NCBI RefSeq assembly: GCF_003367375.1
Contig: NZ_CP031416.1
Span: 379,501 to 443,500, forward strand
Reading direction: 5' to 3'
DNA: 64,000 nucleotides
Source: Gallaecimonas mangrovi
GTDB taxonomy: Bacteria; Pseudomonadota; Gammaproteobacteria; Enterobacterales; Gallaecimonadaceae
The notes beneath the pieces are model-generated. The model was not told the DNA's origin. It saw only the letters and a program-made list of their open reading frames with translations, and did not search any database. Below, one piece after another: positions 1 through 64,000 of this stretch (positions are counted from its first letter, which is position 1; every line of letters begins with the position of its first letter). The translations under genes and the position numbers were made by a program.

Positions 1-1
1 T

Positions 2-205
2 GAGATCAAAGCGGTGCGCGCTGACGATCACCCGCGGGTTTTCACCGATATAGAACTGGTTTTCGTGGTAACCGGCCATGGGGTTCAGGAAAAGCACGTT
101 GAGCGTGCTGTTAGCCTGTCCATGGACAAATACTGTTCGGTATCGAAGATGCTGGAAAAGGCGGCCAATGTGCGCCACAGCTACCGCATCGTCGACCTAC
201 CGTAA
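2..205 (+). CDS. OsmC/YhfA-family protein, C-terminal part (truncated by window start)
   Basis: The open frame enters from the left edge and ends at a TAA at 203-205, so only about the last 67 residues are visible. They contain the conserved OsmC-family end: HVERAVSLSMDKYCSVSKM, in which the cysteine is the family's resolving thiol, followed by a short strand. OsmC/YhfA proteins are small cytoplasmic thiol peroxidase-like proteins. An OsmC-type gene lies next to crp in E. coli (yhfA) and between vfr and speD in Pseudomonas, so the order osmC-speD seen here fits a conserved neighbourhood. The N-terminal half and the true start are outside the window. Confidence 0.85.
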   Translation, partial: EIKAVRADDHPRVFTDIELVFVVTGHGVQEKHVERAVSLSMDKYCSVSKMLEKAANVRHSYRIVDLP

Positions 206-210
206 CCTGG

Positions 211-259
211 GCATCAATTCGTTGATGCGTTACACCGTGACGGGCCCGAGCGGCCCGTC
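211..259 (+). promoter_or_regulatory. Two hairpins in the osmC-speD spacer
   Basis: Two perfect stem-loops follow the osmC stop codon. The first is GCATCAA-TTCG-TTGATGC at 211-228 (7-bp stem, four-base loop). The second is GACGGGCC-cgagc-GGCCCGTC at 239-259 (8-bp stem). No uridine run follows, so they are not ordinary intrinsic terminators. They could protect the osmC 3' end or form part of a long speD leader. Function is inference. Confidence 0.4.
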
Positions 260-448
260 GCGGCGTCGTTGTTTTCGCGAATAGCGAATGCATATCAAGG
301 CGCTTCAATGCTTTAGCGTCTCGACATGCAGACCAGCAATGGCTCTGTCTGCCGCCAAGTCGGCATAGGTGTGCGTTGTATTCAAAAGAGTGCAACCCGT
401 GTTAACGCAAGGTCGCCCATGCGGCCAGGTAGGTGAGGAACCCGAGAA

Positions 449-1261
449 GTGGAAGAGTCCAAACTCAAGCTGCACGGCTTTAACAATCTGACTAAAAGCC
501 TCAGTTTCTGTCTGTACGACATCTGCTATGCCAAGACGGAAAAGCAGCGTCAGGAGTACATTGAGTACATTGATGAGCAGTACAATGCCGATCGTTTGAC
601 CGACATTCTGACCGAGGTGTGTGACATCATCGGTGCCAATATTCTCAATGTAGCTCGCCAGGACTACGACCCCCAAGGGGCCTCGGTCACCATCTTGGTG
701 TCTGAAGAGCCGCTGAAGGACTCCCAGCAGGTGGATACTTCCGAAAAGCCCGGCCCCATTCCGGCGGACTCTTCCGTAGTAGCGCATCTGAATAAATCCC
801 ACATCTGTGTTCACACCTATCCGGAAGTGCACCCCGATGATGGTATCTGTACCTTCCGTGCCGATATCGAAGTGTCGACTTGTGGCGTTATCTCACCACT
901 GAAGGCGCTGAACTACCTTATTCATGCCCTTGAATCCGATATCGTCACCGTCGATTACCGGGTGCGTGGCTTTACCCGCGATGTGCGTGGCACTAAGCAC
1001 TATATCGACCACGAAATTAACTCCATCCAGAACTTCTTGTCTGAAGACACCAAAAGTCAGTACCAGATGGTGGATGTGAACATGTACCAAGAGAACATCT
1101 TCCACACCAAGATGATGCTCAAGGATTACGACCTTAACCATTACCTATTCGGCGTTGATAAGAACGACCTAACCGGTAATGAGATAGAAGAAATCACTGA
1201 GAAACTCTGGAAAGAAATGCAGGAAATTTACTACGGCCGTAACATTCCGGACATCAAGTAA
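449..1261 (+). CDS. speD: S-adenosylmethionine decarboxylase proenzyme, proteobacterial type
   Basis: Makes decarboxylated S-adenosylmethionine, the aminopropyl donor for spermidine synthesis, in the cytoplasm. The 270 residues match E. coli SpeD (264 aa) nearly end to end. [15 protein letters not shown] is at the N-terminus, [11 protein letters not shown] carries the self-cleavage site (about Lys116/Ser117, where Ser becomes the pyruvoyl group), and the end reads EIYYGRN. Translation starts at GTG 449, nine bases after AGGTGAGGA at 431-439. No speE follows, so the aminopropyltransferase must be encoded elsewhere. A long spacer with two hairpins precedes the gene and an intrinsic terminator follows. 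Confidence 0.95.
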
Positions 1262-1269
1262 ACTGCATA

Positions 1270-1297
1270 AAAAAAAGGGCCGTAACGGCCCTTTTTT
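1270..1297 (+). terminator. Intrinsic terminator after speD (bidirectional)
   Basis: GGGCCG-taa-CGGCCC stem at 1277-1291, flanked by an A run on the left and six T on the right. It can serve speD and the convergent TM2 gene. Confidence 0.9.
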
Positions 1298-1342
1298 GTG
1301 GTTGTTAGTGAGGCCAAAGCCTGGCTGGTAGCGGCATCATCG

Positions 1343-1744
1343 TTAGCGGCGAAAAAGGCTGTTTTTCTCGGAAATCTGCTGATTAAGGGTCCAAAAGTCG
1401 TAAAGAATGCCAAAGCCGAACAGGCCTAAGGTCAGCAGATAAATCAGGCCGCTGATGATTTTGCCCTGGTAAAAGCGGTGAAGGCCAAAGAGGCCTAAAA
1501 AGGTTAATAACAGCCAAGCGACACTGTAATCGATAGGGCCGGGAATAAAGCGTTGGTCGGCTTCGTCGTCCATGCCTGGAATGAGGAATAAATCCACTAG
1601 CCAGCCAATCAAAAACAAGCCGAAGGTGAAAAACCAAAGGGTGCCGGTAATGGGTTTGCCGTAGTAGAACCGGTGCGAGCCGGTAAAGCCGAATAGCCAC
1701 AGAAGGTAACCAAGGAGTTTGGAGTGCGTATCGGTAAGTTGCAT
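1343..1744 (-). CDS. TM2 domain-containing membrane protein with two TM2 modules
   Basis: A 133-residue integral membrane protein of unknown role. It carries two tandem copies of the TM2 pattern. The first (about residues 9-52) has GFTGSHRFYYGKPITG followed by an Asp before the second helix. The second (about 78-120) has LGLFGLHRFYQGKIISG and LYDFWTL. The G-x-HRFY-x-GK signature and the Asp-containing second helix define the TM2 family. Four membrane segments are expected. ATG at 1744 is preceded by AAGGGA. It is a stand-alone gene convergent with speD, and nothing nearby suggests a pathway. Confidence 0.85.
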   Translation of the reverse strand: MQLTDTHSKLLGYLLWLFGFTGSHRFYYGKPITGTLWFFTFGLFLIGWLVDLFLIPGMDDEADQRFIPGPIDYSVAWLLLTFLGLFGLHRFYQGKIISGLIYLLTLGLFGFGILYDFWTLNQQISEKNSLFRR

Positions 1745-1835
1745 AAGTGGATGTCCCTTCTGTCTTTTTTTAACATCTATCAGCCTAAGCTGAAAACTCT
1801 TATAAAAAAACTGCGCACTGCGTAAAAAATACCCG

Positions 1836-1841
1836 TATAAT
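1836..1841 (+). promoter_or_regulatory. Candidate -10 element for the DeaD-type helicase gene
   Basis: A consensus TATAAT lies 30 bases before the helicase ATG at 1872. The expected -35 position (about 1813-1818) reads GCGCAC, a poor match, so this is a weak or activator-dependent promoter call. Confidence 0.4.
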
Positions 1842-1871
1842 GCGCGGCCTTTTACGCTACAGAGAGCCGCT

Positions 1872-3605
1872 ATGTCTGCGACCTTTTCCGAACTTTCCTT
1901 GCCTCAGCCGATTATGCAAGCCTTGGAGAAAATGGGTTTCGTTACGCCGTCCCCCATCCAAGCCAGTTGTATCCCGCTGCTTATGGAAGGTCGCGATGTT
2001 CTGGGCATAGCACAGACCGGTACCGGTAAAACCGCTGCTTTTGGTCTGCCGCTGCTCTCTAGCATCGATACCAACCATGGCGTTCCGCAAATGTTGGTAT
2101 TGGCCCCAACCCGTGAGCTTGCCCAACAGGTTGCTGGCGCCTTAGAAGATTTTGGCCGTTTTATGACGGGCCTGAAAGTGGTCACCTTGTACGGTGGTTC
2201 ACCTTTTGGTCCCCAGCGCGGCGACTTGCGCCGCGGTGCTCAGGTGGTGGTTGCTACCCCTGGCCGTTTGATTGACCACTTAGACCGTGGTTCTTTGACC
2301 CTGGATACCATCAAAGCGGTGGTGCTGGATGAAGCCGACGAAATGCTGCGCATGGGCTTTATCGAAGACGTTGAGCGTATTCTGGGTGAAACCCCGGACG
2401 AGCGTCAGACCGCACTGTTCTCCGCCACCCTGCCGCCGATGATCCGCAACCTGGTTGCCAAATTCATGGGCGACTACCAGGAAGTGAAGGTTTCTGCGCC
2501 GGCGCAAACTGTCGATCGCATTACCCAAAAAGGCATGATGGTGTTCGAAGAGCACAAGCCTGCGGTATTGACCCGGGTGCTGGAAGTGGAAGAGTTCGAC
2601 GCGGCCATCATCTTTGCCCGCACCAAAGACGCCACCGTGTCTTTGGCTGAGCACCTTAACAACAGTGGCTTTAAAGCTACCGCCATGAACGGCGACTTGG
2701 GCCAGAAAGAGCGTGAAGCCGCCGTTGAAGCCCTGAAAGATGGCCGCTTGGACATCGTGGTAGCAACCGACGTTGCCGCCCGTGGCTTGGACGTAGAGCG
2801 CATTGGTTTGGTGGTGAACTACGATATCCCCCGCGAGCCAGATGCTTACGTGCACCGTATCGGCCGTACTGGCCGTGCTGGCCGTACCGGCACCGCGGTA
2901 TTGTTGTACACCCCGCGTGAGCGTTTCTTGCTGGGCCGCATTGAGAAAGTGACTCGCCAAAAGGTAGATGCTATTGAGCTGCCAAGCAGCGATACCATTT
3001 TCGAGCGCCGTTTAGAGAAACTGAAAACCGGCCTGGCCGCTGCTGAGCATCAACAGCGTCTGGAATTGGTTGCCCGTTTAGGTGAAGAGCTGGAGCTGGA
3101 CGCTAACGAATTGGCGGCAAGCTTGCTGGCACTGCTGGAAGGCCACCAACCGCTGACAGTGGTGGGTGCCGAACCGAAAATGCCAAGCGCCCGTGGCCCA
3201 CGTGATGACCGTCCGCGCCGTGAATTTGACCGTGACGGCCGCCGTGGCGATCGTCGCAATGACCGTAACGACCGTGGTGAGCGTCGTGAGCGCCGCTTTG
3301 ACCGCAACGACGAGCGTCCGCGTCGCGAGCGCAGCGAACGCCCTGAGCGCAACAATGCCGACATGGAAGCGTACCGCCTGGATGTAGGCCGTAGCCATGG
3401 TGCTACTCCTCGTCATATCGTTGGCGCCATTGCCAACGAAGCGAAGATCAGCTCCAAGTACATTGGCCAGATTAAAATTCACGACGAGCACAGCGTAGTG
3501 ATGCTGCCCAAGGGTATGCCGAAGGATATCGAGCGTCAGTTCCAGCGCGTGTTTATCTGCTCGCGGCCGATGAAACTGCGCCTGGTTGATGGCAGCAACA
3601 ACTGA
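1872..3605 (+). CDS. deaD: DEAD-box ATP-dependent RNA helicase, DeaD/CsdA type
   Basis: Unwinds RNA duplexes using ATP; DeaD proteins act in ribosome assembly and mRNA turnover, especially in the cold. Order seen: Q motif TPSPIQ (25-30), Walker A AQTGTGKT (47-54), PTRELA (79-84), DEAD (153-156), SAT (184-186) and HRIGRTGRAGR (328-338). A very Arg/Asp-rich linker (about 444-498) follows, then a DbpA-like RNA-binding domain (about 500-573: YRLDVGRSHGATPRHIVGAI). At 577 aa it is somewhat shorter than E. coli DeaD (about 629). The C-terminal DbpA domain and long core separate it from RhlE/SrmB. Start ATG 1872 follows GAGAG. Confidence 0.93.
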   Translation: MSATFSELSLPQPIMQALEKMGFVTPSPIQASCIPLLMEGRDVLGIAQTGTGKTAAFGLPLLSSIDTNHGVPQMLVLAPTRELAQQVAGALEDFGRFMTGLKVVTLYGGSPFGPQRGDLRRGAQVVVATPGRLIDHLDRGSLTLDTIKAVVLDEADEMLRMGFIEDVERILGETPDERQTALFSATLPPMIRNLVAKFMGDYQEVKVSAPAQTVDRITQKGMMVFEEHKPAVLTRVLEVEEFDAAIIFARTKDATVSLAEHLNNSGFKATAMNGDLGQKEREAAVEALKDGRLDIVVATDVAARGLDVERIGLVVNYDIPREPDAYVHRIGRTGRAGRTGTAVLLYTPRERFLLGRIEKVTRQKVDAIELPSSDTIFERRLEKLKTGLAAAEHQQRLELVARLGEELELDANELAASLLALLEGHQPLTVVGAEPKMPSARGPRDDRPRREFDRDGRRGDRRNDRNDRGERRERRFDRNDERPRRERSERPERNNADMEAYRLDVGRSHGATPRHIVGAIANEAKISSKYIGQIKIHDEHSVVMLPKGMPKDIERQFQRVFICSRPMKLRLVDGSNN

Positions 3606-3621
3606 TTGCTCGCCGCCAATG

Positions 3622-3650
3622 AAAAAGCCCGCATGATGCGGGCTTTTTTT
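3622..3650 (+). terminator. Intrinsic terminator between helicase and emrB (bidirectional)
   Basis: AGCCCGCAT/ATGCGGGCT stem at 3626-3643 with A and T runs on either side. It serves deaD and the convergent emrA-emrB operon. Confidence 0.9.
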
Positions 3651-3661
3651 GTGCTGAAGGT

Positions 3662-5230
3662 TTAGGCTTTTCGGCGCCGCTGACCCATCAGCCAAGCGGG
3701 AATAATGGTCAGGAAGAACAAAATCGACACTGCTAAAAAGCCATCTTGGTAAGCCAGCAGCCTGGCTTTTGGCAGCACTACGCGCTCCATGTACTCCAAA
3801 ATGCCGGGGTTTATTTTCAGTGGCAGGGTGTAACCAAAGGGGTTTCCCCAATGGCTGAAAAACAGCCCCAAGCGCCGCACTTCCTCTGCCAGTGCCCAGT
3901 TATCGGTGGTCAGGGTTTGTGCCAGCGCATCGGAGTGCAAGAAGGTACGCCTATCGACCAGTACCGACAGCAAGTTCACCCCGAAGGCACCGCCCAGTTG
4001 GCGGATAAAGTTCAGGCTGCCGGCCCCTTGTGCCAGGTATTCGGCTGGCAGTGTCCGCAAGCCCCCTGCGTTTAGTGCCGGTAGCATCAGCCCCAAACCA
4101 ATGCGGCCAATCAGCACCCAAATTGCCATCTGCAAAAAGGATGTATCAATATCCACCCCTTGCGATAGCCAGCACGACACCCCAAACAGCGCCAAACCGG
4201 CGATGATCGGAATGTGCGGTTGCACCTTGTCGGTAAGCTGGCCTGCTAACGGGAAGATAACGGTGAGAATGAGCCCGGCGGGCATCATCAGCATCCCGGA
4301 ACGGGTGGCGGTGTAGCCCTGCACCGTCTGCAAAAAGAGCGGAACGATGTAAGTTGAGCCGTAGATCCCGGCGCCTAGGGCGAAAGCAACAACACAGGCG
4401 GCGGTAAACTGGCCAACACCAAACACCCGCAGCTCTAGCAGCGGGTAGCGGCAACTGAGTTCCCACCAAATAAAGAGCCCGGTGGCGACAAGGGAGCCGA
4501 CAAAACAGCCAAGAATGCTGTCTGACTGCCAGCCATAGCGCTGGCCATTAGACAGGCCGGTCAGTAGCAAGGTTAAGGCGATACAGAGCAGTACAAAGCC
4601 TAACAGGTCAAAAGGCACTCGCGGTTTGTCGGGGCTGTGGTCGCGAGACGGCAGCAATACATTGCCCGCCATGACGCCCAAAACGCAAAAGGGCACCACC
4701 ACCAAAAACACGTCGCGCCAGCTGTATTGGTCAACCAGAATACCGCCAACGGTCGGGCCAAGGGCGGGGGCTAACACCACCCCCATACCGAAGATCCCCA
4801 TCGCCTTGCCGCGCTGCTCGGCGGGAAACACCTGCGATACCACCACCATGGCAAAGGGCTGCAGCACCCCGGATGCCGCGCCTTGAATAACCCTGGCCAA
4901 GATCACCGTACCGCTACCGGTACTGACGGCTCCTAACAAAGAACCGGCCACAAACACCAGCATGCCAATGTTGAAGGTAGCCTTGTAGCCCAGGTGGTTA
5001 ATGGCCCAAGCCGTCATCAACATGGTGGCGGTCATGGCGGCCAAAAAGCCGGTAGAAAGCCACTGTATTTGGTCGGTGCCCATACCGAAGGCGCCCATGA
5101 TGTCGGTCAGGGCGACATTCACGATGGTGGCGGTAGAGGTGGTGGCCATGGTGCCCAGCATCACCGTTAAGGTGATGAGGTAACGATAGCTAGGCCCAAA
5201 CCGCTGGGCCTGAACCTCAAGCGCCGACAT
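3662..5230 (-). CDS. emrB: DHA2-family multidrug efflux MFS permease, EmrB-like
   Basis: Inner-membrane drug:proton antiporter, 522 aa, with the hydrophobicity expected for 14 helices. Antiporter motif C is clear at about 148-163 (GMGVVLAPALGPTVGG), and motif A-like NHLGYKATF at about 78-86. In the helix-1 motif TIVNVAL the usual acidic residue two positions before the Thr is Thr33. Start ATG 5230 overlaps the end of emrA by 14 bases, so the two are co-translated. With EmrA and an outer-membrane TolC it would form a three-part pump exporting hydrophobic toxicants. Substrate unknown. Confidence 0.9.
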   Translation of the reverse strand: MSALEVQAQRFGPSYRYLITLTVMLGTMATTSTATIVNVALTDIMGAFGMGTDQIQWLSTGFLAAMTATMLMTAWAINHLGYKATFNIGMLVFVAGSLLGAVSTGSGTVILARVIQGAASGVLQPFAMVVVSQVFPAEQRGKAMGIFGMGVVLAPALGPTVGGILVDQYSWRDVFLVVVPFCVLGVMAGNVLLPSRDHSPDKPRVPFDLLGFVLLCIALTLLLTGLSNGQRYGWQSDSILGCFVGSLVATGLFIWWELSCRYPLLELRVFGVGQFTAACVVAFALGAGIYGSTYIVPLFLQTVQGYTATRSGMLMMPAGLILTVIFPLAGQLTDKVQPHIPIIAGLALFGVSCWLSQGVDIDTSFLQMAIWVLIGRIGLGLMLPALNAGGLRTLPAEYLAQGAGSLNFIRQLGGAFGVNLLSVLVDRRTFLHSDALAQTLTTDNWALAEEVRRLGLFFSHWGNPFGYTLPLKINPGILEYMERVVLPKARLLAYQDGFLAVSILFFLTIIPAWLMGQRRRKA

Positions 5231-6317
5231 GGATATCCACCTCTACCATCAAGCCAGGTTTGAGGCGCGGGTCGAGATGGTCAAAGTGAATACGCACCGG
5301 CACCCGCTGGGTGATTTTGGTGAAGTTACCTGACGGGTTAGGGCTAGGCAGCAAGGCAAACTGGTTGGTGGCGGCATTGCCAACCCGGGTCACGGTGCCG
5401 GTGAAGGTGGCATTGGGGTAAGCATCAACATGAATATCAACGGTTTGGCCAACTTTGATACTGCCGATTTTGGTTTCTTTGATATTGGCTTCAACCCACA
5501 GCTTGCTTGGGTCGTGAATGAGCATCAACCATTGCCCAGCCTGGGCATAATCGCCGTTGTCGATAAGGGTTTTATCGACCACACCATCAATAGGCGAGAG
5601 TAGTTTCAGGTCAGCAATGTTTTGACGAGTTTGCGCCGCTTGCGATTTCAGTGCTTGAATTTGTTGCTGCTCAACCTGAATTTGGCTATTTAAAACCGTG
5701 GTTTGTCCCAGTGTTGCCTGGGCTTTAGACAGTTTTGCCTGGGCGGCACTGTAGTCGGCCTGTGCCTGCTGCTGCTGATCGGACGCTTGCAACAGTGCGG
5801 TATGGTCGTCGTCCCATTGTTGGTGATTGGTCAGGCCTTTTTTCAACAGCTTGTCGGTACGTTTAAAGGTACTTTGCGCCAGGGTCAGCTGATGGTCGGC
5901 GGTATTCATCGACGCCTTGGCGGCTTGCAGGTTGGCTTGCGCCTCGTCAACGGCCGCGCTGTTTTGTTTATCGGTGAGGTCTTTTTCGGCCTGCAACTGG
6001 TTGACGGTTTCTTCAGCGGCGCCAATTTGGGCGGTAATGGTACTTAAATCCAAGGTGCTGGTGCGGTCATCAACCACCGCTAACAGCTGGCCTTTTTTGA
6101 TATGGTCGCCCTCGGTGACCGGACGCTTGGTTACCCAACCGTCCAAGCGGCTGGAGATATTCAACACTTCACCTTCTATACGGGCGTCATTACCGTGAAC
6201 CTTGCCTGCTTTACTGGTCAGCCAAAGCACAACAACGGCAACAATCACCAGTGCCGAACCCGCGAAGATCCATGTTTTTTTGGATAACCGGCGTGGTGTC
6301 GAGGAGGTACTACTCAC
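5217..6317 (-). CDS. emrA: HlyD/EmrA-family membrane fusion protein
   Basis: Periplasmic adaptor linking the EmrB permease to an outer-membrane channel. A short cytoplasmic tail is followed by one membrane helix (about 14-34), a first biotinyl-lipoyl half (SRLDGWVTKRPVTEGDHIKKGQ), a long Gln/Ala-rich coiled coil (about 85-230), a second lipoyl half (LLSPIDGVVDKTLIDNGDYAQAG) and a beta-barrel end. I chose GTG 6317 (366 aa). It has GGAGAAGGAG eight bases upstream and overlaps the marR stop as GTGA. An in-frame ATG at 6344 would add nine residues but has no ribosome site. The gene is in a marR-emrA-emrB operon. Confidence 0.9.
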   Translation of the reverse strand: MSSTSSTPRRLSKKTWIFAGSALVIVAVVVLWLTSKAGKVHGNDARIEGEVLNISSRLDGWVTKRPVTEGDHIKKGQLLAVVDDRTSTLDLSTITAQIGAAEETVNQLQAEKDLTDKQNSAAVDEAQANLQAAKASMNTADHQLTLAQSTFKRTDKLLKKGLTNHQQWDDDHTALLQASDQQQQAQADYSAAQAKLSKAQATLGQTTVLNSQIQVEQQQIQALKSQAAQTRQNIADLKLLSPIDGVVDKTLIDNGDYAQAGQWLMLIHDPSKLWVEANIKETKIGSIKVGQTVDIHVDAYPNATFTGTVTRVGNAATNQFALLPSPNPSGNFTKITQRVPVRIHFDHLDPRLKPGLMVEVDIHVGA

Positions 6318-6760
6318 TGTTTTTTCTCCTTCTCCAGGTTGCATAGGCTTTGCAATATGCCTTTGAGCACGGCCTGGGTTATATCGAGGTCTGATTCGTT
6401 GATAGGGCCTAACACCTGCAGCCGAACATCGTTCACCACGTCATCTACTGTTGAGGTGATCTGCCGACCTTTGTCGGTCAGGTGTAAGGTTTTTGCGCGC
6501 CTGTCTTCACCTTCTTGGCGATAAATAAATTCTTGTTTTTCAAGCGTATCGAGAATACGCACCAAGGCTGAGCCGTCGACGCCTAACTGGGCGGCTAAAT
6601 CCTTTTGGCGAAGCGCTGTTTCGTTGCGCTTTATGCACCACAGCGGCAACCAGGTTGCTTGTGTCAGCCCAAAGGGATGCAACTTTTTATCCAGCGTCAG
6701 CCGCCACTGGCGGCCGATCTGAGCGATCTGCGCCCCTAGATTTAAATGTTCTGGCTTCAT
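6314..6760 (-). CDS. MarR-family transcriptional regulator of the emrAB operon
   Basis: A 148-residue winged-helix repressor, first gene of an operon with emrA and emrB, so its likely job is to repress the pump until a ligand binds. The helix-turn-helix is at about 52-77 (QKDLAAQLGVDGSALVRIL), followed by the wing DRRAKTLHLTDKG. ATG 6760 is preferred over the in-frame TTG 6790, although neither has a clear ribosome site. An imperfect TTAG-N7-CTAA palindrome overlaps the ATG. The protein resembles SlyA/MarR in layout more than E. coli MprA. Confidence 0.88.
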   Translation of the reverse strand: MKPEHLNLGAQIAQIGRQWRLTLDKKLHPFGLTQATWLPLWCIKRNETALRQKDLAAQLGVDGSALVRILDTLEKQEFIYRQEGEDRRAKTLHLTDKGRQITSTVDDVVNDVRLQVLGPINESDLDITQAVLKGILQSLCNLEKEKKQ

Positions 6761-6774
6761 TAGATGCAAACTAA
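6760..6774. promoter_or_regulatory. Possible MarR operator at the marR start codon
   Basis: TTAGATGCAAACTAA is an imperfect palindrome (TTAG...CTAA) over the marR start codon. It is placed for autorepression. The match is by symmetry only. Confidence 0.3.
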
Positions 6775-6976
6775 ATAAATGACAAGTCAATTATATTGCC
6801 GATAACCGGCCCAGATCTAGCTGACGCGGTAAAACGTCTGATTTTCACCATGGCTGGTGTCTGGCAGGCGAAGGGCCACATTGTGGTACTGGCCGAGGCG
6901 GAGCGCAATGGCGCGGCCCCAGCTTGAATTGGCGGGGCGCGTAAAGTTAACTCAACGGTTTTGGGCGCTGATGTTA

Positions 6977-8317
6977 TTAAGCGTCAAGGCCGTAACGTTC
7001 CAGCTTTTTCAGCAGCCCTTGCCGGGATAAACCCAATTGCCGCGCGGCAGCCGAGCGGTTGCCTTGCTGCTGCGCCAGTGACTGGCTGATAAGGCGAATT
7101 TCCAGCGCCCTGACTTGCTCTTCCAGGCTGTCGCCTTGGGCTTCTGTCGCGTCGCTGGTTGGGTACAACAGGGCAATGTCGTCCAGCCTGACCACCTGGC
7201 TTTGGCAAATAGCAGCAACCGATTCCAGGGTATTTTTTAGCTCCCTTACATTACCCGGCCAGCTGCGCGCCAAAAACCACTGCCGTGCTGACGGTGAAAG
7301 GCGAAGGCTGCGGCCCGAACGGCGGCTCCATTCTGCCAGCAGGTTTTCGCACAAAAGCGGTAAATCTTCTGGGCGGTCATCAAGGGCCGGGGTGTTCAGG
7401 TTCACGCCTTTTATCCGATAGAACAAATCTTCACGAAAACTGCCCTCGGCAACCCGTTGTTGCAAGTCAGCATTAGTGGCAGAAATAACGCGCACATCAA
7501 TGCTTTGCTGTTCGCGCCCACCCACAGGGTAAAAGGTGCCTTCTTGCAGTACCCGCAGCAGTTTTACCTGCATCGACAATGGCATATCGCCAATTTCATC
7601 GAGAAACAGGCTGCCTTTATCGGCCATGGTCAGCAGGCCAGGGCGGTCGCGGTCGGCGCCGGTAAAGGCGCCTTTTTTGTAGCCAAAGAGTTCACTTTCC
7701 AGAAGTTCTGCCGGAATAGCGCCGCAATGCACCGAGATAAAAGGCCCCTCGGCGCGGCGCGATAACTTATGCAGCGCGCGGCTGACCATTTCTTTACCGG
7801 TGCCTGAAGGGCCGGTTACCAACACCGGCACATCGGTGGGGGCAATGCGCTGAATAAGGGCTTTGAGGTTAGCCATGGCCTGGCCAGCGCCGACTAACTC
7901 ATCAAGCGGCCCCTGGCTGGCTTTACGCAAAAGGCTTAGCTCACGGGTGAGATTTTGCTTGGTCAGTGCCCGGCGAATAACCACCGCCAGCATGTCAGGG
8001 TCAACCGGTTTGGCCAGAAAATCCCAGGCGCCTTTGGCCATGGCGGTGAGCGCGAGTTGCCGCTCGGCATGACCGGTAAGAATAATCACCGGCCGGTCGC
8101 CAAGGCTGGGTAGGGCCTCCAAGGTGTGGTCCGGGCTCATTTCCGGCGGCAGCGCCAGGTCTAGCAATATCAGGTCGGCATCAAAATCGCTGAGCCGGGC
8201 TTTGGCCTCAGCCAGGTTATGGGCGCTTTGCACTTCATAGCCGTCTTCGGTTAGCCAGGCGCTGGCCAGTTCGCAAAAGGCGACTTCGTCATCTACCAGC
8301 AAAATGCGGCCTGTCAT
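6977..8317 (-). CDS. Sigma-54-dependent response regulator (NtrC family)
   Basis: Receiver-AAA+-Fis activator of 446 aa. Receiver: acidic pair DDE near residue 10, phospho-acceptor Asp53 (LILLDLALP), Thr of LTGH and Lys of AKPVD. AAA+ domain: Walker A GPSGTGKE, the GAFTGAD loop that contacts sigma-54, and Walker [10 protein letters not shown]. The C-terminal Fis-type helix-turn-helix is [20 protein letters not shown]. The ATG overlaps the kinase stop (ATGA), so kinase and regulator form a two-component pair. A perfect -24/-12 promoter lies just beyond the kinase gene, in front of the bd-oxidase operon, which is the obvious target. PEP-CTERM PrsR has a similar layout, but no such locus is near. 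Confidence 0.92.
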
Positions 8318-10077
8318 AAGGGAAACTCCAATTCGAAGGTAATGGGCCAGCCCAAATCGGTGCGCAGTCTAACCGCTCCGCCATGGGCTTGCATAATCCT
8401 CTCGACGATGGCCAGGCCCAAACCAGAACCGCCAGGCCTTTTGGTCACAAAGGGCCGGAATAATCGCTCAGTCAGCTCCTCTGCAATGGCGGGGCCATCG
8501 TTATGCACGCGAACCACGCGGCCGCTCGCTTCCACAAGGATGCGGCTATTGGCAAAGGCTTTGGCATTTTCTAAGAGGTTAACCAGCACTTGGCTAAGCC
8601 GGTGTGGGTCGACATTGAGCTGCAGGCCCGCTTCTATTGCCAGTTCCACGCCTTGGCTTTGTGGCAGACTTTTTACCAGCGCTTCAACGGCAACCGCTTG
8701 TTTTTCAATTTGCGGGTTACCGCCGTAGGTTAGTAAGTCTTGGATCAAACGGTCGGCGCGGCGTAGCTGCTCTTGGATGTAACTGCGGGTGTTGTCCTCG
8801 GTGCGGGCGCAGGCCATGGCAATGATATTAAGGGGATTACGCAGTTCATGTGCCATGGCCGCAGATAGCGCCCCTAGCTCCACCAAATGCTGCTGGTCCA
8901 GGCGGCGCTTTTCTTCTTCGGCCAGTTCCAAAGTGCGCTCTAGGTTGTCGCAAGCACTGGCCAGCAGCGAGGCGAAAATTTCAATTTGCAGGCGCTGGGC
9001 AGGCAGCAGCTCTTCACCGCCAGTCACGTTCACCTGCCAAAGCTGGCCATGGCTGTAACAGCAAAGATGCGGGCCTTCATCACTGCCGATTTGGCTGACG
9101 GTAATGGCCAGATTAAGGTCTTGTTGCAGCAGCTGCTCGGCATCTTGCATCAGCGTTGGCCAGTCGCTGGCTTGGCGTAGCCGGCTTCGCCAGCGGGCAA
9201 GAAGCTGTTCGTCAAGGCGCGCACCGGGGTAAATCAGCTGGCGTACCCAGCGGCTGAGCACCGGGTAAAGCACGGCGCTGGCGGCCAGTATCACCAAGGA
9301 GTAGGTCCAGAGCACCAGCCAGGAACGAGTAAAGCCCAGACTGGCGGCAAGTACCGAGGCAACCCCTACCAGCAGCGCCAACCCCAAGCCAATAAGAATG
9401 CGGCTGGCCCACTGGTTCACTTCCAGCATCCGGTAGCGCATCACCGCAAACACCAGCAGCAACACGTAACTGGGCAGCGCTAACATGGCGTAAGGGAAGT
9501 AATTGATGCCAAGGGACGGGAACACAAAACTCGACGCTAACAGCAGCCCCCAGCCGCCCACCATGAAGATGGCCAGAATAGAGCGCCGTACCGTACTTTT
9601 TTGTTCGCCCCAGGCTTTAAGCAGCACCCCGTGGGCGCAGATCCCAAGAAAAACGGTCCAGCCAAGATTCAGCCAGCCCAGCGGGTGCAGGTGAATAAAA
9701 CCGCTAAAGGGCGGCCAGGGCGAAATGCTGGCACCGCCAAAGAGGCTACACAGGAAAATAAAAGCGCTGGTGCCGTAGCTTAAACGCAGCAGCCTGCGCT
9801 TACGGGCCGGGTGCGTTGTCAGGTAGCCCAAGGCGAAATGCAAGAAGGTGTTGGGCATAAAAGGGTTGGCAAGCAGCAGTGGTAATGCCAACCCGGGACT
9901 GTAAGGACTGAGCAGATGGCCCAGGCACCAAAGTCCCATCATCGCCACAAAGCCGGCCAGGGGTCGGAGGTCAGTTTGTCGCCACAACCACAATGCCGTG
10001 GCCAAGCCGCTCAGCAGGGTGGCACTCATGGCGACTTGGAACACCACCACTAACTCAGGTGTAAACATCGTTGACAC
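8314..10077 (-). CDS. Membrane-bound sensor histidine kinase
   Basis: A 587-aa kinase paired with the downstream sigma-54 regulator. The first ~270 residues hold about eight to nine hydrophobic segments with no recognised sensor fold. A GAF-like stretch and a short coiled coil (about 380-400) follow, then the H box with phospho-His410 (MAHELRNPLN), N box NLLENA (500-505) and G box GGSGLGLA (549-556). GTG 10077 follows GAGGAAAGT; ATG 10068 is an alternative. It is divergent from the bd-oxidase operon. A multi-helix sensor could read quinone redox state or a membrane-soluble signal, but that is inference. Confidence 0.9.
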   Translation of the reverse strand: MSTMFTPELVVVFQVAMSATLLSGLATALWLWRQTDLRPLAGFVAMMGLWCLGHLLSPYSPGLALPLLLANPFMPNTFLHFALGYLTTHPARKRRLLRLSYGTSAFIFLCSLFGGASISPWPPFSGFIHLHPLGWLNLGWTVFLGICAHGVLLKAWGEQKSTVRRSILAIFMVGGWGLLLASSFVFPSLGINYFPYAMLALPSYVLLLVFAVMRYRMLEVNQWASRILIGLGLALLVGVASVLAASLGFTRSWLVLWTYSLVILAASAVLYPVLSRWVRQLIYPGARLDEQLLARWRSRLRQASDWPTLMQDAEQLLQQDLNLAITVSQIGSDEGPHLCCYSHGQLWQVNVTGGEELLPAQRLQIEIFASLLASACDNLERTLELAEEEKRRLDQQHLVELGALSAAMAHELRNPLNIIAMACARTEDNTRSYIQEQLRRADRLIQDLLTYGGNPQIEKQAVAVEALVKSLPQSQGVELAIEAGLQLNVDPHRLSQVLVNLLENAKAFANSRILVEASGRVVRVHNDGPAIAEELTERLFRPFVTKRPGGSGLGLAIVERIMQAHGGAVRLRTDLGWPITFELEFPL

Positions 10078-10091
10078 TTTCCTCTATTTTG

Positions 10092-10110
10092 TCGTCAACG
10101 CTGTTGACGA
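10092..10110. promoter_or_regulatory. Perfect inverted repeat, candidate enhancer for the sigma-54 activator
   Basis: TCGTCAAC-gct-GTTGACGA is a perfect 8-bp inverted repeat. A further GTTGAC half site lies at 10070-10075 inside the kinase start region. The centre is about 88 bases before the start point expected from the -24/-12 element, the usual distance for an NtrC-family activator. It could also autoregulate the kinase operon. Confidence 0.6.
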
Positions 10111-10162
10111 ACTGGCGGCAGCTTAACGCCGGAAATTGACGTAAATCAAGGCTTCGCCAAGT

Positions 10163-10178
10163 TGGCACGACCTTTGCG
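10163..10178 (+). promoter_or_regulatory. Sigma-54 (-24/-12) promoter of the bd-oxidase operon
   Basis: TGGCACGACCTTTGCG matches the consensus TGGCAC-R-N4-TTGCW with correct GG-GC spacing; only the last base differs. Transcription would start near 10189, about 26 bases before the small first ORF. No good sigma-70 promoter is evident. Confidence 0.85.
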
Positions 10179-10214
10179 ACAAGTTGGCACGTTGTCTTCT
10201 GCAAGGTGTAGACC

Positions 10215-10307
10215 ATGAGTCAATTTCTCCCTGACCTTTTACTGGTATTAAGCAGCATTGTGCTGGCTTCTCTTCCTTGGCTCTTCAGTCGTTGGGTGCG
10301 GAGGTAA
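10215..10307 (+). CDS. 30-residue single-helix membrane peptide, first gene of the bd-oxidase operon
   Basis: ATG 10215 to TAA 10305-10307 encodes 30 residues. AAGGTG lies eight bases before the ATG. The peptide has a short polar start, one hydrophobic helix (residues 7-24, LLLVLSSIVLASLPWLF) and a basic end (RWVRR). It ends three bases before the GTG of cioA, and its last codons supply the cioA ribosome site (GGAGG). I do not recognise a family. It is not like CydX or the DUF2474 peptide at the operon's other end. It may be an oxidase subunit, an assembly factor, or a leader peptide coupling translation to cioA. Confidence 0.6.
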   Translation: MSQFLPDLLLVLSSIVLASLPWLFSRWVRR

Positions 10308-10310
10308 GTC

Positions 10311-11705
10311 GTGGATGTAGCGCTGTTGTCACGTCTCCAGTTTGCCTGGACCGTGAGCCTTCATATCCTGTTTCCGACCATGACTATCGGCTTGGCGGTG
10401 TTGATCGCAACCTGGGAAGGGTTGTGGCTCAAGACGCGCGATCCCCGTTATTTGCAGTTAGCTAAATTCTGGATAAAACCCTTTGCCATTACCTTTGGCT
10501 CAGGCGTGGTGACCGGCATTGTGCTCTCTTATGAGTTCGGCACCAACTTTAGTGAATTCTCGCACATTGTTGGCCCTGTGCTTGGGCCTTTGATGACCTA
10601 CGAAGTGATGACCGCCTTCTTCTTGGAAGCGGGCTTCTTGGGTGTGATGTTATTTGGCTGGCAGCGTGTTGGTGAAAAACTGCACTTCTTCGCCACCGTG
10701 GTGGTAGCCATTGGTACCGTGCTGTCGGCGTTTTGGATTTTGGCAGCAAACTCTTGGATGCAAACCCCGGCGGGTTACGCCTTTGAGGGCGGTCAGTACG
10801 TACCGGTTGACTGGTTTAAAGTGATTTTTAACCCCAGTTTCCCCATTCGTCTGGTGCATATGCTGCTGGCGACCTTCCTGACCGCCAACTTCTTGGTAGC
10901 CGGTATCAGCGCCTGGTTTTTACTTAAAGGCTACGACCGTGAGTTTGCCAAACGCGGCCTGTCATTGTCGTTGTGGTTCATTCTTATTCTGGCGCCGCTG
11001 CAAGCCTTTGTTGGCGACGAGCACGGCCTGGAAGTAAAAGAACATCAGCCGGTTAAACTGGCGGCGATGGAAGGTATTTGGGACAAGGTTGAGCACAGCC
11101 CGGCGCTGCGTTTATTCGCCATCCCTGATGAAAAAACCGAAACCAACCATCTGGAAGTCAAAATTCCGTATCTGGCGTCGATCATTCTGACCCACAGCTT
11201 GCACGGTGAAGTGCAAGGCCTGAAGTCGGTGCCGGCACAAGACCGCCCACCGCTGCTGCCCGTGTTCTTTGCCTTTAGGGTGATGGTTGGCCTTGGGGTG
11301 TTGATGGTACTGGTTGCCTTCTTTGCCAACTGGCAGCGCCGCGGTGCCCGCTTGTACGAAAACAAATGGTTACTGAAGTTGCTGGTGTTGATGACCCCGG
11401 CTGGCCTTATCGCCACTGTAGCTGGCTGGTGGGTTGTGGAAATTGGTCGTCAGCCTTGGTTGGTATATGGCTTGGTGCGGACTGAACAAGTGGTGTCGAA
11501 GCTGCCTGCCGAGCGTGTGGCTATTTCCTTTGCCCTGTTCGTGGTGACCTACTTGGCATTGCTGACCGCCTTCTTGCACTTCTACCGCAAGCTGGTTCGT
11601 AAAGGCCCGCCTGATATGGCCAAGCTGGAGAGTCAGGTGATCGGTATGAAAGCGCCGGGTTATGCCCTGAACTGGGTACGTGAACTCAAGAAGGAAGGCT
11701 TCTGA
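10311..11705 (+). CDS. cioA: Cytochrome bd-type quinol oxidase subunit I, cyanide-insensitive (CioA) type
   Basis: Catalytic subunit of a bd-family terminal oxidase that reduces oxygen to water with quinol electrons. At 464 aa it has the short Q-loop of CioA rather than the long one of E. coli CydA (522 aa). Visible: b595 ligand His18 (SLHILFP), b558 ligands His183 (LVHMLLA) and Met325 (FRVMVGLG), quinol-site Lys249/Glu254 (QPVKLAAMEG) and GRQPW (379-383). GTG 10311 follows GGAGG by six bases. A sigma-54 promoter drives the operon 10215-12756. Confidence 0.95.
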   Translation: MDVALLSRLQFAWTVSLHILFPTMTIGLAVLIATWEGLWLKTRDPRYLQLAKFWIKPFAITFGSGVVTGIVLSYEFGTNFSEFSHIVGPVLGPLMTYEVMTAFFLEAGFLGVMLFGWQRVGEKLHFFATVVVAIGTVLSAFWILAANSWMQTPAGYAFEGGQYVPVDWFKVIFNPSFPIRLVHMLLATFLTANFLVAGISAWFLLKGYDREFAKRGLSLSLWFILILAPLQAFVGDEHGLEVKEHQPVKLAAMEGIWDKVEHSPALRLFAIPDEKTETNHLEVKIPYLASIILTHSLHGEVQGLKSVPAQDRPPLLPVFFAFRVMVGLGVLMVLVAFFANWQRRGARLYENKWLLKLLVLMTPAGLIATVAGWWVVEIGRQPWLVYGLVRTEQVVSKLPAERVAISFALFVVTYLALLTAFLHFYRKLVRKGPPDMAKLESQVIGMKAPGYALNWVRELKKEGF

Positions 11706-12658
11706 TGGAACTGTTTTATTTCCTGCTGCTCGGCTTTGCCATCCTGATGTACGTGGTGTTAGACGGCTTTGACTTGGGCTTGGGTATTTTGTACCCGGCC
11801 CTGCCCGAACAACACGACCGCGACATGATGATGCGTTCCGTTTCTCACGTCTGGGACGGTAACGAAACCTGGTTGGTTTTTGGTGGGGTGATTTTGATGG
11901 GCGCCTTTCCTGCCGCCTACGCCACCTTGTTGCCAACGCTGTATTTGCCTATTTGCCTGATGCTGATATCGCTAATTTTCCGTGGTATCGCCTTTGAATA
12001 TCGCTTTAAGGCCACCAGCTCTCGCCAGTGGTGGGACCTGGCCTTTGGTTTGGGGTCATCCGTTGCGGCTTTTTGCCAAGGCCTCATGCTGGGTAGCTTA
12101 GTGCAATCTGGCGGTGAGCAATTATTAACGCCCTTTAGCATTTTAACGGCTTTTGCGGTGATGGCAGGTTATGCCTTGTTGGGTGCCACTTACTTAGTGG
12201 TTAAAACCTCGGGTGCCCTGCAAGACAAAGCTAAGCGCTTGGTTAAACCGCTATTGGCGCTGGTGATCATTGCCATGGTTGCGGTGAGCCTTTGGAACTT
12301 CTTGGCGGTGCCTTCTGTGCATACCCGCTGGATGAGTAACATCGGCTGGTTGTGGCCTATCCCGTTTATCACTGCGGTGATTGCTTTTGCGCTCTTTAAG
12401 AGTCTTAAACACTCTGAAGTGGCACCGTTTTACTGCGCCGTTGCGCTCTTTGTAATGGGCTTTATCGGTCTGGTAGTGGGTTTATTCCCCTACCTGGTAC
12501 CGGGCCGGTTAAGCCTGTTCGACGCCGCTGCACCTCGTCAAAGCCTGACGTTCCTGCTGCCTGGCGTGCTGATTTTCGTTCCCATCATTCTGGCTTACAC
12601 CCTGTGGGGTTACCGGATCTTCCGTGGCAAGGTTCACGACTTTGAGGAGGGTTACTGA
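11705..12658 (+). CDS. cioB: Cytochrome bd-type quinol oxidase subunit II, CioB type
   Basis: Second core subunit of the same oxidase, 317 aa, about eight membrane helices. The N-terminus has the CydB signature YVVLDGFDLGLGIL and the WDGNETWLVFGG motif. It is shorter than E. coli CydB (379 aa), as in cyanide-insensitive oxidases. ATG 11705 overlaps the cioA TGA by one base, and its TGA shares one base with the ATG of the DUF2474 peptide. No cydDC exporter genes lie nearby. Confidence 0.95.
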   Translation: MELFYFLLLGFAILMYVVLDGFDLGLGILYPALPEQHDRDMMMRSVSHVWDGNETWLVFGGVILMGAFPAAYATLLPTLYLPICLMLISLIFRGIAFEYRFKATSSRQWWDLAFGLGSSVAAFCQGLMLGSLVQSGGEQLLTPFSILTAFAVMAGYALLGATYLVVKTSGALQDKAKRLVKPLLALVIIAMVAVSLWNFLAVPSVHTRWMSNIGWLWPIPFITAVIAFALFKSLKHSEVAPFYCAVALFVMGFIGLVVGLFPYLVPGRLSLFDAAAPRQSLTFLLPGVLIFVPIILAYTLWGYRIFRGKVHDFEEGY

Positions 12659-12756
12659 TGGCTAAAAAATGGATGTGGTTTGTGGGTCTTTATCTAGGCG
12701 GCCTTGGCAGCCTGTCGATAGTGGCTTTCTCACTGCGTTGGCTTTTGCTCAGCTGA
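12658..12756 (+). CDS. DUF2474-family small bd-oxidase operon peptide
   Basis: A 32-residue peptide with a MAKKWMWFVGLYLGG start and one membrane helix. It overlaps the cioB stop by one base. This is the DUF2474 pattern (basic start, W-x-F-x-G-L-Y) found as last gene of cyanide-insensitive oxidase operons. By analogy with CydX it probably binds and stabilises the oxidase. Confidence 0.8.
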   Translation: MAKKWMWFVGLYLGGLGSLSIVAFSLRWLLLS

Positions 12757-12757
12757 T

Positions 12758-12958
12758 GCCTGGTCAGCTTTAAAAATCCAGGCTACGCACGATGCTCTTA
12801 AGACAAGTCAGGGATTAAACATCACCATCACTCTTTGCGTGTGAATTCGTCTAATTGGTGATGCCCGGGGCAAGGGTGACCTTGCTCCCTCGTGACATTC
12901 GTCTAACGGTGGTCATAACTCCGATTCTCCTTGGGGTTTATGACTGCCGTTTTTTTTT
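12758..12958 (+). ncRNA. Hairpin-rich oxidase operon 3' UTR or candidate small RNA
   Basis: Four stem-loops in about 200 bases. They are GCCTGG/CCAGGC (12758-12783), CATCACCA/TGGTGATG (12820-12863), GGG-GCAAGG-gtga-CCTTGC-t-CCC (12867-12889), and GGTGGTCATAA/TTATGACTGCC (12908-12948) followed by nine T. The 10-mer ATTCGTCTAA appears twice, at 12845-12854 and 12897-12906, in single-stranded positions. No protein is supported on either strand. This may be a terminated 3' UTR or an RNA processed from it. I see no convincing separate promoter. Confidence 0.4.
12908..12958 (+). terminator. Intrinsic terminator of the bd-oxidase operon
   Basis: An 11-bp stem GGTGGTCATAA/TTATGACTGCC with two G-U pairs, 19-base loop and nine T at 12950-12958. 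Confidence 0.7.
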
Positions 12959-12961
12959 GCC

Positions 12962-12991
12962 TAAAAAACCCGCCAGTTGGCGGGTTTTGTT
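12962..12991 (-). terminator. Intrinsic terminator for the SOD-like gene
   Basis: ACCCGCCA-gt-TGGCGGGT stem at 12968-12985. On the minus strand it is followed by TTTTTT, just after the SOD-like stop at 13005. Confidence 0.85.
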
Positions 12992-13004
12992 GTTACGGGC
13001 GGGA

Positions 13005-13463
13005 TTATTTCAAGATTCCGCAACCGATGCGGGCACCGTCTGGGCCGTGAATAACCAGGGCATGGCCTTTATTGTCTTTGTAACCAAGGTCAGATAGCAC
13101 GGTGAAGCTGCCTTTGGCGTCACCTTTGGTGTCGGACGACCATTCGCCGCTTTTCCAATAGTCACCCGCGGTGGTGGGGGAGAAATAGTGGCCGCCTACT
13201 TTACTGGCGTCATCACAGGTTTTGCCGACATGGATATGCAGGCCGCCATTAGCAACAGGCGGTAAACCCATCAAATGGTATTTCAACAGGGTTTGGCCAT
13301 GCTTAAAGCTCACATCGACTTTGCCGGTAACGGTTGCTTTGGTGCCTGGGTAGGCACCAATTTTTGCTTTTAACTCGGCGGCATTGGCCTGTGCGGAAAC
13401 GGTGGCTACAACCAGGGCGGTGGCCAAAAGCGGTAAAGATTTCTTAGCAATTGATGAAAACAT
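13005..13463 (-). CDS. Secreted Cu/Zn superoxide dismutase-like protein lacking Zn ligands
   Basis: A 152-aa exported protein with a signal peptide ending near residue 28 (VSAQANA). Copper-type ligands are placed as in SodC: His76 and His78 (LHIHVG), bridging His92 (GGHYFSP) and His139 (LVIHG). Cys83 and Cys148 can form the SOD disulfide, and Arg145 is the active-site Arg. The zinc loop after GGHYFSP has no further His and no typical Asp partner, so Zn binding looks lost, as in copper-only SODs. Superoxide removal in the periplasm is likely but unproven. The gene has its own terminator. Confidence 0.8.
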   Translation of the reverse strand: MFSSIAKKSLPLLATALVVATVSAQANAAELKAKIGAYPGTKATVTGKVDVSFKHGQTLLKYHLMGLPPVANGGLHIHVGKTCDDASKVGGHYFSPTTAGDYWKSGEWSSDTKGDAKGSFTVLSDLGYKDNKGHALVIHGPDGARIGCGILK

Positions 13464-13918
13464 GTCAGTGTCCTTGCGTCTTTGACGACAAAAAATCGAT
13501 AAATTTCGCTGACTTACTACGATACTAAGCAGGCCTGATGCCTGTTTGGGGTAAGTGTTTTTAGCCTAACTAGTTGAGAACTATTGTCAAATACCGGTTT
13601 ATATCGGTTAGGCCTTCGCCTTTACTTAACGCCCTTTACCTTAACGTCAGCTTATTTTTTTAAAAGTGAATGCCAGCGTTCGTGTTGTTAGGTGCTTTTT
13701 GCGTCGCCCCTTGTTGTGACTGCGTTTTTCTATTTTTTATAAATATATCAAAAGGGTAAATGGCCTTTTCTAGCTTATTTGCAAGCGGTGCTTGTCAGCG
13801 GTAAATTCCACCAAATTCGGAATAGTCGATTAACGAGAGGTGCATCTGACGGTTTTCTTGAAATTCTCATGGTGCTAGCATGAATGAACAGGATAAAAAA
13901 GCGTCAAGGAGCAATGTC
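13464..13918. other. Intergenic region between SOD-like gene and acnA
   Basis: About 450 bases, AT-richer than the flanks. It must hold promoters for both divergent genes. I see a GCCTAAC/GTTAGGC inverted repeat (13564-13570 and 13607-13613, 36-base spacing) and a small CAGGC/GCCTG hairpin near 13531-13545. No open frame with a ribosome site was found before acnA, and no clear Fur, CRP or IscR site is claimed. Confidence 0.4.
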
Positions 13919-16582
13919 GTGAGTAATATCAATGCCTCGTTGGATAGCTTCAAGGCCCGCAAAAAGCTGGCAGTGGATGGCGAGTCCTACGATTATTTCA
14001 GTCTGGCGGCAGTCAAGGACCTCGGTGAGGTAACCCGGCTGCCGTTTTCTTTAAGGGTATTGTTGGAAAACCTCCTGCGTTTCGAAGATGGCGATACCGT
14101 CACCACCGAAGACATTCACGCTATCGTCGACTGGCTTAAAACCAAGCGTTCTGACCGCGAGATCCAGTACCGCCCTGCCCGGGTGCTGATGCAGGATTTT
14201 ACCGGTGTACCGGCGGTGGTGGATTTAGCCGCAATGCGCGACGCCATGGCCAATGCCGGTGGCGACCCGGAACGTATAAATCCGCTTTCTGCCGTGGACT
14301 TGGTGATTGACCACTCGGTAATGGTGGATAAATTCGCCAGCCCCGAAGCCTTTGCCGAAAACGTTGCCATTGAAATGGAGCGTAACCAAGAGCGTTATCA
14401 ATTCCTGCGCTGGGGCCAGCAAGCTTTTGATAATTTTAGAGTTGTGCCGCCTGGAACCGGTATTTGCCACCAGGTAAACCTGGAATATCTGGGGAAAGCG
14501 GTTTGGAGCCAGGACGGGGTTGCTTACCCTGATACCTTGGTGGGCACTGACTCGCACACCACCATGATTAACGGCTTGGGTGTATTGGGTTGGGGCGTTG
14601 GCGGCATTGAAGCCGAAGCGGCGATGCTGGGCCAACCCATTTCCATGCTCATTCCGGAAGTCATTGGCTTTCGCCTCAAGGGCAAACTCAAAGAAGGCAC
14701 CACCGCCACCGACTTGGTGCTGACCGTTACCCAGATGCTGCGCAAAAAAGGGGTGGTGGGTAAGTTTGTTGAATTCTTTGGGCCAGGCCTTGATGACTTG
14801 CCACTTGCTGACCGTGCCACCATTGCCAATATGGCGCCAGAATACGGCGCTACCTGCGGCTTCTTCCCCATTGACGGCGAAACGCTGCGCTATATGGAAC
14901 TGTCTGGCCGCGACCCGCACACCATGAAGCTGGTTGAAGCCTATGCCAAAGAAAATGGCTTCTGGCGCGACTCTTCTGCCCCCGAGCCTATCTTCACCGA
15001 TACCTTGGAACTGGACTTGGCTGATGTGGTGCCAAGCCTTGCTGGTCCGAAACGTCCGCAAGACCGTGTGGCCTTGCCCGAGCTTGGTAAAGCCATTGAT
15101 GGCGTGCTGGAATTAAGTGGTGCCGAGAAGGCGCTACAAGTGCCGGTGGCGGGTGAAGACTATGCGCTGAGCCAAGGTGATGTGGTAATTGCCGCCATTA
15201 CCAGCTGTACCAACACCTCTAACCCCAGCGTGATGATGGCCGCCGGTTTGGTGGCGAAAAAGGCAGTAGAAAAAGGCCTTAAACGCAAGCCTTGGGTTAA
15301 GTCGTCCTTGGCCCCTGGTTCTAAAGTGGTTACCGACTACCTGGCCAAAGCCGACTTGCAGCAATACCTCAACGCCCTGGGCTTTAACCTGGTGGGTTAT
15401 GGCTGTACCACTTGTATTGGTAACTCTGGCCCGCTGCCCGATGCCATTGGTGAAGCGGTTGAAAAGGGTGACCTTACCGTTAGCTCGGTGCTCTCTGGCA
15501 ACCGAAACTTTGAAGGCCGGGTGCACCCGCTGGTTAAAGCCAACTGGTTAGCGTCACCGCCGCTGGTGGTGGCTTTTGCCCTGGCGGGTACCACCCGCAT
15601 TGATTTGCAGCAGCAACCCTTGGGTGAAGACAAAGACGGTAAGCCGGTTTACCTCAAAGACATTTGGCCGACTGCGGCTGAGATCCAAGAGGTGGTAAAA
15701 CTGGTGGATGAAGGCATGTTCCTCAAAGAATACGGCGAAGTCTTTGAAGGTGACGAAGATTGGCAGTCCATTAAGGTGAGCCCGGGCAAAACCTACCAAT
15801 GGTCAAACGATTCTACCTACGTGCAGAACCCGCCGTACTTCGAGCACATTACCGAACCGGTTAAACCCCTTGAGGATATTCATGGGGCGCGGGTGCTGGC
15901 CTTGTTTGGCGATTCCATTACCACCGACCACATCTCGCCGGCCGGTAACATCAAAGCCGACAGCCCGGCAGGCCGTTACCTGCAAGAGCATGGTGTTGCG
16001 CCAAAAGACTTCAACTCGTACGGCTCACGCCGGGGTAACCATGAAGTGATGATGCGCGGCACCTTTGCCAACATTCGTATTAAAAACGAAATGCTCGATG
16101 GTGTGGAAGGCGGCTATACCCGCCACGTGCCTTCTGGTGAGCAAATGGCCATTTACGATGCCGCCATGCGCTACCAGCAAGAAGGCACGCCGCTGGTGGT
16201 GATTGCCGGTAAGGAATACGGCACCGGCTCTAGCCGCGACTGGGCCGCGAAAGGCACTACCCTGCAAGGCATTCAAGCCGTGGTTGCCCAAAGCTTTGAG
16301 CGTATTCACCGCTCCAACCTGGTGGGCATGGGCGTGCTGCCGGTACAGTTCCCTGAAGGGGTCTCTAAAGAAAGCTTAAAGCTGACGGGTGATGAGAAAA
16401 TCAGCCTGTTGGGGCTGCCTTCTTTGAAACCACGTGCCACTTTAAAACTGCTGATTGAGCGCCCCAGTGGCGAAACAGTTGAGCAGGAAGTGATTGCACG
16501 GGTGGACACCAACACCGAGCTTGAGTACCTCAAAAGCGGCGGTATCTTGCACCATGTACTGCGCGGCATGATTGCTTCTTAA
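13919..16582 (+). CDS. acnA: Aconitate hydratase A
   Basis: Isomerises citrate to isocitrate in the TCA and glyoxylate cycles through a [4Fe-4S] cluster. The full AcnA/IRP fold is present. Cluster cysteines are in ITSCTNTSNPS and GYGCTTCIGNSGPL, substrate-site segments include VGTDSHTTMINGLGVLGWGVGGIEAE, and the swivel domain has FGDSITTDHISPAG and KEYGTGSSRDWA. I chose GTG 13919 (887 aa, E. coli AcnA 891), preceded by AAGGAG at seven bases. The in-frame ATG 13880 would add 13 polar residues without a good ribosome site. Monocistronic. Confidence 0.95.
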   Translation: MSNINASLDSFKARKKLAVDGESYDYFSLAAVKDLGEVTRLPFSLRVLLENLLRFEDGDTVTTEDIHAIVDWLKTKRSDREIQYRPARVLMQDFTGVPAVVDLAAMRDAMANAGGDPERINPLSAVDLVIDHSVMVDKFASPEAFAENVAIEMERNQERYQFLRWGQQAFDNFRVVPPGTGICHQVNLEYLGKAVWSQDGVAYPDTLVGTDSHTTMINGLGVLGWGVGGIEAEAAMLGQPISMLIPEVIGFRLKGKLKEGTTATDLVLTVTQMLRKKGVVGKFVEFFGPGLDDLPLADRATIANMAPEYGATCGFFPIDGETLRYMELSGRDPHTMKLVEAYAKENGFWRDSSAPEPIFTDTLELDLADVVPSLAGPKRPQDRVALPELGKAIDGVLELSGAEKALQVPVAGEDYALSQGDVVIAAITSCTNTSNPSVMMAAGLVAKKAVEKGLKRKPWVKSSLAPGSKVVTDYLAKADLQQYLNALGFNLVGYGCTTCIGNSGPLPDAIGEAVEKGDLTVSSVLSGNRNFEGRVHPLVKANWLASPPLVVAFALAGTTRIDLQQQPLGEDKDGKPVYLKDIWPTAAEIQEVVKLVDEGMFLKEYGEVFEGDEDWQSIKVSPGKTYQWSNDSTYVQNPPYFEHITEPVKPLEDIHGARVLALFGDSITTDHISPAGNIKADSPAGRYLQEHGVAPKDFNSYGSRRGNHEVMMRGTFANIRIKNEMLDGVEGGYTRHVPSGEQMAIYDAAMRYQQEGTPLVVIAGKEYGTGSSRDWAAKGTTLQGIQAVVAQSFERIHRSNLVGMGVLPVQFPEGVSKESLKLTGDEKISLLGLPSLKPRATLKLLIERPSGETVEQEVIARVDTNTELEYLKSGGILHHVLRGMIAS

Positions 16583-16597
16583 GCATGAGTGCTAACG

Positions 16598-16627
16598 AAA
16601 AAGCCCCGCGACTGCGGGGCTTTTTTA
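16598..16627 (+). terminator. Intrinsic terminator after acnA (bidirectional)
   Basis: AGCCCCGC-gact-GCGGGGCT stem at 16602-16621 with A and T runs. It is shared with the convergent MFS gene. Confidence 0.9.
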
Positions 16628-16641
16628 TCGGTAATAACACC

Positions 16642-17847
16642 TTATTTATCAGCGGTCATATGCATGCCGCGGGTTTCTTTACCGAAATTCACCAATATGG
16701 CGATAAGTACGGCAACAGTACCTGCCACCAGCGCCATGGCCAAGCCATAGTTGCCACCATGGTGGGCAGCAATATCCGATTGCAGTGGTCCGTTTACCGA
16801 CGCCAGCAGGTTACCGGTTTGGTAAACAAAGCTTGGCAATATGGCCCGAACGCCGGCAGGAACCAGCTCGTTAAGGTAAGACGGGATCACGCCCCAAGCC
16901 CCTTGCACCATGAACTGCATCAAGAAGGCGCCAACACCAATCATCATCGAACCGCTTGAGAATGCCCAAAGCGGCAGTACCGGCAGCGCCAGAATGGCGG
17001 CTAACATAATGGCTTTTTTGCGGCCAATTTTCTCGGACAGTGAGCCGAAGATTATCCCGCCGAGAATAGCGGCAATGTTATAGCAGATGGCGATAATGCT
17101 AACGGTGTGGGCATCAAATTGATGCTGCACTTTCAGGAAAGTGGGGTACATGTCCTGGGTGCCGTGGCTAAAAAAGTTAAAGCAGGTCATCAGCAGCACC
17201 ATAAACACGCACACTTTCCAGTGCTGTTTGATGATGGGCCACAGTGCCACTTTTTCATTGCGGGTTTGGGCGGCAAGCCAAGCAGGGGATTCAGGTACTT
17301 TGAAGTAGATGTAAGGCAGCAACAGAATAGGCAGCGCGCCAATCACAAACATGCCACGCCAGCCAACGAAGCTGTAAGCGACACCGAAGATGATGGAGGC
17401 AAGCAAGTAACCCGCAGGGTAACCGGCCTGGAATATCCCTGACATAAAGCCGCGCGAACGTTCCGGCACCGATTCCATCGCCAGCGCTGAGGCTACGCCC
17501 CAGATACCGCCCATGGCAACACCATAGATGACCCGCAGCACCATAAAGGCTTCCAGAGATGGCGACCAGGCAGTGAGCAGTTCAAAAATAGAAAACAACA
17601 CAATGTTGGCCATCAGTACCGGGCGGCGGCCATATTTCTCTGCCAAGCGGCCGAAGATCAGTGCGCCAATCGGCCTGACTGCCAGGGTCAACATGATCGA
17701 CAAAGATACGTCGGTAACAGATGCATGGAAGTTATTAGCCAGATCGCTTAAGACGAATACCAAGATAAAAAAATCGAAGGCATCGAGGGTCCAACTAGAA
17801 AAAGTTGCCAACGCTACATGGCGTTGTGTAGAGGTCCACTTAGACAT
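16642..17847 (-). CDS. MFS transporter of the sialate/carboxylate (SHS, NanT/lactate) group
   Basis: A 401-aa, 12-helix inner-membrane symporter. The start TLDAFDFFILVFVL carries the helix-1 Asp pattern of sialate/lactate:proton symporters. The loop 2-3 motif reads GRLAEKYGRRPVL and the repeat in the second half GSLSEKIGRKKAI. Conserved SVPERSRGFMSGIFQAGYPAGYL follows helix 4. The substrate is probably a carboxylate, not determinable here. ATG 17847 is preferred over TTG 17895. A terminator-like hairpin sits in the leader, suggesting attenuation. It follows acnA convergently. Confidence 0.85.
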   Translation of the reverse strand: MSKWTSTQRHVALATFSSWTLDAFDFFILVFVLSDLANNFHASVTDVSLSIMLTLAVRPIGALIFGRLAEKYGRRPVLMANIVLFSIFELLTAWSPSLEAFMVLRVIYGVAMGGIWGVASALAMESVPERSRGFMSGIFQAGYPAGYLLASIIFGVAYSFVGWRGMFVIGALPILLLPYIYFKVPESPAWLAAQTRNEKVALWPIIKQHWKVCVFMVLLMTCFNFFSHGTQDMYPTFLKVQHQFDAHTVSIIAICYNIAAILGGIIFGSLSEKIGRKKAIMLAAILALPVLPLWAFSSGSMMIGVGAFLMQFMVQGAWGVIPSYLNELVPAGVRAILPSFVYQTGNLLASVNGPLQSDIAAHHGGNYGLAMALVAGTVAVLIAILVNFGKETRGMHMTADK

Positions 17848-17883
17848 AAGGCTTTTATTCCTATATCTCTGCTGTATGCATTG

Positions 17884-17911
17884 AATAAAAAACAACCAGA
17901 AAGGTTGTTTT
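17884..17911 (-). terminator. Terminator-like hairpin in the leader of the MFS gene
   Basis: A 9-bp stem AAAACAACC/GGTTGTTTT with five-base loop (17889-17911), followed on the minus strand by more T. It lies about 40 bases before the MFS ATG and has no minus-strand gene upstream, so it would act as an attenuator or end a small RNA. Confidence 0.55.
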
Positions 17912-18552
17912 ATTAAGGGTGAGGCGAAGATTTAACAGCGCCCATCTTTATTTAGTTTTTATAACGATTTTCTTGAATATATATCATCTATAACAAGGCC
18001 TGCAATCCATATTAAAAATGACAATTGCATCAATTTTGTTATTTTATTTTTAAATTTACGTTTTAATTTTTATTTTTTATATTTAATAGACTAAATAAAA
18101 AACCAAATAAATATTTATCAGTATGTTATTTTTTATTGTGTTATCCGGGAGGGATGGCAGAGGTGTGGGTGAGTCGTCGACGAGAACGCGTGCGTTTTCT
18201 GCACAAAAATCAGCTTTATTAACGCTGTCTAATATCAGCTACTAGTATGAGGTTTTTATTTGTACTACAAATGATGGGTGTTGTCTTTTAACGCTGTTAA
18301 AACCAGATCCTAGCCAAGGCACTGCTTTTAAATTAACGAAAACAGTTTTTTATGTGCATAAATTAATTCAATTGTTTTGCTTTTGTTTTTATTAAATCAG
18401 TTTTCTGTGACTTTTTAGGGCCGTATTTCGTTAGGGCACGATGATAGCGCGGTGCTTTAAGACTTATCGCTTTATAAACAACAGGTTCCTTGCACTAGCC
18501 AATGCCTGAGTCTGATCTAGACTAAAGAGGCAGGCCAACCTAAGGAGCGCTA
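17912..18552. other. AT-rich intergenic region without recognisable genes
   Basis: About 640 bases, much richer in A and T than the neighbours, especially 17940-18130 and 18330-18420 with poly-T and poly-A runs. No supported coding frame was found. It separates the MFS gene from the small membrane protein gene. It may hold upstream promoter elements, H-NS-type silenced DNA, or a small RNA ending at the 17889-17911 hairpin. Confidence 0.5.
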
Positions 18553-18723
18553 ATGAAAGGGATCATCGGGCTTATTATTCTTATCGCCGATATTTTTGCG
18601 ATAGTGCAGGTGCTTAAAAGCGGTGCCCAACCCATTGAGAAGTTGCTTTGGGTGTTACTGATCTTGGTGTTGCCTGTGGTTGGGCTCATCATTTGGTTCT
18701 TTGCTGGCCCCGGCCGCAAATAG
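18553..18723 (+). CDS. Small membrane protein, PLDc_N (phospholipase D N-terminal) family
   Basis: A 56-residue protein with two hydrophobic helices (about 2-20 and 32-50) joined by KSGAQPIEKLLW and ending FFAGPGRK. The pattern helix - (S)G - E-K-LLW-ILL-V-P-GLI-WFF-GPGRK is the PLDc_N module otherwise found at the start of cardiolipin synthases, here free-standing. Role unknown. ATG 18553 follows AAGGAGCGC. The next gene begins 21 bases downstream and is probably co-transcribed. Confidence 0.8.
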   Translation: MKGIIGLIILIADIFAIVQVLKSGAQPIEKLLWVLLILVLPVVGLIIWFFAGPGRK

Positions 18724-18744
18724 GGCTTTAACAAGGATGTCATT

Positions 18745-19086
18745 ATGCTAAGGGATGTATTTCAGTCCATGCGGGCCCGCCGTTTGCTGCGGGCTACACC
18801 ACAGCTGCTGGTTAAGCAGTTCTCCTCTCTTCCCAGTTACACACCGGCGCAAGTAGATTGGGCGCTAAAAAAGTCGTTGGGCAAATTACCCAATCATCGC
18901 TACCTCGCTTATGCCTTGTTCTGCGATAAGGAAGACTTCCTGCAAGTGACCGGTGAGTCACTACATACTTGGGAGAGCTGTCGGCGGCAACTTGGCCGCG
19001 CGCTCTTTGCCGGGCGCAGCGACTTTACGATGCGCGAAGTGATTCAATTGGCGGAACATGAAGCAGAGTATGAATCCAGCCACTAA
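18745..19086 (+). CDS. Conserved small cytoplasmic protein of unknown function
   Basis: A 113-residue soluble protein that is basic at the N-terminus (MRARRLLRATPQLLVKQF) and acidic at the end (LAEHEAEYESSH). It has PSYTPAQVDWALKK and YLAYALFCDKEDF segments that look like a small helical family, possibly DUF6559-like (from memory, not checked). It shares a transcript with the PLDc_N protein and ends at a terminator. No function is proposed. Confidence 0.7.
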   Translation: MLRDVFQSMRARRLLRATPQLLVKQFSSLPSYTPAQVDWALKKSLGKLPNHRYLAYALFCDKEDFLQVTGESLHTWESCRRQLGRALFAGRSDFTMREVIQLAEHEAEYESSH

Positions 19087-19106
19087 CTTGCTGATCACTG
19101 TGAGAT

Positions 19107-19130
19107 AAAAGCGCCCATTGGGGCGTTTTT
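19107..19130 (+). terminator. Intrinsic terminator after the small-gene pair
   Basis: GCGCCC-attg-GGGCGT stem followed by T6. Confidence 0.8.
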
Positions 19131-19210
19131 TGCTGTTCAAGGCTTTACCCGTGGCGCTGTTCGACTTTGGCAACATGCCAGGTGCATTGAATTGCTTGGG
19201 GGGGCATTGG

Positions 19211-19492
19211 ATGTTGAGAAAACGCCTGTGGTTCGGTTTGGTGCTGGCGGTGCAGTTTTATTCCTTCCGCGACATCGAGCTGGGCTCGGTGCCACTGGCC
19301 ATGTTCGGCGCGCTGCTGTTTATGGTGCTGAAAATGCCCAGCCCGGATATCCCTCTAAATGCCGGGACTCGCCCCGGCGGGCGACTTACTTTCTGGTTAC
19401 GGCGGCCATCCTCGCCCGCCGCCCTCTGGGCCATCGTCGCTGTGCTCCGATGTTCAAAATCACTCCCGATGATTTTGTGTCCAAGAAAGTAA
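19211..19492 (+). CDS. Putative short membrane protein with a tail encoded by a repeat element
   Basis: ATG 19211 opens a 93-codon frame. The first ~45 residues look real: basic MLRKRLW and then two hydrophobic stretches around FRDIELGSVPLAMFG. From about 19359 the frame enters an interspersed repeat and reads low-complexity sequence to a TAA at 19492. Either a small gene has had its end replaced by the repeat, or the frame is chance. The ribosome site is only a G run. Confidence 0.35.
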   Translation: MLRKRLWFGLVLAVQFYSFRDIELGSVPLAMFGALLFMVLKMPSPDIPLNAGTRPGGRLTFWLRRPSSPAALWAIVAVLRCSKSLPMILCPRK

Positions 19493-19565
19493 GCGAGGCC
19501 GCCGAGGCAAAGAAGGACCCCCGGCGTTACGCGGTGTCCTTACTTCTGGTCGCTTGCCGCTGACC
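19359..19565 (+). repeat. Interspersed palindromic repeat, copy A
   Basis: Starts ATGCCGGGACTCGCCCCGGCG and contains a TTACTTTCT/AGAAAGTAA outer pair. It shares GGGCCATCGTCGC and CCGATGTTCAAAATC with inverted copy C. The core hairpin at 19455-19477 has arms CAAAATCA/TGATTTTG. Confidence 0.75.
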
Positions 19566-19599
19566 GCTCCCGCCAATAAGGTGGTTACTCGCGTCGTCC

Positions 19600-19680
19600 A
19601 TGACACTCGCCCTTCGGGTTATTGTCGTAGGGCTCCAATATTCAAAAACGTTCCTGACGTTTTTGTCACTAAAAGGGACC
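19600..19680 (+). repeat. Interspersed palindromic repeat, degenerate copy B
   Basis: Shares CGCCCTTCGGG, ATTGTCG and the core hairpin with copies A and C. Here the arms are CAAAAACGT/ACGTTTTTG (19643-19665). The arm sequence changed on both sides, so the pairing is kept. Confidence 0.65.
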
Positions 19681-19849
19681 CCAAGAGCAGCATCTCCAAA
19701 TCCCACTTAGCTGCTGGCTAACATGCTTCGTTCTTAGATCGGGACAGGGAAGCCGTCTGCTAATAGGCAAATGTACTTTCAGGGGAGATTATTTATTGGT
19801 TGCGGGTTTTTGGCATTGATTCAACGAAGCAGCAATCGTCCAGATACTT

Positions 19850-20158
19850 CATATCCAGATGGTGAGACCCCGGAGCCCGTTAAGTGGAGCGCTTCGCTGG
19901 CGGAAGTGGAGGGGCAGCCGAGACAAGGAAGTCGAGGCAGGTTCATACGTGCTGGGAGCGCGTATGAACCGGTGAACCGGGAACGACTAGAAGCGAAGAC
20001 GTCGCGGAACATGGGCGGTGCTTTTGGGTACTTTGTGCGACAAAATCGTCAGGAACGATTTTGAACATCGGCGCACCGCGACGATGGCCCGAAGGGCGAA
20101 GGCCAAGGATGGCTTGAGTAAAACAAAGTACCCCGCCCGCCGGTGCGGGAACCGGCAT
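19850..20158 (-). repeat. Interspersed palindromic repeat, inverted copy C with extension
   Basis: The reverse complement of 20158 back to about 20018 matches copy A: ATGCCGG, CCGGCGGGCG, GGCCATCCT, GGGCCATCGTCGC and CCGATGTTCAAAATC. The core hairpin at 20041-20063 has arms CAAAATCGT/ACGATTTTG. A further repeat-like arm extends to about 19850 with its own TTCATACG/CGTATGAA inverted repeat. No transposase is present, so it is a non-autonomous element. Confidence 0.7.
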
Positions 20159-20317
20159 ATAAAAAGCTGTGCTGAAGGCACGCCAGCAAGCTCTTTCTAA
20201 ATAACTGTTCCTAATTGTGAACCACCCTATGCTGCTTCAGCCTACGAAAACAGGGCCTTTAAAGAGTGCCAAGGTGATCTACTATTCTGCACAGCTATTT
20301 AGCGAAATATTATAAAT
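20159..20317. other. Short spacer between repeats and abiJ-like gene
   Basis: Unannotated sequence at the 3' side of the AbiJ-like gene. Composition shifts from GC-rich repeat to AT-rich at about 20200. No terminator or gene is seen. Confidence 0.4.
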
Positions 20318-21142
20318 TCATGAGATTTTTGCGTATTTTGCTTTCAGGAAGTTGATAAAAGATGAACATGTGACGAGGAAGTACTTCGCATCGTTCATAT
20401 CAAGGGAAGGCTCAGAAAGCATTGCGTGTCGTATGCCACCTGCATCAGAAGTATAACCATAAAGTGCAGCAAACCCTGACTTCAGAGAACTGTGTAATCC
20501 GTACTCCTTCTCCAACGTGTTTAGAACCTGACCTAAAGTTGCTTTTTTTTGACCTGTCAACTCTTTGGCAATACTTTCAACAGCCGAAATGGATTCTTTT
20601 ATTGAGTTCCGGTAGTCTGGAGCTTCTTTATTTGCCAAGTGCTGTATTGCCTGACGTATATGCTTCTGTGCACCTTCGAATGGACCAGTTTCTATTGATT
20701 TTTGAATCTCTTCTATTTCAAAATTATCACTTACAGGTACAATTAAATTATCAATTATTCGATAACCTGATAATTCTCTTTCTAAGACAATGTTTAATGA
20801 AGCCGATAATCGAGGTTCTTTTTCATTTTTTATGATAAACTCTACAAAGTCATACACTTCATTCCATTTACATGTGAAAAAGTATTTATCGATCATCCTT
20901 ATAATTTCATCAGGATTTTCAGGAATTGAGTCAACTCTTTTTTTAAAATGATGGTTCCATAATTTACGGCTAAAAAAATGCAATCCTGATGGTTCACCAT
21001 AAAAACTTGTTTTAAAACTGCTCCTTCTGAATAGCATTGTATCCAAAGTGTTCCAAATTGATATTCTAAGAGCTTCATTCATGCTTTCAGTTTGGATAAT
21101 GTCACTGATATTTATTAAGCCCATCCTTTGGCTAAAATTCAT
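20318..21142 (-). CDS. AbiJ N-terminal-domain-4 family protein (abortive infection type)
   Basis: A 274-aa soluble protein. It matches from memory the AbiJ_NTD4 family: FSQRMG start, W(N)EVYDFVEFII, NIVLERELSGYR, then the widely conserved DYRNSIKESISAVES block, KATLGQVLNTLE and LYGYTSDAGGIRHAMLSE. Such proteins occur in phage-defence systems related to lactococcal AbiJ, with mechanism mostly unknown. The gene is clearly AT-richer than its neighbours, suggesting transfer. Its ATG overlaps the elaA TAA (TAATG), making it the distal gene of yheU-prkB-nudix-elaA. Confidence 0.8.
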   Translation of the reverse strand: MNFSQRMGLINISDIIQTESMNEALRISIWNTLDTMLFRRSSFKTSFYGEPSGLHFFSRKLWNHHFKKRVDSIPENPDEIIRMIDKYFFTCKWNEVYDFVEFIIKNEKEPRLSASLNIVLERELSGYRIIDNLIVPVSDNFEIEEIQKSIETGPFEGAQKHIRQAIQHLANKEAPDYRNSIKESISAVESIAKELTGQKKATLGQVLNTLEKEYGLHSSLKSGFAALYGYTSDAGGIRHAMLSEPSLDMNDAKYFLVTCSSFINFLKAKYAKIS

Positions 21143-21594
21143 TAGTTTATCTCCTTAACCATATCAATATGCGGTATCCCATCCTCTAGATACTCCTCAC
21201 CAGCAGCCACAAAACCATAGCGGCCATAAAAACCTTGCAGGTGTGCTTGTGCGCCGAGCTTGATGGGGTAGTCAGGAAAATACTTGCCGATATAAGTGAG
21301 CGCGGTTTCCATCAGGCCGTGGCCTAGCTTGCGGTTGCGGGCCGAGGCTTCGGTAACCACTCGGCCTATGATCACTCGGCCATTATTTAAGGCCGGGTCG
21401 AGAATGCGCAGGTAAGCCAGCAGTTTGCCGTCTTCCCAAGCCATAAGATGGTAGGTATCACCCACTAAGTCCTGGCCGTCTACTTCTGGATAAGGGCAGT
21501 TTTGCTCAACCACAAAAACATTGGTGCGCAGCGCCAAAATGGCATAAAGCTCGGCAACGCTGAGCTGCTGTTGGTGTTTGATAAGCCAGTTCAT
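21142..21594 (-). CDS. elaA: GNAT acetyltransferase, ElaA family
   Basis: A 150-residue GNAT-fold protein matching E. coli ElaA (153 aa): LRTNVFVVEQNCPYPEVDGQDL, the acetyl-CoA-binding segment IGRVVTEASARNRKLGHGLM, LGAQAHLQGFYGRYGF and DGIPHIDM. The natural acceptor is unknown. The ATG overlaps the Nudix stop (ATGA) and its TAA overlaps the AbiJ-like ATG. Confidence 0.92.
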   Translation of the reverse strand: MNWLIKHQQQLSVAELYAILALRTNVFVVEQNCPYPEVDGQDLVGDTYHLMAWEDGKLLAYLRILDPALNNGRVIIGRVVTEASARNRKLGHGLMETALTYIGKYFPDYPIKLGAQAHLQGFYGRYGFVAAGEEYLEDGIPHIDMVKEIN

Positions 21595-22088
21595 AGGTAG
21601 GGCAAGAATCCTTGAAAACGACGAAAGCCATCAAGGCTGTCGGGGGTAAAAGCCGGGCCTTGGCTGCTAAGCACCTGGTTTAGCGGCAGCCATTCAAAGC
21701 TGGTAACCTCGTTATCTTGTGGCTGTACCGGGCCGTTGTGGCGGCAGCCGTATGCAACGCCAAAGCTATAATTGCCTTCGCTTTTATGCAAAAACTTACC
21801 CAGCAACTTTAGTGGGCCTTCAAGACCGAGTTCTTCTGCCAGTTCACGCTTGGCGCAGTCGAGATAAGATTCTTGCCAGTCAACAACACCACCGGCTGCC
21901 AAGTCGCGAAGACCTGGGCAGTAACGCTTAGCCAGGGAGCGAGTTTGTACGCACAGCTCGTTCTGATCGTTAAGCACATAGATAAAGGTGGTGCGGTGAA
22001 TCTTTTCGCCAAAGGCGAAGTCTTTTCGTAACACCCGCGCCAGCGGTTGGTCGCGGTCGTCTACCTCGACTATCCATTCTTCATGCAT
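21591..22088 (-). CDS. Nudix hydrolase, YfcD/isopentenyl-diphosphate isomerase-like
   Basis: A 165-residue cytoplasmic Nudix protein. An intact Nudix box GGVVDWQESYLDCAKRELAE (GX5EX7RE) is followed by ELGLEG. The flanks (HRTTFIYVLN near residue 30, SEGNYSFGVAYGC) match YfcD-type proteins related to IPP isomerase; substrate unknown. I chose ATG 22088, which overlaps the prkB end by eight bases, rather than TTG 22115. Confidence 0.88.
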   Translation of the reverse strand: MHEEWIVEVDDRDQPLARVLRKDFAFGEKIHRTTFIYVLNDQNELCVQTRSLAKRYCPGLRDLAAGGVVDWQESYLDCAKRELAEELGLEGPLKLLGKFLHKSEGNYSFGVAYGCRHNGPVQPQDNEVTSFEWLPLNQVLSSQGPAFTPDSLDGFRRFQGFLPYL

Positions 22089-22947
22089 AACGCTGTTCCA
22101 GCAGTTTGCGCACAATGGGGCGCAAAATCAGTTCCATGGCCAAGCCCATTTTACCGCCCGGTACCACTAGCGTATTCATGCGGGAAATAAAGGAGCCGTG
22201 GATCATTTGCAGCAGATAAGGAAAGTCCACCTGCGGCATATTACGAAACCGTACCACTACCAAGGTTTCATCGGCTGTAGGAATGGCTTTGGCCGAAAAG
22301 GGGTTGGAGGTATCTACCATCGGTACCCGCTGAAAGTTAATGTGGGTGCGGGAGAATTGTGGGGTGATGAAGTTAAAGTAGTCGTCCATGGAACGAACGA
22401 TAGATTCGCGCACCTTATCACGGCTGTGGCCACGCTCTTCGGTGTCGCGAATGATTTTTTGGATCCACTCCAAGTTGACAATGGGCACCATGCCCACCAG
22501 TAAATCCACATGCTGGGCGACATCAACGTGGTCGGTTTTAACACCACCATGCAGCCCTTCATAAAACATTAAATCGGTATTATCCGGCAGCGGGTGCCAA
22601 GGGGTAAAAGTGCCCGGTAATTGGTTATGAGGTACGGCTTCATCAAAGGTATGCAGATACTTGCGGGTTTCACCCGAGCCTTGCTTGCCGTATTGCCCAA
22701 ACAGCTTTTCTAGCTTTTCTAAATCGTTCGATTCTTCGCCAAAATGGCTGATGTGGCGGCCTTCATCGCGGGCTTTTCGGACCGCAGCTTGCATTTCTTG
22801 GCGGGTGTAACGGTGAAAGGCGTCACCATTAACAAAGGCAGCGTTAACGCCTTCGGCGGCAAAGATATGTTGAAAAGCCAGACTTGTGGTGGTGGTGCCT
22901 GCACCACTGGAACCGGTAACAGCAATAACGGGATGACGCTTAGACAT
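22081..22947 (-). CDS. prkB: Phosphoribulokinase/uridine kinase-family protein PrkB
   Basis: A 288-aa P-loop kinase matching E. coli PrkB (289 aa). P-loop GSSGAGTTT (Walker A with T in place of K), [21 protein letters not shown], and [22 protein letters not shown]-type C-terminal elements are seen. The physiological substrate is not established. No RuBisCO genes are present, so a Calvin cycle role is not implied. ATG 22947 is used; TTG 22971 is weaker. It overlaps the end of yheU by eight bases, the same yheU-prkB pairing as in E. coli. Confidence 0.92.
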
Positions 22948-23161
22948 GGGGAACCTGGTCCTTGGAGACAATGTTCAGGGTTTCATGATGCTCAGACCAG
23001 AGCAACACCGCTTCGCCACTGGCTAGCTGAGCCTTTACCTGAGCCACCTTTTCGGCCAAGGGCACTTCCTGGTCACCATAATCCGTACCCTCGCGCAGCA
23101 CAAAATGCTCGATGATGCTCTCAAGAGTATCGGCTTCCAAAGCCTGCCAGGGCACTATCAT
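22940..23161 (-). CDS. yheU: YheU/UPF0270 family protein
   Basis: A 73-residue acidic cytoplasmic protein: [29 protein letters not shown] is the UPF0270 signature. Function unknown. ATG 23161 follows AGGAACC. First gene of the operon yheU-prkB-nudix-elaA-abiJ-like. Confidence 0.92.
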
Positions 23162-23251
23162 GGTGGTTCCTCAGTTCAGCCAGGCCCTCCAGTTTAGCAA
23201 GAAAGTGCCCTGTGCCAACCTGGCAGTAACACTAAGGTTGGCCGCCGCCGG

Positions 23252-23863
23252 TTAAGTGGCGGGGGATAGCAGCAATAGTACCGCCAGAAAGGTCATTAAC
23301 AGTGCGGTGAAACCGTCGATTATCTGCCAGGCGCGGGGCTTTGATAATACCGGCGCCAGGCGGCTTGCCAGCAAGCTTAAGCCAAAGAACCACAGCACCG
23401 ATGTAGTCATGGCGCCCAGTGCGAAGGCCCATTTCCCTTGCTGCTCTTGGCCCGCCAGAGTACCCATAATAAAAGCCGTTTCCAAAAACACCTGTGGGTT
23501 AGCCAAGGTTACGGCTAATGCTGCCACTAGGGCTTGTTTTCGAGATAGCCGTTTTTGCGGCAGTGCATTAAGGCCATGCAATTGGCCAACGCGCCGGGCG
23601 GCTTGCCAAGCAAGATAAAAAAGATACAGGCTGCCAAGGTATTGAAGCGCCCTTATCAGGGTTGGCATGCTGGCCAAGAAGGTCGCCAGCCCTACTACCC
23701 CAAGGCCAATAAACAGCAGGTCAAAAAAGGTACAGACCGAGGCTACTAGCCAATGGTGTTCTCTTTTTAAGCCCTGAGTTAAAACAAAAGCGTTTTGGGC
23801 GCCAATGGCCAAAATAAGGCCTGAGGCAGTGAACAATCCCTTGGCGAAGATAAGAATAAACAT
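23252..23863 (-). CDS. argO: LysE-family arginine exporter
   Basis: A 203-aa inner-membrane exporter with six helices. The helix-1 segment GLILAIGAQNAFVLTQGL and the paired ANPQVFLETAFIMG carry the LysE hallmark (two NxF/NPQ elements). It is divergent from argP with a 93-base AT-rich control region, as in E. coli, so ArgP activation by arginine is expected. Confidence 0.93.
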   Translation of the reverse strand: MFILIFAKGLFTASGLILAIGAQNAFVLTQGLKREHHWLVASVCTFFDLLFIGLGVVGLATFLASMPTLIRALQYLGSLYLFYLAWQAARRVGQLHGLNALPQKRLSRKQALVAALAVTLANPQVFLETAFIMGTLAGQEQQGKWAFALGAMTTSVLWFFGLSLLASRLAPVLSKPRAWQIIDGFTALLMTFLAVLLLLSPAT

Positions 23864-23956
23864 GCGCTTTTGCCTAAAAAATATTCTGGATGTCAGGCTA
23901 GTGCGCTTTCGTTATTATAAAAAGAAATATTATCCAATAATCTATTAATTAAAATT
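23864..23956. promoter_or_regulatory. argO-argP divergent control region
   Basis: An AT-rich 93-base spacer expected to hold the ArgP site and both promoters. AAATATT and AATATT dyads near 23879 and 23926 could be ArgP contacts. Placement follows the known argO/argP arrangement. Confidence 0.5.
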
Positions 23957-24835
23957 ATGCAGCTAGATCCCAAACACCTCGCCGCGCTGGCCGCGGTGGT
24001 TGAACAAGGCTCCTTTGAACAGGCCGCCCGTTGGCTCAACCTGACACAAGGGTCCATTTCTCTTCGTATTCGCGCCTTGGAAGAACGCCTTGGCGGGCCG
24101 GTTGTGGTGCGCAGTCAGCCTATTCGCCTTACCGAACTCGGGCAGGTGTTATACCGCCATTACCAAGAGTTGCAGTTGTTGTCGGCCGAGTTGGCAGCAA
24201 GGTTGCCGCAGCTAAACGACGAGCGGCCGCGTATTCGTATTGCCCTGAATGCTGACAGCCTAGCCACCTGGTTTTTAGATGCGATGGCCGAAGTAAAAGA
24301 GCAGCTGTTGGTGGATCTTCTGGTCATGGACCAAGACATTACCCACGAGAAATTAAAAGATGGCGAGGTACTGGCAGCGGTCAGCGCCTTTGGCCAGCCG
24401 GTACAAGGCTGTAATGCCAACTTCTTGGGTGCCATGCCTTATACCGCCATTGCCAGCCCAGAATATGCTGCCGAATATTTCCCCGAAGGCCCTACCACCG
24501 AGGCTTTTAAAGCGGCCACTGCCATGGTTTATGGCCATCACGACAACTTGCTGCTGCAATTTTTGAATCCCTGGCAGTTAAAAGACGGCGACTTTGCGGT
24601 GCATACCATGCCAGCCGCGCAAAGTTTTGTAGATGCGGCGATTAAAGGCCTGGCGTGGACGCTGGTGCCCGTGTGGCAAGCACAAGAAGCTATCGATAGT
24701 GGCCGGGTGGTGGAGCTAACGCCCAAAGATCGCATCAAGGTGCGGCTTTACTGGCATTACCGTCGCCTGGACGCCAGCCCGTTACAGTCGCTTACCGAAG
24801 CGGTGATGAAAGCCACGGCGGCGCTGCGTAATTAA
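23957..24835 (+). CDS. argP: LysR-family regulator ArgP
   Basis: A 292-aa LysR regulator close to E. coli ArgP (297 aa). Helix-turn-helix: FEQAARWLNLTQGSISLRIRALEERLG. Co-inducer domain with RIALNADSLATWFLDA and DQDITHEKLKDGEVLAAVS, as in ArgP. It senses arginine and lysine and controls argO next door. It converges on yheT with a 4-base gap. Confidence 0.93.
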   Translation: MQLDPKHLAALAAVVEQGSFEQAARWLNLTQGSISLRIRALEERLGGPVVVRSQPIRLTELGQVLYRHYQELQLLSAELAARLPQLNDERPRIRIALNADSLATWFLDAMAEVKEQLLVDLLVMDQDITHEKLKDGEVLAAVSAFGQPVQGCNANFLGAMPYTAIASPEYAAEYFPEGPTTEAFKAATAMVYGHHDNLLLQFLNPWQLKDGDFAVHTMPAAQSFVDAAIKGLAWTLVPVWQAQEAIDSGRVVELTPKDRIKVRLYWHYRRLDASPLQSLTEAVMKATAALRN

Positions 24836-24839
24836 CGGC

Positions 24840-25856
24840 TTAATCGCGGAACTGGCCAAGGAAGGCCGGTATGCGGCTTTCTAGCCAGTAGCGTGGCCGC
24901 CAAAGACTCCCTGCAATAAAGCCCACGTGCCCGCCGTGGCGACTTAACTCCAAAGTGACACTGGAACTCAGTTCATGGTCTGCCGGTATTGCCTCGGGGC
25001 TGATGAAGGGGTCGTCTAGCGCGTGGATGATCAATGTTGGCTGCGTAATGCTTGCCAGCAGCGGTTTAGACGATGCCTTCTGGTAATAATCCCGCCCACT
25101 TTTAAAGCCATGCAGTGGCGCTGTAAAGGCATGGTCAAAGGTCGCAAAGTCTTTAAACAGCGCCTTGTTGGCAACATTTGGCATAGCTTGGGCAAGCGCC
25201 GGGTTTTGCGCCTTACGTTCAAGGCTTTGGCGCAGGCTATTTAATAAATGCCGCTGATAAACCTTGGATAGGCCACGGCTAATGTGGCGGCTAGACGCCA
25301 ATAAGTCCATCGGCGGCGAAACCGCTACTGCCGCTTTTAACGGGCTGCTTTGTGCGTCTTCACCTAGCCATTTGAGCAGCACATTGCCACCTAGGGAATA
25401 GCCAACCGCCATCAGCGGTGTATTGGGGTAACGGCGTTTAAGCTCGGCCGCTAGCCAGCGTGGGTCGCCACTTTCACCACTGTGGTATGCCCGTGGCAGT
25501 TTATTGGGAACACCGCCACAGCCACGAAAATGCATTACCGCCACTTGCATATCGGCCTTTATCAGCTCTGCCATCAACCCTTGCACATAGGGTGAATTCA
25601 CCGAGCCTTCCAAACCATGCAACACCATAACCAAAGGCCGACAGGCATCGTCGCTTAAAGGTTTTGGCGTAAGCAAAGCCAGTTCATCTCCATCCGGGGT
25701 TGCCAGCCATTCGCACTGGCAGGTAATCCAAGGTTTGGAACGCTTTAATGTCGGGAAAATGGTCTGGGCATGGCAGTTACCCAAACCAATAGCGGGGCTG
25801 AAATCACTTTCGCTGATCATGACGACGTCTAAGCACTGAGTATCGATTGACACCAT
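24840..25856 (-). CDS. yheT: Alpha/beta hydrolase, YheT family
   Basis: A 338-aa hydrolase matching E. coli YheT (340 aa). VLHGLEGSVNSPYVQGL (oxyanion segment), MHFRGCGGVPN, nucleophile elbow GYSLGGN with Ser, DDPF carrying the acid, and GGHVGF with the catalytic His. Natural substrate unknown; the family acts on esters. Start taken at ATG 25856; ATG 25820 is an alternative. In E. coli yheT adjoins yheU, but here argO/argP lie between them. Confidence 0.9.
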   Translation of the reverse strand: MVSIDTQCLDVVMISESDFSPAIGLGNCHAQTIFPTLKRSKPWITCQCEWLATPDGDELALLTPKPLSDDACRPLVMVLHGLEGSVNSPYVQGLMAELIKADMQVAVMHFRGCGGVPNKLPRAYHSGESGDPRWLAAELKRRYPNTPLMAVGYSLGGNVLLKWLGEDAQSSPLKAAVAVSPPMDLLASSRHISRGLSKVYQRHLLNSLRQSLERKAQNPALAQAMPNVANKALFKDFATFDHAFTAPLHGFKSGRDYYQKASSKPLLASITQPTLIIHALDDPFISPEAIPADHELSSSVTLELSRHGGHVGFIAGSLWRPRYWLESRIPAFLGQFRD

Positions 25857-25931
25857 ACTTGGCTATTTGCAGCAGGCCAACTGCTGTGACGCGATTGCGC
25901 TCTATGCCACCTGTTGCCAAGGAGATGGATA

Positions 25932-27035
25932 ATGAAAAGTTGGATGTGCGCCTTACTGCTAATACTGCCGCTGCTAGCCAGCGCCGCCACCACCGACAAA
26001 GCCGAAGTGGTGCTACAAACGCTGGCATCAAACCTTGACCATCCCTGGGGGCTGGCTTTTATGCCCGATGGTCAGATATTAGTAACCGAGCGCAGCGGCC
26101 AGTTATTGTTAATGAGCGCCGATGGCAAAAAGCGCCAAGCGCTGACTGGCTTGCCGAAAATTGCAGTAGGTGGCCAGGGTGGTTTGTTGGATGTGGCCTA
26201 CCACCAAGGCTGGATTTACTTTTCCTATGCAGAACCTGGCGATAAAGCCGGTAGCAATTCAACGGCGGTTGCCAGAGCGAGATTGGTCGCTAACCACCTT
26301 GTTGACCTGAAGGTGATTTTCCGCCAACAGCCAAAATACCGCTCTAACGCGCACTTTGGCTCTCGCTTGGTTTTTGCGCCTGATAACAGCCTCTTTATTA
26401 CCCCTGGTGAACGTTACAGCGCCCGCCAACAGGCACAAACGCTGGATAACGACCTGGGTAAGGTAGTGCGTATTTTGCCAGACGGCAGCATTCCCAATGA
26501 CAACCCCTTTGTTGGCAAAAAGGGCGCTCGCCCGGAGATCTGGTCCTATGGTCATCGCAATGTACAAGGTGCGGCCATTAACCCGATGACAGAACAGCTT
26601 TGGACCAGCGAACATGGTCCTCAAGGCGGCGACGAAGTGAACATTGACCAGCCAGGGCGTAATTATGGCTGGCCGGTTGTGACTTATGGCGAGGAATACG
26701 GTGGCGGCAAAATCGGCGAAGGCAGCTCAAAGCCCGGCATGGAAGAACCGGTGAAGGTGTGGGTGCCCTCTATAGCGCCATCAGGTATGGCTTTTTATAG
26801 CGGTGATAAATTTCCCGCCTGGAAGGGCAACCTCTTTGTTGGCTCGTTGAAATTCATGCAACTGGTACGGCTGGAACTGGACGGCGATAAGGTGGTTGCT
26901 GAAAAACGGATGCTGATGGTGCAAATTGGCCAACGTATTCGCGATGTGAAACAGGGCCCAGATGGTTATCTTTACCTGTTAACCGATGCCAGTGATGGCC
27001 GCTTAATTCGCCTGGTGCCAGCGGCCAGCAACTGA
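25932..27035 (+). CDS. PQQ-dependent aldose sugar dehydrogenase, Asd/YliI type
   Basis: A 367-aa exported six-blade beta-propeller. Signal peptide ends near AASA at about residue 19. Family marks: NLDHPWGLAFMPDG, the His pair around YGHRNVQGAA, SEHGPQGGDEVN and NYGWPVVTYG (Ca/PQQ site). E. coli YliI oxidises aldoses in the periplasm with PQQ that the cell cannot make. ATG 25932 has AAGGAG seven bases upstream. A PqqU-like receptor lies two genes downstream, so scavenged PQQ may supply it. Confidence 0.88.
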   Translation: MKSWMCALLLILPLLASAATTDKAEVVLQTLASNLDHPWGLAFMPDGQILVTERSGQLLLMSADGKKRQALTGLPKIAVGGQGGLLDVAYHQGWIYFSYAEPGDKAGSNSTAVARARLVANHLVDLKVIFRQQPKYRSNAHFGSRLVFAPDNSLFITPGERYSARQQAQTLDNDLGKVVRILPDGSIPNDNPFVGKKGARPEIWSYGHRNVQGAAINPMTEQLWTSEHGPQGGDEVNIDQPGRNYGWPVVTYGEEYGGGKIGEGSSKPGMEEPVKVWVPSIAPSGMAFYSGDKFPAWKGNLFVGSLKFMQLVRLELDGDKVVAEKRMLMVQIGQRIRDVKQGPDGYLYLLTDASDGRLIRLVPAASN

Positions 27036-27038
27036 CAG

Positions 27039-27081
27039 AAAACTGAACAAAGTTTTTACTAAATAACAACTTTCAGTTTTT
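27039..27081 (+). terminator. Intrinsic terminator after the Asd-like gene
   Basis: AAAACTG...AAAGTT pairs with AACTTT-CAGTTTT (three-base bulge), followed by a T run. Confidence 0.7.
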
Positions 27082-27153
27082 GTACAGGGGGTTATTGCCA
27101 AGGTTGTTACTGCGGCAGCCGATTCCGCACTAGCCGGACACAAGGAGGACCCC

Positions 27154-28212
27154 GTGAATCAAATTGGTACGGGAAAGCCCGTCATTATTATTCCTGCCTA
27201 TCAGCCCGATGAAACGCTTTACAAGCTGGTGATGCAATTACGCGGCCAGGGGCCGCAGTTTCCTGTGTTGGTGGTGGATGATGGTTCCACCACCCATCTC
27301 AAGCCCTTGTTTGACGCCCTTAGCGAAATATCCGGCGTGACAGTGCTGCACCATAGCCGAAATCAAGGCAAAGGTGCCGCTCTTAAAACCGCTATGGCGT
27401 GGGTTGCCGATTACGCCGGTAGTGATTGCCCAGGGGCGGTTACTGCTGATGCTGATGGCCAGCATTTACCCAAAGACATTCTGGCACTTGCCCGCCGTTT
27501 GCAAGCCTACCCCAATAAACTGTGGATGGGCGTTCGCCACTTTGACGGTGAAAAGGTGCCGCTGCGTTCGCGCTTAGGCAATAAACTCACCGAAAAAGTG
27601 TTTGCCATGGCCACCGGCCAACATTTGGTGGATACCCAAACCGGCTTGCGTGCCATTCCGCGGCGTTATTTTTCAGCCTTGCTGGCCTGTAAGCCCAATG
27701 GTTACGAATTCGAGCTAGACATGTTGTTGGCGGCAAAAGATAACGGCATCAGCATCGGGCAAATGCCCATTACCACGGTTTATGAGTCTGGCAACCCCAG
27801 CAGCCACTTTCGGCCACTCACCGATTCCCTGCGCATTTACAGCCGTTTCCTGCGTTTTACCGGGGTTGGGTTGGCATCTGCAGGCCTCGATTATCTGCTG
27901 TTCGCACTGTTGTACATGGTCAGTGGCGAGATCTTAAGTGCCATGGTGGTGGCCAGGGTCTGTAGTGCCATCTTTAACTTCAGCTGTAATCGGCTTTGGG
28001 TGTTTGGTAGCAAGGGTAATCTTTGGAAAGAAGCCAGCCGCTACAGTGCCTTGGCGTTGTGCCTAGTGGCCTTGGGGTATGGGTTAACCAAAGCCTTCTA
28101 TGGCTTGGATTTGTCGCCCTTTATTGGTAAGCCGCTAGCTGAGGTGATCATTGCCGCTGTTAGCTTTATTGCACAACGTTATGTCGTTTTTTTACGAGAA
28201 AAAGAGGCTTAA
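27154..28212 (+). CDS. Fused GT2 glycosyltransferase - GtrA membrane protein
   Basis: A 352-aa fusion. Residues 8-220 are a DPM1-like GT2 domain: PAYQPDETL, VVDDGST, HSRNQGKGAALK, DADGQH (DxD), and TQTGLRAIPR. Residues 228-350 are a four-helix GtrA domain: RFTGVGLASAGLDYLLF, FNFSCNRLWVF, and the end QRYVVF. Such proteins make and flip polyprenyl-phosphate sugars for cell-surface modification. No acceptor glycosyltransferase is adjacent. GTG 27154 follows AAGGAGGA. Confidence 0.88.
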   Translation: MNQIGTGKPVIIIPAYQPDETLYKLVMQLRGQGPQFPVLVVDDGSTTHLKPLFDALSEISGVTVLHHSRNQGKGAALKTAMAWVADYAGSDCPGAVTADADGQHLPKDILALARRLQAYPNKLWMGVRHFDGEKVPLRSRLGNKLTEKVFAMATGQHLVDTQTGLRAIPRRYFSALLACKPNGYEFELDMLLAAKDNGISIGQMPITTVYESGNPSSHFRPLTDSLRIYSRFLRFTGVGLASAGLDYLLFALLYMVSGEILSAMVVARVCSAIFNFSCNRLWVFGSKGNLWKEASRYSALALCLVALGYGLTKAFYGLDLSPFIGKPLAEVIIAAVSFIAQRYVVFLREKEA

Positions 28213-28252
28213 TTTCTTTATAGTTGCGCCAATTTATAATATTGGATGACAA

Positions 28253-30172
28253 ATGACGCCAATTGAATGGATTGTGATGGCCAGCCTCAGTGGCCAAGGA
28301 ACGGCTTTAGCAGCAGTGGATGATACTCAGGCTGCAGACAATACCGATGTCATTGAAGTAACAGGCCACCGTTTGGGGCAAACCTTGCCTTCTGCGTCGG
28401 TCACCACACCGAAAGCGGGCCCTTTGCTGGATAACGGTGACTGGCTTAAAGGCTTGCCTGGCTTGCAGGTCGACCCACGAGTGAATATGGCCCAAGACAC
28501 CCGTTTAGTGGTGCGGGGTTTTGGCGCAACCTCTGCTTTTGGGGTACGTAGCCTTCGTATCGAGCAAGATGGCATTCCCCTTTCCAGTGCCGATGGTCAG
28601 GGCCAGTTATCGCAGGTGCAGGTTAACAGCATCGATAATGCCTTATTAATCAAAGGCCCTTTGGCGGCGCTTTATGGCAATGCCGCCGGTGGCGTGTTGC
28701 AACTGACCACCAAAACCCCTGACGCTAGCGGTGGCCAGGTGAGTGCCATGACCGGCGAATATGGCCGCCAGCGGCTTTCAGCAACCGCCAATTACCGCCA
28801 GCAAGACCGCTGGCTGAGTCTAAGTGGTCAGCGCCTGAAAATGGATGGCTTTCGCCCCCATAGTGATGCCAGTCGTAACCAATGGCGCTTGGCCGGTGGC
28901 GTGGGGGGCTTTACCGCCTTTACCCAGCGCAGCACAGAACCGCGCTTGGATGACCCGCAGTCAGAGACGCTGTCGCAATGGCAAACCGACCCCAACGCCG
29001 GCAGCAGTGCGGCAGAAACCTTTGATGCCCATAAAAGTGTGCGTGACCAAATGACCGGTGCCAGCTATCAGCACGGTGACTGGCATTTGTCTGGCTGGAG
29101 CGGCGATCGCAAGGTGCTGCAATACCTGACCTACGTTGGCGATACTGGCTCTGGCGGTATTGTTGATCTTGATAGGGAAAACCAAGGCGCGCGGGTGGAG
29201 TGGACCCCAAATTGGCAAGGGGTTAACTGGACTTTAGGCAGTGAATACCGTGGCCAACGTGATAACCGCAAAGGGTTTGATAACGACTACGGCTCAAAGG
29301 GCACCCTACGCCGTAATGAAGTTGGCCATATTCGCGCGACCGACGCCTACGCCATTGCCGATGTGATGGGAATAACCGCCGGGGTACGTTATAGCCACAG
29401 CCGATTTAGCGTGGATGACCACTACGGCGTTGATGACAGCGGCGGTGGCTATTTTAACGAGTTGGCATGGGCGCTGGGTTATCGCCGTGCCATTGCGCCA
29501 GGCTGGACGGCGTTTGCCAGTTTGGGAGAAGGGTTTGAAACGCCAACCTTAACCGAAATGGCATATTCAGTTGGCGGTGGCGGCTTTAATAAAGATCTCA
29601 AGGCCAGTCATCATCGTCAGGCCGAGTTAGGTGTATCGACCAATCTAGGCCCATGGCAGGCGACGGTAACCGGCTTTTTAGTCGATAGCAGCGATGAATT
29701 GGTGGTTGCCGAAAGTGCCAACGGCCGTACTGTGTATGAAAACGGCGATGACAGCCAGCGCCAAGGTTTGGAAGGGCAGCTGGTTCGCCGCTTTGCCGAC
29801 TGGCAATACCGTGTCAGCGGCACATGGCTTAACGCCGAGTTTGATAGCGGCGAGCGTATTCCGGGTGTGGCAAAACTGGATATGACCCAACAACTGTCTT
29901 GGTTCTTCTGGGAAAACCAATCGTTAGATCTCAGCTGGCATCATCGTAGCCGCACTGCCGCTACCAGCGACAACAGTGTCTATGTGCCGGGCGGTAATCA
30001 GTGGGATCTGGGCTGGCAAGGCGGTTTTGGCGCAGTCAATCTGTGGGCAAAAGTGGAAAACCTGGCCGATGAGAAGTTAGCAGGGGCTGTTGTTGTCAAC
30101 CAAAGTGCTGGCCGATATGTCGAGCCCCTGCCGGGCAGAGAATGGAGCTTAGGGCTGAGTTGGCGTTTTTAA
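28253..30172 (+). CDS. pqqU: TonB-dependent outer-membrane receptor, PqqU (YncD) type
   Basis: A 639-aa outer-membrane receptor. The signal peptide ends near ALAA, with a TonB box-like DVIEVTGH. Plug: PGLQVDPRVNMAQD, VRGFG, DGIPLSSADGQGQ, ALYGNAAGGVL. Barrel: NRKGFDNDYGSKGTLRRNE, GFETPTLTEM, and the end VVNQSAGRYVEPLPGREW. These segments agree closely with E. coli YncD, which takes up the cofactor PQQ. That function plus the nearby Asd-like dehydrogenase supports PQQ import. No Fur box is seen. The 3' end overlaps the next minus-strand gene by 24 bases. Confidence 0.85.
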   Translation: MTPIEWIVMASLSGQGTALAAVDDTQAADNTDVIEVTGHRLGQTLPSASVTTPKAGPLLDNGDWLKGLPGLQVDPRVNMAQDTRLVVRGFGATSAFGVRSLRIEQDGIPLSSADGQGQLSQVQVNSIDNALLIKGPLAALYGNAAGGVLQLTTKTPDASGGQVSAMTGEYGRQRLSATANYRQQDRWLSLSGQRLKMDGFRPHSDASRNQWRLAGGVGGFTAFTQRSTEPRLDDPQSETLSQWQTDPNAGSSAAETFDAHKSVRDQMTGASYQHGDWHLSGWSGDRKVLQYLTYVGDTGSGGIVDLDRENQGARVEWTPNWQGVNWTLGSEYRGQRDNRKGFDNDYGSKGTLRRNEVGHIRATDAYAIADVMGITAGVRYSHSRFSVDDHYGVDDSGGGYFNELAWALGYRRAIAPGWTAFASLGEGFETPTLTEMAYSVGGGGFNKDLKASHHRQAELGVSTNLGPWQATVTGFLVDSSDELVVAESANGRTVYENGDDSQRQGLEGQLVRRFADWQYRVSGTWLNAEFDSGERIPGVAKLDMTQQLSWFFWENQSLDLSWHHRSRTAATSDNSVYVPGGNQWDLGWQGGFGAVNLWAKVENLADEKLAGAVVVNQSAGRYVEPLPGREWSLGLSWRF

Positions 30173-30361
30173 GCGGCGCACCCAATTCATCAACTGGTAG
30201 CGTTTTTTCAGTGGCTGGTTAGCGTCACGAAGCTGGTGTAACACCGACTGCAAGAACAAGGTGTCTTGTAGTCGGTTATCAGAACTCATTTCATTTACGG
30301 CGCGCTGCTCAGTGGTAAAAGACAGTTCAGATGTTGAAGCGCTTAAAGAAGTCACTGCCAT
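30149..30361 (-). CDS. Hypothetical 70-residue protein
   Basis: Small soluble protein with a Ser/Thr-rich start and a helical basic end (KKRYQLMNWVRRLKTP). ATG 30361 has CAGGAG seven bases upstream, which argues that it is real. It overlaps the pqqU 3' end by 24 bases. No family is recognised. Confidence 0.55.
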   Translation of the reverse strand: MAVTSLSASTSELSFTTEQRAVNEMSSDNRLQDTLFLQSVLHQLRDANQPLKKRYQLMNWVRRLKTPTQP

Positions 30362-30394
30362 GGTTCAGCTCCTGCTGGTTCTCTGTTTTCATCC

Positions 30395-31060
30395 TTAATT
30401 GGCCTCTAAAACAACTGGGCCACCTTTTTTCTCTGCGTTTTGATATTGCTCGAGTTTTCGACAACGTTCGATGAACGCGGCAATATTTGGATAGTGCTTG
30501 AGATCCAATCTGTTGCTTGCCGCTTCCAGCGGAAAACTCATTTGAATATCTGCTGCACTAAACTCCCCCGCAAACCATTGGCGGTCAGCCAAGTGATTTT
30601 CAATATAGTCCATGTGCGTTTTTAACTGCGGTGCCAGAAACGCTTTTTGCACCTTCGCCATTAACTTATTGGCAATAGGCTTAATAAATATTGGCATCGG
30701 GCTTTTGGGTATGCGGCTAAATACCAGCTTCATAACCAACAGCGGCATTAAGGAGCCTTCTGCGTAATGGAGCCAATAACGGTATTCCAATAACGCCTGA
30801 CCTTCAGTGGGGCGAAGTTGCCCATCGCTGTAACGGTCAACAAGGTACTCAATAATGGCCCCTGACTCGGCAATAACGTTGTCGCCGTCCTGTAGCACTG
30901 GTGACTTGCCCAAAGGGTGTATTTCCTTGAGCGTCGCGGGTGCCAGCAAGGTTTTAGGATCCCGTTTATAGGTCTGTACCTGATAGGGCACACCCAATAT
31001 TTCCAACAGCCAAAGGATCCGATGAGAGCGAGAGAGTTCGAGATGATGAAGGATAAGCAT
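30395..31060 (-). CDS. Glutathione S-transferase family protein
   Basis: A 221-aa cytoplasmic GST. N-terminal thioredoxin-like domain with LELSRSHRILWLLE, HPLGKSPVLQDGD (cis-Pro) and the ESGAIIEYL glutathione-binding segment. All-helical C-terminal domain ends QWFAGEFSAADIQMSF. It probably conjugates glutathione to electrophiles or reduces peroxides. ATG 31060 follows AGGAGCC. Confidence 0.9.
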   Translation of the reverse strand: MLILHHLELSRSHRILWLLEILGVPYQVQTYKRDPKTLLAPATLKEIHPLGKSPVLQDGDNVIAESGAIIEYLVDRYSDGQLRPTEGQALLEYRYWLHYAEGSLMPLLVMKLVFSRIPKSPMPIFIKPIANKLMAKVQKAFLAPQLKTHMDYIENHLADRQWFAGEFSAADIQMSFPLEAASNRLDLKHYPNIAAFIERCRKLEQYQNAEKKGGPVVLEAN

Positions 31061-31268
31061 AAAGGCTCCTTAAGATTATCCGGTCATCTACGCATCTGCC
31101 TGCCTAACGGATCTCGCATAATTTTCGATCATTCCGTTATGCCACAGGCCAACAGGCAAAATTGTATTAAAAGGTATGAGGTGTTTATTTACGCGGAAGA
31201 AAAGGACGGGATAGATGTATATCTATGTAAGTAAAATACCTTCTTTTATAACGACCAAACAATACTTT

Positions 31269-32138
31269 TTATGAAGCATCCATCAAAAAATGCACAAATG
31301 CTTGGTTAGCCCGAGATAAATAACTGTCTCGGCGCCAGGCAATGGACAATTGCAGCCAAACCGGATCGCTAAACGAGAGTGACACCAAATCGGGGTCACT
31401 TTCCACGGCAAGTTTTAATAGGGTTGTAATGCCAAAGCCTTGCTTAACGATGGATTTGATTAAAGGGACGAGGTTGGTTTGGAAAACAATGTTGGGGGTG
31501 CAACCGGCTTCTTTGGCCAGTCGGTCGACAATCTTGCGATGAAAATACCCCTCTTGGAACATCACCAGCTCTTGTTGAAAAAAGGCTTCGGGGTCCACGG
31601 CAGTCAATTTAGCGAAAGGATGATCCTTGGCAACCGTAACGCGCATTTCTTCGGTGGTGAAAATGCGCGCTTCCAATTCGGGTGGCAAAAATTCTGACAC
31701 TATCACCGCCAGGTCCAATTCCCCCGCCTCCAGCATTTGCCGCAGCTGCCAGGTACCGGCCTCAATCACCGACAAGTTAAGGTTGGGGTGGCGATGGCGA
31801 AAGGCCATCAAGATCGGGGGGAAATAATAAGAACCCAACATAGAAGGGATGCCTACCCGCACTTCGCCGGTGGCAAGACCTTGCAGTTCTTCCATTTCGC
31901 GTTCGGCATCATTAAGGGCTTTTAAAATCTTTTCGGCGTGGGGAAAAAGTCTTTTGCCCTCATCGGTCAGGGTGACTTTTCGGTCCTGGCGATGGAAAAG
32001 ACTGAGGTGTAATTCGGCCTCTAATTTCTTCACGGCCATGCTGACAGCTGGCTGTGCAACGCCCAGATGCTGGGCTGCCAAGGTAAAGCTCTGTAACTTA
32101 GCCACCTCATAGAAGTAGCGTAATGCCTTGGTATCCAT
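31269..32138 (-). CDS. LysR-family transcriptional regulator
   Basis: A 289-aa regulator with N-terminal HTH (FTLAAQHLGVAQPAVSMAVKKLE) and a periplasmic-binding-type effector domain (GEVRVGIPSMLGSYYFPPIL). It is divergent from the OprB porin gene with a 257-base spacer, so it may control carbohydrate uptake. The effector is not predictable. Confidence 0.88.
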   Translation of the reverse strand: MDTKALRYFYEVAKLQSFTLAAQHLGVAQPAVSMAVKKLEAELHLSLFHRQDRKVTLTDEGKRLFPHAEKILKALNDAEREMEELQGLATGEVRVGIPSMLGSYYFPPILMAFRHRHPNLNLSVIEAGTWQLRQMLEAGELDLAVIVSEFLPPELEARIFTTEEMRVTVAKDHPFAKLTAVDPEAFFQQELVMFQEGYFHRKIVDRLAKEAGCTPNIVFQTNLVPLIKSIVKQGFGITTLLKLAVESDPDLVSLSFSDPVWLQLSIAWRRDSYLSRANQAFVHFLMDAS

Positions 32139-32395
32139 CTGTTTTATTACGGTTGCCTTGATAATTTGTTACGAGACAGCTTGCGACAAATGGTCCAAAA
32201 TACGCCGCCAACTGTGCCCATATGACCGCTCAGTGTAAATACTAGCGTGCTTTACGTTTCAGCTATGGTAAAACGCGCTCGTCAGTAGATTACTGACTGT
32301 GCCCGCAAGGTTACAGCCAGTATTTATGATTACGCTTTTATTTTTGCCCTAAACTTCAGGGAAAGTTTTTTTCCCCTTGGATAAGAAGCAAACCA

Positions 32396-33700
32396 ATGAA
32401 CTGTAAAAAAACTCTTGCCGCAGCCTCAGCACTGTGGCTAATCAGCAGCAGCTTAGTAGCAGCACATGCCGATGACTTCAATGCAGATGAACATATGTTT
32501 GGTGACCTTGGGGGCTACCGCAGCAAACTGCATAACGAAGGTATCGATGTAGACCTCAACTATACGGGTGAGTTCGGTCACAACCTCAGCGGTGGTGACA
32601 AAAAAGCTTATGGTTACGCCGACCAAACCGTATTGGGTTTCAAATTCGACTTGGACAAACTGCTGGGCCTGACCGGCGGTAGCTTCCACTTTACCTTGGC
32701 TAACCGCGGCGGTAACGCCGAAACCCTGAATGACAGAGCCGGTATTGGCGAGCTGATGCAGTCAATGGAATTGCATGGCCGTGGCCGTGTTACCCGCATC
32801 GCCGAGTTCTTCTACGATCAGAAGTTGCTGGACGGCGCTCTGGATATCAAACTGGGCCGTTTGAACTTCGGTTCTTACTTTGGCGACTTCCAGTGTAATT
32901 TTGCCTACTTGGGCTTTTGTGGTTCCCAGCCGGGTAACTACAACTCCACGCTTTACAACTACCCCATTAGCCAATGGGCCGGTGTCGTACAGTACAACCT
33001 GAACGATGACTGGTACATCAAAGGCGGTGTTTACCAAATGAACCCAAGCTGGCTGGAAAACGGCCAGGGTATGAATTTTGGTAACCCCAAAGGCACCGAA
33101 GGTATCACCACTCCGGTTGAGTTGGGTTGGACGCCGAAATTGAATGGCCTGCCGGGTACTTGGAAGCTGGGCTACTGGCATGACAACGTTGGCGGTGACG
33201 ACCTTTATTACAACCAAGACGGCCAACCTTTGACCGTTGATGGCGGTGTTGCTGAAAAACACAGCAGTAAAGGTGGTGGTTACTTCAGCGTTGACCAGCA
33301 AGTAACGTCTGTTGCTGGTGACCCAAGCCGTGGCTTTAGCATCTTCTCTTTCATCACCATTAACGACCGTGATGTCACTACTGTTGACCATGCGATGAAC
33401 CTGGGTGTGTCTTACAAAGGTCCGTTCGCTTCTCGGCCAACCGATCTTTGGAGCATGGCGGTAGAGTACCTGCATGTTTCTGATCGCCTGTCTGATGGCG
33501 AGCGTGCGCTGGCTGCTGCTCAAGGTGGTATCTACGTACCGGTACAAGACTCAGAAACTGTGTTTGCTACCTCTTACCACTTCCAAATCACCAAATGGTT
33601 TATGGCACGTCCTGAAATTCAGTACATCCACAATCCTGGTGGTTACAGCGAAAACCCCAATGCGTGGGTTCTTGCGCTGAAAACGAACATCAACTTCTAA
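32396..33700 (+). CDS. OprB-family carbohydrate-selective porin
   Basis: A 434-aa outer-membrane beta-barrel. Signal peptide ends near AAHA (about 25). It then reads MFGDLGGYRSKLHNEGIDVDLNYTGEFG, the OprB N-terminal pattern, with alternating aromatic strands and a terminal Phe (KTNINF). It likely admits glucose and other sugars. A cytoplasmic glucokinase gene lies about 2 kb downstream. GGATAAGAAG precedes ATG 32396. Confidence 0.88.
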   Translation: MNCKKTLAAASALWLISSSLVAAHADDFNADEHMFGDLGGYRSKLHNEGIDVDLNYTGEFGHNLSGGDKKAYGYADQTVLGFKFDLDKLLGLTGGSFHFTLANRGGNAETLNDRAGIGELMQSMELHGRGRVTRIAEFFYDQKLLDGALDIKLGRLNFGSYFGDFQCNFAYLGFCGSQPGNYNSTLYNYPISQWAGVVQYNLNDDWYIKGGVYQMNPSWLENGQGMNFGNPKGTEGITTPVELGWTPKLNGLPGTWKLGYWHDNVGGDDLYYNQDGQPLTVDGGVAEKHSSKGGGYFSVDQQVTSVAGDPSRGFSIFSFITINDRDVTTVDHAMNLGVSYKGPFASRPTDLWSMAVEYLHVSDRLSDGERALAAAQGGIYVPVQDSETVFATSYHFQITKWFMARPEIQYIHNPGGYSENPNAWVLALKTNINF

Positions 33701-33702
33701 AG

Positions 33703-33731
33703 CAAAAAGCCGGGCTTTAGCCCGGCTTTTT
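33703..33731 (+). terminator. Intrinsic terminator after the porin gene (bidirectional)
   Basis: AGCCGGGCT-tt-AGCCCGGCT stem at 33708-33727 flanked by A and T runs. Confidence 0.9.
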
Positions 33732-34101
33732 ATTCACCAATAGCGTATTTGGCCTTAAAGGCGTCGCGCTCTTTCTTGCGAAGACCTCTCACCACCAGGG
33801 CAAAGGAATTGTCCACCATCCGCCGTATTTCGCCCTCGGGTATCGAGCTATCTAACAGCACCGTATTCCAGTGCAGTTTATTCATGTGGTAAGCCGCTTT
33901 TACACTGCTAAAAATATCGCGCAGCGCCATGGCTTCATGGGGGTCACATTTCAGGTTTACCGCATCGGCACCATAAAAATGTCCGGTTAACGCAAACATT
34001 TTGCCACGCACCTTGTAAACCGCGGCGTCGGGGCCAAAAGGAAAGCTTTCTATGGCTTCAGGTTGGGTCAGTAGGTATTGACGAAGGGCCTTGGCATCCA
34101 T
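33730..34101 (-). CDS. MmcQ/YjbR-family DNA-binding-type protein
   Basis: A 123-residue protein of the CyaY-like YjbR fold: FPFGPDAAVYKVRGKMFAL, NLKCDP, HMNKLHWNTVLLD and DNSFALVVRGL. Function unclear; YjbR folds like double-wing DNA binders. ATG 34101 with GGAACAC upstream is chosen over a TTG 48 bases earlier. Confidence 0.88.
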   Translation of the reverse strand: MDAKALRQYLLTQPEAIESFPFGPDAAVYKVRGKMFALTGHFYGADAVNLKCDPHEAMALRDIFSSVKAAYHMNKLHWNTVLLDSSIPEGEIRRMVDNSFALVVRGLRKKERDAFKAKYAIGE

Positions 34102-34188
34102 GGTGTGTTCCAGCGAAAAGTCAGCGTAACGAAAAAGGATGGGTAACAACGAACGCGATGTTTTTATGGCGCGGTGACCAGCGCCTGT

Positions 34189-35064
34189 TCATATATCAAT
34201 ACCAATAAAACGTCTGGCCACAAAACCGATGGCAAAGGAAATAACGGCAACGCCAAAAGTCAGCATGATCATGCTGACAAAGCGCGACCGAAACGGCGCT
34301 TCCTTGGCCACGGAAATGTAAAAGCTGTACAGCCAAATCGCCAGCGCTGCGAAGGCGAACATCACCGCTAATGCCAGCCACATGCTGTGGAACAGAAAAA
34401 ACGGCATCACCAGAAAAAGTGTGGTCACCACGTAGGCGCCACCGGTGTTAAGGGCATAGATACGCGGTTTGATGTTGGTGTCGTTACTTTCCTTGGATTC
34501 TAAATAGGCAGAGCCTGCCATCGATAGGCTGGCGGCAATACCCATAATAAGGCCGGTAACGCCAACGGTGGCTGTTTTATTGAAGGCCAGCGCCACGCCC
34601 GATAGCGTGCCGGTTAGTTCGACTAAGGCGTCATTCATGCCAAGCACTATGGCGCCAGCATAATCGAGTTTGCTGTCGTGCAACATGCTGATAAGGCGGT
34701 TTTCGTGGCGAGTTTCCTGCTCGTAGATACGCCGGGCTTGTGGGTACTGCGCCTCTAATTCCAGGTAGAACGCTTCAGCGTCAATCTCCCGGCTTTCCAT
34801 GTACTTGGCGGCAAAGGTAGAGCCTAACAGCTTGATAAGCAGCAGATAGAACATCACCAAGTAACGGGAAGGCGTGCAATCCTTGCCGGTAATAGATTGG
34901 CAAAAGTGGTAGTGATTTTTTTCCTCGGCAGCGATTTTTCTAAGTAGCTTGGCGTTATGGACATCGGCAGTATTTCTGGCCAGCAGGGTGTAGATAGCAA
35001 AATCGTTGATCTCATTTTGCTGTTGTACCAGCGCTTTGGCTTTTATCTGCTCGCTAACTGCCAT
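34189..35064 (-). CDS. Ferritin-like (rubrerythrin) - VIT1/CCC1 iron transporter fusion
   Basis: A 291-aa membrane protein. Residues 1-140 form an EF/rubrerythrin-like four-helix domain with carboxylate ligands (NEINDF, AAEEKNHYHF, ETRHENRL). Residues 145-290 form a VIT1/CCC1 domain (YAGAIVLGMNDALVELTGTLSGV, then four more helices). The layout resembles the membrane ferritin MbfA, which exports iron in alphaproteobacteria. Iron or manganese efflux is the best guess. ATG 35064 follows GAGGAGCC. Confidence 0.85.
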   Translation of the reverse strand: MAVSEQIKAKALVQQQNEINDFAIYTLLARNTADVHNAKLLRKIAAEEKNHYHFCQSITGKDCTPSRYLVMFYLLLIKLLGSTFAAKYMESREIDAEAFYLELEAQYPQARRIYEQETRHENRLISMLHDSKLDYAGAIVLGMNDALVELTGTLSGVALAFNKTATVGVTGLIMGIAASLSMAGSAYLESKESNDTNIKPRIYALNTGGAYVVTTLFLVMPFFLFHSMWLALAVMFAFAALAIWLYSFYISVAKEAPFRSRFVSMIMLTFGVAVISFAIGFVARRFIGIDI

Positions 35065-35553
35065 CTGAGGCTCCTCTATTGGCCATTTTATCCGTAACCG
35101 CTCAAGGGGGAATATCAGCCTTCAGGGCAGAGTTTGGCGCCTGTGAGCTGAAAAAATGCCAGCAAAGATTGGAAGCGGTGCCAATAAAGGCTACCCTGCG
35201 TCGTCTTCGGGGCGATCCGGCTTTTAGAAAGGCCGCCTGTTGTTTTGAGCCCTGATGCGGCAAAGCGATTGACTGGTTAATACAATAACTACCGTACCCT
35301 AGCCATAAAAAGAGTGCCATGAGCATCGGCTACCGGTCAGTCGTCATCACTACATTTTGTATAGTGCGCCTTGCCTGACCGCTGGCGCCAGTGGCAAATC
35401 GCCATATCCTGGGTTTGACCCAGCCGCTTTACCCAGGCCTGACAGGTAATGTCAGGCTGCTTAGATGAGGCCATCCCCAAAGGGTGGCGACTTTGATGTT
35501 TATGGCCGGGGCGGCCAGGCATCATCATGGGTTAATGAATAACGGTACGGTAC
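35065..35553. other. Intergenic region upstream of glk
   Basis: About 490 bases holding the glk promoter. Besides the doubtful minus-strand frame at 35337-35474 I see no gene. Short inverted repeats (GACATTAC/GTAATGTC-type near 35440) are present. Confidence 0.4.
35337..35474 (-). CDS. Doubtful small ORF (45 codons)
   Basis: Frame MASSKQPDITCQ...CHWRQRSGKAHYTKCSDDD, with an in-frame ATG at 35528 giving 63 codons. Codon use looks like that of real genes and it has three Cys, but there is no ribosome site and no family is recognised. Confidence 0.25.
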   Translation of the reverse strand: MASSKQPDITCQAWVKRLGQTQDMAICHWRQRSGKAHYTKCSDDD

Positions 35554-36531
35554 ATGGTTACGCAGACATCTTCTTTCGTCGTCGCTGACATTGGCGGCAC
35601 CAACGCACGCTTTGGCCTGGTCACCGGCAAAACAGACGGCCGCTTCGATATTGTTCACCAAGAGCGCTATGCCAGCAGCGACTTTGCCGATATGCAGTCA
35701 CTGGTGGCCTGTTATTTAGAAAGCGTTGCTGATTATGCTCCCAAGCACGTTTGTCTGGCAGTTGCCGGCCCTGTGGGCGGTGACGAAGTGCGCCTTACTA
35801 ACCTTTCCTGGCATTTTTCTATTAAGGCGATTCGTGAAAACCTTGGCCTGGTGCAGTTAGAAGTGATTAATGACTTCGTGGCTTACGCTAACTCCATCCC
35901 ACTGCTGCCGCCGCAGGCCCTGGTGCAGGTACGAGACGGCAAGCCTCTTGAAAGTGCCCCTATCGCCGTGCTCGGGCCAGGTACTGGCCTTGGAGTGGCA
36001 AGTCTTATTCCCAGCCAAGATGGCAGCTGGTCTGCTATCGCCTGTGAAGGTGGCCATATTGCCTTGTCGGCAGCCACCGAAATGCAGCGTAAGGTATTAA
36101 ATGCCCTAGCTGAAGACTTAGATTTTGTGTCGGCAGAGCGGGCGCTTTCTGGCTCAGGGTTACCGAATCTGTATCGGGCCGTTGCCAAGGTACGTGGTGT
36201 GACGCCCAAGAAATTAAGCTCGGCGGATATCAGCGAAATGGCCCTGGACGGCGAACCCACCTGCTACGAAACCCTGAGTCTTTTTTGTGAGTGGTTAGGG
36301 GGCATGGCGGCGGATATTGCCTTGGCGCAAGGTGCGCGTGGCGGGCTTTATCTTGGCGGCGGTATCCTGCCGCGCTTCTTGGAATTTTTCTTGAAGAGTA
36401 ACTTTGTAAAGGGCTTTACCAATAAAGGGGTCATGTCTGATTACATGAGCGAGATCCCCGTTTATTTAGCGATTGAAACCCACTCGGCGTTAACCGGTGC
36501 CGCCGCCTGGTTAGACTCGCATAAGGTTTAA
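35554..36531 (+). CDS. glk: Glucokinase
   Basis: A 325-aa cytoplasmic glucokinase of the bacterial Glk family. Phosphate-binding ADIGGTNARFGLV (11-23), substrate region LSWHFSIKAIRENLGL, VINDFVAYA with catalytic Asp, PGTGLGVA and CEGGHIAL. ATP:glucose phosphorylation feeds glycolysis. Its role fits with the OprB porin 2 kb upstream. Confidence 0.95.
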   Translation: MVTQTSSFVVADIGGTNARFGLVTGKTDGRFDIVHQERYASSDFADMQSLVACYLESVADYAPKHVCLAVAGPVGGDEVRLTNLSWHFSIKAIRENLGLVQLEVINDFVAYANSIPLLPPQALVQVRDGKPLESAPIAVLGPGTGLGVASLIPSQDGSWSAIACEGGHIALSAATEMQRKVLNALAEDLDFVSAERALSGSGLPNLYRAVAKVRGVTPKKLSSADISEMALDGEPTCYETLSLFCEWLGGMAADIALAQGARGGLYLGGGILPRFLEFFLKSNFVKGFTNKGVMSDYMSEIPVYLAIETHSALTGAAAWLDSHKV

Positions 36532-36572
36532 TTATTAAATCCATAAAGTGAATATATTTTATTTATGGTGGA

Positions 36573-36630
36573 GCCGACCTTTATGATGTGAACCTTGTTA
36601 ATACGAGGTATCACCATGATAGAGGTCGGC
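36573..36630 (+). promoter_or_regulatory. Long hairpin over the ribosome site and start codon of the YnfM-like gene
   Basis: GCCGACCT (36573-36580) pairs with AGGTCGGC (36623-36630). Inside, TAT/ATA, ATG/CAT, GTGA/TCAC and ACCT/AGGT continue the stem with small bulges and one G-G mismatch. The inner strand holds the GAGGT ribosome site and ATG 36616. Such a structure would block initiation unless melted or bound. Confidence 0.5.
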
Positions 36631-37818
36631 ACTAAAGCCTTTTGGCGTATGACCCTGGCCATGAGCCTGGGCTCCTTCCTGATTTTTGCCAACCTGTATT
36701 TTACCCAGCCACTGTTGCCGTTATTGGCCCGTGAATTCAACGTCTCGCCGCTGACTGCCTCGTACAGTTTTACCTTGAGCACCCTGATGATGGGTTTCTC
36801 CCTGCTGCTTTATGGCCCGCTTTCCGATGCCCTTGGTCGCCGGGTCATTATGCTCGCTACCATGCTGGGGGCTGTTGTGTGCACCTTGTTGTTGTCTCAG
36901 GTTCATAGCTTCGCAGCCTTGCTCATGTTGCGTGCCTTACAAGGTTTTTGCCTTGGTGGCTTACCGGCGATAGCCATTGCGTATATGGGCGACGAAATGA
37001 GCCGTAAAGCTTTGGTGTCGGCGGTGGGCTTTTATATTGGTGCCAACAGCCTGGGTGGGATCAGCGGCCGGCTATTGGGCGGCTTTTTGGCCGATACCCT
37101 AGGCTGGCAAAGCGGTTTTGCGGTTTGTGGGGTACTGACATTACTGCTGATGGGCATCTTTGCCTGGTTGCTGCCAGCCAGTCGCCAATTTGTGCCGAAA
37201 AAGCTGCACCCCAAACAAATGGTGCGCGACCTTGCTGGCCACCTGACCAATCCGCTGTTGCTGGTGAGCTACGCCATTGGTGGCCTTAATTTCTTTATCT
37301 TCGTCAACCAATACAGCTTTTTGACATTCAGGCTTTCTGACGCCCCTTACAACTTGCCTACCCGTTACTTGGGGCTGCTGTTTTTAACCTATCTTTCCGG
37401 CACCCTTGGCTCTTCCCTGTCTGGCCGCGCGGCGGCTCGGTTTAGTCAGCCGGTGGTGATGATGATGGGCATCAGTTTTATGATGGTTGGTACTGTTATC
37501 AGCCTGGCCAGTAGCGTTAGCCTTATCATGCTGGGCTTTTTATTCAGCGCCTTTGGCTTTTTCCTCTGCCATGCCAATGTCTCGAGCTGGGTGAGCCACA
37601 ATGCCAAGCAGGCAAAGGCGAGCGCCTCATCATTGTATTTGGTGTTTTACTACCTTGGGGCCAGCCTGGGCGGCACTTATTTGGCCCCTTTTTGGCACCA
37701 CGGCCAGTGGCCGGGCATTGTGTTGGGGTCACTCATAGTGCTGGTGGTTACCTTTGGACTGTGCTTGGTGCTGCGCCGTTTTGTGCTGCGCAGTAACCCA
37801 TCCCTGGTTACCAACTAA
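36616..37818 (+). CDS. MFS transporter, YnfM family
   Basis: A 400-aa 12-helix inner-membrane transporter. LIFANLYFTQPLLPLLAREF, motif A GPLSDALGRRVIM, MLRALQGFCLGGLPAIAIAYMGDE and VGFYIGANSLGGISGR are typical of YnfM-type (arabinose polymer/drug-like) exporters. Substrate unknown. ATG 36616 is chosen over TTG 36595. It overlaps the convergent GNAT gene by 11 bases. A hairpin covers its start. Confidence 0.88.
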   Translation: MIEVGTKAFWRMTLAMSLGSFLIFANLYFTQPLLPLLAREFNVSPLTASYSFTLSTLMMGFSLLLYGPLSDALGRRVIMLATMLGAVVCTLLLSQVHSFAALLMLRALQGFCLGGLPAIAIAYMGDEMSRKALVSAVGFYIGANSLGGISGRLLGGFLADTLGWQSGFAVCGVLTLLLMGIFAWLLPASRQFVPKKLHPKQMVRDLAGHLTNPLLLVSYAIGGLNFFIFVNQYSFLTFRLSDAPYNLPTRYLGLLFLTYLSGTLGSSLSGRAAARFSQPVVMMMGISFMMVGTVISLASSVSLIMLGFLFSAFGFFLCHANVSSWVSHNAKQAKASASSLYLVFYYLGASLGGTYLAPFWHHGQWPGIVLGSLIVLVVTFGLCLVLRRFVLRSNPSLVTN

Positions 37819-38251
37819 AGTAACGGCGCGACTTGCCTGACACCATTAGCAGCTGGTTGACGCCGCTTTCGCTATCAAGCACTTCTTTTACCGGGTGGTA
37901 GCCTAAGTGTTTAAAAAAGCCGGTAGCGGCACCTGCGTCGCTCAGCAGTTGCACCTCTAGGTCCGGATGACGGCTAATGCAGTAATAGAGCAGCGCCCTG
38001 CCAATACCGGTTTTTTGCATCATCGGGCTTACCGCCAGTGCGGATAATTTATCGCTCTTTAGCACCACAAAGCCGCGTATTGAGCGAACGTCATACACGT
38101 AAACCTCGCTAGCCGGTAGCAGGCTTTGCTGCAGCCAATGCGCAAAGCGTTGCCAGTCGTTGGTAACCAAGGTTGGGTTAAGCTGGTTGGCCACTTCGGA
38201 CCAGAGCGCCAAAATGGTTGGATGATCGGAAAGCTGTGCCTCGCGGATCAT
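37808..38251 (-). CDS. GNAT-family N-acetyltransferase
   Basis: A 147-residue acetyltransferase: REAQLSDHPTILALW start, SALAVSPMMQKTGIGRALL (acetyl-CoA loop), and GFFKHLGYHPV. Acceptor unknown. ATG 38251 follows AGGAG at eight bases. It overlaps the MFS gene convergently. Confidence 0.85.
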   Translation of the reverse strand: MIREAQLSDHPTILALWSEVANQLNPTLVTNDWQRFAHWLQQSLLPASEVYVYDVRSIRGFVVLKSDKLSALAVSPMMQKTGIGRALLYYCISRHPDLEVQLLSDAGAATGFFKHLGYHPVKEVLDSESGVNQLLMVSGKSRRYFSW

Positions 38252-38448
38252 GGCTTTGCTCCTAGAGATGACGCAACCAAGGTAATGCAGAGCCGAGCTT
38301 GGCCGAAGCAGGCTTTAGTAACAGATTGTTGAAGTTCGCCTGTTTGAACAAACTCGTACAAGGTTTGACGCACTTAGACACAACTTCGGTGCTAACCGAA
38401 GCTTAGGCGGCAATTGTGGCAGTACTTGGCAACAAGAAAAAACGCGGT

Positions 38449-38865
38449 TTAAGGCAGCTGATAAAGTGCTTTTAAGCGCGGCAGGTTGGCAGGCCCTTCG
38501 GCCTTGTTGTTGGGATAATCCTGGGCGCTGGTATCACGGCTGACCAAGGCCAGATATTGGCGCTGGGCTTCGCGTTCCAGGCGCAGTTCCATCTCTTTTA
38601 ATTGTTGGTATTGCTCAGTGTTAAGGGCGGTTTTTAATTGCTGGCGCAACTGCCGGTAGGGCGTTAACCACTGCGCTTGCATGCGCCTGCTTTCGCTCAG
38701 TAATGCTAGCCAAGTGGCTTGTTCAAGGTACAGGGCTTCTTCGTCTAGCCAGGCGGCCAGTAAATAAAGGTTCACGTCCAGATGATGGCTTTGCTGCCAG
38801 CCCAGCAGTGTCTTTTCCCACTTTGGGTAAACCGCTAAGCAATAATCCCAGAAGGTTTCACTCAT
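38449..38865 (-). CDS. TIGR02444/DUF2390 family protein
   Basis: A 138-residue cytoplasmic helical protein beginning with FWDYCLAVYPKWEKTLLGWQ and NLYLLAAWLDEE, the DUF2390 pattern. Function unknown. ATG overlaps the yheS TGA (ATGA); the yheS-DUF2390 pairing recurs in gammaproteobacteria (from memory). Confidence 0.85.
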   Translation of the reverse strand: MSETFWDYCLAVYPKWEKTLLGWQQSHHLDVNLYLLAAWLDEEALYLEQATWLALLSESRRMQAQWLTPYRQLRQQLKTALNTEQYQQLKEMELRLEREAQRQYLALVSRDTSAQDYPNNKAEGPANLPRLKALYQLP

Positions 38866-40778
38866 GCCAGGTTTTCCTCAAAGGCGCTATTAAGCGCCTC
38901 TAATTGCTCAGACAGTTCCATCCACGCCATTTCCACTGTTTCCAATTCTGCTTTGGCGTCACCTTGCGCTTTCAGTAACTCGGTGAGTTCGGCTTTATTG
39001 GCTGCTTCATAAATGTCAGCTTCACCCAGGCGGCTTTCGATACCGGCGAGCTTTTCGCTTAAGTTCGCCATAGTTTGGTCGAGCTTGTCGATTTTTTGTT
39101 TAAGGGGCCGAGTTTGGGTGCGATGTTCGGCTTCAAGGCGTTTACGGTCTTTGCGCGACTGCGCCGAGTTATCTTTGCTATCGCCTGCAACGGTGTCGCT
39201 TGCGGCCTTTTCGCGGTCTTTCAGCCATTTGTGATAATCGTCGAGGTCGCCATCAAAAGCGGCTACCTCACCGTGAGACACCCTTAAGAAGGTGTCGGTG
39301 GTGGTGCGCAGCAAATGCCGGTCGTGGGAAACAATCACCATGGCACCATCGAAATCTTGCAGCGCCAAGGTCAGTGCTTCGCGCATTTCCAAATCAAGGT
39401 GGTTGGTTGGTTCATCCAGCAGCAACAGGTTAGGGCGCTGCCATACAATCAGCGCCAGTGCCAAACGTGCTTTTTCACCGCCAGAGAAGGGGGCTATTGG
39501 GTCTAAGGCTTTGTCGCCACGAAAGTCAAAATGGCCGAGAAAGTCGCGCAGTTCCTGCTCGCGGGTTTGCGGGGCGAGACGTTGCAAATGCAATAGCGCC
39601 GAAGCGCTGGCATCGAGGTATTCCAGCTGATGCTGGGCAAAATAGCCCACTTTCAAACCCTGGGCTGCCACCAAGTCGCCACAGAGCGCCTGCAGATCTC
39701 CTGCCAAAAACTTAATCAGCGTCGATTTACCGGCGCCATTGGGGCCCAACAGGCCAATGCGTTCTCCTGGCTGCAGGCGCAAGCTAACGTTGCTTAAAAT
39801 GGCATTTTCGCCATAACCCAGGCTCACCTTGTCGATAGCCAACAGCGGCGAGGGCAAGGTAGTGGCGTTTTCAAAACGAAACGAGAAGGGCGAATCAACA
39901 TGGGCCGCTTGCAGCTCTTCCATACGTTCCAGGGCTTTAATGCGGCTTTGTGCCTGGCGGGCCTTGGTGGCCTTGGCCTTGAAACGGTCGATAAAGCTTT
40001 GCAGGTGAGCGCGCTGGCTTTGTTGGCGCTCGAACATGGCTTGCTGCTGGGCGAGGCGGGCAGCGCGTTGGCGTTCAAAGCTCTCGTAGTTGCCGGTGTA
40101 GCTGTTGAGCTTGTTGTGTTCGACATAGACGATATGGGTGACCACGTCATCAAGAAAGTCGCGGTCATGGGAAATCAGCAGCAAGGTACCCTGGTAGCTA
40201 TTTAGCCAGTCGGCCAGCCAAAACACTGCATCCAAGTCCAAGTGGTTGGTTGGTTCGTCCAAAAGCAAGAGATCGGAAGGGCAAATAAGCGCTTGAGCCA
40301 GGTTTAGGCGCATCCGCCAACCGCCGGAAAACGCCGACACCGGCCGCTTCTCGTCACCGCCGTTAAAGCCCAAGCCATGCAGTAAAGCGCCAGCGCGCGC
40401 ATGAATATCGTAGCCGCCAGCCTGCTCTAAATCGGCCATTAAGCGGGCAATGGCGTTGCCGTCGTTTTTAGCCTGCGCTGTTGCCAGCTGCGCTTCAATG
40501 TGGCGAAAACGGGTGTCACCGTCCATCACATAATCTATGGCGCTGCGCTCAAGAGCCGGGGTTTCCTGCTTCACCGAGGCAATGGTCCAGTTGGCGGGCA
40601 ATTTTACGTCGCCGCCATCAACTTCCAGCTCGCCGCGCAGCAGCGCAAACAAGGTGGATTTGCCACAGCCATTGGCACCCACTAAGCCAATGCGCTGGCC
40701 AGCGTGAACAGTGAGATTGGCGCCATCAAAGAGTTTCTGGCCGCCGCGGATCAATTGCAGGTCTTGAAGGTGTATCAT
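38862..40778 (-). CDS. yheS: ABC-F ATPase YheS
   Basis: A 638-aa soluble ABC-F protein with two ATPase domains. First: GANGCGKST, SGGWRMR, LLLLDEPTNHLD. Second: GPNGAGKST, SGGEKAR, LLLLDEPTNHLD. A linker (about 235-300) and a C-terminal charged coiled coil (about 530-635) follow the YheS/Uup layout. ABC-F proteins act on ribosomes stalled in translation. No membrane segments are present. Confidence 0.94.
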   Translation of the reverse strand: MIHLQDLQLIRGGQKLFDGANLTVHAGQRIGLVGANGCGKSTLFALLRGELEVDGGDVKLPANWTIASVKQETPALERSAIDYVMDGDTRFRHIEAQLATAQAKNDGNAIARLMADLEQAGGYDIHARAGALLHGLGFNGGDEKRPVSAFSGGWRMRLNLAQALICPSDLLLLDEPTNHLDLDAVFWLADWLNSYQGTLLLISHDRDFLDDVVTHIVYVEHNKLNSYTGNYESFERQRAARLAQQQAMFERQQSQRAHLQSFIDRFKAKATKARQAQSRIKALERMEELQAAHVDSPFSFRFENATTLPSPLLAIDKVSLGYGENAILSNVSLRLQPGERIGLLGPNGAGKSTLIKFLAGDLQALCGDLVAAQGLKVGYFAQHQLEYLDASASALLHLQRLAPQTREQELRDFLGHFDFRGDKALDPIAPFSGGEKARLALALIVWQRPNLLLLDEPTNHLDLEMREALTLALQDFDGAMVIVSHDRHLLRTTTDTFLRVSHGEVAAFDGDLDDYHKWLKDREKAASDTVAGDSKDNSAQSRKDRKRLEAEHRTQTRPLKQKIDKLDQTMANLSEKLAGIESRLGEADIYEAANKAELTELLKAQGDAKAELETVEMAWMELSEQLEALNSAFEENLA

Positions 40779-40831
40779 GTGCGGTCTACGTCTGCCGTAA
40801 TGTCGGCAATCCTACTAGGTTGGGAGTCAGT

Positions 40832-41032
40832 ATGGCAAAGCGCCGTTTTATCGCCGGGGCTAAATGCCCGCAGTGCGAAGAGCAAGACAGCATTCAGCTG
40901 ATTATTGAAAATAACATCGAGCGCATCGAATGTGTCGCTTGCGGGTATAAGCAAACCCAAACCAGCCGTGATACCGAAAGCGCGGCCAAGGGCGAAAAAG
41001 ACAATATTATCGGCCTTTTTAAACCGGAATAA
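40832..41032 (+). CDS. yheV: YheV-family zinc-ribbon protein
   Basis: A 66-residue protein with C-P-Q-C (about 12-15) and C-V-A-C (about 34-37) zinc ligands, start MAKRRFIAGAKCPQC and end GLFKPE. Function unknown. ATG 40832 follows GGGAG. E. coli yheV lies near slyD/slyX, as it does here near slyX. Confidence 0.9.
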   Translation: MAKRRFIAGAKCPQCEEQDSIQLIIENNIERIECVACGYKQTQTSRDTESAAKGEKDNIIGLFKPE

Positions 41033-41056
41033 AGCGCCACAGGCGCTTTATTTTTA
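41031..41056 (+). terminator. Intrinsic terminator after yheV
   Basis: AAAGCGCC-aca-GGCGCTTT stem with ATTTTTA downstream. Confidence 0.75.
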
Positions 41057-41260
41057 ATAGTGGGGTGGCGGCGTTTCTTCGTGCTCTTCGGCGATTTGGT
41101 TGCCCTGCGCCCCTTTGAGTTTTTTCGCTAAATAGGCGAGCTGCTCGCGCTGTTTTTTCACGGTGTCTTGAAGGCTCGCCATTTCATCTGACAGCTCTTG
41201 CAAAGCCAGTTCCTGAAAGGCTAGACGGCTTTCTAGATCGTTTAAACGCTCATCACTCAT
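41054..41260 (-). CDS. slyX: SlyX family protein
   Basis: A 68-residue coiled-coil protein: LESRLAFQELALQELSDEMASLQ, and PPPHY at the end, as in all SlyX. Function unknown. Its ATG overlaps the WD40 lipoprotein stop by eight bases, so the two are co-translated. Confidence 0.93.
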   Translation of the reverse strand: MSDERLNDLESRLAFQELALQELSDEMASLQDTVKKQREQLAYLAKKLKGAQGNQIAEEHEETPPPHY

Positions 41261-42329
41261 TCGATTTCTCCAGCGACCAGGCCTCTAAAAGGCCGGCGGA
41301 GCTTACCGAATATAGGCGGCCTTTGGCAAAGCCTAAACCGTAAACCACCGCTGATCTGGGACCATAGCCTTTGGCAATGCCTACTTCGTGGTGCCAAATA
41401 CGCTGGCCGGTATTGGTATCCCACAGCAGCAGTTGCCGCGCAGGGCCACCGGTTGCCAGTTCTTTGCCGTCATTGGTAAAGCGGGCGCTGGTAAAAAGCT
41501 CCTGCTTTTTCTTGGTCGCCAGCCGAGTTTTGATTTTGCCGCTTTGGATATCCCAAATGGCGGCCTGGTTGGCCGCATCATCAACAAAGGCATAACGGCC
41601 GTCGTCGGTCATGGTTACCAGCACCACCCGGTTCTTGGCCGGGAAGCGGCGCATGACTTGGCCACTTTGCGAATTCCAAAGCAGCGCTTGGTGGTCATTG
41701 CCGCCAGAGAGTACATAAAGGCCATTGGGCGACATGGCAATGGAGTTGATTTTTTCACTATGGCCAAGAAATTCCAGGCGCCGCCCGGTGATGCGATTAA
41801 AGTGCACTATCACCCCGTCTGAACGGGCAATGGCAATGAAATTACCACCGTCTGATACGGCGATATCTCGGATGGTTTGCACCGGGCTGCGATAAGGCTG
41901 GCTTTGTGGTGGCTTGCCGTCAAAACTGCCTGCTTGCCAAAAGCCCAAGTTCTCGCCGTCTTTAGTGCGCCACAGCGCAACACGAATTTGGTCGGCTGTG
42001 ACGAGGTATTGGCCGTTAGGTGAAAAACGGGCCAGTGTGACTGGCAGCGGCGTATTGGGAACGCGGGTATCGGGCTTGTAGCCGTCTCGGGTAAGGGCTT
42101 TTTCGTCGGGGGGCGCAACATTCATTTGCAAGTGATAACGCGGCTTTTGGGTATTGAGATCCCAGACCACCACCCCTTCAGGATCGCCGCTTACGGTGAC
42201 TAAATCACCCTGCTCACTGATATCACCAGCGTAGGCGCCGTCACCGACCAATGGCCAGCTGGCAACAGATTGAGGCCTGGGGCTGCACCCAAACAGCAAC
42301 ACAACGCACAACAAAAGGAGTCTTGGCAT
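41253..42329 (-). CDS. WD40-repeat lipoprotein
   Basis: A 358-aa predicted lipoprotein: hydrophobic start with lipobox LLFGC, Cys at about residue 15. A beta-propeller follows with repeated WD-type ends (VVWDLNTQ, ALWRTKDG, LLWNSQSG, AIWDIQSG, LLWDTNTG) and a GHSEKINSIAMSPNGLYVLSGG blade. Likely an envelope-located protein-interaction scaffold. It is divergent from fkpA and upstream of slyX. Confidence 0.85.
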   Translation of the reverse strand: MPRLLLLCVVLLFGCSPRPQSVASWPLVGDGAYAGDISEQGDLVTVSGDPEGVVVWDLNTQKPRYHLQMNVAPPDEKALTRDGYKPDTRVPNTPLPVTLARFSPNGQYLVTADQIRVALWRTKDGENLGFWQAGSFDGKPPQSQPYRSPVQTIRDIAVSDGGNFIAIARSDGVIVHFNRITGRRLEFLGHSEKINSIAMSPNGLYVLSGGNDHQALLWNSQSGQVMRRFPAKNRVVLVTMTDDGRYAFVDDAANQAAIWDIQSGKIKTRLATKKKQELFTSARFTNDGKELATGGPARQLLLWDTNTGQRIWHHEVGIAKGYGPRSAVVYGLGFAKGRLYSVSSAGLLEAWSLEKSNE

Positions 42330-42418
42330 GATTTAATAATGCCTGGATTTATGTTTAGTATAAGAACTTTATCAGAGACGGAAGGGGAAGGCCCCTTTCA
42401 CTTAAGGAGCAACATTAT

Positions 42419-43189
42419 ATGAAACCCTGGTTTAAGCTGGCGGTTATCCCAGCCTTTGTGCTGGCAGTGACTGGCTGTCAACAACAAGAGCAAAAAGTCG
42501 AGAAGACAGCCGACAAAAAAGTTGAGTTGAAAACCGACCAAGATAAACAGGCTTATGCCATTGGTGCCAGCGTTGGCCAGTATATTCGCCAAACCATGGA
42601 CCAACAGGAAAAACTGGGTATCAAACTCAGCAAGGATATGGTGATCTCTGGTTTTGAAGATGCCTTCCACGAGAAAACCCAGCTCGACGCTGACGCCATT
42701 AAGGCTCAGCTGCAAGCGCTGGACAAAGAAGCCTCTGAAAAACAAGCGGCTAAGAGCAAGGCTGAAGCCGAGAAAAACAAAACTGCTGGTGAAAAATACC
42801 TGGCTGATAACGCCAAGAAAGACGGCGTAAAAGTCACTAAAGACGGCCTGCAGTACCAAGTGCTGAAAGAAGGCAAAGGTCCGCATCCGAAAGCCACTGA
42901 CCGCGTTACCGTGAACTACAAAGGTACCTTGATTGACGGTACTCAGTTCGACAGCTCCTATGACCGTGGCGAGCCTATTACTTTCGCTCTGAACCGCGTT
43001 ATTCCGGGCTGGACCGAAGGCGTGCAGCTGATGACCGTTGGTTCTAAATACCGTTTTGTGATCCCGGCTGACTTGGCCTACGGCGACCGCGATATGCAGA
43101 CCATTCCCCCGAACTCCACCCTGGTGTTTGAAGTGGAACTGCTGAAAATCGACAACGGCGACGACGCCAAAAAATCTGCCAAAAAATAA
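42419..43189 (+). CDS. fkpA: FKBP-type peptidyl-prolyl isomerase FkpA, lipoprotein form
   Basis: A 256-aa periplasmic prolyl isomerase and chaperone. N-terminal dimerisation domain (about 35-125, AYAIGASVGQYIRQ, then a Lys/Ala/Glu helix) and FKBP domain (about 145-245: VTVNYKGTLIDGTQFDSSYDRGEP, FALNRVIPGWTEGVQLM, FVIPADLAYGDR, LVFEVELL). Unlike E. coli FkpA the signal peptide ends in a lipobox (AVTGC, Cys20), so it should be membrane-anchored. AAGGAG precedes ATG 42419 by nine bases. Confidence 0.93.
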   Translation: MKPWFKLAVIPAFVLAVTGCQQQEQKVEKTADKKVELKTDQDKQAYAIGASVGQYIRQTMDQQEKLGIKLSKDMVISGFEDAFHEKTQLDADAIKAQLQALDKEASEKQAAKSKAEAEKNKTAGEKYLADNAKKDGVKVTKDGLQYQVLKEGKGPHPKATDRVTVNYKGTLIDGTQFDSSYDRGEPITFALNRVIPGWTEGVQLMTVGSKYRFVIPADLAYGDRDMQTIPPNSTLVFEVELLKIDNGDDAKKSAKK

Positions 43190-43203
43190 GGCAGCAAGCT
43201 TTT

Positions 43204-43231
43204 AAAAAGCCCGGCTTAGGCCGGGCTTTTT
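43204..43231 (+). terminator. Intrinsic terminator after fkpA
   Basis: AAAAGCCCGGC-ttag-GCCGGGCTTTT stem with T tail. Confidence 0.9.
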
Positions 43232-43323
43232 GTTGGTTGGTAAGGCATAAGTGAAAGAGCCAAAATAACATTTGCACATTTAGTGCGATATTTGCATAAA
43301 GAGTGACGAATTGAGACTATACG

Positions 43324-43887
43324 GTGCCCTCGCGGACGTTGTTGCTGTTGATAAGGTCTTTGACGTTGAATACCTGTCTTATCCTCTCCTTTTTCCACTT
43401 CCTGTATGGTGCTGACGTGCAATACAGTGCGACGCCAACACCCTTGGTGGCGGGGCATAGTCGTTATTATTTGGCGGCATTAGAGGTGGAAATGACCCCC
43501 AGTGTTGCTAACGGCTCTGGCGCTATTGGACAACATGAGATCTCAGACGAGCTCTATGGCTATATCAAGGCGCGCTTGGCCGACAGAGGCCAGTTGGCTA
43601 TGACCGAATCTGAGGCGGATGCCAAGCTCATGGTGAAGGTGAACTACCAGCAACACAGGGTTGACTGTGGCCAAGTTGTTGTTAACCCGGAGATCCATGT
43701 TCGCATTCATGTCAGCAGTGTTGGCCAGGGTTCAATACCGTTGGCTGATGTTGCTGTTGCTAACCAAACATCCTCTTTTGCCTGCTTGAAAAAGTATGCC
43801 TGGGGCGACGAGGCCGCGATTGCACATCAGCAACTTAAGCGGGTTGCTGACCAGGTGGGTGGGCAACTGCAACAGCTGGGGCGCTAG
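43324..43887 (+). CDS. Exported protein of unknown function
   Basis: A 187-aa protein, GTG start with weak ribosome site. Hydrophobic N-terminus (about 5-27) followed by an Ala/Asp boundary, suggesting a signal peptide. The mature part has two Cys (HRVDCG, SSFACLKKY) that could form a disulfide, and ends in a Gln-rich helix. No family is recognised. It stands alone after fkpA. Confidence 0.6.
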   Translation: MPSRTLLLLIRSLTLNTCLILSFFHFLYGADVQYSATPTPLVAGHSRYYLAALEVEMTPSVANGSGAIGQHEISDELYGYIKARLADRGQLAMTESEADAKLMVKVNYQQHRVDCGQVVVNPEIHVRIHVSSVGQGSIPLADVAVANQTSSFACLKKYAWGDEAAIAHQQLKRVADQVGGQLQQLGR

Positions 43888-44019
43888 TCCCTGGTTGGCC
43901 TATTACGGGTTTATCGCCAGCACTTTTATTCCTTGCCGCTTTTCAGCCCTTTAAATATTGCCGATAAAATCGACGTGGTTACAGCAACAAACGGCTAACG
44001 AAGATCTTGCTTTGGTTAT

Positions 44020-44038
44020 GATAATGGTTATCATTAGG
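44020..44038. promoter_or_regulatory. Fur box upstream of the siderophore receptor gene
   Basis: GATAATGGTTATCATTAGG agrees with the 19-bp Fur consensus at 15 positions. It lies 42 bases before the receptor ATG, so iron repression is expected. Confidence 0.8.
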
Positions 44039-44079
44039 CTTTTCATTAATGACGGATTCATGTCATAAAAGGAACCCAA

Positions 44080-46167
44080 ATGACTTTCCGATACTGTCCC
44101 GTGGCTTTAGCCGTTTCTGCGTTACTGGCAGCGCCAACTTGGGCTGATGACAATGGCAACAGCAAGGTTGAACGCATTGAAGTGGTGGGAGCGAAACACC
44201 AGAATCAGAGCTCGGCAACCGGCCTTAACCTCTCTGCCCGCGAAACGCCGCAGTCGTTGACCTTTATCGATAGCGAGCTGATGCGCGACTACAACCTTGA
44301 CACCATCAACGACGTACTGGAATACACGCCGGGTGTTACCGTCGAAAAGGTGGAAACTGACCGCACTTATTACACCTCCCGCGGCTTTGAAATTAATAAC
44401 TTTCAGGTAGACGGTATCGGTTCGCCTTTCTACACCGATGCGGTGAGTGGCGATATAGACATGAGCATGTACCAGCGGGTGGAGGTGGTGCGTGGGGCCA
44501 GTGGTTTGATGGCGGGTGTAGGTAACCCGGCGGCCACTGTGAATCTGGTACGAAAACGCCCAACAGCTGACACCCAAGGTTATGTTACTGCCAGTTATGG
44601 CCGTTGGAACAACTACCGCTTGGATGCTGACGTGTCGGGATCGTTGACCGACCGCATGCGCGGCCGCGTCACCGGCAGTTACCAAGACACCGACTCTTAC
44701 CTTGATAACTACAGTAAGAAGCTTTCCTCACTTTATGGGGTGGTTGAAGGTGACTTGGGTGACCGTACCCTGCTGACGGTTGGGGTCTCCCACCAAGAAA
44801 GTCTGCCAGAGTCGCCAATGTGGGGGGCTTTGCCATTAGCGTATTCCAATGGCACCGGCACTCACTTTGACCGCTCTACCAATACTTCTGCCGACTGGGC
44901 GTATTGGAATACCCGTACTACCCAGGCTTTTGCCGAACTTAAGCATCAGTTCACTAATGGCTGGCAGGGTAAACTGGTGTATGACTACCGCCGCAACAAG
45001 CAAGATGGCGACCTGTTTTATACCTACGGCAGTATTGATGCCGACACCAATAGCGGCCTTACCGGTTATGGCAGCCGTTACACCTTAAGCTCTAAGGCAC
45101 AGCAAGTTGACGCGTCTATTACCGGCAGCTACGCACTCTTTGGCCGTAGCCATGAGCTGACCTTTGGCGCCGATTGGGCGCACCATAACTTAAGTGATTT
45201 GTCTTTGTACGACTACAGCACTGGTTATGGCTTTCCCGCCATTGGCGATTTAACGCAGTGGACCGGGGATACCCCAAAACCCACCTTTAGCGACGATCCC
45301 ACTGGCTCAAGCTTAAAAGACACCCAGAAGTCGGTTTATGCCGCCACTCGGCTGCATTTAACCGAGCACTTTTTTGCCATCGCCGGCGGGCGTTTAATCA
45401 GCTACGACAGCAGCGGCGTTAGCTACAATGTTGACCGCAGCAGCAAGAAAGACGGCAAACTGGTGCCTTACGGTGGTTTGGTATATGACCTCAACGAGAC
45501 GTTCTCGCTCTATACCAGTTACGCCGAAACCTTTACTGCCCAATACCAGGAAAAGGAAGACGGAAGCCGTTTATCACCAACGACAGGTAAAACCTATGAG
45601 GGTGGCGTCAAAGCCGCTTTCAACGGCCTCAATGCCAGCGTTGCCATCTTCAAAAACGAATACAACAACCTGGCAGAAAGCGTTGGCTATAACACCACTA
45701 AAGGGGCTTATTACTACGAGGGAATGGACTACCAGTCCAAAGGTTTTGAAGCGCAGCTCAGCGGCAACATTAGCGACCAAGTCACCGTACTGGTTGGTTA
45801 TAACCACCAGAACGTTGAAGATGAAGACGGCAGTGATGCGCGTAAATACGTGCCACGGCAAACCTTAAAGGCGCTAGTCAGCTACAGCCCTGACTTTTTT
45901 GACGGCTTTAAAGTCGGTGCTAAAGCCCGCTGGCAGTCAGCCACTTATACTGACATTTCCTCGACTGTAACGGTCAAACAAGGTGGCTATGGGCTTTATG
46001 GCCTGTTTGCCCAATACCAGTTTACCCCCAGTATCAGCGGCAAAATTAACCTCGATAACATTACCGATAAAACCTATTGGAACAGCTTGATGTGGGGTTC
46101 GAGCTCAGGCCAGGGTTTTTACGGCACGCCCCGTAGTTACAGTGCCTCTATTAGTTGGCACTTCTAA
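44080..46167 (+). CDS. TonB-dependent siderophore receptor, FhuE/FpvA type
   Basis: A 695-aa outer-membrane receptor. Signal peptide ends at TWA (about 22); TonB box-like KVERIEVVG; plug with SARETPQSLTFIDSELM, VLEYTPGVTVEK, YYTSRGFEINNFQVDG and VVRGASGLMAGVGNPAATVNLVRKRP. These are typical of receptors for hydroxamate or mixed siderophores. The terminal Phe (ISWHF) completes the barrel. An upstream Fur box supports iron regulation. No siderophore synthesis genes are adjacent. Confidence 0.93.
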   Translation: MTFRYCPVALAVSALLAAPTWADDNGNSKVERIEVVGAKHQNQSSATGLNLSARETPQSLTFIDSELMRDYNLDTINDVLEYTPGVTVEKVETDRTYYTSRGFEINNFQVDGIGSPFYTDAVSGDIDMSMYQRVEVVRGASGLMAGVGNPAATVNLVRKRPTADTQGYVTASYGRWNNYRLDADVSGSLTDRMRGRVTGSYQDTDSYLDNYSKKLSSLYGVVEGDLGDRTLLTVGVSHQESLPESPMWGALPLAYSNGTGTHFDRSTNTSADWAYWNTRTTQAFAELKHQFTNGWQGKLVYDYRRNKQDGDLFYTYGSIDADTNSGLTGYGSRYTLSSKAQQVDASITGSYALFGRSHELTFGADWAHHNLSDLSLYDYSTGYGFPAIGDLTQWTGDTPKPTFSDDPTGSSLKDTQKSVYAATRLHLTEHFFAIAGGRLISYDSSGVSYNVDRSSKKDGKLVPYGGLVYDLNETFSLYTSYAETFTAQYQEKEDGSRLSPTTGKTYEGGVKAAFNGLNASVAIFKNEYNNLAESVGYNTTKGAYYYEGMDYQSKGFEAQLSGNISDQVTVLVGYNHQNVEDEDGSDARKYVPRQTLKALVSYSPDFFDGFKVGAKARWQSATYTDISSTVTVKQGGYGLYGLFAQYQFTPSISGKINLDNITDKTYWNSLMWGSSSGQGFYGTPRSYSASISWHF

Positions 46168-46168
46168 T

Positions 46169-46197
46169 GAAAAGGCCGCGTGAGCGGCCTTTTTTTA
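46169..46197 (+). terminator. Intrinsic terminator after the siderophore receptor gene
   Basis: AGGCCGC-gtga-GCGGCCT stem at 46173-46190 followed by T7. Confidence 0.9.
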
Positions 46198-46264
46198 GCG
46201 GCAACCAAGCGTTGGCTTTGGTATGCTGGAAAGCCATATAAGTGGTTTTGCAAAAGGAATTGTT

Positions 46265-46654
46265 ATGCCCGTTACGCCGCTGTATGCCGCACTATTAGCC
46301 ATTCTTTATCTCGTACTTAGCGTCCGTACCATTAAGGCTCGCCGCCGCGGCCAAGTGGCACTGGGCGATGGCGGCAATTCCTTGCTGCAAAAAGCGATAA
46401 GAGTGCACGGCAATTTTGCCGAGTACGTGCCTCTTGGCTTGTTGTTGATGGGTTTTACCGAAATGTTGTGGGGGCCTGCAACATTGCTGCATTTGCCTGG
46501 GCTTTTACTTCTTGCCGGGCGTATTTTTCACGCCTATGGCGTCGGCCAATTGCGAGAACCTTTGCAATACCGCATTCTGGGCATGGTGATGACATTTAGC
46601 GCTTTTTTAGTGTGCATTGTTGCCATCTTTGCCAAATACATGACGGCGCTGTAA
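46265..46654 (+). CDS. MAPEG family membrane protein (YecN type)
   Basis: A 129-aa protein with four membrane helices: LVLSVRTIKARRRGQVALGDGG, LLQKAIRVHGNFAEYVPLGLLLM and LLLAGRIFHAYGV match the MAPEG pattern of membrane glutathione transferase-like proteins. Activity unknown. ATG 46265 follows AAAGGA. Confidence 0.88.
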   Translation: MPVTPLYAALLAILYLVLSVRTIKARRRGQVALGDGGNSLLQKAIRVHGNFAEYVPLGLLLMGFTEMLWGPATLLHLPGLLLLAGRIFHAYGVGQLREPLQYRILGMVMTFSAFLVCIVAIFAKYMTAL

Positions 46655-46712
46655 GTCGCCGCCTGTACCCACATTGTTGTTGATTTGCTGTTTCGTCAGA
46701 GGAGCAAAACAG

Positions 46713-47096
46713 ATGACGCATTCCGCCATTGGTACCTTCGAAGTAAAAGTGCGCCCGCAACAGGGAGCACCCGGTCAGCTTGCCAGAATGCTGCTGGATA
46801 AAATTTTTGTTGGCGACCTTGCCGGTAACAGCCAGGGCCAGATGCTTTCTTTCGGTGATCCTGGTAGCGGTTTTGCGGGTTATGTGGCCATGGAAGTGGT
46901 GAAAGGTACTCTTGGTGGGCGCCACGGCAGCTTTGCATTAATGCATTACGGCACCATGAATAAAGGCAAGCAGCAGCTGCGTTTGTCGGTGGTACCGGGG
47001 TCGGGCACCGAGCAATTGGTGGGGCTGAGTGGGCAAATGGATATTGCTATTGAAGACGGTCTGCACCAATACCGCTTTCAATACCTTTTTGAATAA
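46713..47096 (+). CDS. DUF3224 domain-containing protein
   Basis: A 127-residue protein of the allene oxide cyclase barrel-like DUF3224 family: GTFEVKVRPQ, GDLAGNSQGQMLSFGDPG, GYVAMEVVKGTLGGRHGSFALMHYGTM, VVPGSGTEQLVGLSG. Function unknown. ATG 46713 follows GAGGAG. Confidence 0.88.
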   Translation: MTHSAIGTFEVKVRPQQGAPGQLARMLLDKIFVGDLAGNSQGQMLSFGDPGSGFAGYVAMEVVKGTLGGRHGSFALMHYGTMNKGKQQLRLSVVPGSGTEQLVGLSGQMDIAIEDGLHQYRFQYLFE

Positions 47097-47111
47097 TGCT
47101 GTTGGGCGCCG

Positions 47112-47501
47112 CTAACCTGTACCAATCAGCCTTGGCGCTTTGTCGGCAAAACAGTAATAGTCAGGCTGGTCATCAACAAAGATATGCTGCTCAATGGCTG
47201 CTTTTGGCGTGACATCAAGGGTACCAATGGACACGGCCCAATCGTTATCATCTTTACCTCGCTGGCGCCAAAACAAGCTACTGCCACAATGCTGGCAAAA
47301 GCCACGTTCTGCAACGCTGCTGGCGGCGTACCACCTTAGCCCTTGGGCTTCTACCAAAGTGACACCCTGGTCGAAATGAAAGCTCATTAAGGGGCCACTT
47401 CCCCAGCGTCTGCACATGCTGCAATGGCAAACACTAATAAGAGCGGCCCCGGCTAGTTCACCTTCATAACGCACTGCGCCACAAAGGCAGCCACCTTTCA
47501 T
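47112..47501 (-). CDS. GFA (CENP-V/glutathione-dependent formaldehyde-activating) family protein
   Basis: A 129-residue zinc protein: GGCLCGAVRYEGE, SVCHCSMCRRWGSG and RGFCQHCGSSLFWR supply the conserved Cys clusters. The family name reflects a proposed formaldehyde-glutathione role that is not general; function here unknown. Its ATG overlaps the rsd stop (ATGA). Confidence 0.9.
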   Translation of the reverse strand: MKGGCLCGAVRYEGELAGAALISVCHCSMCRRWGSGPLMSFHFDQGVTLVEAQGLRWYAASSVAERGFCQHCGSSLFWRQRGKDDNDWAVSIGTLDVTPKAAIEQHIFVDDQPDYYCFADKAPRLIGTG

Positions 47502-47965
47502 GCTGGCTGCTTTTGATATTGGTAAAGGGTGGCGATGAGTTTGTCTTCCAAGGCAAAGCGCTGTTCTAGGGTTTCGCCAAGCTCAGACAAATCCGCATGC
47601 AGATCCAATAACTTGTCTTCGTCTTCCAGATCTTGATATTTGTCGTTGAAGTCCAGCACTTGCTGAGTGGTTTCAGTGATAGGTGGATAATAACGATTGG
47701 CCAGACTGCGGGCCTCCTGACAGCTCTTTTCGCATCCTGACATCACCTGTTCGAAGACTTCGAAGTGGCCTGCTGAGATGTAATCGAGCAAAATAGTGCA
47801 GAAGGTTTCCAGTTGATCGCTGTCCGGAAGGGCGGATCGGCCTGGTGTTTTGGCCGCCAGTTTACAGTAGTTAACCAGAAGCAATTGCCGGGTTGTTAGC
47901 CAGCGGTCAATGGCATCACTGGTTCCGCCCCACTTCTCTTTGGCTTTTTCTAACTGGGTGAGCAT
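47498..47965 (-). CDS. rsd: Regulator of sigma D
   Basis: A 155-aa anti-sigma-70 protein of the Rsd/AlgQ family: LTQLEKAKEKWGGTSDAIDRWLTTRQLLLVNY, FCTILLDYISAGHFEVFEQV, and the end LGETLEQRFALEDKLI, all shared with E. coli Rsd. It sequesters the housekeeping sigma factor in stationary phase. ATG 47965 is used, with GGGAGA upstream. Divergent from nudC as in E. coli. Confidence 0.92.
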   Translation of the reverse strand: MLTQLEKAKEKWGGTSDAIDRWLTTRQLLLVNYCKLAAKTPGRSALPDSDQLETFCTILLDYISAGHFEVFEQVMSGCEKSCQEARSLANRYYPPITETTQQVLDFNDKYQDLEDEDKLLDLHADLSELGETLEQRFALEDKLIATLYQYQKQPA

Positions 47966-48065
47966 AACGGTCTCCCTCTTTTTGGCCATGGCGGATACGG
48001 CTGCCATACCTTATCTCTAATGAAAAGATCGGCGTTGATCAACACTTTTCCACAAGGAATCCAAG

Positions 48066-48875
48066 ATGTCAGAGCTGTATATCTCTTTTTCCTCTTCACA
48101 AGGTAAGGGTACATGGATACTGGTAAGAGGGGATCAAATTTGGTTGAAAGACGGGAACTTACCCACAGGAAATAAAGATGTTCTCCCCAGATTTGAGTCG
48201 GATGCCAATGCCGTCAAAGTCGGACACTGGCAAGGCAGACCGGTGTGGATGATCGAGTGGCCGGATCGCAACAGCGATCCGGAAATGGGCGACTTTTTTA
48301 GCTTGCGCACCTTGATGGAAAGCGGTGACGACGCGCTATTTCAGCTGGCCGGCCGTGGCGTACAGTTGGCCACATTTTTCCGTACTCACCGTTTTTGTGG
48401 CCAATGTGGTGCCAGAATGCGTGTTGTGCAGGATGAACTCGCCACCCATTGCGACCATTGCCAGCACCGCTGTTATCCGAGGATCTCTCCGTCAATGATT
48501 GTGGCGGTAAAAAAAGGTAAGCAACTGTTGCTGGGCCACTCGCCCCGGCATCGGGCCGAGGTTTACTCGACCTTGGCGGGGTTCACCGAGCCGGGAGAGT
48601 CGATGGAAGATACGGTACGCCGCGAAGTGATGGAAGAAGTTGGGCTTAAGGTACACAACATTCGTTACATCAGTTCCCAGAATTGGCCGTTTCCCCATTC
48701 GATGATGGTGGGCTTTATTGCTGATTACCACAGTGGCGAGATTGACATTGATTTCAACGAGCTATCTGATGCGCAATTTTTTGATGTCGATGCACTGCCG
48801 CTGTTGCCTCCTCATGGCACCATCGCCCGCCAGCTGATCGATCTGGCCATTACGGAGATCCGGCAACAACAATAA
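48066..48875 (+). CDS. nudC: NADH pyrophosphatase (NAD-cap hydrolase) NudC
   Basis: A 269-aa Nudix enzyme that splits NADH and removes NAD caps from RNA. Zinc ribbon with CGQC and CDHC pairs (about 112-133), Nudix box GFTEPGESMEDTVRREVMEEVGL and the NADH-specific SQNWPFPHS motif. It lies in the conserved rsd-nudC-hemE neighbourhood, but a reductase gene is placed before hemE. Confidence 0.95.
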   Translation: MSELYISFSSSQGKGTWILVRGDQIWLKDGNLPTGNKDVLPRFESDANAVKVGHWQGRPVWMIEWPDRNSDPEMGDFFSLRTLMESGDDALFQLAGRGVQLATFFRTHRFCGQCGARMRVVQDELATHCDHCQHRCYPRISPSMIVAVKKGKQLLLGHSPRHRAEVYSTLAGFTEPGESMEDTVRREVMEEVGLKVHNIRYISSQNWPFPHSMMVGFIADYHSGEIDIDFNELSDAQFFDVDALPLLPPHGTIARQLIDLAITEIRQQQ

Positions 48876-48897
48876 GGGAAAAATCGCTTTTCCCTTT
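48874..48897 (+). terminator. Weak terminator hairpin after nudC
   Basis: AAGGGAAAA/TTTTCCCTT stem with only a short T run. Confidence 0.5.
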
Positions 48898-48930
48898 GAG
48901 GTTGGCTCTGTACCATACGCGACATTAAAT

Positions 48931-48949
48931 AGTAATGATTATCAAAAGC
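48931..48949. promoter_or_regulatory. Fur box directly before the PepSY-flavodoxin gene
   Basis: AGTAATGATTATCAAAAGC agrees with the Fur consensus at 13 of 19 positions, including TAATGAT and ATCA. It ends one base before the ATG, so it overlaps the place of the ribosome site. Confidence 0.65.
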
Positions 48950-48950
48950 A

Positions 48951-51395
48951 ATGTCGTCAAAGCTGTGGTCTCAGCGGATCAGTTTTAGGTTGCACCAATG
49001 GCTTGGGTTAGCCTGCTGCGCGGTATTTTTAGTGGTGGGTTTGACCGGTGCCATTTTGGCACTTGAAGAGCCTGTCACTCGGGCGTGGCCTGAGCCTAAT
49101 ATCGATTCAAGCCAGCGGCCTTTGCCGATGCCGGCTTTGGCCAGTGCATTGGCGCTGCCGGGCAAGAAGCTCTATCGCATTTATGCGCCGCAAAGCCAAG
49201 GCTTGGCTGGCCAAGCCTTTTATCTTGATGCGAAAACGCAGCAACCCTACTGGCGTACTTTTGCACCGGCCTCAGGCAAACTGCTGGGCGCACGGCCGGG
49301 TATTGTGCGTTTTTTTGCGACTGTCCGGTCGATACATCGCTGGTTATTACTACCCCATTCCATTGGCAGTGTTATCACCAGCACCGCTGCGCTTTTGGGC
49401 ATAGTGCTGCTTTTGGCGGGTATAGTGCGCCGGGCCCCCGACCGCTTATTGTCAGTTAAAGACTGGCTGTTTTGGAAAAAGGGCAGTGCTGGGCGCCACC
49501 GTCTTTGGCAATTTCATGCGCTGGTGGGCACCTGGTGTTTTATCCCGCTATTAATCATGACCCTAACCGGCCCACGCTTTGGTTTTCATTGGTATCGGCA
49601 AGCATTAGAGGGGCTGCTGGCATCACCGTCCGCTGCCTTGCCTGCCAAGCTACATAGCACAACACCCGGGCTTAACTTAACCGCCATTTGGCAGCAATAC
49701 TTGCGGCTGCATCCCAAAGGCGATTATGTGCGTTGGCAACTACCACAGCAGTCGGGGGAAGTGGTTAGCGTACGTTATTTAGGCCCTAATGCACCGCACA
49801 GCCATGCCTACTCTACTGCCAGTTTTGACGCCGGTAGTGGCCAGTTACTGGCTGCAAGCGCTTACCGCAATTTAAAAGGCGGTGACAAACTGCTGGCCGA
49901 CCTTTACGCCTTACACACCGGCCTGTACTTCGGCTGGTTTGGGTACCTTATTTGGTCGTTGTGTGCCTTGGCTTTTGCCTCATTTGCTGTAACCGGTGTG
50001 TGGCTGTTCTTGGTTAGAAGGGCAAGGCCTAAAGATAAGGTCGCCGGTAAGGCGCAGCTCCTAATCACTTACGCTAGCCAAAGTGGCACTGCCGCGGCCT
50101 GTGGCCAGCGTATTAAGGGCTGGCTGGATAGTGAAGGCATTCACAGTCACTTTACCGCCATGACCTCGTTGCAACCGTCACAGCTTGCCCACTATCAGCA
50201 AGTTTTGGTGCTTGCTGCTACCTATGGCGAGGGTGAAGCGCCTGACAGCGCCCAAGCCTTTCGTACGCAATTTGCCGCCAGTGAGCATTCTTTGGCCGGG
50301 TTAGAGGTTGCCGTCTTAGCCTTTGGCGATAGCCAATACCAACACTTTTGTGCTTTCGGGCATTGGTTGGGAGAGCGCTTTACCGGGCTTGGAGCAACGT
50401 TAATGATGCCGGTTACCGAGGTAGACCGAGGCGCTGAACATGCGATTGATGATTGGCGCCAGCGTCTTGCCGGCGTGTTATCCGTTAACGCCGATAGCCA
50501 GCACGATTGGCAGACCGGGCAGGTAATGGCCAATCGCTGTTTGAACCGCGGCTCGTTAAGGGAAGTGCATGACGTGCATATCGCTTTGGCCGGGGATTAT
50601 TGCGCTGGCGATCTGCTTGAAGTGTTACCCGAACAAAGCTTGTCAACCATTGCGGCAAGGCTCAGAGCCTTGGGGCTAGACCCGGATGCCAAAATACAGT
50701 TCGCGGGCCAAGCCTTGGCCCTGGGTGAGGCCATTACCCGCTACTTAACCTTCGCCCCTATTAAAGGCCTGAGCCCGCAGCAATTGGTGGATTCACTACA
50801 ACCCTTGGCACCGAGATGTTACTCCATTGCCAGCAGCCAGGGGCCGGTGCGGCTAATGGTGCGGCGTGTTATCAGTGCTGACGGTCAGGCAGGGCTGGCG
50901 TCGGGGCTATTAAGTGATGCCGTTGCGGGCCAAACATTGAAAGTGCGTTTGCGCTCTCACCCCGGTTTTCAGTTAGCCGACAGCACCACACCGCTCATTA
51001 TGCTTGGCGCTGGTACCGGTTTAGCGCCTTTCCTTGGCTTTTTAGATCAGGCGAAACTGCAAGGTAGCAAAGCGCCGCGCTGGCTTATTTTTGGTGAGCG
51101 TAGCCAAGCTCATGACCATTACTACCGTCACGAACTCACCACCTTCTTGACCGATGGCACCCTTAACCGCTTGGATTTTGCCTGGTCGAGAGACGAAGGG
51201 CGCTATGTGCAAGATGTACTGGCCGGGCAGGCGGCGCTGCTTCACCAATACTTAGAGGCCGGGGCGCATATCTACGTTTGTGGCAGCCTGGATGGCATTG
51301 GTGCGGGTGTTCAGCAGTGCCTGGAAACGGTGCTTGGGCAGCCATTTGTCGCAGCGCTACTGGCTGCTGGTCGTTATCATCGCGATTTGTATTGA
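48951..51395 (+). CDS. PepSY membrane domain - flavodoxin - ferredoxin reductase fusion (probable ferric-siderophore reductase)
   Basis: An 814-aa inner-membrane flavoprotein. Residues 10-360 form a PepSY_TM region with about four helices and paired His ([40 protein letters not shown]) that may bind heme. Residues 368-505 are a flavodoxin domain ([35 protein letters not shown]). Residues 526-814 are an FAD/NADPH reductase ([36 protein letters not shown]). It would pass electrons from NAD(P)H across the membrane to periplasmic ferric siderophores. The Fur box upstream supports an iron role. No clear ribosome site is seen. Confidence 0.88.
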
Positions 51396-51460
51396 TTTGT
51401 GGCAAGGGTTCCGGGGTAACTGCTGTTACAATGCGCCCGTTCGAAATCAAGAGGCGGCAT

Positions 51461-52525
51461 ATGCACCAGCTTAAAAACGATCGTTACCTCAAAGCCCTAC
51501 TGCGCCAACCGGTAGATCAAACCCCGGTGTGGATGATGCGTCAGGCTGGCCGGTATCTCCCCGAATACAAGGCGACCCGGGCCGAAGCTGGCAGCTTTAT
51601 GGATCTTTGCAAAAACACCGAGCTGGCATGTGAGGTGACGTTGCAGCCACTGCGCCGCTTTGCGCTTGATGCGGCCATTTTGTTTTCCGATATCCTCACC
51701 ATTCCTGACGCCATGGGCTTAGGGCTGTATTTTGAAACCGGTGAAGGCCCCAAATTTGAGCGGCCCATTCAAAGCGCTGCCGATGTGGCGGCGTTGCCGG
51801 TGCCCGATCCAGAACAAGATCTGGGTTACGTAATGGATGCCGTGCGCGCTATTCGCACAGCGCTTGATGGCCAGGTGCCGCTGATTGGTTTTTCCGGCAG
51901 TCCTTGGACCTTGGCCACCTATATGGTGGAAGGTAGCTCCACTAAAACCTTCACCAAAATCAAGAAAATGATTTTCTCTGAACCGGCGTTGGCGCATGCC
52001 ATGTTGGCGAAGCTGGCCGATTCAGTGACCTTGTATCTGAATGCGCAAATCAAAGCCGGTGCACAAGCGGTGCAGATCTTCGATACCTGGGGCGGCGTGT
52101 TGTCGGGCCCGGCGTATCAAGCGTTTTCCCTGCAGTATATGGCGCGGATTGTTGATGGGCTTATCCGTGAACATGAAGGCCGCAAAGTGCCCGTGGTGTT
52201 GTTTACCAAGGGCGGCGGTTTGTGGCTTGAAGATATTGCAGCCACCGGTTGTGACGCTGTCGGTTTAGACTGGAGTGTTGATATTGGTGATGCCCGCCGC
52301 CGTATCGGCGATAAAGTGGCGGTGCAGGGCAACATGGACCCGTCCATGCTATATGCCCCGCCGGCGGTGATTGAAGGCGAAGTGGCACGTATTTTAGCGA
52401 GCTATGGCCAAGGCAGCGGCCATGTCTTTAATCTTGGCCATGGTATTCACCCTGATGTGAACCCTGACCATGCCGGCGCCTTTATCGAAGCCGTTGGCCG
52501 ATTGTCGAAACCCTACCATCGATAA
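51461..52525 (+). CDS. hemE: Uroporphyrinogen decarboxylase
   Basis: Decarboxylates uroporphyrinogen III to coproporphyrinogen III in heme synthesis. 354 aa, start [33 protein letters not shown] and the [27 protein letters not shown] and NLGHGI signatures. ATG 51461 follows GAGG. A longer frame upstream overlaps the preceding gene and is not used. Heme supply is needed by the bd oxidase in this window. Confidence 0.96.
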
Positions 52526-52551
52526 AAAAGCCCCCAAGCGGGGGCTTTTTC
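52524..52551 (+). terminator. Intrinsic terminator after hemE
   Basis: AGCCCCC-aagc-GGGGGCT stem at 52529-52546 with T5. Confidence 0.9.
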
Positions 52552-52608
52552 GTCGTTACTGTTTGTTTTCTTGCCTATTACTGCCAATACTCAGATCCCC
52601 AGGGATAC

Positions 52609-55600
52609 ATGGGTGGCAGGATGCAAAGACTTTCTCTAAGTAATCGTGTAGCTCTGTTGTCAGTGGCGGTAGTCCTGATAACGGGCCTGCTGGTGCAGTG
52701 GCTCACGTTTTCGCAAATGACAGCTGGCGTAGTTAAGGAACAGCAGCAACTGCTGCAAGCCAAGAGCCTTAACCTGGCCCAGTCTATGGACAGTTATCGT
52801 GACGACGTTGCACTGTTGGCTGGCTTGGGCGAGATAAAGTCTTGGCTTGCCAGCACACCTTTGCCGCCAACGCCGCCCATTTCTATTAGCAAAACTTTTT
52901 CCCGGCTAATGGAGTTTACTCCCGACTATTTTCAAGCCCGTGTACTCGATGCCCAAGGCCATGAACTGCTTAAGCTGGAACGCCAGGAAAATGGCCAGCT
53001 TCAGCAATTGCCTCAAAGCCAGCTGCAAGACAAAAGTGGCCGTGATTATGTCATCAACAGTCAAGGCCTTAGCCAAGGGCAAGTCTATGTGTCACCCCTT
53101 AACCTCAATCAAGAGTTTGGGCGTATTCAAATTCCGCATTTGCCTACCGTCAGGCTGGTGTCGCCGGTAGTGGCCGATAATGGCAAGCGCCTGGGGTTTG
53201 TGATTCTTAATGTTGATTTTCGCTACGACCTGAATAACTACCTATTGGACGCAGAGAGCGAGTCTTATACCTATCTGGTGAATGAAAAGGGGCAAATTTT
53301 GTTTTCCCCAAAACCGGATGAAAGTTTTGCCTTTGAACTGGGGCGAGACCTGCGTATTCAGGATAAATTTCCTAGTTTGGTCAACGATATCGTCAAGCTG
53401 GATGCCAATAACAACCTCGAGCTGTTGCGGCAAACTGATAGCGTTGATGGCAACTACTACTTTGCAGAGCCTATCGCTTATACCCAAGATGCCAGCACCA
53501 ACCGTTATTGGTTGGTAATAAGAGCACTGCCTCAACACTTCTTGCTGGCCGATGCGTTGCAGTTTCGGAACATCTTCTTGTTGCAACTAGTGGTGGTGGT
53601 GGTGGCAATGTTTTTGCTGCTCACCTTTGGTATTCGCCGTTTACTCTACCCTCTGCGCCTATTGGGTAAAGCTACCTACCAAGTCGCGAGGGGCCAGTAC
53701 GGTGTGACTCTGCCTACCGCAAAGTCAAAAGAGCTAAGCCGCCTGACCGATGACTTCAGTCATATGCTCAAACGCCTTAAAGACCGGGAGGCTGAGCTAA
53801 GCCAAAGCAAAGACCGATTTGCGCTTTTTCTATCAAAGGTGCCCTGTCAGGTTGCCATTTTTGACCAAGGCATGCGCTATGTTGCCGCCAGTGACACCTG
53901 GTTAGAGCGCCATGGTCTCGATAGCCTGCATTACATTGGCCATAGTCATTACGATATCTACCAGTTAGACAGTGATGAATGGCGTAGTGTTTATGCGCGC
54001 TGTTTGCGTGGTGAAAGCCTGCGCTGTGAAGAAGATAGCTTTCTCGTCGCAGGGCAAGTGCAGTGGCTGCATTGGGAAGTTATTCCCTGGTATGAAAGTG
54101 CCGATAAGCAGGGGGGAATTATCGTTTTTAAAGACGATATTACCGAGCGTAAGCGGCTGGAGGCTGAAAACCTCGAGCGGCAAATGCTGCTGCGCACCAC
54201 CTTTGATAACGCCGCTGAAGGTATTGCGATGGTTGACCCAGATCTTAGCTGGCGCAGCGTCAATAAAGTGCTGGCAAGGTCCCTGGGTTACCAGTTGCAA
54301 GACCTAGAAGGTCAGAGCGTTAATGCCATTTTAAGCCCTGAAAGTCGCAACTTGCTGCGCCACGCTTTGGTGGCGTTAAAAGAAGAACCATACACCCATC
54401 AATGTTTGGATATGGCGTTTCATGCCAAAGACGGCCGTGATGTTTTATTAGAGACCCATATTGCCGTGGTATTGGGGCGTGGTGAGCAGCTTCGTCATTA
54501 TGTTTTTCAAACCCGTGATGTAACGATGGTGCGGCGTTTAGAGCAGCAACAGGCTTTGGTTGCACAGCGTTTGGAAATGGCAACGCGCGCTGGCCAAATC
54601 GGCATTTGGGAATATCTGCCAGCAACCGATACCTTGCTGTGGGATGAGCAAATGTATGTGCTGTTTGACTTAGCCGAACCACACGAAAAAATGCTGATGG
54701 ATAGGTGGCAAGAGCAGGTTCATCCCGAGGATTTAGCCGCTGTTATGCGCGGCTTCGAACAAACCGTCAAGCTGGGCGTTCCCTTAGATCTGCAATTTCG
54801 TATTTTGCTTGAGCGGGGCCTGCGGTATATCCGTGTTATGGCCCAAAGCGTCAAGGATGATGCGGGTAAAGTGATAAGGGTGGTGGGGTGTAACTGGGAT
54901 ATTACCGACTTTAAATTGGCTGAGCAGTCCTTGGCTGAAGAAAAGGAACGTTTACATGTCACCTTGGGGGCCATTGGCGATGCGGTGTTGTGTACCGATG
55001 GCCAGGGCAACGTCACCTTTCTTAATCATGTTGCGGAAGACCTGTTGGCTTGGCCATTGGAGCAAGCGCGCCAACAAAGCGTGGAATCGCTGTTTGCTTT
55101 CTACAGTGAGCAAAGTAATAGCCCCTTGGATAATCCGGTACTGAGCTGCTTGCAGGAAAAGAATGTGCAGCTACCGGTGCAAGATTTGGTGATGGTAAAC
55201 CGCCACGGTAAACGCTTTGATGTGATCACCTCTGTCGCGCCGGTACGTGATGCAAGAGGCGTCGTTTCTGGCACCGTGATGGTATTCCAAGACTTGACCC
55301 GCACCAAGGCACTGCAGCGAGAACTTAGCCACGCCTCAGCTCATGATGCGCTAACCGATTTAGTGAACAGAGCGCAGTTCGAACAATGTGTTGAACGCTG
55401 TATTGACCGGGTTAAACGCACCGGTAAAACCGCTCAGCTGTGCTTTTTCGACCTTGATAGCTTCAAAGTGCTAAACGACACCGCAGGGCATAGCGCCGGT
55501 GATGCGCTGCTGGTGGAGCTGGGGCAGCTTTGGCGTAAGCTGATTCGCCATGACGAAGACGTGCTGGCCCGCCTGGGCGGGGATGAATTTGGTCTGTTGT

Positions 55601-56661
55601 TAGAGCAGTGCAGTGCTGATAATGCCCGGCAGTTTGCCCAGCAAATGCTCGACACTGCCCAAAAGCTGAACTTCCACTGGGAAGACCAGGATTACGACGT
55701 TACCGCTTGTGTCGGTATTGCCAGTATTACCCCAGCCACCCAGTCGCTGGCGGAAGTGATGTCCCATGCCGATGTGGCCTGTTATGCCGCTAAAGCCGCT
55801 GGCCGTGCCAAGGTTTGCATATACAGTGGTGACGATACCGCCGCGCAATTAAGCCATCAGGAATTGATGATGGCCTCGCGGTTAAAGGCGGCCATTTCCC
55901 AGCAGCGTTTTATGCTTTACAGCCAAACTATCGAGGCCTTTGACGGGGAAGAACGCATGGCTGAGCTGTTGCTGCGCTTGCGTTCGGATGATGGCGGCAT
56001 CATTGGCCCGGCTGCCTTTATACCGGCCGCAGAACGCTATGACTTAATGGAGCAGTTAGATTTATGGGTGGTTGACCAAGTGCTGTCGCAACAAGCTATG
56101 GCCCTGGCTCGCTCACCCATTGACTGCTTTTTTATCAATCTTTCAGCCAATTCCCTAAGCAGCGAGGCTTTTGCCCAGCAGCTATTAGATAAAATCTCCA
56201 ACAGCGCCTTGCCCGCCAGCCGGGTGTGTTTTGAAATCACCGAAACGGCGCTCATAAACCAAATGTCCAATGCGGTGCGGCTGGTGCAGCAGTTGCGCTC
56301 TATCGGCGCCCGTGTCGCCATTGATGATTTTGGCTCTGGGTTAAGCTCCTTTGCCTATTTGCGCCATTTCCAGGTGGATTTCATCAAGATTGACGGCTGT
56401 TTTGTGCAAAATGCCGCGCAGAACCCGCTAGACAGAACCATTATTTCTTCGGTCAGTAATATTGCCCATCGCATGCAGGCGCGCAGTATTGCCGAGTGGG
56501 TAGAAAACGACGTTACCGCTCACCTGATGCACAAACTCGGGCTCGATTTTGCCCAAGGCTACTTTTTTAGCCGGCCAAGACCCTTAACCGAGTTATTGGA
56601 GGATGCCGAGGGCGCCGAGCAACCGTCAGCGACCCTCGGCAAAACCGGAGGCGTTAATTAG
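52609..56661 (+). CDS. Large membrane diguanylate cyclase/phosphodiesterase (Cache-HAMP-4xPAS-GGDEF-EAL)
   Basis: A 1350-aa cyclic-di-GMP protein. Membrane helix 14-36, periplasmic Cache-like domain about 40-310, helix 321-341, HAMP about 342-395, and four PAS-like domains beginning near 404, 526, 654 and 781. GGDEF domain about 905-1070 (RLGGDEF near 990), EAL domain about 1087-1335. The GGDEF site is intact; the inhibitory site before it reads HDED instead of RxxD. The EAL motif reads ELL, but later residues (NLSANS, ETAL, IDDFGSG, IKID) are kept. Dual or single activity cannot be decided. It overlaps the convergent lipoprotein gene by eight bases. Confidence 0.93.
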   Translation: MGGRMQRLSLSNRVALLSVAVVLITGLLVQWLTFSQMTAGVVKEQQQLLQAKSLNLAQSMDSYRDDVALLAGLGEIKSWLASTPLPPTPPISISKTFSRLMEFTPDYFQARVLDAQGHELLKLERQENGQLQQLPQSQLQDKSGRDYVINSQGLSQGQVYVSPLNLNQEFGRIQIPHLPTVRLVSPVVADNGKRLGFVILNVDFRYDLNNYLLDAESESYTYLVNEKGQILFSPKPDESFAFELGRDLRIQDKFPSLVNDIVKLDANNNLELLRQTDSVDGNYYFAEPIAYTQDASTNRYWLVIRALPQHFLLADALQFRNIFLLQLVVVVVAMFLLLTFGIRRLLYPLRLLGKATYQVARGQYGVTLPTAKSKELSRLTDDFSHMLKRLKDREAELSQSKDRFALFLSKVPCQVAIFDQGMRYVAASDTWLERHGLDSLHYIGHSHYDIYQLDSDEWRSVYARCLRGESLRCEEDSFLVAGQVQWLHWEVIPWYESADKQGGIIVFKDDITERKRLEAENLERQMLLRTTFDNAAEGIAMVDPDLSWRSVNKVLARSLGYQLQDLEGQSVNAILSPESRNLLRHALVALKEEPYTHQCLDMAFHAKDGRDVLLETHIAVVLGRGEQLRHYVFQTRDVTMVRRLEQQQALVAQRLEMATRAGQIGIWEYLPATDTLLWDEQMYVLFDLAEPHEKMLMDRWQEQVHPEDLAAVMRGFEQTVKLGVPLDLQFRILLERGLRYIRVMAQSVKDDAGKVIRVVGCNWDITDFKLAEQSLAEEKERLHVTLGAIGDAVLCTDGQGNVTFLNHVAEDLLAWPLEQARQQSVESLFAFYSEQSNSPLDNPVLSCLQEKNVQLPVQDLVMVNRHGKRFDVITSVAPVRDARGVVSGTVMVFQDLTRTKALQRELSHASAHDALTDLVNRAQFEQCVERCIDRVKRTGKTAQLCFFDLDSFKVLNDTAGHSAGDALLVELGQLWRKLIRHDEDVLARLGGDEFGLLLEQCSADNARQFAQQMLDTAQKLNFHWEDQDYDVTACVGIASITPATQSLAEVMSHADVACYAAKAAGRAKVCIYSGDDTAAQLSHQELMMASRLKAAISQQRFMLYSQTIEAFDGEERMAELLLRLRSDDGGIIGPAAFIPAAERYDLMEQLDLWVVDQVLSQQAMALARSPIDCFFINLSANSLSSEAFAQQLLDKISNSALPASRVCFEITETALINQMSNAVRLVQQLRSIGARVAIDDFGSGLSSFAYLRHFQVDFIKIDGCFVQNAAQNPLDRTIISSVSNIAHRMQARSIAEWVENDVTAHLMHKLGLDFAQGYFFSRPRPLTELLEDAEGAEQPSATLGKTGGVN

Positions 56662-57187
56662 CCTTGTGAAAGGTGATTTTGCCTTTGCTGACGGTCATGG
56701 TCAGTGGCATTTTCGCAAAAGGACTATCGTCAGGGATGCGGTAAATCGGGTGATTATCTAAATACCGCGTTAGCCAAGAGCTAAACATGGCACTGTCTGG
56801 GCCCAACCGGCCGCTATACCCCATCACATCGGCTTTCGCGCTCAGTACTTTGAGGTTACGCAAATAAATGGCATGGCCTTCAAGGGCGGGCTTTCCTTGC
56901 ACCGAAATAGCGACGGACAGCGGAATATTTTTCAATAGCTGGCTTAACGCTGCCTCGCCACGGATATCAAAGCGCGCTTGCTCATCACTCAGCGTTACCT
57001 TGAGCTGAGTGATGTCGGTGTTCACCCCTATCTCTTGGCTCATATCCTGGCTCCAGTGCTTGAGCTGTTTGTTGAGCCGGGCTTGCACATCTGCCTCGCT
57101 AACGCTGTAGCCCGTTAGCCCAACTAACTGGGCACAACCTGCCAGTGCTAACCATAAAAAGCTCACCGCGATAAGACGTGTTTTCAT
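56654..57187 (-). CDS. DUF1439 lipoprotein, YceB-like
   Basis: A 177-aa predicted lipoprotein: signal LIAVSFLWLALAGC with lipid Cys near 18, then the DUF1439 pattern (YSVSEADVQARLNKQL, VTLSDEQARFDIRGEA, FAKMPLTMTVSKGKITF). The YceB family has a BPI-like fold that may bind lipids; role unknown. ATG 57187 is used with GGAACAC upstream; the longer frame lacks support. Confidence 0.85.
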   Translation of the reverse strand: MKTRLIAVSFLWLALAGCAQLVGLTGYSVSEADVQARLNKQLKHWSQDMSQEIGVNTDITQLKVTLSDEQARFDIRGEAALSQLLKNIPLSVAISVQGKPALEGHAIYLRNLKVLSAKADVMGYSGRLGPDSAMFSSWLTRYLDNHPIYRIPDDSPFAKMPLTMTVSKGKITFHKAN

Positions 57188-57331
57188 GCCGTGTTCCAAG
57201 GTTAATGTCGTTATCAATAATACCAGCTTGTTGCTGAACGGCAGTGTTGATACTGCGCTATCAAAAGAAGGGCTTTTTACTGGCCCGATGAGATGCAGGG
57301 GCATTTATGCAAAGCGATAGCGTTATAGGGT

Positions 57332-57407
57332 GAAGTGGGCTCAAGCCCGGAAATTGATCGAGATCCAGATGCATCATGCAGCTAAAGCGCAGACTGGATC
57401 CCACTTC
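57332..57407. promoter_or_regulatory. Spaced inverted repeat before the Fe-ADH gene
   Basis: GAAGTGGG at 57332-57339 and CCCACTTC at 57400-57407, exact complements 60 bases apart, ending 28 bases before the ATG. They could be operator halves or a leader stem. Confidence 0.35.
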
Positions 57408-57434
57408 TCTAGCCGTTCATGAAAGGAGCATGTC

Positions 57435-58607
57435 ATGGCTATCAAAGCACTCGCAGATCAAACCTATGGATTTTTTATTCCCTGCGTCACCCTGATTGGG
57501 CTGGGTTCTGCCGCTGAGGTTGGGCCTAAAGCCAAAGAACTGGGTGCCCGTCGGGCGCTGATTGTCACTGATGCGGGCCTTCACAAATTAGGGGTATCCG
57601 AACAAATCGCCGGCTTTTTAAAAGCAGCCGATGTTGATGCGGTTATTTTCCCTGGCGCTGAGCCAAACCCGACCGATGTCAATGTGCATGAAGGCATCAA
57701 GGTGTTTCAGGACAACGACTGTGATTTTATCGTCTCACTCGGTGGTGGCAGTGCCCATGACTGTGCCAAAGGTATTGGCCTGGTTACCGCCGGTGGTGGC
57801 AATATCCGCGACTATGAAGGGGTGGATAAAAGCAAGGTGCCGATGACACCGCTTATCGCTGTTAATACCACCGCCGGCACCGCCTCGGAGATGACCCGTT
57901 TTTGCATCATCACCAACACTGAAACCCACGTAAAAATGGCCATTGTTGACTGGCGCTGCACGCCGTTGGTGGCGATTGACGACCCGAAACTGATGGTGGG
58001 TCAACCGCCGGCGCTGACCGCGGCGACTGGCATGGACGCATTAACCCACGCCATTGAAGCCTACGTTTCAACGGCGGCCAACCCCATTACCGACGCCTGC
58101 GCCGAAAAAGCCATTCGCTTGATTGCCAAGTGGCTGCGCCCGGCTGTTGCCAACGGCACTGACTTAGAAGCGCGTGATGCCATGTGTTATGCCCAGTATC
58201 TGGCGGGTATGGCTTTTAACAATGCGTCTTTGGGGTATGTGCACGCCATGGCGCACCAGTTGGGTGGTTTCTATAACCTGCCGCACGGGGTTTGTAATGC
58301 GGTGCTGCTGCCCCACGTTTGTGAATTTAACCTTATCGCTTGCCCCGAACGCTACCAGGATATTGCCCATTTCTTAGGGATTGAAACCTTGGGGATGAGC
58401 GTTACCGAAGCGGCGCAAGCGGGAATTGAGGCGATCCACGAGCTATCTTCTGCCATCAATATTCCGCCTAACCTCACCGAGCTGGGTGTGAAGGAAGAGG
58501 ACTTGAATATCATGGCCGAGAACGCCCAGAAAGATGCCTGTATGTTGACCAATCCAAGGTTGGCAAAACATCAGCAAGTGGTGGATATCTTCCGCTCTGC
58601 GCTGTAA
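57435..58607 (+). CDS. Iron-containing alcohol dehydrogenase (YiaY/ErcA-like)
   Basis: A 390-aa group III alcohol dehydrogenase. NAD site GGGSAHDCAKGI, metal site GMDALTHAIEAY (Asp and His), and HAMAHQLGGFYNLPHG with two more His ligands. It probably interconverts primary alcohols and aldehydes. AAGGAG is seven bases before ATG 57435. The adjacent AraC regulator and ExaC aldehyde dehydrogenase suggest ethanol or short-alcohol oxidation. Confidence 0.92.
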   Translation: MAIKALADQTYGFFIPCVTLIGLGSAAEVGPKAKELGARRALIVTDAGLHKLGVSEQIAGFLKAADVDAVIFPGAEPNPTDVNVHEGIKVFQDNDCDFIVSLGGGSAHDCAKGIGLVTAGGGNIRDYEGVDKSKVPMTPLIAVNTTAGTASEMTRFCIITNTETHVKMAIVDWRCTPLVAIDDPKLMVGQPPALTAATGMDALTHAIEAYVSTAANPITDACAEKAIRLIAKWLRPAVANGTDLEARDAMCYAQYLAGMAFNNASLGYVHAMAHQLGGFYNLPHGVCNAVLLPHVCEFNLIACPERYQDIAHFLGIETLGMSVTEAAQAGIEAIHELSSAINIPPNLTELGVKEEDLNIMAENAQKDACMLTNPRLAKHQQVVDIFRSAL

Positions 58608-58619
58608 CGCTTTGTTTGC

Positions 58620-58648
58620 GAAAAGCCCGCCATCGGCGGGCTTTTTTA
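58620..58648 (+). terminator. Intrinsic terminator after the Fe-ADH gene (bidirectional)
   Basis: AGCCCGCC-atc-GGCGGGCT stem at 58624-58642 with flanking A and T runs. Confidence 0.9.
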
Positions 58649-59545
58649 ATTGAGCTGCCGGCGATAACGCCCCGGCGGCACACCGTTGGCGGCTTTAAAG
58701 CGGCGATTAAAATGCGACAGGCTTTGATAGCCCAATTCATAGGCAATTTCCGTCACACTCATCTGGCCTTCGGCTAACCAGCGCCGCGCTTGCTCAAGTC
58801 GCAGTTGTTGTTGGTATTCACCTGGGGTCATGGCCAGCTCTTGCTTGAACAAGCGGTACAGCTGCGCCTTGGAAATGCAGGCCTGGGCACTGAGTTTTTC
58901 CATATCAAGGGCCTGGCTGGGGTTGGCCTTGAGGTATTGCATTGCCGCCAATAAACCATGGTGGATTTGGCCCTGGTCTAAGGCGCTTAACAACAGCTCT
59001 CGGCTTTGTTGGCGCAACAAGCGCATTACCAGCTCGGTTAACTGCATATCGAGCAGCAGCTTTTGCTCGGCTACCGGTTCCACAAAGGTACTGATCAGCC
59101 GTTCTAACAGCTGCTGGGTTTGCGCATTATGGTGGCAGTGCACCGCTTTAGCCTGATAGCGGCAGGGGCCCAAGCTAGGGTCGCGCTGCTCATTAAGCTG
59201 CCGGGCAACGGCACTAATACGATCGCTACTGATATCAATCGCCAGGCAGGTGGTGGGGGCGGCTGGCCTGGCGTCGGGAAAATCAATCCACACCGGCTGG
59301 CCAGGTGCCAGCACAAAAGATTCGTGCGGTAAGAACAATTGCGGCTTGGCATAAACGCCATGCATCTGTTTGCTGCCTGCCAGCATCGCGCAATAGAGCA
59401 GGTTTTCAGATTGTAATGCCACTTGCCTGGCGGGTTCATACGTATCGTAAATAGACAGCTGGACTTGCGGGCCATGAAAACATACGCGGTTTTCTACGGC
59501 TTCACGCCGTCTGGCCTTACTGTTAAGACCGGCGAGCATCTGCAT
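58646..59545 (-). CDS. AraC-family transcriptional regulator of the alcohol/aldehyde oxidation locus
   Basis: A 299-aa regulator with a cupin-like effector domain (AraC-binding-like_2) and two C-terminal HTH motifs (LSAQACISKAQLYRLFKQEL, then MSVTEIAYELGYQSLSHFNRRFK). It is divergent from exaC and downstream of a convergent Fe-ADH, so it likely activates alcohol/aldehyde oxidation. ATG 59545 is preferred; GTG 59560 is possible. Confidence 0.85.
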   Translation of the reverse strand: MQMLAGLNSKARRREAVENRVCFHGPQVQLSIYDTYEPARQVALQSENLLYCAMLAGSKQMHGVYAKPQLFLPHESFVLAPGQPVWIDFPDARPAAPTTCLAIDISSDRISAVARQLNEQRDPSLGPCRYQAKAVHCHHNAQTQQLLERLISTFVEPVAEQKLLLDMQLTELVMRLLRQQSRELLLSALDQGQIHHGLLAAMQYLKANPSQALDMEKLSAQACISKAQLYRLFKQELAMTPGEYQQQLRLEQARRWLAEGQMSVTEIAYELGYQSLSHFNRRFKAANGVPPGRYRRQLN

Positions 59546-59572
59546 ATACCTATTCCCCACTTTTGTTCTATG

Positions 59573-59593
59573 ACTTTAACGGAAAGGTAAAGT
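59573..59593. promoter_or_regulatory. Candidate AraC operator between araC-type gene and exaC
   Basis: ACTTTA-N9-TAAAGT inverted repeat in the 157-base divergent spacer. Confidence 0.4.
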
Positions 59594-59702
59594 TTAAACT
59601 GGCCCGATGACTGCCTCAGGCAAAGAGTTGCAACTAGGAGGCAAGAGTTCGGGTCGCTGCCTTTCGATAGTAGTGCATACAACGACAGAAGAGGAATGCA
59701 GC

Positions 59703-61223
59703 ATGATTTACGCACAACCCGGTCAACCTAACGCTGTGGTTAACTTTAAGCCTCGTTATGAGAACTTTATTGGCGGACAGTGGCAGCCGCCGGTAGAAGG
59801 GCAGTATCTGGACAATGTCACACCGGTTACGGGCAAGGTGTTTTGCCAGGTACCGCGCTCATCCGCTGCCGATATCGACAAGGCAGTGGCTGCAGCGAAA
59901 AAGGCCGCACCTGCTTGGGCGGCCACCGCACCGGCCGAGCGTTCCCGGCTGCTGCTGCGTATTGCCGACCGCATCGAAGAAAACCTTGAGGTCTTGGCCG
60001 TTGCTGAAACCTGGGATAACGGCAAAGCCGTTCGCGAAACCTTAAACGCCGACATTCCCTTGCTGGCGGACCATTTCCGTTACTACGCCGGTTGTATTCG
60101 TGCCCAGGAAGGTACTATCAGCGAAATTGACGAAAACACCGTTGCCTACCACTTCCATGAACCCTTTGGTGTGGTCGGGCAAATCATTCCCTGGAACTTC
60201 CCGCTTTTGATGGCCGGTTGGAAGCTGGCTCCGGCTTTAGCGGCCGGTAACTGTGTAGTGTTAAAACCGGCCGAGCAAACCCCGGCATCTATTTGCGTGC
60301 TGATGGACATTATTGGTGACCTTATCCCGGAAGGGGTTATCAATGTGGTGCACGGCCTTGGCGCCGAAGCAGGCGAAGCATTGGCAACCCATACCGGCAT
60401 TGCCAAAATTGCTTTTACCGGCTCTACCCCGGTGGGTTCAAAAATCATGGCCAATGCCGCCAAGTTATTGATACCGGCAACGCTAGAGCTTGGGGGCAAG
60501 TCGCCCAATATCTATTTTGAAGACGTGCTGAGCCAGGGCGAGGCCTTTGCCAACAAGTGCATTGAAGGGTTACTGATGACCTTCTTTAACCAAGGGGAGG
60601 TCTGTACTTGCCCGTCACGGGCGCTTATTCACGAGTCTATTTACGACCAGTTTATGGAAAAGGCGCTTGAGCGCGCCAAGCAAATTCGGCAAGGCAATCC
60701 GCTGGATACCGACACCCAGGTTGGTGCCCAGGCATCGCAGCAACAGTTGGATAAAATTTTGTCTTACATGGACATCGGCCGCGCCGAAGGGGTTGAAGTC
60801 TTGCTTGGTGGTGGCCGTGCTCAGGTTGGGGGCGGTTTGGAATCCGGCTTTTATGTTGAGCCGACCATGCTCAAAGGCAACAACAGCATGCGGGTGTTCC
60901 AAGAAGAGATCTTTGGGCCAACCCTGGCCATTACCACCTTTAAAGACGAAGCCGAAGCGCTGCGTATTGCCAACGATACTAGCTTTGGTTTGGGGGCCGG
61001 GGTTTGGACCATGGATGCCAACCGGGCCTATCGCATGGGGCGTGGCATTCAGGCCGGCCGGGTTTGGACCAACTGTTACCACCTTTACCCCGCCCATGCT
61101 GCTTTCGGGGGCTACAAGCGCTCAGGGATCGGCCGTGAAACCCACAAGATGATGCTGGACCACTACCAGCAAACCAAATGCATCTTGATGAGTTACGACC
61201 AAAAACCCCTGGGCTTTTTCTAA
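59703..61223 (+). CDS. exaC: Acetaldehyde/aldehyde dehydrogenase, ExaC/AldB type
   Basis: A 506-aa NAD(P)-dependent aldehyde dehydrogenase close to E. coli AldB and Pseudomonas Exa[11 protein letters not shown] (Asn), LELGGKSPN (catalytic Glu), [13 protein letters not shown] (catalytic Cys), and the end [20 protein letters not shown]. It oxidises acetaldehyde or related aldehydes, the step after an alcohol dehydrogenase. ATG 59703 follows GAGGAA. The frame extends to 59607 but without support. Confidence 0.95.
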
Positions 61224-61235
61224 GTTCCACAGCTT

Positions 61236-61258
61236 GGCGCCGAAAGGCGCCTTTTTTG
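61236..61258 (+). terminator. Intrinsic terminator after exaC
   Basis: GGCGCC-gaaa-GGCGCC stem with T6. Confidence 0.9.
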
Positions 61259-61263
61259 TGCCA

Positions 61264-61291
61264 TAAAAAAACGCCTCTTTTGGAGGCGTTT
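61264..61291 (-). terminator. Intrinsic terminator for alaC
   Basis: AACGCCTC/GAGGCGTT stem at about 61269-61290, followed on the minus strand by T7. Confidence 0.85.
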
Positions 61292-61306
61292 TCTGCTGTC
61301 GGGCTG

Positions 61307-62533
61307 TTAGTCTTTATCGGGTTTAATGAGCCCGTCGTGGCGGAACATGGCTTTAATGCCGCGTATCGCCTGGCGGGTGCGGTCTTGGTTTTCAATCAGC
61401 GCAAAACGCACGTAGTCGTCGCCGTAGTCGCCGAAACCAATGCCGGGGGACACGCAGACCTTGGCATCGCTAAGGAGCTTTTTAGAAAACTCCAATGAGC
61501 CCATCTGCTGGTAGGCCTCGGGAATTTTTGCCCAAACGTACATGGACGCTTTTGGCATTTCCACCATCCAGCCCGCTTCGTGCAGCCCTTTAACCAAGGT
61601 ATTGCGGCGCAACCGATACTGCTCGGCAATGTCACGCACACATTGCTGGTCGCCTTCCAAAGCGGCAATGGCGGCCACTTGCAGTGGCGTGAAGGTACCG
61701 TAATCGTGGTAGCTCTTAATGCGTGAAAGCGCATGCACCAGCTCTTTGTTGCCAACCATAAAGCCAATACGCCAACCGGCCATGTTGTAACTTTTCGACA
61801 GGGTGAAAAACTCCACCGCCACATCTTTAGCGCCAGGTACCTGCATGATAGAAGGCGCCTTCCAACCGTCATAGACGATGTCGGCGTAGGCCAGGTCGTG
61901 CACCACCAAAATGCCGTATTGCTTGGCAAGGGCGACAACCCGCTCAAAAAATTCCAGCTCAACACACTGAGCGGTGGGGTTAGACGGAAAACCCAAGATC
62001 ATCATTTTGGGCTTGGGAATGGTTTCGCGAATGGCCCGTTCCAGCTCCAGAAAAAAGTCCACGCCGGGCACTAAAGGTACCGAACGCACCTGGGCTCCGG
62101 CGATGACGGCGCCGTATATGTGAATGGGGTAGCTGGGGTTGGGCACCAGCACGGTATCACCACTATCCAAAGTGGCCAGCATTAAATGCGCCAAGCCTTC
62201 TTTAGAGCCGATGGTGACAATGGCCTCGTCTTCCGGGTCGATATCCACTTGGTAGCGGTCTTGATACCAGCGGGAAATGGCCCGGCGCAGCCGAGGAATG
62301 CCCCGCGAGGTGGAATAACCATGGGTGTCGTCACGCTGGGCAACGGTGCACAGCTTTTCGACGATATGCGGTGGGGTAGGGCCGTCGGGGTTACCCATGC
62401 TGAAGTCGATAATATCTTCACCGCGGCGGCGGGCGGCCATTTTCAGTTCGGCAGTGATATTAAAAACGTAAGGGGGCAGGCGATCGATACGGTTAAAGCG
62501 GCGCGGCGGCTGGCCGTTGTTATCTTGGCTCAT
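61307..62533 (-). CDS. alaC: Alanine transaminase AlaC
   Basis: A 408-aa PLP aminotransferase matching E. coli AlaC (412 aa). [49 protein letters not shown], and [13 protein letters not shown] with the PLP Lys. It makes alanine from pyruvate and glutamate. ATG 62533 follows AGAGAAA. About 230 bases of leader/intergenic sequence precede it. Confidence 0.93.
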
Positions 62534-62764
62534 TGAGTTTCTCTGCTACGTAAGCGCCCGGAACCGTCCGAGCGACGCTGGCCTTGTAGAGGCCTAGACA
62601 TCCGAGCCTATACCGCCGATGTGATTTTGCCCAGTCTTTGCATAGGTTTTTTTCACAACTGTCATTTTTAGCCCAATTGTCGGCTAGCCACCGCCTTCTC
62701 AACCCTTGCTGGCCTTTTAAAAAAGAGGCAATGTTGGCAAGCCGTTGGATGTTGGAGAAACTGC

Positions 62765-63466
62765 GTGAAAATCGCCTTGTTGCAAACCGATGTATTACAC
62801 CCTGAATTTATTGAGCAATACCAAAGCTTTGGGGTTATGTTCCAGCAGATGTTTGCTGCGGCGGATATCGAAATACAAAGCGAGATCTTCAGCGTCATCG
62901 ACGGTGTCTATCCGCCCAATCCTGATGATTTTGACGCCATGCTGGTCACCGGCTCTAAGGCCGATGCCTTTTCAAACGAGCCTTGGGTGCTGACCTTGGG
63001 CGCTTATTTACGCCAGCGCCATGATGCTGGCCAAAAGTTATTGGGCATTTGTTTTGGCCATCAATTGCTGGCCCATGCCTTAGGTGGCCGCACTGAAAGG
63101 GCCGCGGCGGGCTGGGGCGTTGGGGTAATGGCTTACCAGTGGCAAACAAAGCCGACCTGGCTTAATGATGAGGCCGCTACTTTTAAACTTATTTGCAGCC
63201 ACCGTGACCAAGTTACGCAACTGCCGCCAGGGGCGACCTTGCTGGCAGCTAACGACTTTTGCCCCAACGCCGCTTTTTATATTGCCGATAAGGTGTTGGC
63301 ATTTCAGGGGCACCCGGAATTTAGCACTGACTTTGGCGCCGAGCTTATTCATAAACGGCAGTTAGATATTGGTGACCCCTTGGCGCAAAAGGCGCTGACA
63401 AGTTACGCCCAAGGCCACGACGGCCTGGCCATTGCCAAAGTGATGCGAGACTTTGTTGGCCATTAA
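62765..63466 (+). CDS. Class I glutamine amidotransferase-like protein
   Basis: A 233-aa GATase1 domain protein. Nucleophile elbow GICFGHQLLAHALGG with the Cys, and FQGHPEF with His and Glu, complete the triad. It resembles stand-alone GMP synthase-like or gamma-glutamyl hydrolase-like amidotransferases (YfeJ type). Substrate unknown. GTG 62765 follows GGAG. Confidence 0.85.
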   Translation: MKIALLQTDVLHPEFIEQYQSFGVMFQQMFAAADIEIQSEIFSVIDGVYPPNPDDFDAMLVTGSKADAFSNEPWVLTLGAYLRQRHDAGQKLLGICFGHQLLAHALGGRTERAAAGWGVGVMAYQWQTKPTWLNDEAATFKLICSHRDQVTQLPPGATLLAANDFCPNAAFYIADKVLAFQGHPEFSTDFGAELIHKRQLDIGDPLAQKALTSYAQGHDGLAIAKVMRDFVGH

Positions 63467-63492
63467 AAAAGCCGCCCTAAGGCGGCTTTTTT
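63465..63492 (+). terminator. Intrinsic terminator (bidirectional)
   Basis: AGCCGCC-ctaa-GGCGGCT stem at 63470-63487 with A and T runs. It is shared with the convergent DAHP synthase gene. Confidence 0.9.
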
Positions 63493-63505
63493 AGCAATGG
63501 TCGTT

Positions 63506-64000
63506 TTATGAGGTGCGGCGTTTTCTAACGCAGGCGGCCAGTTCTCTCAGCACTTTATCGGTGGCCTCCCAGCCGATACAGGCATCGGTAATGGACTGGC
63601 CATATGTCAGCTCGCTGCCTTCTTCGAGGTCTTGGCGGCCTTCTACCAGATGGCTTTCGATCATCACCCCAAATATGGCGTTATTGCCTTCGGCTATTTG
63701 CGCGCCAACATCCTCTGCCACGTCTAGCTGCTTTTGATATTGCTTCAAGCTATTGGCGTGGGAGAAATCAATCATTAATTTGTTGCGCAGCTTGGCTTTG
63801 TCGAGTTTGGCCATGACGTTTTGCACGTCTTCTTTGCTGTAATTGGGGGCCTTGCCGCCACGTAAAATGAGGTGGCAATCATCGTTACCGGCGGTGGCAA
63901 CAATGGCGCTGTGACCAAACTTGGTGACCGATAAAAAGTGATGTGACGCTGAGGCGCTACGAATGGCATCGGCTGCAATTTTAATGTTGCCGTCGGTACC
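63506..64000 (-). CDS. 3-deoxy-7-phosphoheptulonate (DAHP) synthase, C-terminal part (5' end beyond window)
   Basis: The frame runs off the right edge. About 164 residues are visible, beginning GTDGNIKIAADAI and including HHFLSVTKFGHSAIVATAGN, CHLILRGGKAPNY, MIDFSHANS, GVMIESHLVEG and SITDACIGWE. This is the AroF/AroG/AroH-type (class I) DAHP synthase, first enzyme of the shikimate pathway. The feedback-sensing N-terminus is missing, so which amino acid controls it cannot be told. Confidence 0.93.
   Translation of the reverse strand, partial: GTDGNIKIAADAIRSASASHHFLSVTKFGHSAIVATAGNDDCHLILRGGKAPNYSKEDVQNVMAKLDKAKLRNKLMIDFSHANSLKQYQKQLDVAEDVGAQIAEGNNAIFGVMIESHLVEGRQDLEEGSELTYGQSITDACIGWEATDKVLRELAACVRKRRTS

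Follow-up and report, generated by a model that had tools for sequence, protein, structure and literature searches.

A predicted one-helix membrane peptide encoded ahead of cioA marks one clade of CioAB oxidases

The small subunits of bd oxidases decide the assembly of the enzyme, the stability of its hemes and the access of oxygen and, to our knowledge, the CIO-type enzymes have received little direct study even as regards their DUF2474 subunit. The cioAB operon studied here lies in a 64,000-nucleotide stretch of the Gallaecimonas mangrovi genome (hereafter, the window) and opens with a short reading frame that raises two questions: does it encode a protein and, if so, does this protein serve the oxidase or the sensor kinase encoded beside it? 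The frame runs from 10215 to 10307 on the forward strand (ATG at 10215, TAA at 10305-10307). Its product of 30 residues, MSQFLPDLLLVLSSIVLASLPWLFSRWVRR, has a single hydrophobic stretch followed by the basic end RWVRR and is predicted to be a single-helix membrane peptide. A ribosome-binding site, AAGGTG (10203-10208), is located 6 nt 5' of the ATG and reads AAGGAG in relatives. The rest of the operon, on the same strand, is made up of cioA (10311-11705; CydA family, GTG start, Pfam match to Cyt_bd_oxida_I), cioB (11705-12658; CydB family, Pfam match to Cyt_bd_oxida_II), which overlaps cioA, and, at the operon end, a second small membrane peptide similar to DUF2474/CydZ (12658-12756; MAKKWMWFVGLYLGGLGSLSIVAFSLRWLLLS). 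This downstream peptide was detected automatically at 76 of the 86 loci covering cioB and by eye at most of the others; single members reach an E-value of 4e-5 with the DUF2474 profile, the window's own copy remaining below the threshold. Judging by their sequences, the small membrane proteins encoded on the two sides of cioAB are unrelated. The front peptide family has no match among the Pfam, NCBIfam and PDB sequence families, and the first-pass annotation, which had described an unrecognised 30-residue membrane peptide with its own ribosome site at the head of a bd-oxidase operon, is borne out on these points.

The possibility of a chance reading frame was rejected on the basis of a random-offset null and a codon analysis. 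The same kind of detector that fires at 86/86 cioA loci does so at 5 of 2971 random offsets (0.17%). In seven groups of sequences, synonymous change is in large excess in the peptide frame (dN/dS 0.09-0.25, Nei-Gojobori), and the raw pN/pS is 0.18-0.37 in this frame versus approximately 0.7 and above in each of the remaining frames; the cioA figures for the "Marinomonas short" group, distorted by an alignment offset, were left out of the codon analysis results. Among the four closest species, 47 of the 93 positions of the peptide gene are variable (18/7/22 by codon position). The ratio of synonymous to nonsynonymous change and the conservation of frame and start in relatives had been proposed at the outset as ways to check the gene; both frame and start are kept. 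The ORF is a genuine protein-coding gene, previously overlooked, and is presumably translated. The proposal that the peptide gene also supplies the GGAGG for cioA applies more narrowly. In the window, this motif (10300-10304), the likely ribosome-binding site of cioA, lies within the final peptide codons CGG AGG, 6 nt before the GTG at 10311, and the peptide stop ends 3 nt before that GTG. The arrangement is limited to the four closest species, and at the other loci a gap of between -5 and 207 nt separates the peptide gene from cioA, so that it is the reading frame, not the geometry, that is conserved.

The peptide gene is distributed along the phylogeny of CioA. A homologue is found upstream of cioA, as the first ORF, at 86 of the 87 loci of one CioA clade, which includes the Gallaecimonas-like genus, Zobellella, Oceanisphaera, Oceanimonas, Rheinheimera, Marinomonas, Marinobacterium and others. 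The whole-genome set has the ORF before cioA in all five members of the genus; 80 further loci came from a scan of named genomes with an alignment of CioA, and the count of 86/87 was obtained with larger gaps allowed. No such upstream peptide is present at the 41 CioAs outside the clade, which belong to the same order and class, nor in the paralogous cio operons of the window genome and a sister species. Three of these loci (L134, L145 and L157) seemed to have an upstream helix, but in each case it looks like part of the 3' end of a transporter gene that precedes cioA. The second cioAB of the window genome (L158, G000:C1:2198500-2202500) lacks the upstream peptide, and no DUF2474-like gene was detected there. 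In a CioA tree of 79 sequences, all 38 clade members fall on the same side of one branch (support 100/99), and the presence or absence of the peptide corresponds to one change on this tree. Profile searches of 274 genomes of the class and 398 of the phylum gave no credible match outside the clade; weak matches in longer frames and one antisense match (G486) were rejected as relatives. The plasmid collection contains no clade member, every CioA in it being below 60% identity, and four cio regions in it have no upstream peptide. The CioA proteins of the clade are also distinguished by a C-terminal tail, conserved among them and located beyond the last helix (window 11600-11702; K/R-GPP...G..A.GYAL), which is absent from the other CioAs compared.

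The sequences of the family share few but strict features. An acidic position is kept in all 78 distinct peptides (Glu in 66, Asp in 12) and a proline in 76 of the 78, both counts being slightly favoured by a bonus that the detector gave to these positions among overlapping ORFs. The residue three positions before the acidic one is Leu or Phe in 76/78. In nearly all of the 78, the flank of the helix is acidic or neutral on the N side and basic on the C side, for which reason the positive-inside rule predicts that the N-terminus is outside. The CydZ-like downstream peptides carry their more basic flank at the N-terminus, so that their orientation, as predicted from charge, is opposite to that of the front peptide. 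The family profile finds exactly one match per genome, at cioA, in 12/12 genomes and in 5/5 genus members, the test genomes being themselves represented in the profile. When the genus is left out, its deepest member (L006) still scores 32 bits and the four members of 30 residues, the window's own included, score 9-14 bits; for these four, homology depends in part on the bridge offered by L006 and on position.

The region upstream of the peptide suggests how the operon may be controlled. A sigma-54 (-24/-12) promoter-like site is located at 10162-10178 on the forward strand (TTGGCACGACCTTTGCG; 12/13 matches); at least 11 of the 13 consensus positions are matched upstream of the peptide at 52/86 loci, versus 0.5% of control positions. 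Upstream of the sigma-54-type site are paired inverted repeats of the form CGTMAAC-N3-GTTKACG with a spacing of 33-35 bp. In the window, one of them, a candidate enhancer site whose position is conserved in the genus, lies at 10093-10109 (CGTCAACGCTGTTGACG) and the other, 33 bp away, at 10061-10075 (GTAAACATCGTTGAC). An FNR-like box (10136-10149; TTGACGTAAATCAA) follows the inverted repeats and precedes the sigma-54-type site, and TTGAT-N4-ATCAA dyads occur in 26/86 upstream regions. The genes that adjoin the operon on the reverse strand encode a histidine kinase with an N-terminal 7TM region (8314-10068) and its paired sigma-54 response regulator of the NtrC type (6977-8317). A homologue of the kinase adjoins the operon at 86/86 peptide-bearing loci, and the regulator is seen at 79/86, the sequence examined at the remainder perhaps ending short of it; the CioAs outside the clade have no adjacent homologue of the kinase. 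The whole arrangement (window 6977-10178), with the kinase/regulator pair, the sigma-54-type promoter and the paired repeats before the cio operon, is clade-wide. None of the titles and abstracts returned by a literature search pointed to a cio operon under sigma-54 control.

Two main scenarios may explain a peptide gene in this position. The first, which we consider to have about an even chance of being right and which proceeds by analogy, is that the peptide is an accessory subunit, for assembly or stabilisation, of this clade of CioAB. The bd oxidases are rich in small one-helix subunits (PMC8951039, PMC4325964, PMC9104464). CydX and CydS bind along the transmembrane helices of CydA and are required for assembly or stability, CydH occupies the TM1/TM9 cleft (PMC8951039, PMC6853902), and CioY binds CioA in Campylobacter (PMC11955535). 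Since an accessory subunit is the commonest role of the peptides encoded in bd operons, docking on CioA is proposed here as well. In that case, the peptide would be the first product made from the sigma-54-type operon, would cross the inner membrane with one helix, from an N-terminus on the outer side to a basic C-terminus on the cytoplasmic side, and would dock on CioA, working beside the DUF2474/CydZ-like peptide whose gene closes the operon. The most plausible dock, although this is a guess, would be the TM1/TM9 cleft that is filled by CydH in the E. coli bd-I enzyme; it is favoured by a feature restricted to the CioA of this clade, a conserved tail in the cytoplasm that follows TM9 directly. 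An AlphaFold model of a single chain made up of peptide, linker and CioA (L037, stops read as Gly) gave the peptide helix a pLDDT of about 60-65 and no placement.

The probability of the subunit scenario is set no higher because the association of the peptide with the kinase is just as strict as that with cioA. The first-pass proposal that the operon encodes two different small subunits is supported, with the reservation that, for the same reason, the word subunit is an inference in the case of the front peptide, whose partner could be the kinase instead. Small membrane proteins can tune sensor kinases, as MgrB does with PhoQ, and the peptide could be a regulator of the neighbouring 7TM kinase, exerting feedback on it or reporting the state of the oxidase, a scenario that we take seriously although we regard it as rather unlikely. 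It would be the first product of a promoter presumably under the control of the kinase pair, and the kinase, as described above, adjoins every peptide-bearing locus and has no homologue beside the CioAs outside the clade. The sole broken copy of the gene points in the same direction: in Candidatus Oceanisphaera merdipullorum (L046, 2300-2520), the peptide frame is vestigial, with two stop codons, and the kinase, the regulator and the sigma-54 site are absent from the neighbourhood, cioA, cioB and the CydZ-like gene being kept. Nevertheless, this is a single event, the contig comes from a MAG and is short, and a kinase gene may be present in another part of the genome. The divergence of the peptide also follows that of the kinase (partial rank correlation of 0.54 given cioA) more closely than that of cioA (0.01 given the kinase), whereas the CydZ-like peptide, with values of 0.28 for the kinase given cioA and 0.32 for cioA given the kinase, stays slightly closer to cioA and cioB than to the kinase. 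The pattern of the front peptide is kept in most subsets of the data, with the exception of the Rheinheimera-type subset, where it tracks cioB instead (0.43 vs 0.11). Yet, the peptide gene is located between the kinase and cioA, so that linkage alone could produce the correlation with the kinase, and the slow evolution of cioA weakens the correlations with the latter. A specific form of this scenario, in which the peptide binds the 7TM kinase, and perhaps CioA too, and the state or the amount of the oxidase feeds back on the transcription of the operon, is likewise doubtful. Whichever of the two proteins is concerned, the enzyme or its sensor, a previously undescribed partner of it probably exists.

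Alternatively, the peptide could be a divergent member of a known family of small subunits (CydX, CydZ, CydH or CydP/DUF4492), with which it shares its size class and its association with an oxidase operon and, in the case of CydP, its position in front. This seems improbable, as the 44 peptide members tested give no profile match to CydX (PF08173), CydP (NF045611) or DUF4492 (PF14899), and the family has none to CydZ/DUF2474 (PF10617) or CydH/YnhF (NF033411) either. Single sequences of CydX, CydH, CydP and CydZ score no higher than 3.1 bits, the value obtained for E. coli CydH against the peptide family model, versus 42.8 bits for a member; profile comparison with the downstream peptides gave nothing, one column being aligned. 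In addition, the orientation suggested by charge is opposite to that of the CydZ-like peptides and of the window genome's own CydP.

Position and sequence features separate the peptide from the individual families as well. CydX and CydS are, like it, one-helix proteins and both are accessory subunits of a bd oxidase, but CydX is encoded 3' of cydB and has a WYF N-terminus, whereas the peptide precedes cioA in 86 loci. The only CydX match in the window genome is at the bd-I locus, in whose operon its CydX is located. CydZ is also a one-helix protein of CIO operons, and a relative of it ends this very operon; however, its gene follows cioB and it has a basic N-terminus and a Trp at the start of the helix, where the peptide has no conserved Trp. 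Profiles and position thus agree with the earlier description of a peptide unlike CydX and DUF2474 in an operon closed by a DUF2474/CydZ-like one. CydH (the CydY of E. coli, or YnhF) resembles the peptide in its length of about 30 residues and its one helix and is a second small subunit, beside CydX, but it is encoded away from the operon, and the peptide within it.

The front position does differ from that of CydX and DUF2474, as had been noted, but it has a precedent in CydP, which is small, has one helix and is encoded directly before subunit I in operons that end with another small-subunit gene. CydP was described before cydABX in Burkholderia, reported as confined to Burkholderiales, and is a Tn-seq fitness determinant in B. 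cenocepacia (PMC9104464). In the window genome, a match above the NCBIfam cut-off, the only one for this model, lies directly before its own cydABX; this bd-I operon (G000:C1:2661524-2664469; L001, L162) has CydP at the front and CydX at the end. There are thus earlier examples both of a small protein encoded at the front and of an operon with two such proteins. Nonetheless, CydP has a basic N-terminus and a longer hydrophilic C-terminus and belongs to bd-I operons with CydX, unlike the peptide, which belongs to a CIO-type operon. The best DUF4492 match in the window genome, below the cut-off at 19.8 bits, falls on the cydP locus (L173, G000:C1:2664371-2664487); judging by such sequence comparisons, CydP may belong with DUF4492 in a single family of small proteins encoded at the front.

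Other small proteins are known from the literature. The naming of CydX, CydY and CydZ by Allen et al. (2014) resulted from looking after cydB; these authors also mention, without data, that long-Q-loop operons without CydX have a small hydrophobic protein encoded ahead of cydAB (PMC4325964). The CioY/CydY of Campylobacter, a small component of the CioAB oxidase by co-immunoprecipitation (PMC11955535), is encoded after cydB and has conserved Trp, Pro and Tyr, whereas the peptide is encoded before cioA. CioP, in the cio-1 operon of B. cenocepacia, is likewise an unannotated putative small membrane subunit (PMC11742914); it was compared by description only, and the profile samples of the class and the phylum contain no relative of the peptide outside the clade. 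The papers that we searched describe neither the peptide family, nor its clade, nor a CIO operon in which it is combined with a CydZ-like peptide. Finally, it is very unlikely that the frame acts only through being translated, whether to couple the ribosomes to cioA or as a sensor of some condition: the frame is the first after the predicted promoter and holds the cioA GGAGG in the closest species, but its amino acids are under selection in the seven groups, its distance to cioA varies as given above and the RNA fold of the leader shows no unusual structure (z +0.57).

The peptide family is a marker of a single clade of enzymes present in several families of marine bacteria, and its short signature, together with its position, suffices to annotate it. 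If the accessory-subunit scenario is true, the number of subunits in this clade of enzymes would have to be revised to include a member of a second peptide family, unrelated to the first. In either case, the peptide allows a well-defined test of which of the two, the enzyme or its sensor, is served by peptides of this kind.
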